From IMG/VR virus record IMGVR_UViG_3300003691_000040, positions 1-27,008 of that record: a stretch of 27,008 nucleotides of DNA; one strand, given 5' to 3'. Positions 1 through 27,008 of the stretch are shown one piece after another. The first letter of the stretch is position 1. Every line of letters starts with the position of its first letter. The position numbers and the translations under genes were made by a program. Source of the DNA: a virus. Under the pieces are notes generated by a model, which was not told the origin of the DNA, made no database searches, and saw only the letters and a program-made list of their open reading frames with translations.

Positions 1-845
1 ATGTTTCGATGGCAGAAAAGGAAATACGGAACTTTTTAGATGAAAATGGTATAAAATATATTGCAAACACACGTTCAATAATTAGTCCATTGGAGTTAGA
101 TATATTTATCCCAGAATATAACCTTGCAATTGAATATTGTGGCATATATTGGCATTGTGAATTATTTAAAGATAAAAAATATCATAAAAATAAATATATA
201 TTATGTAAAGATAAAAACATACAATTGTTAACAATATTTGAAGATGAGTGGATAGAAAATAGTAATATCATCAAAACAACAATATTGAATAAATGCAATA
301 AATTGACCAAATCGATATATGCTAGAAAAACTAAAGTTGTAGAAATGTTAGATAAGTCTGTAGTTAATGACTTTTACAATAAAACCCATATACAAGGTCA
401 AGCGAATTCATCGCATGTATTAGGACTATATGATGAAAATATGTCTGTGGTAGCAATCGCATCATTCATCAAAATCAATAATGAAGTATTAATGCTGAAT
501 AGATACTCATCAATCGGTCGAGTAGTAGGAGGGTTATCAAAATTGATAGCACATATTAAAAAAATTACATCATATGAGAAGCTTACAACATTTGCAGATT
601 TACGTTGGAGTGATGGCAATTTATATAATGTTATTGGTTTTAGTGAAGTGTATATTGTCCCTATAGACTATACTTATGTGGTTGGTTACACTCGAAAACA
701 TAAGTTTAACTTTAGGCATGATAGATTAAAAAATAAACTCTCAAATTACAATAAATGCATAACTGAGCATGAAAATTGCTTTAATAATAACATATATAGA
801 ATTTATGATTGCGGTAAAATTAAATTTGAGTTAGACTTAAGGTAA
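1..845 (+). CDS. Homing endonuclease, PD-(D/E)XK (Vsr/Hef-like), 5' partial
   Basis: The frame is open to the left window edge: two codons (V, S) precede the first ATG at 9, so the true start probably lies outside. Residues counted from that ATG show the phage homing-endonuclease core, with ELDIFIP and IEYCGIYWHCE near residues 28-52 and then a FEDEW motif near 77-81. The C-terminal part (HIQG, a GGLSKL segment, FADLRWSDGNLY, then Y-Y and an arginine-rich end) is typical of the same family in T4-like phages. Such enzymes cut alleles that lack the element and so spread it; they are often found beside packaging and replication genes. Here it lies upstream of the terminase genes. The family is clear from motifs. 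The exact clan (Vsr-like versus Hef-like) and the target site are inference. Confidence 0.8.
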   Translation, partial: VSMAEKEIRNFLDENGIKYIANTRSIISPLELDIFIPEYNLAIEYCGIYWHCELFKDKKYHKNKYILCKDKNIQLLTIFEDEWIENSNIIKTTILNKCNKLTKSIYARKTKVVEMLDKSVVNDFYNKTHIQGQANSSHVLGLYDENMSVVAIASFIKINNEVLMLNRYSSIGRVVGGLSKLIAHIKKITSYEKLTTFADLRWSDGNLYNVIGFSEVYIVPIDYTYVVGYTRKHKFNFRHDRLKNKLSNYNKCITEHENCFNNNIYRIYDCGKIKFELDLR

Positions 846-852
846 ACTAAAT

Positions 853-972
853 ATGAAGAATAATAGTGTAAAAAAAGGTGACGTTATAGTTGTATGGTTT
901 TCAAAAAACTATAGAGTCATATGGGGACGACGCATGAAAGACATGAACTTTGAGTGCGAAGAGGAACAATAA
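853..972 (+). CDS. Small hypothetical protein, 39 aa
   Basis: An ATG-to-TAA frame begins 8 bases after the homing endonuclease stop. The protein begins MKNNSVKKGDVIVVWFS and ends with an acidic FECEEEQ. The KKGDVIVVWFS...YRVIWG segment resembles a small beta-barrel edge, but no family is recognised. The ribosome binding site is weak (AAGG about ten bases upstream). It fills most of the space between the endonuclease and the hairpin at 989-1032. It could be non-coding. Confidence 0.4.
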   Translation: MKNNSVKKGDVIVVWFSKNYRVIWGRRMKDMNFECEEEQ

Positions 973-988
973 AACAAACATTTGGAAT

Positions 989-1032
989 CACTCGTTTTTT
1001 AGAGACATAAATATATGTATAGAAAACGAGTG
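989..1032. repeat. 10-bp perfect inverted repeat upstream of terminase paralogue
   Basis: CACTCGTTTT (989-998) and AAAACGAGTG (1023-1032) are exact reverse complements separated by 24 bases. The second arm ends 6 bases before the ATG at 1039. The loop holds CATAAATA, a one-base variant of the T4 late promoter. RNA starting upstream would fold into a hairpin over the translation start region, while RNA starting at the internal promoter would lack the first arm. That regulatory reading is inference. Confidence 0.6.
1006..1013 (+). promoter_or_regulatory. Candidate late promoter (CATAAATA variant)
   Basis: CATAAATA differs from the T4 late consensus TATAAATA at the first base. Transcription would start near 1019, about 20 bases before the ATG of the terminase paralogue. 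The same variant occurs upstream of two other genes (10260, and 22508 on the minus strand). Late packaging genes would be expected to have such a site. Confidence 0.4.
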
Positions 1033-1038
1033 AACTAG

Positions 1039-1731
1039 ATGAAATTATCAAATATGGAAGAATATGTTGAATGCTCTAAGAGTATAGACTACTTTAAAAA
1101 CCGCTACATAATAATAGACCATCCAACCAATGGAACGATGCAATACTGGATAGGTGATATGTATTCCAACCACCTTAATAGATGTGTTTTCAATACACAT
1201 AAATTAATTTTCTCAGCACCTAGACAATCAGGTAAAAGCACCTTATGTTTAATTAAGTTGTTACATGAATTTATTTTTTCAATCAATGCAGATATAATAC
1301 ATATATCACACAAGTACGCATTATCTGATTCAAATATACGTAGATTTTTACGTATGCATGACCATCTTCCAGAGTTTCTTAAGGGTGATATTCATAAGAG
1401 TGGCAGGACGTTAACCAATATCAAGACTGATACAAAATTATCATTTCTTTCAAATAAGGCAACTAATAGAGGTTTAAATATACCTGACCTATTAGTAATT
1501 GATAATGATATGCCATCGATAGAAGTTGATTCAGATTTAGATTTTTATATATTTAACCCAAATACTGAAGTATTCATTACTACGTTATTCCCTAAAACCA
1601 ATGATGATAAATATAAATCATTTGAATATTATCGCTTAAATGTTCAGGATTTGAATAGATATTCGGATGATTACATACAAGAAATGAAAGGTTTAATAGG
1701 ACTTCAAAACTTTAGACAACAATACGGATAA
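1039..1731 (+). CDS. Terminase large-subunit-like protein, ATPase domain only
   Basis: The 230-aa protein can be lined up over its length with the N-terminal ATPase half of the adjacent gp17. Shared points are the HPxxG entry motif (residues 28-32), Walker A APRQSGKST (60-68), an RGLNIPDLLVIDND segment where gp17 has RGLAISLLYCDE, and FITTLFPK where gp17 has IISSTPNG. The protein stops where the gp17 ATPase domain ends, so no RNase H-like nuclease domain is present. The Walker B glutamate that follows the aspartate is replaced by Asn156. It sits 2 bases upstream of gp17, where T4 has the small terminase gp16. It may be a regulatory or hetero-oligomeric partner of the packaging motor; a decayed duplicate is less likely because the frame is intact and Walker A is kept. 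Homology is visible; the role is inference. Confidence 0.7.
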   Translation: MKLSNMEEYVECSKSIDYFKNRYIIIDHPTNGTMQYWIGDMYSNHLNRCVFNTHKLIFSAPRQSGKSTLCLIKLLHEFIFSINADIIHISHKYALSDSNIRRFLRMHDHLPEFLKGDIHKSGRTLTNIKTDTKLSFLSNKATNRGLNIPDLLVIDNDMPSIEVDSDLDFYIFNPNTEVFITTLFPKTNDDKYKSFEYYRLNVQDLNRYSDDYIQEMKGLIGLQNFRQQYG

Positions 1732-1733
1732 TT

Positions 1734-3266
1734 ATGTCAAGAAAAAACCCACGATTAAAGTCTGCTCATACAGTAGATGAATTAACCCCCGAACAAATCT
1801 TAGAATATAAGAAATGCATTAACGACCCTGTGTATTTTATGTGCAACTATGTATATATTAAGCATCCAATGCATGGACAGATATTATTTGGAATGTACGG
1901 TTATCAGAAAGACTTAGTTAAGCTATACACTGAAAATAGGTATAGTATCGTATTAAGTGCCAGACAAACAGGTAAAACTGAAACAACGTGTGCATACTTG
2001 TTATGGTTTGCTATATTTCACTTTGATAAAATGATTGTTGTTGCATCTAATAAATCATCCAATGCTATGGAAATTATTGGTAAGATTAGATATGCATATG
2101 AAGAGTTACCAATATGGTTAAAGCCCGGAATAAATGAAGATTCTTGGAATAAACATGAATTAGCATTTGAAAACAAGTCCAGAATTGTATCACAAACAAC
2201 ATCATCGGATACTGGTCGTGGTTTAGCTATTTCATTATTGTACTGCGATGAACTCGCATTTGTGAAAAATCATCTCCAATTCGAATTTTGGTCATCCATT
2301 CTACCGACACTATCTACCGGTGGTGCGTGTATAATTTCATCAACTCCAAATGGCAGTGTTGATTTATTTTCAAAATTGTGGCATCAGCAGTTGACAGGTA
2401 AGGGTGAATTTGCGGGCATTTACGTTCCATGGGATGCACCACCTAATCGTGATGAAAAGTTTAAGCAGAACAAGATAGATACATTAGGGTTACGTAAATG
2501 GAAACAAGAGTACGAATGTATATTTTTGTCATCAGATGGAACATTAATTGATTCGGAATTTATTAAAGAATATGAAAAACGTTTAGATGATGTAAGGATT
2601 GAATTTGAAAAAGATGGAGTACCATTTTGGAAACAAATTCATGCTGAAAAAACATATATCATAGGGTGCGACCCTGCAACTGGAGATGGTGAAGATTCCT
2701 CTGTGATTCATGTATTTGAATTTCCATCTATGGAACAAGTTATGGAGTTTAGAGATGATACCATCAGTTCTAATTTTTTATATCAGAAACTAAAAACTGT
2801 TGTTAATTTCTTTTTCTGTTATGCGGGTGAAGTGTATTGGTCATTCGAGAAGAATGGTATCGGTGAAGGATTAGTTGCACTATATGAGAATGATGAATTT
2901 CCACCAGAAGGAACATTAGTTAGTGAACCAATGAAAAGTAGAGTGGGATTAACGACATCGAATGCAAGTAAAATTAAAGCATGTTTCAAATTTAAGGATA
3001 TGTTGGAATCAGGACAGATAACAATTAATTCAGCAGTGTTTATACGTGAGATTATGAGTTATACTCGCCAAGGACAGACATATAAGGCGCAGACTGGTGC
3101 GACAGATGATTGTGTCGCGGCATTTATTGTCATTTTACGTATACTAGAAGAAATGGCAGAATATGATGACAACGTTTATATGAAACTTTATGGATTCCAA
3201 GATGAGAAAAAATGGGAACCGGATGAAAACGACATCGATGAAAACCCATTACCGTTCTACTTGTGA
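1734..3266 (+). CDS. 17: Terminase large subunit gp17 (packaging ATPase/nuclease)
   Basis: This is the motor that drives DNA into proheads and cuts the concatemer. The ATPase domain shows Walker A SARQTGKT (75-82), Walker B LLYCDE (168-173, catalytic Glu173) and coupling motif SSTPNGS (202-208). The RNase H-like nuclease domain has its acidic residues at Asp313 (IIGCDPATGDGED), Glu372 (SFEKNG) and Asp458/459 (TGATDDCVAAF). At 510 aa it is somewhat shorter than T4 gp17 (about 610 aa), mostly from shorter termini. It begins 2 bases after the ATPase-only paralogue, so the two are probably co-transcribed. No recognisable gp16 small subunit is in the window. Confidence 0.95.
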   Translation: MSRKNPRLKSAHTVDELTPEQILEYKKCINDPVYFMCNYVYIKHPMHGQILFGMYGYQKDLVKLYTENRYSIVLSARQTGKTETTCAYLLWFAIFHFDKMIVVASNKSSNAMEIIGKIRYAYEELPIWLKPGINEDSWNKHELAFENKSRIVSQTTSSDTGRGLAISLLYCDELAFVKNHLQFEFWSSILPTLSTGGACIISSTPNGSVDLFSKLWHQQLTGKGEFAGIYVPWDAPPNRDEKFKQNKIDTLGLRKWKQEYECIFLSSDGTLIDSEFIKEYEKRLDDVRIEFEKDGVPFWKQIHAEKTYIIGCDPATGDGEDSSVIHVFEFPSMEQVMEFRDDTISSNFLYQKLKTVVNFFFCYAGEVYWSFEKNGIGEGLVALYENDEFPPEGTLVSEPMKSRVGLTTSNASKIKACFKFKDMLESGQITINSAVFIREIMSYTRQGQTYKAQTGATDDCVAAFIVILRILEEMAEYDDNVYMKLYGFQDEKKWEPDENDIDENPLPFYL

Positions 3267-3308
3267 TAAATACTATTAATAAATGAAAAAAATGGATTAT
3301 AATAAATT

Positions 3309-3824
3309 ATGTGCAACGTAACAATGATACTAGAAGAACCTTTGTCTGCACTATTGGCAAAGACAACTGATAATTTCGGCAATGATCGCGCATTTAATGG
3401 TGGTAAAGTTCGAGTTGATAAATTTGAAGTCGTTCCTGCTGTTAATAATAGGCAGATACAATTCAAATTTACTACTAAGACAACTGGTGAAGCATATGAA
3501 ACTATGTTAGTATTTGATGATGTTGAATATGTTACTGAACCGACTGAGACATCTGTCACTGTTAAAGCAGTTGATGGTAGTGATTATCATGTTGAACCAT
3601 TGGCACATGACAAGTCGGATGTGAGAGTTAGATGTACTTGTTTAGACTTTTATTATCGCTTCGCATCCCACAATAAAACAAGTAATAGCTTACATGGTGA
3701 TGCACCACCACCGTATGTGAAAAAGACAAACCGTGCACCCGTAAACCCGAATAAAGTGTCAGGAAACTGCAAACACATATTAGCTGCGGTAGATTATATC
3801 GGAAATCTTAATTTAATTAACTAA
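3309..3824 (+). CDS. Hypothetical protein with SWIM-like zinc motif
   Basis: The protein has 171 aa. The N-terminal 100 residues look beta-rich and match no family I recognise. The C-terminal part has Cys109-x-Cys111 and, 42 residues later, Cys154-x-His156 (VRCTC and GNCKHILAA). This is the CxC...CxH layout of SWIM zinc-binding domains, which bind DNA or protein partners. A proline-rich loop (DAPPPYV) lies between the halves. A start at 3324 (MILEEPLS) is possible instead. Its place between gp17 and gp32 would suit a virion or DNA-linked role, but that is inference. Confidence 0.6.
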   Translation: MCNVTMILEEPLSALLAKTTDNFGNDRAFNGGKVRVDKFEVVPAVNNRQIQFKFTTKTTGEAYETMLVFDDVEYVTEPTETSVTVKAVDGSDYHVEPLAHDKSDVRVRCTCLDFYYRFASHNKTSNSLHGDAPPPYVKKTNRAPVNPNKVSGNCKHILAAVDYIGNLNLIN

Positions 3825-3836
3825 TTATTCATATAA

Positions 3837-3868
3837 ACCCTTGATAATTATAAGCAACCTCATAAACT
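3837..3868 (+). promoter_or_regulatory. Candidate early/middle promoter, repeated at gp44
   Basis: The 22 bases at 3837-3858 recur exactly at 11970-11991, upstream of gp44. They contain TTGATA (3841-3846), one base from the sigma70 -35 consensus. After a 16-base spacer comes TAAACT (3863-3868), a weaker -10. The gp44 copy has a better -10 (TACAAT) at the same spacing. The shared block runs past the -35 box (ATTATAAGCAAC), so a regulator may also bind there. Confidence 0.5.
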
Positions 3869-3890
3869 AGGTAACAAGTATTTAAAAACG

Positions 3891-3898
3891 TATAAATA
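3891..3898 (+). promoter_or_regulatory. T4-type late promoter upstream of gp32
   Basis: An exact TATAAATA, the sequence read by T4 gp55-type sigma with gp33 and the gp45 clamp. Transcription would start near 3904 and the RNA would carry the whole decamer array before gp32. T4 gene 32 also has early, middle and late transcripts. Confidence 0.6.
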
Positions 3899-3920
3899 GA
3901 TATGTATTATTTATTTAATG

Positions 3921-4001
3921 TAAATAGAAATACTTAGAAATTAATAGAAATTAATAGAAATTAATAGAAATAAATAGAAATAACTTAGAAATTAGGAGAA
4001 A
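3921..4001 (+). repeat. Decamer tandem array in the gp32 leader (putative autogenous operator)
   Basis: Eight consecutive units of about 10 bases share the form TWAWTAGAAA: TAAATAGAAA, TACTTAGAAA, TTAATAGAAA three times, TAAATAGAAA, an 11-base TAACTTAGAAA, and TTAGGAGAAA. The last unit supplies the ribosome binding site (AGGAG) for the GTG start at 4007. In T4, gp32 represses its own translation by binding cooperatively along an A/U-rich unstructured leader. This array has the right place and composition for the same role; the function is inference, the repeat is direct. Confidence 0.75.
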
Positions 4002-4006
4002 ATATA

Positions 4007-4966
4007 GTGAGTAAAAAACCAACTTTAGCTGAATTAAAAAACAGATGGAAACAGGAAGAATCGGGTGAGAAAAAAAGTTACGGTAATTATGGTAACATTT
4101 ATCCATTCTGGCAGATGAAAGATAACGACAGATCGATTGTTCGAATCTTACCAGATGCAAATGAAGAAAATATCAACATGTTCTTTGTTGAAAAATTAAC
4201 ACATACTTTACCAATAAATGGGCAGAATCAAAATATTGCATGTCCGTCTATGCATGACGACGAATGCCCTATTTGTAACTTGTCACGCAAGTTTTACAAA
4301 GAAGGTGACAAAGAAAGTGGTAAACATTATTACCGTAGAAAAACCAGTATGGTGCGATTACTTGTGATTGATGACCCATTACCCGCAGGTGATGATGGTG
4401 AAACATACGAAGGTAAGGTATTAAATAGTCAATTCAGTTATCAATTGATGGAAAAAATTAAAATATCAGTAGTGAATGATTGGGACGATGATGACCCATA
4501 CCCATGGGATTTAAAAGATGGAACTAATTTCATAATTGGAAAAACCAAAAATGGTGACTATTCTAAATATGATTTAGCATCAGGGTTTGAAAGAAAATCA
4601 TCAAGCATACCTAAGAAATTAGCTAAAAGCATCGAATTGATCGACTTATCAACTTTACTGCCTGAATGTAAAGAGTTCGTAGAGTTAGAAGGAATGTTAC
4701 AAGCATCAATCAGTGGTGACGACTATGATTATGGTAACAAAAAAAATGACGATTCATCCGATGATAGCAGTGATTCTAAAAAGGATTATAAAGAAGACAA
4801 GAAAGCCGCAAAAAAAGCTAAGAAAGCTGCAAAAAAAGCTGCTAAAGAAGCCGAGAAAAACGCATCTAAGAAAGCTGATACCGTCGTTGAATCTAACGAT
4901 GGCGACGATGAAGAAGAAGATGATGACTATGATGATATTTTGAAGCAAATTCAGAATAGAGACTAA
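4007..4966 (+). CDS. 32: Single-stranded DNA-binding protein gp32
   Basis: gp32 coats single-stranded DNA during replication, recombination and repair, and regulates its own mRNA. The start is GTG, fixed by the AGGAG just upstream. The N-terminal basic segment is followed by the OB-fold core. The zinc site is Cys79-x3-His83-x3-Cys87-x2-Cys90, in CPSMHDDECPIC, followed by a KHYYRRKT DNA-contact segment. The end is the acidic gp32 tail (DGDDEEEDDDYDD, about 298-310) that recruits partner proteins. Unusually, a Lys/Ala-rich stretch (about 264-285, of the form KKAAKKAKKAAKKAA) separates core and tail. Length (319 aa) is close to T4 gp32 (301 aa). Confidence 0.93.
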   Translation: MSKKPTLAELKNRWKQEESGEKKSYGNYGNIYPFWQMKDNDRSIVRILPDANEENINMFFVEKLTHTLPINGQNQNIACPSMHDDECPICNLSRKFYKEGDKESGKHYYRRKTSMVRLLVIDDPLPAGDDGETYEGKVLNSQFSYQLMEKIKISVVNDWDDDDPYPWDLKDGTNFIIGKTKNGDYSKYDLASGFERKSSSIPKKLAKSIELIDLSTLLPECKEFVELEGMLQASISGDDYDYGNKKNDDSSDDSSDSKKDYKEDKKAAKKAKKAAKKAAKEAEKNASKKADTVVESNDGDDEEEDDDYDDILKQIQNRD

Positions 4967-4988
4967 TAGAATATTCATTAACGTAATC

Positions 4989-5030
4989 ACAATTGGTCAA
5001 GTTAGCTTGACCAATTGTTTCTTATAATTT
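4989..5030 (+). terminator. Rho-independent terminator after gp32
   Basis: CAATTGGTCAAG (4990-5001) and CTTGACCAATTG (5006-5017) form a perfect 12-bp stem with a TTAG loop; one more A-T pair extends it. A T-rich run (TTTCTTATAATTT) follows. It isolates gp32 from uvsX. It is the clearest terminator in the window and nearly symmetric, but the T-run only suits plus-strand transcription. Confidence 0.85.
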
Positions 5031-5042
5031 AGTGAGGACGAT

Positions 5043-6113
5043 ATGAGCTATTTTAAAAAATTAAACAAAAAAACAGAAAAGAAGGGCGATGTGTCTAGAA
5101 ATTCGAGTGCACCAAACTTTTGGGTAAGTTTTGGAAATTACTGTGTAAATAAGGTAATGTCTGGAAGCTTCAATCGAGGTATTGGCGGTGGTCGATTAAC
5201 ACAGTTAGCCGGTCCATCTGGTGCAGGTAAGTCATTTGTGGCAGGAAACATTGCTAAAGCAGCCCAAGGACAGGATATAGGTGTTGTGGTCATTGATAGT
5301 GAGAATGCACTGGATGATGATTTCATGTCTAAAATTGGTATTGATATCGATAATGAATATTATGAATATTTTGGACTAAATTCAATTAAACGTTGTATTG
5401 AAACTGTCTCAGATTTTATACGTGAGTATAAAGAAATAAAAGAAAAGAACCCAAGTTTTCCACCATTCATAATAATCATTGATTCATTGGATATGTTGAG
5501 AACGGATACGGAAGAAAAGAATTGGGATGGTGGTGTAATTAAAGGTGACATGGGTCAACAGGCAAAACAATTGAAAAAAATGTTAACTGCTTTTGTTCAT
5601 GACATTAAGAACACCGATATTGCGATTGTATGTACTAAGCAGGTATATCAAGAACAAGATTCTATTAAAGCTATGCGTAATCCATGGGTCATAACTGAAT
5701 CATTGAAGTTTGCATTCTCGCAAATATTGTTAGTAACAAAGTTACAATTAAAGGACAAAGTTACAAACAAATTTGAAGGTATAATGTTAAAAGCAATGGG
5801 TCATAAGACTCGATTTACCAAACCGTTCCAACAATGTGTGATTGAAGTTCCATACGATACTGGAATGGACAAGTTTAATGGATTATTGAATGCAGCCGTT
5901 GCTATGGGTGTTGTTGAACAAAATGGCTCATGGTATTCATATAATGGAACTAAATTCCAACGTAAAAAGTTTTCAAACTATCAAGATGATGTTTTAGAAT
6001 CATTAATTGAATTAGATACCCAAATCCTTAATGTTGATATTGATGCAGAAGAAGATATGGATAATGAAAAACAAGCTGATAAAAATAAATCACGCAAAAC
6101 AAAAGGGTCGTAA
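5043..6113 (+). CDS. uvsX: UvsX, RecA-like recombinase
   Basis: Strand-exchange protein of T4-type recombination-dependent replication. Walker A is GPSGAGKS (57-64). The strand after it, VVVIDSENALDDDF (81-94), carries the catalytic glutamate region, and Walker B is FIIIIDSLDML (141-151). A DNA-binding region with GGVIKGDMGQQAKQLKK follows. The C-terminus is charged and ends in a lysine-rich tail. Length 356 aa against 391 in T4. Ribosome binding site GTGAGG precedes the ATG. The stop overlaps the next start by one base, so this heads a recombination operon. Confidence 0.93.
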   Translation: MSYFKKLNKKTEKKGDVSRNSSAPNFWVSFGNYCVNKVMSGSFNRGIGGGRLTQLAGPSGAGKSFVAGNIAKAAQGQDIGVVVIDSENALDDDFMSKIGIDIDNEYYEYFGLNSIKRCIETVSDFIREYKEIKEKNPSFPPFIIIIDSLDMLRTDTEEKNWDGGVIKGDMGQQAKQLKKMLTAFVHDIKNTDIAIVCTKQVYQEQDSIKAMRNPWVITESLKFAFSQILLVTKLQLKDKVTNKFEGIMLKAMGHKTRFTKPFQQCVIEVPYDTGMDKFNGLLNAAVAMGVVEQNGSWYSYNGTKFQRKKFSNYQDDVLESLIELDTQILNVDIDAEEDMDNEKQADKNKSRKTKGS

Positions 6114-6745
6114 TGTTTATGGTTGAATCACTGTATGAAATGATAGATGGCAGGGAAGTCGAATATCAAAATAGAACAAAGGAAATATTGAATAAATATA
6201 GCGATAAGTTAACTCGTGCATTTGCGTTTGTTGTTAATGCAGATAGAAATGTACAGTGGGAACAGTTTGAACGTTATAGTGACATAAGTAATTTAGTTTA
6301 TGTTATAGGCAAGATGTCGTGTGAAAAAGATGATATCATTAACACACCAGATGGTGCTAAACGAGTCACTGTGGACAATTATACGTCAAACGTAAGAATG
6401 GTTGTAACTATTGATAGCCTAGAATCGAAAGAACCTCTGGAACTATATCAAGAGATTAAAACATTACAAACATATGAAAGACTGTTAACACCGACTGAAT
6501 CATACAGATTATTTAATGACCCCGATTTCTATGGCACATTAGACTCTAGTAAGTTCAGACCATACCGTGATAAAATCAAGTCAATTGAAGATTTTAATCA
6601 AGTTGAAACTGATATTGATATTAACGAAAAACAACTTAGTCAGGATATTGTTAGTGAGGATTTTAATTATGACTCACTAACACCAGACCAACGTAAAAAA
6701 GCGTTACTATTTAAAATAGTTCCAAAAATTGGGGAAATAAATTGA
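6113..6745 (+). CDS. Conserved-type hypothetical protein in the uvsXYW operon
   Basis: A 210-aa soluble protein starting in the overlap TAATG with the uvsX stop; a second ATG lies at 6119. The N-terminal half is mixed alpha/beta (LTRAFAFVVNADRNVQWEQFERYSD region), the middle is acidic, and the C-terminus ends with LTPDQRKKALLFKIVPKIG. I recognise no family. The gene is translationally linked on both sides (uvsX and uvsY-like), which suggests a part in recombination or recombination-dependent replication. That is inference from position only. Confidence 0.75.
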   Translation: MFMVESLYEMIDGREVEYQNRTKEILNKYSDKLTRAFAFVVNADRNVQWEQFERYSDISNLVYVIGKMSCEKDDIINTPDGAKRVTVDNYTSNVRMVVTIDSLESKEPLELYQEIKTLQTYERLLTPTESYRLFNDPDFYGTLDSSKFRPYRDKIKSIEDFNQVETDIDINEKQLSQDIVSEDFNYDSLTPDQRKKALLFKIVPKIGEIN

Positions 6746-7212
6746 TTAATTTTGACCAACTAAATGATGATTTGTCAAACGTTAAGAAAATTCTTAAACC
6801 CATTGTCAAAGAAATCAAAAATGCAAAAGATGACATATCTTTAGATAAGAAAAATATATCGGTGGCTATTGTGCAACAGGCATCATTAGTTGCATACTAT
6901 GATGAAATTAAATCCGAATTAAAGCATTTAATGGATTATAGTGAAATATTGATAAAGCGTAAGAAAGGTATAATATATAAAGAAATATTGAACAATATGG
7001 CAAAAAGTTTAACTGATAGAGCATTGGATAAGTTAGTTGAAGCTGATGATGCATATTTAGATGTATATAGACAATATCTTGATATTAAAGAACTTTATGA
7101 TAAGACGAGTGGTGTTGTAAGTGCGTTGACCCAACGTTCATACTCTTTAAATAACTTAGTTAAAATTTACGAAAATGAATTACAAAATATAACAGTATAT
7201 GAAAACGCATAA
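6742..7212 (+). CDS. uvsY: UvsY-like recombination mediator
   Basis: A 156-aa, almost wholly helical protein. The start is TTG at 6742 in a TTGA overlap with the upstream stop, with GGGGAA before it. From about residue 45 it follows the pattern of T4 UvsY. A Y-rich helix precedes a basic segment (LIKRKKGIIYKEIL). Then comes a LVEADDAYLDVYRQYLDI helix matching the T4 LSADKDVLKVDTSLQYW region, and a final helix with an arginine (LTQRSYSLNNLVKI) matching the T4 AIKSRGFAIKHI region. UvsY loads UvsX onto gp32-coated DNA. The place between uvsX and uvsW supports the call, since T4 also pairs uvsY with uvsW. Sequence identity is low, so this is a pattern-plus-context assignment. Confidence 0.6.
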   Translation: MINFDQLNDDLSNVKKILKPIVKEIKNAKDDISLDKKNISVAIVQQASLVAYYDEIKSELKHLMDYSEILIKRKKGIIYKEILNNMAKSLTDRALDKLVEADDAYLDVYRQYLDIKELYDKTSGVVSALTQRSYSLNNLVKIYENELQNITVYENA

Positions 7213-8689
7213 AAAACTAGTAACACTTAAAATATTGGATGAAGTTAATGTTGTATTTATTGGTCTACGGGATGTAGATACCACTTACTTGGTTGAAAAG
7301 TTTAAAGTCTTCGCAAGAAACTATCGATTTTCACCAAAATACACATTGGGCCCATGGGATGGAAAAATTCAATTCTTCTATCCTACAGGTAAGACATACA
7401 TTCAGTTAGTTCCTGAAGTAATGGCATACTTGTCTAAGCAGAGTTATAAAATTAAATTGAAAGATACGCGACAAAAATTTGATGTTAAACTGCCGACAAT
7501 AGATGAAAACTACTTATCAGATTATGGTATAACCTTGGGTAAACATCAAATGGATGCGGTAAATGCATTGACACAGAATCAGGGTGGCATATTTCTTGGT
7601 GGAACAGGTGCAGGTAAAACATACATTACTGCGATACTTGCAAAACTTTATTATGAAAATTTGAACTTAAAGACTATTATAGTTGTCCCAACGGCAGACT
7701 TGATAGACCAAACAATAGCAGAATTGAAGAAATTTATTGATGTTGGTGAGTACAGTGGGGCAACGAAGGATACTAATCATCCGTGTGTTGTTTCTACTTG
7801 GCAAGCATTACAGAATAATAAAGCAATATTGAGTAAATTTCAAATTGCTATCATTGATGAGTGCCATGGTGTTCGTGGGGAAGTGTTGAGAGATATGCTT
7901 AATGACCACGGTAAAAATATATGTGTCAAGATTGGAGTAACTGGTACACTGCCTAAAGATGAGATTGATAAAATGGCAGTACGTATAACATTAGGCAATG
8001 TTCAACATATAACAACAGCAGCTTCACTTATCAAATCTGGATGGTTGGCAACACCAACATTAGAGTTATTGCAATTAGAAGAAGATGTACATGATATGTA
8101 TGATGAATATTTAGTTGTAACAAAAGAAAAACCAGTAATGACATATGCTAAATTCAAACAAAATGCATTTGATGATTACGTTGCTGAAAAAGCATATATT
8201 AGGAATAATGAAGAACGTAATGAATTTATTGCAAATAAGATTGAAAAGTTACGAACACAGAAGAAAGGAAATACCTTTATACTTGTTAACAGTGTGGTAT
8301 ATGGTAAAAAGTTAGTTAAGCTAATTGATGATGCACATTTTGTACACGGTAAGGATGAAAAGAAAGCACGACGTGAAATATATGACTTATTCACTGAGAA
8401 TGATGATATTGTTGTGATAGCGACATTCCAATTGGCATCGACAGGATTAGACATTAAGAGAATATTTAATCTAATTTTCATTGATGCCGGTAAGAGTTTC
8501 ATACAAATAATACAAGGTATTGGTAGAGGATTGAGAAAAGCACATGATAAAGATTCAGTGTACATATTAGACATATGTTCTGACTTTAAGTATGCTAGAA
8601 GACATCTAACACAGCGAATGGCACATTATCGTGGCGAAATGTACGAATTTACAAAGAAAAAGATTGATTATTTACGTCAAATGATGTAG
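7199..8689 (+). CDS. uvsW: UvsW, superfamily 2 recombination helicase
   Basis: UvsW unwinds branched DNA and R-loops and switches T4 from origin- to recombination-dependent initiation. After a small N-terminal domain come motif Q/I (LGKHQMDAV, Walker A GGTGAGKT 134-141), motif II IIDECHG (218-224), motif III VTGTLP, motif V ATFQLASTGLDI, and motif VI QGIGRGLRK. Length 496 aa matches T4 UvsW (502 aa). It overlaps the uvsY-like gene by 14 bases. Confidence 0.93.
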   Translation: MKTHKKLVTLKILDEVNVVFIGLRDVDTTYLVEKFKVFARNYRFSPKYTLGPWDGKIQFFYPTGKTYIQLVPEVMAYLSKQSYKIKLKDTRQKFDVKLPTIDENYLSDYGITLGKHQMDAVNALTQNQGGIFLGGTGAGKTYITAILAKLYYENLNLKTIIVVPTADLIDQTIAELKKFIDVGEYSGATKDTNHPCVVSTWQALQNNKAILSKFQIAIIDECHGVRGEVLRDMLNDHGKNICVKIGVTGTLPKDEIDKMAVRITLGNVQHITTAASLIKSGWLATPTLELLQLEEDVHDMYDEYLVVTKEKPVMTYAKFKQNAFDDYVAEKAYIRNNEERNEFIANKIEKLRTQKKGNTFILVNSVVYGKKLVKLIDDAHFVHGKDEKKARREIYDLFTENDDIVVIATFQLASTGLDIKRIFNLIFIDAGKSFIQIIQGIGRGLRKAHDKDSVYILDICSDFKYARRHLTQRMAHYRGEMYEFTKKKIDYLRQMM

Positions 8690-8728
8690 AATAATCATTA
8701 ATAATAAGAATAATAGTAGGAAAATATA

Positions 8729-9217
8729 TTGATTATTTCGAACGAATTATCCAAGCCAATATACCTTGAAAGTATTGACGTACCAACGTATACAGAATAT
8801 TTCTGGACGTTAAATTTAGAGGAAATGGACTTCATGCTTCAACCAATTACAATGTTTGAAGAATTAACCACACCAATCATAGTATTAGATATATTCGGAT
8901 ATCTGATAATAGCACCTGCTAATTGGAACATACTTGTGTATTCAAGGGAAACATCTCAACTAGATGTTGCTGAAGTATCTGACTTAACGCGAGGTGGTTT
9001 CCATGTTCTAGTGTATGAACACGCAAAAGATAAAATAATCCCTGCACGAGTTAAAGTGATTGATTATAAACCCGAAGATTTAGTAAGAACACCTTTGTTA
9101 TTGAAAAATATGATGCTTTGCCATCATTTAGGTCCAAAATATTGGGCATGTTTATCACCAAGTGATATATATAATAAATTTTTGAAAAATAAAGTAATTG
9201 GCGATTTAATGTATTAA
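8729..9217 (+). CDS. Hypothetical protein, 162 aa
   Basis: The start is TTG at 8729, preceded by AGTAGG. The protein begins with aromatic- and acid-rich segments, then FGYLIIAPANWNILVYS and FHVLVYEHAKDK strands, then a basic C-terminal part with LGPKYWACLSPSDIYNKFLK. No catalytic motif or membrane segment is evident and I recognise no family. It is separated from uvsW by 39 AT-rich bases and followed 12 bases later by the next gene, so it may belong to the same operon. Confidence 0.65.
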   Translation: MIISNELSKPIYLESIDVPTYTEYFWTLNLEEMDFMLQPITMFEELTTPIIVLDIFGYLIIAPANWNILVYSRETSQLDVAEVSDLTRGGFHVLVYEHAKDKIIPARVKVIDYKPEDLVRTPLLLKNMMLCHHLGPKYWACLSPSDIYNKFLKNKVIGDLMY

Positions 9218-9229
9218 TGGAGAAAGATT

Positions 9230-9718
9230 ATGGCAGTAAAAAAGAAACGTAGAGTAACAAAGAAAAAAATTACACCTAGAAAGAAAGTAGTTAAGGATAT
9301 AACTATTAAAGATATGAAGTCTTGGTTGAGTGGTGTAATTGCGTTCCAAGATAAAGATTGGACACCAAATGCTGAACAGTGGAAAGCTATTTTAGATAAG
9401 ATTAATAATTTGGTTAATGATGAACAACATGAAAGAGTGATTGAAAGAATTGTCGAAACTCGTTATGTGCATGAAGAAGTACCATATGTAAATCCACAGC
9501 AACACCAACAATCTGTTGTAAAACAGCCAGTAATACAACAACCAGTACACCAACAACCTGACCCAAACTCGTCGTTGTTAGACCGTCAAGTTGATGAACA
9601 GTTGGCAGCTAATATGTCTAATGTAGATGCAGAGATAATTAAATCGGCGGCTCCTGCTAAGAAAACTCCAGTACCTATCCAGAAGTCGGATGGTTCTAGT
9701 GCTTCTTCCTTTGGTTAA
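9230..9718 (+). CDS. Hypothetical protein with basic N-terminus and Gln/Pro-rich linker
   Basis: The 162-aa protein has a Lys/Arg-rich start (MAVKKKRRVTKKK), a short folded segment (DMKSWLSGVIAFQDKDWTPNAEQWKAI), then a low-complexity Gln/Pro/His/Val linker (about 95-112, QQPVHQQP-type repeats), and an Ala/Ser-rich end. The basic tail suggests nucleic-acid binding and the linker suggests tethering; both are inference. The ribosome binding site GGAG precedes the ATG. Its 3' end overlaps the first codons of the next frame. Confidence 0.65.
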   Translation: MAVKKKRRVTKKKITPRKKVVKDITIKDMKSWLSGVIAFQDKDWTPNAEQWKAILDKINNLVNDEQHERVIERIVETRYVHEEVPYVNPQQHQQSVVKQPVIQQPVHQQPDPNSSLLDRQVDEQLAANMSNVDAEIIKSAAPAKKTPVPIQKSDGSSASSFG

Positions 9719-10253
9719 TACACAATTAGTCAATCGGGAACTGTGTTTTGATGGTTCGTCTATTGTCAATAAAGATTTTTTATATGATTTTATTTTATCT
9801 GGTAACGATATAAGTGAACATAAAATCTTTATTGACCGTATAGATGATGAAGTTAAACAATACAATAGTGAATTTGATGATATATTACAAGTAAGAACTT
9901 CTACTGAAAATTATAACTATTCATGGAATATTCCAGAAAAGTATTTAAATTTGAATGTGAGGGAATATATTATTGGTCTATTGACTTCTGAAGCACATGA
10001 GAATCATTTATCTGATGCCGACATAAATATAAGATTAAGACGAACATTACTAGAAATACGTAAATGGGAAAGGCACAATCTAAATAAACTTTTGTGCACA
10101 TTGATTTACATCATAGATACGTTTCGAGAGAATGATATTGTGTGGGGAACAGGACGTGGAAGTTCTTGTTGCTGTTACATTTTATACCTAATCGGAGTGC
10201 ATGATGTTGATAGTATTTTATATGATTTAGATTTAACAGAATTTTTTAGATAA
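9690..10253 (+). CDS. C-family DNA polymerase (DnaE/Pol III alpha-like) core, N-terminal part
   Basis: The 187-aa protein matches the region of bacterial DnaE that follows the PHP domain and ends at the first palm motif. RLRRTLLEIRKWERHNLNKLLCT parallels the ELxVIxxMGF...YFLIV segment. GTGRGSSCCCYILYLIGV (153-170) parallels GPGRGSGAGSLVAYAL, and HDVDSILYDLDLTEFF parallels the TDLDPLEFDLLFERFL block. It stops exactly where DnaE continues into PDxDxDF; that motif and the rest of the core are found in the gene at 19162. No PHP domain or exonuclease is present. The first ATG lies inside the upstream gene; a TTG at 9711 in the stop overlap is an alternative start. Recognition is by motif order; activity is untested. 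Confidence 0.7.
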   Translation: MVLVLLPLVNTQLVNRELCFDGSSIVNKDFLYDFILSGNDISEHKIFIDRIDDEVKQYNSEFDDILQVRTSTENYNYSWNIPEKYLNLNVREYIIGLLTSEAHENHLSDADINIRLRRTLLEIRKWERHNLNKLLCTLIYIIDTFRENDIVWGTGRGSSCCCYILYLIGVHDVDSILYDLDLTEFFR

Positions 10254-10259
10254 GACACA

Positions 10260-10267
10260 CATAAATA
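10260..10267 (+). promoter_or_regulatory. Candidate late promoter (CATAAATA variant)
   Basis: CATAAATA lies 32 bases before the ATG at 10299, giving a transcript start near 10273 and a leader with AACTAGGA as the ribosome binding site. It is the same variant as at 1006. It would drive the charged protein and the GroES-like gene. Confidence 0.4.
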
Positions 10268-10298
10268 GATATAATAATATTAACTAGGATATAATCAT

Positions 10299-10640
10299 AT
10301 GTCAAAACGAGTACAAAGCATAAAAGGTGAAACAGTAGATTTCGATTTGTTTAAAATTAAAGAACAAATCAGCAAGAACCCGAAATCATCAGAAGTATTA
10401 ATGCGCGAAAACTATATAGACGTTAAACGTCGTAGAACATCACGCAAGAATGTCAGTCAATTGTTAGCTGACCAAGAAAAGCGTAAAAAAGTTGCTTCGG
10501 ATGCTGTTGAAGCACAGAATGAAGAAGAAACTGTTAATGCTGAAAAAGTTGAAGCAGTTACCACGGAAGAAAAAGTTGAGAAGGAAACTCCTACTAAAAC
10601 AAAGAAACGTCCAGTACGTAAAAAAACACAGGAAAAATAA
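10299..10640 (+). CDS. Small highly charged hypothetical protein
   Basis: The 113-aa protein has a conserved-looking first half (FDLFKIKEQI, then YIDVKRRRTSRKN with a basic cluster). The second half is low-complexity, rich in Glu, Lys, Val and Thr, and ends KKRPVRKKTQEK. No fold or family is recognised. The charge pattern would suit a DNA- or virion-associated accessory protein, which is inference. It is 3 bases upstream of the GroES-like gene and probably co-transcribed with it. Confidence 0.65.
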   Translation: MSKRVQSIKGETVDFDLFKIKEQISKNPKSSEVLMRENYIDVKRRRTSRKNVSQLLADQEKRKKVASDAVEAQNEEETVNAEKVEAVTTEEKVEKETPTKTKKRPVRKKTQEK

Positions 10641-10643
10641 ACG

Positions 10644-10994
10644 ATGTCTAAAAAAAGCATTAAAAATCATTTCGAAAATTTAAAAGTATTAAAGAATAAT
10701 ATTGTTGTACAATTTCTAGAACCAGTTAACGCTAAGAATGAATTCGATCAAACATCGTCTTCGGGAAGATTGCTTGTTGTAGAAGGTGCGGAAAAACAGG
10801 TAAATAAACCAAGATGGTGTGAAGTTATTGCATTTGGACCACACGTTAGTAATGTTGAAGTTGGTGATTTTGCATTTTTACAACCATTATCATGGACAAC
10901 TAGTATCATGTTTAACGGTGAAAGAATCTGGATGACAAATGATGACAGTATTTTAGCTGTTACCGACAAAACTCCATCATTGGATGTGTCATAA
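10644..10994 (+). CDS. 31: GroES/gp31-like co-chaperonin
   Basis: The 116-aa protein has the GroES layout. A first strand (VLKNNIVVQFLEPV) is followed by a mobile loop of polar residues ending in SSSGRLLV (38-45, the SG-hydrophobic motif that contacts GroEL). Then come a WCEVIAFGPHV strand (58-68), VEVGDFAFL (71-79) and a final strand ending ILAV. T4 gp31 replaces GroES so that host GroEL can fold the major capsid protein. Length matches T4 gp31 (111 aa). The family assignment is good; whether it is the functional gp31 equivalent for this phage is inference. Overlooked GroES of host origin would show higher identity to bacterial GroES than seen here. Confidence 0.75.
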   Translation: MSKKSIKNHFENLKVLKNNIVVQFLEPVNAKNEFDQTSSSGRLLVVEGAEKQVNKPRWCEVIAFGPHVSNVEVGDFAFLQPLSWTTSIMFNGERIWMTNDDSILAVTDKTPSLDVS

Positions 10995-11000
10995 AGTAAA

Positions 11001-11966
11001 ATGATATTTCGTATACTTGTCACAATAGCATCACTATTACTCGCGTCACATGTTGCCTATGCGTCAGTCTTTGGATTTATCGCATTATTGCCTACAGTGA
11101 AGTACTTTGCATTCTCAATGGGAGTTACCGTTGAGATTGCAAAGTTGGTAAGTATATCATATCTTTACAGAGATTGGAAAAATGATGGTATCGGATTCAA
11201 ATCTGTATTAATGTCCATAACATTGCTTGCTGTGATAATGTCAGCTATTGGTGTGTTTGGGTATATATCACGTGCACATATAGAAGGTACAAGTCCACTC
11301 AATAATAACGTAAGTAGATTAGTATTCATTGAAGATCAGATAGCGTTAAACACTAAGAACTTAAATTCCGCACAAACACAACTAGCATCTATGGATGATG
11401 AAATCAATAAACTAATTAAGTTTGATAAAGTCAGTGGTAAGAATGGTTCTAAGGCAACTAGACTAGCACAGACTGAATCTAGACTAGCATTAAATGAGAT
11501 AATAATATCATCACAAAGAGACATAACAAAGTTCCAAGCAGAAAAATTTGAAGTATCTAAAGAGGTCAATGGTCTTGCCGTAGAGATGGGAGCAATCAGA
11601 TATTTAGCTGAAATGTTGTGGGAAATAGATGATGTGAATAAAGAAGACAAAGCTGTTAGATTATGGATAATACTAATAATGTTTATGTTAGACCCATTTG
11701 CAATAGTTTTATTAATTGCGTCGAATAAGTTATATGTTAGACAGAGTAATAAAGTAGAAGCACATAATATAATTGAAGAACCAGTTATTGAAGAACCAGT
11801 TATTGAAGATGTTATTGTAGAACCCGCAGTTCCGGGCAATACTGAAGTAGTTGACAAGATTGATAGCCTATCAGATATCGTATCAACATTAGCTAATAAT
11901 GTCAGTAAACAGCATCAAGATGATGCATTGCGAAATAAAATCATACAAAACATAAGAAAAAACTAA
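11001..11966 (+). CDS. Membrane protein with periplasm/cytoplasm-spanning coiled coil
   Basis: The 321-aa protein has hydrophobic segments at about 2-30, 34-55 and 66-89, a long charged heptad-rich region (about 103-200), and a further membrane segment at about 220-241. The C-terminal tail contains a 15-base tandem repeat encoding EEPVI twice (about 257-268), then polar helices. The start ATG at 11001 follows the GroES-like gene by 6 bases. I recognise no named family; four-segment membrane coiled-coil proteins are common in marine T4-like phages. A role in lysis timing, membrane remodelling or superinfection exclusion is possible but not shown. Confidence 0.7.
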   Translation: MIFRILVTIASLLLASHVAYASVFGFIALLPTVKYFAFSMGVTVEIAKLVSISYLYRDWKNDGIGFKSVLMSITLLAVIMSAIGVFGYISRAHIEGTSPLNNNVSRLVFIEDQIALNTKNLNSAQTQLASMDDEINKLIKFDKVSGKNGSKATRLAQTESRLALNEIIISSQRDITKFQAEKFEVSKEVNGLAVEMGAIRYLAEMLWEIDDVNKEDKAVRLWIILIMFMLDPFAIVLLIASNKLYVRQSNKVEAHNIIEEPVIEEPVIEDVIVEPAVPGNTEVVDKIDSLSDIVSTLANNVSKQHQDDALRNKIIQNIRKN

Positions 11967-11969
11967 ATC

Positions 11970-12001
11970 ACCCTTGATAATTATAAGCAACGGGATACAA
12001 T
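11970..12001 (+). promoter_or_regulatory. Candidate early/middle promoter of gp44 (repeat of the gp32 element)
   Basis: The same 22 bases as at 3837-3858. TTGATA (11974-11979), a 16-base spacer and TACAAT (11996-12001) make a good sigma70-type promoter, each box one base from consensus. Transcription would start close to the gp44 ATG at 12029. Sharing of the element ties gp32 and gp44 into one regulon. Confidence 0.6.
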
Positions 12002-12028
12002 GTATTATTTAGTTAAGAGAATAATGCA

Positions 12029-12967
12029 ATGGCACACATCCCTTGGGAAATCAAATATAGACCGAAAACGTTTGATGAATATATATTTCAAACGCCTAAA
12101 TATAAACAACAGTTTGAAGAACATGTAAAGAAAGGCATTCCTCCACATCTATTTTTAAGTGGTGTTCGAGGAACTGGTAAGACTGCAATTGTATACTTAC
12201 TTAAAACCTTACTTGATGTTGAAGATGAAGACTTTTTAAAGTTAAATGCATCTGATGAAAACTCGGTTGAAGTAATACGACAAAAAGTTAAGAAATTCGT
12301 TAGAACAATGCCATATGGTGAGTTTAAGCTTGTCTTTTTAGATGAAGCTGATAACTTATCAATTAAAGCACAAGAGTCTCTTAAATCAATGATAGAAGAC
12401 AACTCTGACACTGCTAGATTTGTATTCGCATGTAATACACCACATAGAGTTATTAAAGAGATTAAATCTCGTTGTCACGAATATACATTTAAAACATTAG
12501 ATAAAAAACAAATGTTAGAACAGATTGCTAAAATTCTTAGTTCTGAACATATTAAAGTTAAATCTGTTGACGTATTAGATGAGTATGTCAACTATGCATA
12601 TCCTGATATGCGTAAACTTATTAATTCAGTTGAACAGAATTGTATTGAAGGTGAACTAACACAATTGGCAGATAATGCTGTGATGGAAAGTGGAGAACAA
12701 TTTGCTGTTATATCACAAATGATTGAAGATGATACTGTTTTGAAACATAGAGATTACATATATGAAAATGTTTCAGATGATGAATGTATGGACATTTATA
12801 GAAGTTTAACAGATTACATTACTGAAATATTCGCAGATGACACATATAAGCAAAAACAAGGCATCATCGTTATCGCAGATACGATCTATCGAGATTACTT
12901 TACCGTATTCAAACAAGCAACCCTTGAATCCTGCTTAATAAGACTTTCAACTATAGCTAACGGATAA
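12029..12967 (+). CDS. 44: Sliding clamp loader large subunit gp44
   Basis: AAA+ ATPase that, with gp62, opens and loads the gp45 clamp for replication and late transcription. Visible motifs are the N-terminal PWEIKYRPKTFDEYI signature, Walker A GVRGTGKT (45-52), Walker B LVFLDEAD (101-108), sensor 1 FVFACNT (131-137), and the SRC arginine-finger motif (147-149). Length 312 aa against 319 in T4. Its own promoter candidate lies just upstream. Confidence 0.95.
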   Translation: MAHIPWEIKYRPKTFDEYIFQTPKYKQQFEEHVKKGIPPHLFLSGVRGTGKTAIVYLLKTLLDVEDEDFLKLNASDENSVEVIRQKVKKFVRTMPYGEFKLVFLDEADNLSIKAQESLKSMIEDNSDTARFVFACNTPHRVIKEIKSRCHEYTFKTLDKKQMLEQIAKILSSEHIKVKSVDVLDEYVNYAYPDMRKLINSVEQNCIEGELTQLADNAVMESGEQFAVISQMIEDDTVLKHRDYIYENVSDDECMDIYRSLTDYITEIFADDTYKQKQGIIVIADTIYRDYFTVFKQATLESCLIRLSTIANG

Positions 12968-12970
12968 CAT

Positions 12971-13312
12971 ATGAAAAATACTAACATTAATAAAGACAAC
13001 ATTGAATTAACTAAAGCTGAAATCGATGCAGATTTAAAAGTTGTTGCTAATGCACACACTAAGAGTGAAAAACTTTCGTGGAATCGAAAAAGAAAAACTA
13101 TTGAAGGATTAGTGGATAAATTAAAACCATTTGATGATATAATAAATGAGCAGTTAGCATTAAAACAACCAATACATGACAAGATAAATAAAAAAAGACG
13201 TGACATTCGTAAAGAGTGTATACATCCTAAAGATTGTTTAATTCATAAAGGAACATATATTGATTGTAAGTTTTGTTCAACGAAGATTATCCTTAATAAA
13301 CCAGATGAGTAA
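12971..13312 (+). CDS. Hypothetical protein with C-terminal zinc-ribbon-like motif
   Basis: A 113-aa, mostly helical and charged protein. The C-terminal part contains CIHPKDC and, ten residues on, CKFC (C/H-x-C...C-x2-C), likely to bind one zinc ion. It lies between gp44 and gp62 and its stop overlaps the gp62 start (ATGAGTAA), indicating translational coupling with the clamp loader. Function unknown; a clamp-loader or transcription accessory role is inference from position. Confidence 0.7.
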   Translation: MKNTNINKDNIELTKAEIDADLKVVANAHTKSEKLSWNRKRKTIEGLVDKLKPFDDIINEQLALKQPIHDKINKKRRDIRKECIHPKDCLIHKGTYIDCKFCSTKIILNKPDE

Positions 13313-13754
13313 ACAATTTAAATTAGACATCTTCGATGTTTTAGGTCAAATTGATAGTGGCAATATGTCATATTATGATAATTTGTCTGATGAATTGAAA
13401 AAATCATTCACTCCATTATTGGTTCATCAGTGGATGTGTGGTAATGCATCAAAAGACCAACTCTTAATGTTAGATACATTTGTAAACACACAGATATTCA
13501 ATTTGTATAAAAACCCTGAGTTATTATACAAATTGATGGTGTGTTCTAGTGATAGTAATCCAAAAAGATACAAGTATCTTAAAAGAAAGAAAAAAGTAAC
13601 AACACCAACCGTCACACTTCAAACAATAAGTGAATATTACGGATGTTCGTTGCGAGATGCTAAAATGTATTATAATACTATGGATGTCGAAGACGTAAAA
13701 GAAATGGGCGAGGAATTAGGCTACAATAAAGACATAATTAAAAAAATAAAATGA
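13305..13754 (+). CDS. 62: Sliding clamp loader small subunit gp62
   Basis: The open frame begins at 13260, but the ATG at 13305 (MSKQFKLDIFDVLGQI) is the better start: it overlaps the upstream stop and begins with the family's FDxLxxI segment. The following LVHQWMCGNASKDQLLMLDTF resembles the helix that ties gp62 to the gp44 ring, and a basic KRYKYLKRKKK patch follows, as in marine-phage gp62 proteins. It lacks a Walker motif, as expected for gp62. The chosen form has 149 aa, shorter than T4 gp62 (187 aa). Position two genes after gp44 supports the call. Confidence 0.75.
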   Translation: MSKQFKLDIFDVLGQIDSGNMSYYDNLSDELKKSFTPLLVHQWMCGNASKDQLLMLDTFVNTQIFNLYKNPELLYKLMVCSSDSNPKRYKYLKRKKKVTTPTVTLQTISEYYGCSLRDAKMYYNTMDVEDVKEMGEELGYNKDIIKKIK

Positions 13755-14437
13755 CTTATATGAAAAATGCATATGATTGTAAATTCTGTGATACCACTTT
13801 TAAGTTGGAACGTAATTACGTTAAACACAAATGTGAGAAAATGAAAAGGCATGAATGTATTGATACGAAGAAAAGTAGAAAAGCTTTTTTCTTCTACCAA
13901 GAATGGATGAGATTCAAACATAGAATTCCACCAACAAAAACTACATTCATTAATTCGCGATATTATAATGCTTTTTTTAAATACGTCTCGTTCTCTAAAC
14001 AGTATGGAATAGCTAACCCGATAAAGTATGTCAAATTGATGGTGTCTCTAAATATTGAACCATTTATGTGGACGACACTTGACGTGTATAGATATTATTT
14101 GGACAATTTTGATAAGAATACTTCACCAGTTGAGCAAGCAGGAATTACAGTTGATACATTATTACAGTTATCTAGAATATTTGACTGTGAGATTAAAGAA
14201 GCCATACCAGAATTAGAAGCTAATGATATTATCAAATTAATTCAAGCGAAGAAATTATCACCGTGGATTTTATTATTTAGTAAAGAATTTTATAAATTTT
14301 TAGAATGTAATGCGAGTCGAGAAGAAAAAATATTAATAGAAACACTAGTAAACGCGGGCAAATGGAAGAAAATATTTATGTCAAAACCGTCAGATGTCGC
14401 GAAGATGAAAAATATTGTTAAAGAATTAGGAATATAA
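13751..14437 (+). CDS. Zinc-finger protein of unknown function
   Basis: The 228-aa protein begins with a classical-style finger, Cys10-x2-Cys13-x12-His26-x-Cys28 (YDCKFCDTTFKLERNYVKHKC). The rest is helical and aromatic-rich (FFFYQEWMRFKHRIPP, then YYNAFFKYVSFSKQYG), with a later LDVYRYYLDNFD segment. It overlaps gp62 by 4 bases. In T4 the translational repressor regA follows gp62. This protein shows no RegA features but occupies its place, so a nucleic-acid-binding regulatory role is an attractive but unproven guess. Confidence 0.7.
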   Translation: MTYMKNAYDCKFCDTTFKLERNYVKHKCEKMKRHECIDTKKSRKAFFFYQEWMRFKHRIPPTKTTFINSRYYNAFFKYVSFSKQYGIANPIKYVKLMVSLNIEPFMWTTLDVYRYYLDNFDKNTSPVEQAGITVDTLLQLSRIFDCEIKEAIPELEANDIIKLIQAKKLSPWILLFSKEFYKFLECNASREEKILIETLVNAGKWKKIFMSKPSDVAKMKNIVKELGI

Positions 14438-14445
14438 TTGATAAA

Positions 14446-14453
14446 TATAAATA
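14446..14453 (+). promoter_or_regulatory. T4-type late promoter of the fibre gene cluster
   Basis: An exact TATAAATA, 24 bases before the ATG at 14478. Transcription would begin near 14459 and the leader contains TTAGGA as a ribosome binding site. It fits late expression of the three structural paralogues. Confidence 0.75.
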
Positions 14454-14477
14454 GATTACAAACTATTAGGATTTTCA

Positions 14478-15113
14478 ATGGCAAATTGTTCAGACAACAC
14501 ATACAGATTAAAATTTACAGATAATACGAAAGCAACAATAACTGTACCCAAATCTGCTCTTATAACAGATGAGTATGATATTGCACTTGTTGGAAAAACT
14601 CGCTTAGAATATGGTGAGATATTTAATGAAAACGTTTTACATTTATTAGAAAACTTCGCATGTCCACAAGATGGAGTAAATGATGATTTACCTGATACAT
14701 CTACAGCATATGGGACGTTATTAGAAAACCCAGTTGTAGGGCAGGTGTGGTATAATAATACACAAGAACGCACATACATATGGGATGGGGCAAATTGGAT
14801 ACCACAAGGACTATATGATGATGTTGCGGGAAACTCAGGAGTGATAGCAGATGGTGAATCACTGCCACGACCATTAAATGCAAATGGTTATATATTCCCA
14901 TATGATGAATGTACGTGGATTGTTACTCCATTTGCATATCTTGACGAACTTGATTTCATGGAATGTTTTACAGACGCTAACGGTCTAGTAACTATGAAGT
15001 ACCAAATATCTGGAGACGCATTTTTAACTAGTGGAATGGTCAATTATCAGATAATTGGAATAAAATCAAACATAAGTAATGGAACAGTGCCAACACCGCC
15101 TGTGACACCATAA
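14478..15113 (+). CDS. Tail-fibre-like structural protein, paralogue A (core only)
   Basis: The 211-aa protein consists of one module also present in the next two large genes. Its parts are a GKTRLEYGEIFNENVLHLLENFACP segment (39-63), NPVVGQVWYN (84-93) followed by an aromatic WDGANW strand, a PRPLNANGYIFPYDECTWIV segment, and a final YQIIGIKSN strand. The NPxxGQxWYN motif is common in fibre and baseplate-associated proteins of marine T4-like phages. It ends shortly after the module with a Pro/Thr-rich PTPPVTP tail, so this is the bare form of the family. Likely a virion fibre subunit or fibre connector; the exact position on the particle is unknown. Confidence 0.75.
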   Translation: MANCSDNTYRLKFTDNTKATITVPKSALITDEYDIALVGKTRLEYGEIFNENVLHLLENFACPQDGVNDDLPDTSTAYGTLLENPVVGQVWYNNTQERTYIWDGANWIPQGLYDDVAGNSGVIADGESLPRPLNANGYIFPYDECTWIVTPFAYLDELDFMECFTDANGLVTMKYQISGDAFLTSGMVNYQIIGIKSNISNGTVPTPPVTP

Positions 15114-15130
15114 TTAATTGAGGATAAATA

Positions 15131-15304
15131 ATGTATATATTAATAAACGCAGAAACAAATACAATAGTTGGATGTGCAGTTAATCCAGTTGACGAAAAAC
15201 AGTGTTCAAAAAATGGACAAAAAGTCTATCACATTCCAGATGATGAATATTCACATAGTATGATTGGTAGTAAACTAGACGATTATCAAGCAGACGACGA
15301 GTAA
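15131..15304 (+). CDS. Small hypothetical protein, 57 aa
   Basis: An ATG preceded by TTGAGGATAAATA, giving a good ribosome binding site. The protein starts MYILINAETNTIVGCAVNPV and ends acidic (DDYQADDE). It lies between two fibre paralogues and stops 3 bases before the next ATG, so it is probably co-translated with them. No family recognised. Confidence 0.65.
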   Translation: MYILINAETNTIVGCAVNPVDEKQCSKNGQKVYHIPDDEYSHSMIGSKLDDYQADDE

Positions 15305-15307
15305 AAC

Positions 15308-16537
15308 ATGACTTATTTCATAAATAAAACTAACCAATTACAGCCAATTGTGGAATTAGCTGATAATCAAATTGGTACAGCACAAGACATTACATTATTT
15401 GGTCGTAAGAAATTACAATACGGTCAAGAAATGAATGAGAATATACTCCATTTGATGGAGAATTTCGCGTGTCCAGAATTGTCGCCAAGTGTGGATATAA
15501 GACCTGACTTAGATTCAACATCTGAATTAGCATCGGGTGTTCCACTATTAACCAATCCCGTGAAAGGACAAAAATGGTATAATACAACCAATAATACATT
15601 ATATGTATATAAGGGCCCATCTAGTGATAAGTGGTTGCCATTGGCTAAATTAGGGGATACTGCGGCAAACTGGGGAGTAATTGCTCATGGGGAGCAGATA
15701 CCTAAACCAATGGGTACAAATGGTTATGTTTTTGATTATGATGAGTGTAGTTGGATGGTATCACCGTTTACTGCAACTGGTGTAATCGATTTTATGGAAT
15801 GTACTAGTGATGACACTGCTGTTGTTACTATACAACATAGTTTTACAGGTTCACCAACATTGATTAGTGGTTTAGCTACATATATGATTATTGGTATACG
15901 TGAAAATATAAATTTAGGTGATAACACTAAACCTGCAACTACAATAGTTCCAGACCCAACTCCAACTCCAACACCGACTCCAACTCCAACTCAAGCTATT
16001 GGAATAGAGACAACAAGTCATTTGACTAGTGCTCCAACTACAGGAACGACAGGTATATGTAATATTTGGAATTATGGTGACCCCGGGGGTCCACAATTAT
16101 CTGATAATGGCATCAATTGTATAACAGGTTCACCTGAAGCTTGTCCTATATTTGGACCAGATGAGTGTGCTCCAGAAGCAGGTGATAATGGTAATGGTGC
16201 TGAGATGGTGATAACAATCACAGGTGGATTAGCACCATATGATGTTGATCTTAGTATAGTTAGTGGTCAATCAGGATTGACCGCAGGTGAATGTATGAAA
16301 ATTGGAACAGGTTCAGTTATTAACTCAGCAATGGCAAATGACACAATATTTCAATCGTATTTTGTTCCATCAGATGGTGCATCACTGCCAAATGTATCAG
16401 TATTTGGTTCATGCAGTGATAATATATTATTCTTATCAGGAACGTTTAGAATAACAGTAACGGATGCAAATAGTACAGTATACTCTGAGACTAGAGATTG
16501 GGTGTATAGAAGAGTCAATGAAGATTTGGGTGTATAA
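15308..16537 (+). CDS. Tail-fibre-like structural protein, paralogue B with Ig-like extension
   Basis: The 409-aa protein repeats the module of paralogue A: GRKKLQYGQEMNENILHLMENFACP (32-56), NPVKGQKWYN (83-92), and the NGYVFDYDECSWMV and TYMIIGIREN segments. It then has a Pro-Thr linker (six PT units, about 217-228) and a beta-rich, Cys- and Gly-containing extension of about 180 aa. The extension has GGLAPYDVDLS and RITVTDANS, the start and end signatures of bacterial SprB/Ig-like repeats. It is likely a modular adhesin or fibre in which the extension is the variable host-contact part. Confidence 0.75.
   Translation: MTYFINKTNQLQPIVELADNQIGTAQDITLFGRKKLQYGQEMNENILHLMENFACPELSPSVDIRPDLDSTSELASGVPLLTNPVKGQKWYNTTNNTLYVYKGPSSDKWLPLAKLGDTAANWGVIAHGEQIPKPMGTNGYVFDYDECSWMVSPFTATGVIDFMECTSDDTAVVTIQHSFTGSPTLISGLATYMIIGIRENINLGDNTKPATTIVPDPTPTPTPTPTPTQAIGIETTSHLTSAPTTGTTGICNIWNYGDPGGPQLSDNGINCITGSPEACPIFGPDECAPEAGDNGNGAEMVITITGGLAPYDVDLSIVSGQSGLTAGECMKIGTGSVINSAMANDTIFQSYFVPSDGASLPNVSVFGSCSDNILFLSGTFRITVTDANSTVYSETRDWVYRRVNEDLGV
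15956..15991 (+). repeat. Hexamer tandem repeat encoding a Pro-Thr linker
   Basis: Six near-identical 6-base units of the form CCAACW/CCGACT encode six Pro-Thr pairs joining the two domains of paralogue B. Similar PT-rich linkers occur in paralogue C and, on the other strand, in the 506-aa structural protein. Such short repeats may expand, contract or support recombination between fibre genes. Confidence 0.8.
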
Positions 16538-16564
16538 TGATATTAATAGAATTTAGAGAAAAAA

Positions 16565-18349
16565 ATGACATATAATGTAAAACATACGGATACCAGTAAA
16601 AGTCCGATTGCAATAGAAAATGGTATTGAAAACACAAGTCAATTGGACGTTTCGCTGTTTGGTAGAACTAAACTAGAATATGGCGAACAATTGAATGAAA
16701 ATCTCCTTCACATTTTAGAAAGTTTCTCATGTCCAGAAAGCCAAATCGAGCAGGGTATTCCGGATAGTGATTTGACCTTTGGCACGTTATTAAGTAATCC
16801 TACCGAAGGACAGAAGTGGTATAATACATCACAGAAACGTCTATTTATGTGGGATAGTACGAAATGGGTGGCACTTGGGCGTAGAGGTGACTTAGCATCT
16901 AATTGGGGTAGAGTGTGTCACGGCGAAACATTACCACGTCCAGTTAGTTCTACAGGTTATATATTTCCATATGATGAGTGTATATGGGCAGTTTCGCCTG
17001 TACACTATTCTAATACGTTTGACCATATGACATGTGCAACCGACGAAAATGCTAATGTAACGATGCAATACCAATTAGGTACAGGCACTGTAGGTGGTTT
17101 ATGTAATTATTTAATTATAGGTATTAAAGGTAACACAAACAGTGGTGTGCAAGTTACACCACCATCAGCATCACCAACAGGAACACCATTACCATTACCA
17201 ACTCCTGCACCATCTGTGCCGTTGAATCCATTAGTAGTAACTTTCGTGGAATCACAAGGATTTGATTCGAGTATAGCAGGTGAAGTATTCACTCGTCCAT
17301 CATTCCCTACATCAGGATTAAGATGGCCAAACGGGGTTTCATCACCATCACCAGTTACTACGAGCAATATCCAACCATGGCAATTACAGGGTTCGGATGG
17401 GCGAGGGGATGCTTATTATGTAGAAGTACCTAGTTCATATAGTGGCACATTTAATTACGCAGGAAGTGACATCGGTTTAGCTCCACATACTAATGACGGC
17501 AGCCATAAATTTATATTTATCAGTGATGATGGGATAAATGGTAGGTTTTATGAAGTTATTGATATATTGTGGCAGGGTGACGGTTCGCAATCAGATGGTA
17601 TTGTAGTCAACGGTGATTTTACTAAGAAGTGGTTACGCATTAAAGTCGATGAGAGTGGCACAGACCAGCACATAGCCCCTACCATGGCAATGTTTAGTGC
17701 ATCTACTAACGTATATAGAGTTCTTGATGGGACTGACACATTAAATGTTAATACTATTGAAGAACGATATGATGAATCCCCTGAAACTGAGAGAAGGTAT
17801 GATATACATATTACAGGTGGTACACCTCCATACACAGTAACTGATTTTCAAATTAATGATGCGGCACTGGCACTTGGAATTCCACTAAGTGAGGATAGAT
17901 TAACGCAACAGGGTGTAACCGGCACATCACTTTCAGGATCACTAGTACCAATTGCATATGATGCTGGGATTACTAACTTTGCACCTACAAATGAATTTAC
18001 TGATTTACGTCCAGCAACAATAGCTACTATGTCTGGTCCAGTACCAACAGGTGACCCTATAGCAGGTGGTTATAGAGTAGTTGATTATGTGATTGTTAAT
18101 AGTAAATTTGCTTTACATAATTGGTATTTTGAGCAAGATTGTTTTACATTTAGTGCACAAAGTATTAGTGGCACGAGTGCATTACAGTGTGCAGGGAGTA
18201 CAGATATATCCCCGAGTAGTGATATTGCAACTAAACGCTATACAATAACTGTTGAAGACAGTGCAGGTGTTCCACAAGTAGCAACTGCTGATTTACAAAC
18301 ATTAGTGGCATTCCAAACAATTGATTACCAATTGACTGTTGTTCCATAA
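16565..18349 (+). CDS. Tail-fibre-like structural protein, paralogue C with long extension
   Basis: The largest paralogue, 594 aa. The shared module covers about 25-200: GRTKLEYGEQLNENLLHILESFSCP, NPTEGQKWYN, GYIFPYDECIWAV and YLIIGIKGN. A Pro/Ser/Thr-rich linker (about 205-225) leads to an extension of about 370 aa. Its middle part is new to this protein. Its end again has GGTPPYTVTDFQ and YTITVEDSAGV, the same Ig-like signatures as in paralogue B. Paralogues A, B and C thus form a series of one core with none, one or more added modules. The last base of its stop codon is the first base of the next start codon. Confidence 0.75.
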   Translation: MTYNVKHTDTSKSPIAIENGIENTSQLDVSLFGRTKLEYGEQLNENLLHILESFSCPESQIEQGIPDSDLTFGTLLSNPTEGQKWYNTSQKRLFMWDSTKWVALGRRGDLASNWGRVCHGETLPRPVSSTGYIFPYDECIWAVSPVHYSNTFDHMTCATDENANVTMQYQLGTGTVGGLCNYLIIGIKGNTNSGVQVTPPSASPTGTPLPLPTPAPSVPLNPLVVTFVESQGFDSSIAGEVFTRPSFPTSGLRWPNGVSSPSPVTTSNIQPWQLQGSDGRGDAYYVEVPSSYSGTFNYAGSDIGLAPHTNDGSHKFIFISDDGINGRFYEVIDILWQGDGSQSDGIVVNGDFTKKWLRIKVDESGTDQHIAPTMAMFSASTNVYRVLDGTDTLNVNTIEERYDESPETERRYDIHITGGTPPYTVTDFQINDAALALGIPLSEDRLTQQGVTGTSLSGSLVPIAYDAGITNFAPTNEFTDLRPATIATMSGPVPTGDPIAGGYRVVDYVIVNSKFALHNWYFEQDCFTFSAQSISGTSALQCAGSTDISPSSDIATKRYTITVEDSAGVPQVATADLQTLVAFQTIDYQLTVVP

Positions 18350-19155
18350 TGAGTGAAATCAAAAATATTAAAAACGTCAGGGTATCATACCCTGATGAAT
18401 ATACGAATAAAGCATGGGATGAATTGAACGCAAGAAAGGAAAGGTTGTTGCGTTCATCAGATTGGACTCAACTGGATGACTGTGGGTTAAGTGAGGGCTG
18501 TATCGAATCTTGGAACACATGGAGAGATTCAATACGTGCACTGAATCGCAAAAAATTAAAAAATATAAATAAAGCGAATAAAATGTTAGAACATATTAGA
18601 GCAGTTCAGCCGAACGTAGTATATGTTAAGAAAGATTTTAAAGTGGATACGAGTAAATCTATGCGGAAAATTAAAGAACATGAGCAAATTATAACTAGTT
18701 TAAATGCAGATGTAAAAAATCTTAAGAAAGATTTATCTGAAATGGCATCAATATTCTTAGCGTTTCGAAAAGAAAATCAAGAAGTTGCAGTTGAAGAACC
18801 AGTTAAAGTGATAGTAAGTGAAAAAATGGTATTAAACCGTTTAAAGTTGTGGTATAGTAATGAATTAAGTGATATATTAGAATTTCCATTGAATGTAGTG
18901 ATGGAACGTTGTGAACAAGCAATTGACTATAAAGTATCACACGATGAAGAAATGTCGCCATTAGTGCAGTTACATTCGACTATTCATGATAAAAAATGTG
19001 ATGAAATTAGTGATATGTTTATTGTTGAAAAGAAAACGGTATTAACTAAACTTGGTGAGTTAGATAAACAATATTATAAATTGAAAAATAAAGTACTCAA
19101 CGTCAAAACAGTTGATACGTTAATTGAAATATATGATAAACTAGATAAAAAATAA
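18349..19155 (+). CDS. Probable tail-fibre assembly/attachment protein, coiled coil
   Basis: The 268-aa protein has near its start ARKERLLRSSDWTQLDDCGLS (28-48) followed by SWNTWRDSIRAL (54-65). R-x2-LL-x2-DWTQ...W-x2-(Y/W)R-x2-(I/L)R is the signature of phage tail-fibre assembly and tail-associated chaperone-type proteins. The rest is long charged helix (about 100-155, then 170-268), probably coiled coil. It overlaps the stop of paralogue C by one base, the usual place for a fibre-assembly helper. The motif is seen; the role for these particular fibres is inference. Confidence 0.65.
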   Translation: MSEIKNIKNVRVSYPDEYTNKAWDELNARKERLLRSSDWTQLDDCGLSEGCIESWNTWRDSIRALNRKKLKNINKANKMLEHIRAVQPNVVYVKKDFKVDTSKSMRKIKEHEQIITSLNADVKNLKKDLSEMASIFLAFRKENQEVAVEEPVKVIVSEKMVLNRLKLWYSNELSDILEFPLNVVMERCEQAIDYKVSHDEEMSPLVQLHSTIHDKKCDEISDMFIVEKKTVLTKLGELDKQYYKLKNKVLNVKTVDTLIEIYDKLDKK

Positions 19156-19161
19156 ACATTT

Positions 19162-19731
19162 ATGGACATTGATATAGATTTACCTACCAATTTTAATCCA
19201 AAAGATTATTTTGATGTTACATTAGCATCAATGTTAGAGAAGAAAGAGTTAAAGAAACATGTTGCTGGAGTTTATTTCCAGAATATTCCAGTTGACACTA
19301 TTACTAATTTATCTGCAATACCATACAAGGATGCGGAGGATGAGGGATTTCTAAAAATTGATATGTTGCATTTATCATTCTTAAATGTGTTTAAGAGTAA
19401 GAATGAGATGAAAGTATTATTGAAGAAACCACCTAATTGGGATTTATTGAAAGATGCCAAGACGGTAAAAAAATTGTTTCATCTGGGAAACCACTACGAT
19501 TTAGTGAGACGAGTTAACCCAACTTCAATTAGTGAATTATCTGATATACTCGCACTGATACGACCAAATAAATTAAAATTGGTTGATAAGTATTTAAAAA
19601 ATAAAGAAAGTGTATTGAAGGAATTATATACTAAAACATCACCAAGTGATATGCGTAAATCTCATACTGTTCCGTATGCTATGATTATAGTTTTACAATT
19701 ACATTTAATTAATGCAGGGATAGGAAAATGA
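19162..19731 (+). CDS. C-family DNA polymerase (DnaE/Pol III alpha-like) core, C-terminal part
   Basis: The 189-aa protein carries in DnaE order the motifs missing from the gene at 9690. MDIDIDLPTNF at its start corresponds to PDFDVDF with two catalytic aspartates (D401 and D403 in E. coli). KHVAGVYFQNIPVD (32-45) corresponds to KHAGGVVIAP, and GFLKIDMLHLSFLNVF (62-77) to GLVKFDFLGLRTLTII, with Asp67 as the third catalytic residue. LFHLGNHYDLVRRVNP and LALIRPNKL correspond to VFQLESRGMKDLIKRLKP and LVALFRPGPL. KSHTVPYAMII (166-176) corresponds to KSHSAAYALVS. Nearly all of the fingers domain is absent, so this is a minimal core. It starts 6 bases after the assembly-type gene and ends in a 4-base overlap with the next. 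Confidence 0.75.
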   Translation: MDIDIDLPTNFNPKDYFDVTLASMLEKKELKKHVAGVYFQNIPVDTITNLSAIPYKDAEDEGFLKIDMLHLSFLNVFKSKNEMKVLLKKPPNWDLLKDAKTVKKLFHLGNHYDLVRRVNPTSISELSDILALIRPNKLKLVDKYLKNKESVLKELYTKTSPSDMRKSHTVPYAMIIVLQLHLINAGIGK

Positions 19732-20045
19732 ATCTTTACGAATTAGCAAACAACATACAACTGACATCGACAGAACAGGGCATTCTAGCCATTATTCACA
19801 TCTCATCGTCACCATCAACTGCCTATACTAATATAAGTGGCACACAGCAACTCATGGTAGCTCAGAAGAAGCTTTCATCGTATGGTTTAATTAATGTTGC
19901 GAATAATCGGGCAGAATTGACAAGTTCTGGTCGTTTAGAACTTCATCGTTACAATATTGTAGACGAGGATGGTTTAACTGACACAGGCAAAGACATCCTA
20001 GCAAACAGTGTTACGGATAAACAAGAATGGATTTCTAGTCGTTAG
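19728..20045 (+). CDS. Winged-helix-like hypothetical protein
   Basis: The 105-aa protein has a helix-turn-helix-like order: LTSTEQGILAIIHI helix, a second helix, QQLMVAQKKLSSYGLINV as candidate recognition helix, and NNRAELTSSGR as wing, then DEDGLTDTGKDIL. This resembles small winged-helix transcription regulators. It starts ATGA in an overlap with the polymerase-like gene (GAAAATGA). Its 3' end overlaps the convergent gene by 11 bases. Fold is inferred from pattern only. Confidence 0.6.
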   Translation: MNLYELANNIQLTSTEQGILAIIHISSSPSTAYTNISGTQQLMVAQKKLSSYGLINVANNRAELTSSGRLELHRYNIVDEDGLTDTGKDILANSVTDKQEWISSR

Positions 20046-20478
20046 ATTTAGATAATGGTTTAATTGTAAATTGCATATTCTGAGGAATCGGTTTTCTTTT
20101 TCTCTTCCTAACATTGGATGGTCCTTGCATATTATATGTAGGAAGTGGTCCAATCACTCTAGTTACAAAATCTATAGAAAATAATTTCAGAATACTTCTG
20201 GTTTGTTCACTGATGCCCAATTTAGAGAATTCAATAGATATTGGATAAAGTTCACGTGAAGTTGTGTACCAGTTAAATGCTATATCTATAATAGCATTCT
20301 CATCGATACCATTAACTGGGCATAAATCTAATACATAAGATACGATATGCTTCTTTGTAATGTTATCAACAATGTTTAGGTATTTTTTATCATTATAATG
20401 AATTAACGTGATAAACTCATAACCTTTATAACCGCGTGGGTGGTCTTCTACTATTAATGGAAAATTTTTGTTTGACAT
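20035..20478 (-). CDS. Conserved-type hypothetical protein, 147 aa
   Basis: First gene of the minus-strand block to end. The protein begins FPLIVEDHPRGYKGYEFITLIHYNDKK (from residue 6) and has a middle VSYVLDLCPVNGIDENAIIDIAFNWY, then PISIEFSKLG, RVIGPLPTY, and a basic end RKRKRKPIP. Mixed alpha/beta with no recognised catalytic motif. A TATAAATA lies only 5 bases upstream of the ATG, so any late transcript would start at or just inside the start codon. Function unknown; the basic tail suggests nucleic-acid contact. Confidence 0.7.
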   Translation of the reverse strand: MSNKNFPLIVEDHPRGYKGYEFITLIHYNDKKYLNIVDNITKKHIVSYVLDLCPVNGIDENAIIDIAFNWYTTSRELYPISIEFSKLGISEQTRSILKLFSIDFVTRVIGPLPTYNMQGPSNVRKRKRKPIPQNMQFTIKPLSKSND

Positions 20479-20482
20479 TATA

Positions 20483-20490
20483 TATTTATA
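20483..20490 (-). promoter_or_regulatory. T4-type late promoter, unusually close to a start codon
   Basis: TATTTATA on the plus strand reads TATAAATA on the minus strand. The expected transcript start is about 20477, at the ATG of the 147-aa gene (20478-20476). The resulting RNA would have no leader. Either a leaderless message is made or this is chance. Confidence 0.4.
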
Positions 20491-20561
20491 CCTGTATTTG
20501 TTATTATAGTTCTATTTATTAGATAAACCAAAAGAGTGTTCTATACTGTCACAATCAAATA

Positions 20562-22082
20562 TTAACATGCTACATCAATAACATGAGTGTTAGAAACTGT
20601 ATTAGAATTCAGTGACCCATCAATACCAGTACCTGCTGGAACTATGATAGTTATTTCAGTGAAATCACTTGTACTGAACTCACCAATATATACGCCCGGA
20701 GAGTCTTCAAATATGCTAACTGGGAATGCCACACTTTGTGAATCAAGGAATGTAATTTCATTTTCTATATTACCTGAACCTTGTATCGTAACTGGTGCGG
20801 AGAATGTAATAATAAATTCAATAAGATTTTCACAGAAATCTGATGTAGTACCAGTAATCACAACTGTCAATCCTGATGGTGGTGCTAAACTCGGTGTAGG
20901 TGTAATCGTTGGTGTAATCGTTGGTGTTGGAGTAGGTGCAACAATGTCAATCACTTCAATACTAAGGAATTCGGCAAAATTGTTATGTATATTTGCAGGT
21001 TTTGGTACAGAACATTCTTCTAACCCATCAAACCCCTGTCCAAAAGTGTACCCGATTAAATTAACTGTTCCTGTCGTAGAACTACCAACTAAGTTAGCAT
21101 TCAATAATAGAGTTGTCGTATCACCAATGCTATTATATGTTGTTTGTAGTACTTTATAATCTCTATCATTAGCTACATCATTTCCAATCAATGTGATACG
21201 TCTAGGAGCCATTAATCCTGTCCGTAATACAATGCTACCATGTCTCCCTAAGTCTGTTGCATCGGTGAAGTCGAATATTCTATCATTGGTTACAATGACT
21301 GTTGTGTATGTTCCATCAAATGATGAACTGTCAACTTGAAATACTCCTTGGTTTTTACAGATAAATTTAGATTCAACAGAACCAAGGTTACTTACAGACG
21401 CTGTGAATGTATTAGGGGTAACATCAATTACAGTATTACCACTAACTTCATTAACATCAATTACTGTATACGTTCCAGAATTTAATGCATCTGAAATTAT
21501 TTTAAACTCACTATTGTTTATAAATTGGTTTGTATGTGCACCTTCAATAGTAACACTGTCTGTAGTTGTGTTTAAAATTTCATATATTTTAATTGGTTCA
21601 ATTATGAATAAACTATGTACACCAAACTCAGTAGTATAATCACCTTCTACTGTTACACTTTTAGGTTTAACCGCTGTTGGGATAGATTTTATCTGCAACT
21701 TAGTATCATATCTATGGTCACCACTAATCGTAACTGTACCTAATGTTGAATCAATCGCTTGAATATTTTCAGTAACAAGTATATCAGAGTTATCATAAAT
21801 TAACCCATAGCCACCAACACATTCAAAAAGGTCACAACATGATAGTGGGTCAAACCCACATGGTTCATCCCACTCTAGTCCGAAACCTACTGGACTACAT
21901 AATGGTTTATTTTCAATTCCAATGCCTGTGAATATTGTTTCAGTGAATGTGATATTCATAGATTCAAAAAAATTATACTTTTCGATCACTTCTAGGAATT
22001 TAGTATGATATGGTTTGACTTCTTTGATGTATTCAATTAAAGAATCAATTGGTTTAATGATGTTTGTATTGTTTGATGCCAT
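20562..22082 (-). CDS. Virion structural protein with Pro-Thr linker and Ig-like C-terminal domain
   Basis: The 506-aa protein starts with SLIEYIKEVKPYHTKFLEV (14-32), a segment typical of large structural proteins of marine T4-like phages. Beta-rich modules with alternating VTIEGAHT/VTISGDH/VTVEGDY-type strands occupy about 110-380, and at about 395-420 there is a TPTPTITPTITPTPS linker. The last ~85 residues (VVITGTTSDFC...ITFSAPVTIQG...VSNTHVIDVAC) look like a bacterial Ig-like domain. On the plus strand the linker is coded by repeats of GGTGTAATCGTT. The domain style and linker match the plus-strand fibre paralogues, although the N-terminal module differs. Probably a baseplate or fibre component. 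Confidence 0.7.
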   Translation of the reverse strand: MASNNTNIIKPIDSLIEYIKEVKPYHTKFLEVIEKYNFFESMNITFTETIFTGIGIENKPLCSPVGFGLEWDEPCGFDPLSCCDLFECVGGYGLIYDNSDILVTENIQAIDSTLGTVTISGDHRYDTKLQIKSIPTAVKPKSVTVEGDYTTEFGVHSLFIIEPIKIYEILNTTTDSVTIEGAHTNQFINNSEFKIISDALNSGTYTVIDVNEVSGNTVIDVTPNTFTASVSNLGSVESKFICKNQGVFQVDSSSFDGTYTTVIVTNDRIFDFTDATDLGRHGSIVLRTGLMAPRRITLIGNDVANDRDYKVLQTTYNSIGDTTTLLLNANLVGSSTTGTVNLIGYTFGQGFDGLEECSVPKPANIHNNFAEFLSIEVIDIVAPTPTPTITPTITPTPSLAPPSGLTVVITGTTSDFCENLIEFIITFSAPVTIQGSGNIENEITFLDSQSVAFPVSIFEDSPGVYIGEFSTSDFTEITIIVPAGTGIDGSLNSNTVSNTHVIDVAC

Positions 22083-22108
22083 TATATTTTATAATTTTTA
22101 TATATCTT

Positions 22109-22116
22109 TATTTATA
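22109..22116 (-). promoter_or_regulatory. T4-type late promoter of the 506-aa structural gene
   Basis: TATTTATA on the plus strand is TATAAATA on the minus strand. Transcription would start near 22103, giving a 21-base, A/U-rich leader without a clear ribosome binding site before the ATG at 22082. Confidence 0.7.
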
Positions 22117-22141
22117 AAAATAATGTGGCTTTGTAAATGAT

Positions 22142-22318
22142 TTATTTGAAAGTGTTATCTATCCACTTTAATAAGCATGTAAATGTGTTTTTATTTAACT
22201 TATCGTAGATTGAACCATCTTGGTTCATTATTAACGAGTATTTATTGCAGAATATGTGACATTTGGATGCACGAAACTCTGTTAGAATCTGGTAATTATT
22301 TTTGTTTATGTTATACAA
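22142..22318 (-). CDS. Small hypothetical protein, 58 aa (TTG start)
   Basis: A minus-strand frame of 59 codons, starting with TTG in an overlap with the stop of the 51-aa gene (ATTGTATAA) and preceded by AAAAGAG. The protein has protein-like composition (ILTEFRASKCHIFCNKYS, then DGSIYDKLNKNTFTCLLKW). An internal ATG at 22228 would give a 28-aa form. No family is recognised. The stem-forming bases TGAACCA...TGGTTCA at 22211-22227 lie within it. Confidence 0.45.
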   Translation of the reverse strand: MYNINKNNYQILTEFRASKCHIFCNKYSLIMNQDGSIYDKLNKNTFTCLLKWIDNTFK

Positions 22319-22466
22319 TATACTCTTTTGCCTTTTTCAGAAAGTCATCTCTGTATGTTTCTTTTATTTTATTTTTATTAATGCGACAGTGCTCTGCGCT
22401 GTCAGCCAACTCAGCCAACTTTTCATGTAGTAACTTCTCTTTATCTTCTTTAATAGACTTGGACAT
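22311..22466 (-). CDS. Small hypothetical protein, 51 aa
   Basis: ATG at 22466 to TAA at 22311. The sequence is charged and helical: SIKEDKEKLLHEKLAELADSA then NKNKIKETYRDDFLKKAKEYIV. It has a weak GAG ribosome site 9 bases upstream and a CATAAATA candidate promoter further up. It lies between the primase and the 58-aa ORF. The plus-strand frame over the same bases is Ser/Cys/Phe-rich and looks like a shadow. Confidence 0.55.
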   Translation of the reverse strand: MSKSIKEDKEKLLHEKLAELADSAEHCRINKNKIKETYRDDFLKKAKEYIV

Positions 22467-22507
22467 TAAAATATCTCGTATTTGCGTTGTTATAAAATAG
22501 TTAATTA

Positions 22508-22515
22508 TATTTATG
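22508..22515 (-). promoter_or_regulatory. Candidate late promoter (CATAAATA variant)
   Basis: TATTTATG on the plus strand is CATAAATA on the minus strand. Transcription would begin near 22502, 36 bases upstream of the 51-aa gene. Same variant as at 1006 and 10260. Confidence 0.35.
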
Positions 22516-22541
22516 TGTGGTCGTTATAATTTACAACTTTT

Positions 22542-23552
22542 TTATAATTTGATAACCATTAGACGTGTTTGAGCTTCAAAATCAAAGTAAATTGCATTAG
22601 AAATGTATTGTAGAGTGGTTAATTTCCCTAATTTAACAATTGCTTCGCTTGTATCTTTAACGTCAACATTGTAATCGGGTAATGCTACCCCCCAACCTAA
22701 CTCAATTCCTTGTTCTGCTAACTTATAATTGTCTCCATTATAATCAGGGACAATGATTTTAGTTCGTGGAGACTGTGATAATATTTTAATTTGTTCTGGT
22801 GATAATCTATTCTCTTGAACAGATACACCATTTAATTGATATGCATCGAAAAATCCTTCAGTTACAAATAATGGTTTGTGTATATTTTTATACAATTCAT
22901 CCATACCATATATAATGTTAGTTTTGCTGATATTTGCATTAATGTACTTATTTTTCGCGGTTTTTATTAAACTCCTAGCTTGGTAGTATATCATATTACT
23001 ATTGTGCATGAATGGGATAATTACCCTATTTAATAATGACCTAGCAATTGACGTATGTTGTATACCCATGTTAGTTACACCAGATGATATATAGAATTGA
23101 TAATCCTTGTAATTCACATTTCTGGATTCCAAGTATTTAATTGCACGTTGTGCAATAATATTCCCAGATTTTTTTACTGGAATGAAATAATCAGGCACTT
23201 TTAAATACTTAAGTTTAGTTTTAGTTCTTTCAACTTTAGTAGATTTGTAGTTATGCTTTAACTGGTATTCATTTATGATTTTTTTAAGACGTGGAATATC
23301 AACATCGAATGATTTGAATATTTCCCACATGTCTGCGGAGAATGGTTGTTCTCTCGTATGATTGAAACTTCCGTCACAGTTTAAATTGAAACAATGGTAT
23401 AATATATTGTCTCCACCAAAATGCCATCCACCACGTGGACCTTTAGTTCTACCACCGTCTCCACACATTTCACAATATACTGAATGCCATCCATCATGGG
23501 AGACTTTTCGTATATCTAGTGCTTCGCGTATTACATCTTCTGCATATTCCAT
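22542..23552 (-). CDS. 61: DNA primase, gp61-like (DnaG/TOPRIM)
   Basis: Primase that lays down RNA primers for lagging-strand synthesis with the gp41 helicase (not in this window). The N-terminal zinc site is Cys27/Cys30 (YCEMCGDG) with Cys54/Cys59 (YHCFNLNC). The TOPRIM core shows LFVTEGFFDAYQL (228-240, catalytic Glu232) and IIVPDYNGDNY (267-276, Asp270 and Asp274). Length 336 aa against 342 for T4 gp61. It lies about 40 bases downstream of the ClpP-like gene on the same strand. Confidence 0.88.
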   Translation of the reverse strand: MEYAEDVIREALDIRKVSHDGWHSVYCEMCGDGGRTKGPRGGWHFGGDNILYHCFNLNCDGSFNHTREQPFSADMWEIFKSFDVDIPRLKKIINEYQLKHNYKSTKVERTKTKLKYLKVPDYFIPVKKSGNIIAQRAIKYLESRNVNYKDYQFYISSGVTNMGIQHTSIARSLLNRVIIPFMHNSNMIYYQARSLIKTAKNKYINANISKTNIIYGMDELYKNIHKPLFVTEGFFDAYQLNGVSVQENRLSPEQIKILSQSPRTKIIVPDYNGDNYKLAEQGIELGWGVALPDYNVDVKDTSEAIVKLGKLTTLQYISNAIYFDFEAQTRLMVIKL

Positions 23553-23595
23553 CTCAATATTTTAACATATTTGATGGAATATGCAATGTCAATAC

Positions 23596-24336
23596 TTATT
23601 TTTTCACTAATTCTTCCACTTCTTCTGGACATTCGTCTACAGATTTAGTGAATTCTGCGATTTTTTCTTGTAATTCTATGCGATACTCTTCAACGTTTTC
23701 TAATGTCTCTTGGATATTTTCTTGGTGTAATTGATTAACTTTCAATTCACGTGTAGCAATTAAAGCTTCAAGACGAAGACGCACGTCAGATGATGTCATC
23801 CACATATCCTTTCCACCGATAACTCGTGTAATTTCTTCTTCTGTTAAGAATCCATTATATATATCGTTGAATAGCTCTAAAAAGTATATCTTATTGAACT
23901 GGATATTGTCTTCAAGGTCATTACCCTTGCCAATTAATCCCTGACTATAATAATGCACCATAAAGATGCAGTTATCATGTATAGAGAACTGGTGACCACT
24001 TAGGAATATCATAGTCGCGGCTGAACAAGCTTCACCTTCCAGTGAAGTAATTATAGTAGCTTTACAATCGCGCATTGCCGAAATAATTTGGATAGTAGTG
24101 GAAATTGACCCACCTGTGTTATTTACGTACATAAAAATAGTATCATGCTCTTCAGCAGTTTTCATAACATTGAGCATATCGATAAATGCGGCGGTTGAAT
24201 CAATGTTATCCGTTAAATAAAAGTGGTGATGGTTCATCGGTATTGTCTGTTTAAAATACCTAATTGATGGATTCATCATTTCTTGGTGAATTAATGGCAT
24301 TGCATCCATGTCAGTCATCGAGGTTTTATCGGTCAT
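23596..24336 (-). CDS. ClpP-like serine protease
   Basis: The 246-aa protein has the ClpP fold motifs. NNTGGSISTTIQIISAM (72-88) corresponds to INSPGGSVxxGxAIYDTM. GEACSAATMIFLSG (101-114) holds nucleophile Ser105, FMVHYY (125-130) holds His128, and GKDMWMTSSDV (175-185) holds Asp177, matching the ClpP Asp position. All three catalytic residues are present. The last ~45 residues form a Glu-rich helix, longer than in bacterial ClpP. No Clp ATPase is seen nearby. It may be a prohead or virion-maturation protease, or act with a host ATPase; the T4 prohead protease gp21 is unrelated in sequence. AGGGAA precedes the ATG. Confidence 0.8.
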   Translation of the reverse strand: MTDKTSMTDMDAMPLIHQEMMNPSIRYFKQTIPMNHHHFYLTDNIDSTAAFIDMLNVMKTAEEHDTIFMYVNNTGGSISTTIQIISAMRDCKATIITSLEGEACSAATMIFLSGHQFSIHDNCIFMVHYYSQGLIGKGNDLEDNIQFNKIYFLELFNDIYNGFLTEEEITRVIGGKDMWMTSSDVRLRLEALIATRELKVNQLHQENIQETLENVEEYRIELQEKIAEFTKSVDECPEEVEELVKK

Positions 24337-24346
24337 TTATAATTCC

Positions 24347-24466
24347 CTATTTCTTTGCGGTTACTTTCGATTTAATAAATTCATATGCTGTCTCAACATA
24401 TGACCAAAGGTCGTACTTATTTTGTAAATAGAGTCCTGTTAAAGACCCAACTAAAAACCAAAACAT
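24347..24466 (-). CDS. Small single-pass membrane protein, 39 aa
   Basis: The ATG has a strong ribosome binding site (AGGAGAAATAT). The protein begins with a hydrophobic segment (MFWFLVGSLTGLYLQNKYD), then a polar, lysine-rich end (IKSKVTAKK). Likely one inner-membrane pass. It follows the late promoter at 24501 and is followed 10 bases later by the ClpP-like gene. Similar tiny membrane proteins are frequent in T4-like phages, mostly without known role. Confidence 0.7.
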   Translation of the reverse strand: MFWFLVGSLTGLYLQNKYDLWSYVETAYEFIKSKVTAKK

Positions 24467-24500
24467 ATATTTCTCCTAGTTAATTGATATATCTAACTTT

Positions 24501-24508
24501 TATTTATA
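24501..24508 (-). promoter_or_regulatory. T4-type late promoter for the membrane ORF and ClpP-like gene
   Basis: TATTTATA on the plus strand is TATAAATA on the minus strand. Transcription would start near 24495, giving a 29-base leader that includes the AGGAG of the 39-aa gene. Promoter, ribosome site and start codon are well arranged. Confidence 0.75.
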
Positions 24509-24536
24509 CATGTGGTAAAAAAATTGTCACATATTT

Positions 24537-26429
24537 TTATAAGTTATATTCATCTTTAAAAGTTTCAGGCAATACAACGTCTATATCTAAACTTTTTGCT
24601 TTTTTCACTTTCGAGGACGAACTATTTATGTCATTAGTTAATAAGTGTGTTGTTTTTTTCGATACCGCAGAAGTAACCCTTCCACCCATTGTTTCTATCT
24701 GTTCTTTAAGTGCATTATCTCTAAACCCTGTCATAACTACCACCACGTCTGACATCTCTTCGGTTGTCTCTACTTCAACAAACTCAATTGTATCACTCGT
24801 GTCGTCGATGAAATTTAAAACTAGGTGTAAATTATTAACAACCTTATCCGCAGTTTTTGTATCAAATCCATTTAAACCTTCAATGTTTTTTACTGTAGCA
24901 GTTTTTAAATCTTCAAATGATATTTGTTTAAGTAACTGTGTTGCTTTTCTAACGCCAAATCCAAATCCGATGTATGGTAATGAACCCATCAATAGTTCAG
25001 GAGTCATGTTTATTAGTCGTCTATTTAGATTATCACATATTTTTCCACCGTTAGTTCCGAGCACAGACTCCCATTCCATAGAGATTAAATCAAATATGAA
25101 CATTAAATTGTCGTCAAAAGAATTATCCCATAAATTATAATGGTCAAATATCTTGGTCAATGATGCTTCTTTAAGTAAATCAACCTTAATTGAGTTGAAA
25201 AAATCTAAACATTGTTTGAATTGTACTGTATTATTGTCTGAATCAACAACCATTTCAATATTACTTTCATTCCAAGCAAATTCTATATCTGGTAGTTTCG
25301 GAGACGTACCCTTAATTACTTCAAGAATGTACGGTATAACTGAACCAGATTTCGTAATTTTAATTGTAGTTCCAACACCAATGTTGTTTGATACAATGTA
25401 ATTTCCATTAAATCCTGTGGCAAATCGTACTGTTGTACCAAATAATTCAACTGGTTCAATTTCAACACGTGGTTTCAAATAACCAGATTTAGAAATTTCC
25501 CATAAAACGTTGACTACTGTTGCAGTAACAATAGATGATTCTTCGAGTACTTTTAATTTGACAGAGTGAAATGGATTTAAACTTGATGAAGTACTCGTAT
25601 TAGTACTAGTATCAATGTTACTTGTTAACACCATTCCATCTAATTCATATTCAGATGCGTCTTTAAAATCTAACACTAATTGTTCAAGGGTTTCGAAATT
25701 AGCCATGTTACCCAGAATTACTTGATAATATACATCGATAAATCCCCATTCCTTAAGTTGGTAAATTGTGTCAGCTTTCGTTGATGCTATTCTACTTCCA
25801 TCCATTTTAGTTGCACCATCGTTATCCATTTCTACTATTTGGTATGCAACTACATCAATATCTTTTAAAATACTGGCATCAGTTGTTGAGCGATTCATCG
25901 AACCTGCAACTAAATTACGAGGATGTTTGTATTGTTTACCGTATTTTGCTTTAAATGCACTATTTTTCATTATGACTTCTGCTCGAACATATAAACTGCC
26001 GATAAAGTCAATGAATTTAGGGACATTAACATGATTCATATGTCTTGTGATGTCAGCACCTTGAATGCCATCACCACGGCTGAATGCTTGTTGTAAACGA
26101 CCGTGGTTGTAATGAAGTAAGCAACTTATGCCATCTAATTTATGTGATGCAATTAAATCCACACCCTCGTATCCATTACGTTTAAGCCAATTTTCTAAAT
26201 CATTTATATTGTAAACTTGGTCTAAACTTCCCATCTGGTGTGGTAATTTGATTTTACCACCTCTAACCTCAGACCCTACTGTTTCAAAGTATGGGTGTGT
26301 TGGATGTTCTGTTGATAGTTTATTGAATAAAATATCATAAACATCGTCTGGGACAATTGGATTACCTTCTGAATATGCTTTATCATATGCTAAAAGTGTA
26401 TTGAAATGCTCTGCCGTATCTACTATCAT
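24537..26429 (-). CDS. ligA: NAD-dependent DNA ligase (LigA-type), zinc finger lost
   Basis: Joins nicks using NAD+. Domain Ia is present (YDKAYSEGNPIVPDDVYDILF, 15-35), which defines NAD specificity. The adenylation domain has KLDG with nucleophile Lys97, then SRGDGIQG (117-124), and an OB domain follows. Helix-hairpin-helix segments (LPYIGFGFGVRKATQLL; NIEGLNGFDTKTADKVV) and a C-terminal BRCT domain (about 555-630; VVVVMTGFRDNALKEQIETMGG) complete the LigA layout. The four-cysteine zinc finger expected between OB and HhH domains is not visible; the region reads FAWNESNIEMVVDSDNN without CPxC. T4 instead uses an ATP-dependent ligase (gp30). Length 630 aa is near bacterial LigA (about 670). 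Confidence 0.9.
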   Translation of the reverse strand: MIVDTAEHFNTLLAYDKAYSEGNPIVPDDVYDILFNKLSTEHPTHPYFETVGSEVRGGKIKLPHQMGSLDQVYNINDLENWLKRNGYEGVDLIASHKLDGISCLLHYNHGRLQQAFSRGDGIQGADITRHMNHVNVPKFIDFIGSLYVRAEVIMKNSAFKAKYGKQYKHPRNLVAGSMNRSTTDASILKDIDVVAYQIVEMDNDGATKMDGSRIASTKADTIYQLKEWGFIDVYYQVILGNMANFETLEQLVLDFKDASEYELDGMVLTSNIDTSTNTSTSSSLNPFHSVKLKVLEESSIVTATVVNVLWEISKSGYLKPRVEIEPVELFGTTVRFATGFNGNYIVSNNIGVGTTIKITKSGSVIPYILEVIKGTSPKLPDIEFAWNESNIEMVVDSDNNTVQFKQCLDFFNSIKVDLLKEASLTKIFDHYNLWDNSFDDNLMFIFDLISMEWESVLGTNGGKICDNLNRRLINMTPELLMGSLPYIGFGFGVRKATQLLKQISFEDLKTATVKNIEGLNGFDTKTADKVVNNLHLVLNFIDDTSDTIEFVEVETTEEMSDVVVVMTGFRDNALKEQIETMGGRVTSAVSKKTTHLLTNDINSSSSKVKKAKSLDIDVVLPETFKDEYNL

Positions 26430-26491
26430 ATTTTTCTACCGTAATAATTAAAAAATTAATTATACTACGTAAATTATAATAAGTAAATATA

Positions 26492-26971
26492 TTATTTGTC
26501 ATTAGACCAATCTAAATCAAGATTCGTACTGTATTCTTCAACTAATTCAATTTTCTTCAGAGATTTTGGGATATCTTTTTTAAAATCGAAAAATTCCATA
26601 TCATATGACAATGTTATATGACATTTATATGTGTCAAAATCACTAGTTGCGCCGTGCATTTTCACAATCTCGGCATTACGTTTGATTAAATCAGGACAAT
26701 CAACTTCAATTACCAAACAATTCTCTTCAGGACCAAACGCAGCAAACTTAGTTGGTGTCGCTATGATGGGTTTATCATACGCACCTCTTGGTGAAAAATA
26801 TGGCAAATACTTTTTCGAATAAACCAAAGTAATATGATACTCTTTCGGGTCTAACATATTTGGCACTTTTAATCGTTTAGCCATAGCAGCTAATTGTTTT
26901 CTAGATTTATCTGATAACTTTACAGCCACATATGTACCATCTGGTGTCTTTTTAATTTCACATAGTTTCAT
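26492..26971 (-). CDS. acb1: Anti-CBASS protein Acb1-like 2H phosphoesterase
   Basis: The 159-aa protein has the two H-x-T motifs of the 2H phosphoesterase fold: EYHITLVYSKK (HIT 46-48) and YKCHITLSYD (HIT 118-120). Between them, ATPTKFAAFGPEENCLVIEV and GATSDFDTYK resemble T4 gp57B. That protein, renamed Acb1, degrades the cyclic oligonucleotides that activate host CBASS immunity. Motif spacing and the surrounding GAT-x-DFD-x-Y pattern favour Acb1 over generic LigT or RNA ligase-type 2H proteins. It sits upstream of ligA on the same strand. Family is well supported; anti-CBASS activity for this phage is inference. Confidence 0.82.
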   Translation of the reverse strand: MKLCEIKKTPDGTYVAVKLSDKSRKQLAAMAKRLKVPNMLDPKEYHITLVYSKKYLPYFSPRGAYDKPIIATPTKFAAFGPEENCLVIEVDCPDLIKRNAEIVKMHGATSDFDTYKCHITLSYDMEFFDFKKDIPKSLKKIELVEEYSTNLDLDWSNDK

Positions 26972-27008
26972 TTTTTTTCTCTTGGGTTTTAACTTTCTCT
27001 GGGTCAGT
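26958..27008 (-). CDS. Possible 3' end of an upstream gene
   Basis: One frame is open from the right edge (TDPEKVKTQEKKNETM) and stops with TGA inside the first codons of the Acb1-like gene, a 14-base overlap typical for this genome. Only 16 Lys/Glu-rich residues are visible, so this may be a real C-terminus or chance. Confidence 0.3.
   Translation of the reverse strand, partial: TDPEKVKTQEKKNETM

Follow-up and report, generated by a model that had tools for sequence, protein, structure and literature searches.

What does a second copy of the large terminase (TerL), reduced to its ATPase domain, do directly in front of a complete terL gene? The question is raised by a 27,008-base IMG/VR fragment (the whole stretch of DNA analysed here, hereafter the window), for which the initial annotation had proposed an ATPase-only terminase paralogue immediately before gp17. 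The relevant features are as follows.

Positions 3 to 845: homing endonuclease gene, cut at its 5' end (phrog_3339, 1.7e-90), directly upstream of the paralogue and terL pair.
Positions 979 to 1041, plus strand: RNA hairpin that spans the paralogue's start codon and ribosome-binding region (-25.7 kcal/mol, z -7.8).
Positions 1006 to 1013, plus strand: T4-late-promoter-like CATAAATA in the hairpin loop, suggestive only.
Positions 1039 to 1731, plus strand: ATPase-only TerL paralogue (pseudo-ATPase), 230 aa, by homology and predicted structure.
Positions 1222 to 1242, plus strand: Walker A RQSGKST (R62-T68), with P-loop Arg and Lys both present.
Positions 1468 to 1473, plus strand: Arg144-Gly145, candidate trans-arginine finger position (TerL R162-G163), mapped by inference.
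Positions 1501 to 1506, plus strand: Walker B Asp155-Asn156 replacing Asp-Glu, from sequence.
Positions 1734 to 3266, plus strand: terL/gp17 with full ATPase and nuclease, 510 aa, starting 2 nt past the stop codon of the paralogue.

The fragment starts inside the homing endonuclease gene, so that DNA further upstream is absent from the window. Its TerL is closest to that of Xanthomonas phage XacN1 (53%) and next to those of Stenotrophomonas phages RAS14 and CM1 (48%), with more distant matches in PA5oct, Phosso, the 121Q group and XaC1, and the gene order on the 3' side (terL, a SWIM-type protein, gp32, UvsX and a helicase) parallels that of XacN1 and RAS14. No close relatives of the window paralogue were found in searches of viral contigs and genome contigs. 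Elsewhere in the window, three neighbouring genes (14478-15113, 15308-16537 and 16565-18349) are tandem paralogues that all match phrog_15511, a family of unknown function, over their N-terminal ~200-250 residues, and two of the three also match a virion structural protein family. In addition, a perfect 15-bp inverted repeat (9765-9779 and 9822-9836, with a 42 nt spacer) lies within a DNA polymerase-like ORF (9690-10253, phrog_11127).

The unbroken frame at 1039-1731 is homologous to the TerL encoded next to it (26% identity over 144 aa, E=1e-9 by BLASTP) and matches phrog_5989, 'terminase large subunit' (1e-16), and Pfam Terminase_6N (3.6e-4, just under the family cut-off). TerL families account for all of its informative PHROG and Pfam matches, and no similarity to gp16/TerS families was found in either collection. 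Sequence methods cover residues ~8-155, and the C-terminal part beyond them is supported by structure comparison. An AlphaFold model was built from an alignment of 14 paralogues that contained no TerL sequence, to avoid bias (pLDDT 80, pTM 0.80); its best PDB match is T4 gp17 (2o0j, Foldseek E 2.3e-11), followed by P74-26, HK97 and other terminases, and VIA-align places model residues 1-230 on gp17 102-353 with Z 15.3 over 212 residues. Because this TerL-free model matches gp17 102-353, the window paralogue is predicted to be the full ATPase domain and nothing else; the ORF ends where the domain ends and has no C-terminal RNase H-like nuclease. The terminase fold therefore holds when the paralogue is modelled alone, and the initial annotation was right about the position of the gene, the parallel through the full ATPase domain and the missing nuclease.

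The same is true of the active-site motifs. Walker A was said to be kept, and RQSGKST is indeed intact; because of this the window paralogue may still bind ATP, perhaps without hydrolysing it. At Walker B, LLVIDND in the paralogue stands against LLYCDEL in TerL, and reading this IDND stretch as Asn in place of the catalytic Glu, as had been proposed, appears to be the natural alignment, although alternatives exist because one residue is inserted between the RG motif and the Walker B Asp of the window paralogue. Compared with TerL/gp17 ATPases (Terminase_6N; T4 2o0j, P74-26, D6E, HK97), the fold, P-loop, Arg-Gly position, Walker B Asp and domain end are common to the paralogue, whereas the catalytic Glu and the nuclease are absent and the protein is encoded by a separate gene beside a complete terL. 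Among the properties of a TerL enzyme, the fold and the Walker A Lys are present and the catalytic Glu and nuclease are not.

The arrangement extends well beyond this fragment. The ORFs preceding terL were read in known phages and at about 240 IMG/VR loci, and a whole-record profile search was added; together these revealed 18 further divergent ATPase-only paralogues in jumbo-type phages, 17 of which lie directly 5' of terL. Scanning with a profile of the first seven paralogues recovered just two relatives; the remaining ones were found by single-sequence hhalign against TerL and by reading upstream ORFs by eye, and a scan of genome contigs with TerL gave nothing useful. Known phages with the paralogue in this position are XaC1 (XaC1_353), Hallingskeid, 121Q (gene 3), RaK2 (ORF110) and RAS14, and the IMG/VR loci are L022, L023, L025, L030, L106, L107, L108, L110, L118, L130, L132 and L187, among which L106-L108 are relatives of XaC1. 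The remaining member, Phosso gene 344 (L267:2309-3154), came from a whole-record profile search and adjoins the gene for the major capsid protein, at a distance of about 53 kb from terL; it is annotated as 'terminase small subunit' and reads as a relocated TerL pseudo-ATPase (GIT, ADN). The same type of search gave a weak candidate in XacN1 ORF261 (L006:2327-3112), with a TerL-paralogue signal in its N-terminal part and a gp23 major-capsid fragment at its C-terminus (phrog_138, 4.9e-8); it was left out, and the family is counted as 19 (the window copy and 18 others). Weak genome matches away from terL in PA5oct and RAS14 were rejected as paralogues, being PhoH-like P-loop proteins by reading.

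Family members are only 15-22% identical to the window copy, and some are short (RAS14, 161 aa; L110, ~176 aa). The model of 121Q gene 3 is of moderate quality (pLDDT 66) and its VIA list has terminases and helicases tied, so that its assignment to TerL rests on Foldseek, position and homology to RaK2. The paralogue is absent from some near relatives (L186, SE_PL, L021 and L026); L186 lacks it though its TerL is 87% identical to that of L025.

Part of this layout has been described before. A 'truncated large terminase', CBB_274, was reported beside terL in RaK2-like phages such as phage CBB, and the accessible part of that paper notes an incomplete domain and, outside the RaK2-like phages, names phiM12 and phiN3 (PMC5259590). 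As far as that part goes, CBB_274, 121Q gene 3 and RaK2 ORF110 (phrog_27915) resemble the window gene in being ATPase-only TerL homologues immediately before terL, and the window paralogue shares the layout in full (an ATPase domain alone, encoded on the same strand as terL and directly 5' of it). The CBB protein (235 aa) is also among the structure matches of the window model. A difference lies in the Walker A Lys, which is kept in the window copy and lost in 121Q and RaK2. The same part of PMC5259590 reports no loss of catalytic residues, selection or coexistence with TerS for the truncated terminase, and in the open-access literature searched, nothing was found on how its inactivation is patterned, how widely it occurs, whether it is selected or how it relates to TerS; the inactivation signature, breadth and TerS coexistence of the family appear to be new. 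As a separate observation, terL of the RaK2 group (L016-L019, L105) is enlarged to 889 aa; RaK2 differs from K64-1, KP13-7, Muenster and W12-3 by 189-193 aa in terL and by 2-4 in the paralogue, and PMC5259590 reports inteins in RaK2 and K64-1.

Across the family, the losses and retentions follow a common pattern. The Walker A Lys is missing in 17 of 19 members (kept in the window and L132) and the catalytic Glu in all 19, with Asn instead in ten; in the true TerLs from the same loci, used as a control, both residues are present in 219 of 219. Among the 18 aligned paralogues, Lys (2/18) and Glu (0/18) are among the TerL-invariant positions most often lost, while the P-loop Gly is kept in 18/18, the P-loop Arg in 17/18, the Gly of the RG motif in 17/18 and the Walker B Asp in 15 (16 of all 19 members). 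The Arg of the RG motif, ten residues before the Walker B Asp, is present in 14 of the 18 (14/19 overall). A proven trans-arginine finger, R139, lies between alpha2 and beta3 in P74-26 TerL, and T4 also has an Arg there (PMC5727402). The RG motif likely corresponds to this R139-type position, a mapping made from spacing and order alone. Judged from sequence, lost catalysis together with a retained putative trans-arginine matches the pattern of an inactive ring subunit that would donate an arginine. Clamp-loader delta' and the inactive ORC subunits have lost their own ATPase and kept a trans-acting Arg; these are AAA+ proteins, another ATPase class, so the comparison concerns how such subunits work, and ring membership of the paralogue is putative.

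All 19 reading frames are open. The dN/dS of the paralogue is 0.23 for L107/L108 (0.04 for their TerL) and 0.07-0.08 for the RaK2 pairs, and practically every bootstrap draw for either set gives a dN smaller than dS; the 121Q group has 2-3 changes and a dS of 0, which makes its ratio uninformative, and RAS14 and CM1 are identical in the paralogue. Because dN/dS is 0.07-0.23 among close relatives, the paralogues are working genes under purifying selection where such relatives exist, and the gene pair in relatives, intact and selected, shows none of the decay that would have spoken against the initial annotation. As no close relative of the window copy was found, we infer selection on it from the family. 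The paralogue evolves faster than TerL (45% versus 86.5% identity between L025 and L187), and it is selected yet dispensable in some lineages: its absence from some close relatives means that it is not essential everywhere.

With regard to origin, 16 of the 19 paralogue rows fall into one group (85/99) in a 41-row tree, with the window copy inside it near XaC1, L106, L107 and L110; no member of the group is placed beside its own TerL. A single clade of 18 inactive copies is not rejected (p-AU 0.36), and the branches are long. One old duplication would be the simplest reading of the family rather than a proof, because of these long branches. L214:1001-1789 is another ATPase-only TerL copy before a full terL, which differs from the paralogue by intact active-site residues (Walker A GKT and Walker B DE); it groups with TerLs, outside the inactive group, and is probably a separate duplication event because the tree places it beside its own TerL.

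The expression signals may link the paralogue to late gene control. The core inverted repeat of the hairpin over its start (988-1033) ranks first in the list of inverted repeats across the 27 kb, and a transcript begun near 1019 would miss the 5' arm and hardly fold (-0.9 kcal/mol). The box in the loop, CATAAATA, differs by one letter from the late promoter of T4. Copies of ATAAATA are over-represented 32-44 nt ahead of ORF starts in the window (6 versus 2.0 expected, p about 0.01), but the motif is frequent in its AT-rich DNA, because of which a late promoter before the paralogue is just a suggestion. The layout, a hairpin over the ribosome-binding site with a late-promoter-like box in its loop, is that which restricts I-TevI and SegB to late times in T4, where sequestration of the ribosome-binding site is reported for soc and e too (PMC2988022). 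Several relatives have, by reading, a terminator-like hairpin before the paralogue instead. Since the gene overlaps or abuts terL (overlaps of 23 nt in 121Q, 14 nt in RaK2 and 11 nt in XaC1) and follows such a hairpin, paralogue and terL look like one transcription unit in several relatives.

Taken tentatively, with a little less than an even chance of being right, the paralogue is a partner of TerL with pseudo-ATPase character, a subunit within or attached to the motor that does not itself fire, because the ring fold and arginines are kept, Lys and Glu are lost and the gene is coupled to terL. The protein would be made late and in step with TerL through translational coupling. It would sit within or against the ring of TerL ATPases, at a single position or a small number of them, and lend its arginine to the neighbouring active site without firing itself; it might thereby determine the asymmetry of the packaging motor, its start or its pausing, in the manner of the inactive clamp-loader subunits. 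Inactive members in such a ring are feasible, since the gp17 pentamer of T4 still packages when one to three of its subunits are inactive, at a lower rate and with more frequent pausing (PMC8589836), and since D6E TerL ATPase domains on their own assemble into pentamers that use a trans-Arg (PMC5727402). The earlier suggestion of mixed rings with gp17, or of its regulation, is plausible and would fit the residues retained. Several points argue against a partner in the motor: the Arg-Gly might be conserved because the structure requires it; conservation extends to the P-loop Arg, which is a cis residue; the trans-position Arg is missing from five of the 19 members and the gene from some close relatives; and identity to the window copy is low (15-22%) and the tree branches are long. 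In Phosso, the distance of about 53 kb from terL breaks the translational coupling. The further step, that jumbo phage motors are hetero-oligomeric, with a dead TerL subunit that supplies the trans-arginine and breaks ring symmetry, and not homopentamers, is rather unlikely.

Besides membership of the ring, the paralogue might bind free TerL, for example at its ATPase or nuclease face, as a regulator off the motor, and keep TerL monomeric or block premature DNA cutting until heads are ready. The neighbourhood, coupling, late-type control and pseudo-enzyme signature suit such a role equally, and a domain-mimic inhibitor is reasonable because the nuclease domain of D6E restrains its ATPase and assembly needs rearrangement (PMC5727402). 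Off-motor binding alone, however, leaves the retention of the trans-position and P-loop Arg despite loss of Lys and Glu unexplained, and we regard it as unlikely, in either form. Still less probable is that the protein serves as a TerL look-alike that occupies or blinds host sensors: the conserved phage proteins sensed by Avs1-Avs4 include the large terminase (PMC12931631), the paralogue fold also matches 8dgc, an Avs3-bound phage terminase, and its faster evolution than TerL and patchy presence fit an arms race, but a decoy should retain the recognised surface, which agrees poorly with the 15-22% identity to the window copy, and neither a dN/dS below 1 nor a lasting linkage to terL would be expected of it. 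A decaying partial duplication of terL without function would account for the lost catalytic residues, the shortened RAS14 and L110 members and the absences; the 19 open frames, the low dN/dS with its bootstrap, the loss and retention of the same residues across distant lineages and the well-formed predicted fold largely refute this reading, which is now quite improbable.

The remaining question concerns the small terminase. In RAS14, L022, L023, L030, L187 and L118 the paralogue is accompanied by a gp16/phrog_445-like TerS. This TerS lies 1-6 kb upstream of terL in RAS14, L022, L030 and L187, whereas the three genes of L023 follow one another as gp16, paralogue, terL. A remote gp16 relative, phrog_16202 (match to the gp16 profile with probability 92%, E 7.5e-7), is found in 121Q, RaK2, XaC1, Hallingskeid, SE_PL, PA5oct, Phosso and Vibrio 2.275.O, and its gene adjoins a gp4-like gene in 121Q. 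No TerS was seen in L107 and L110 by the gp16 profile (L106, a short contig, was left out), and almost all relatives with the paralogue also have a gp16-like small terminase. The phrog_16202 gene at L101:1533-2087 (121Q gene 556) is likely the unrecognised TerS of RaK2/121Q-type jumbo phages and PA5oct, and the gp16-like gene of Phosso lies at 294803-295306 of its record. The idea that paralogue and gp16 are mutually exclusive in the same slot was rejected, as the gp16 profile shows both in one genome. Replacement of gp16 by the paralogue, put forward in the initial annotation together with occupation of the small terminase's place, is thus already refuted for relatives and has next to no chance of being correct (the window starts too late to include gp16): although the gene stands directly before gp17, the place of gp16 in T4, and the Phosso copy carries a small-subunit annotation, the protein has no similarity to TerS, and the gp16-like TerS of the six genomes listed first, or the remote relative in 121Q, RaK2, XaC1, Hallingskeid and Phosso, is found farther upstream or in another part of the genome.

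For tailed phages, the packaging motor is described as a ring built from a single kind of TerL, and a homopentamer is the arrangement assumed. If the paralogue is indeed a pseudo-ATPase partner of TerL, the motor of some giant phages would be assembled or controlled with the help of a second subunit that does not hydrolyse ATP. How motor subunits are coordinated is an open question, which the paralogue family would then make testable in a natural system. In addition, numerous genes whose present annotation is 'hypothetical' or 'terminase small subunit' would share a common identity.
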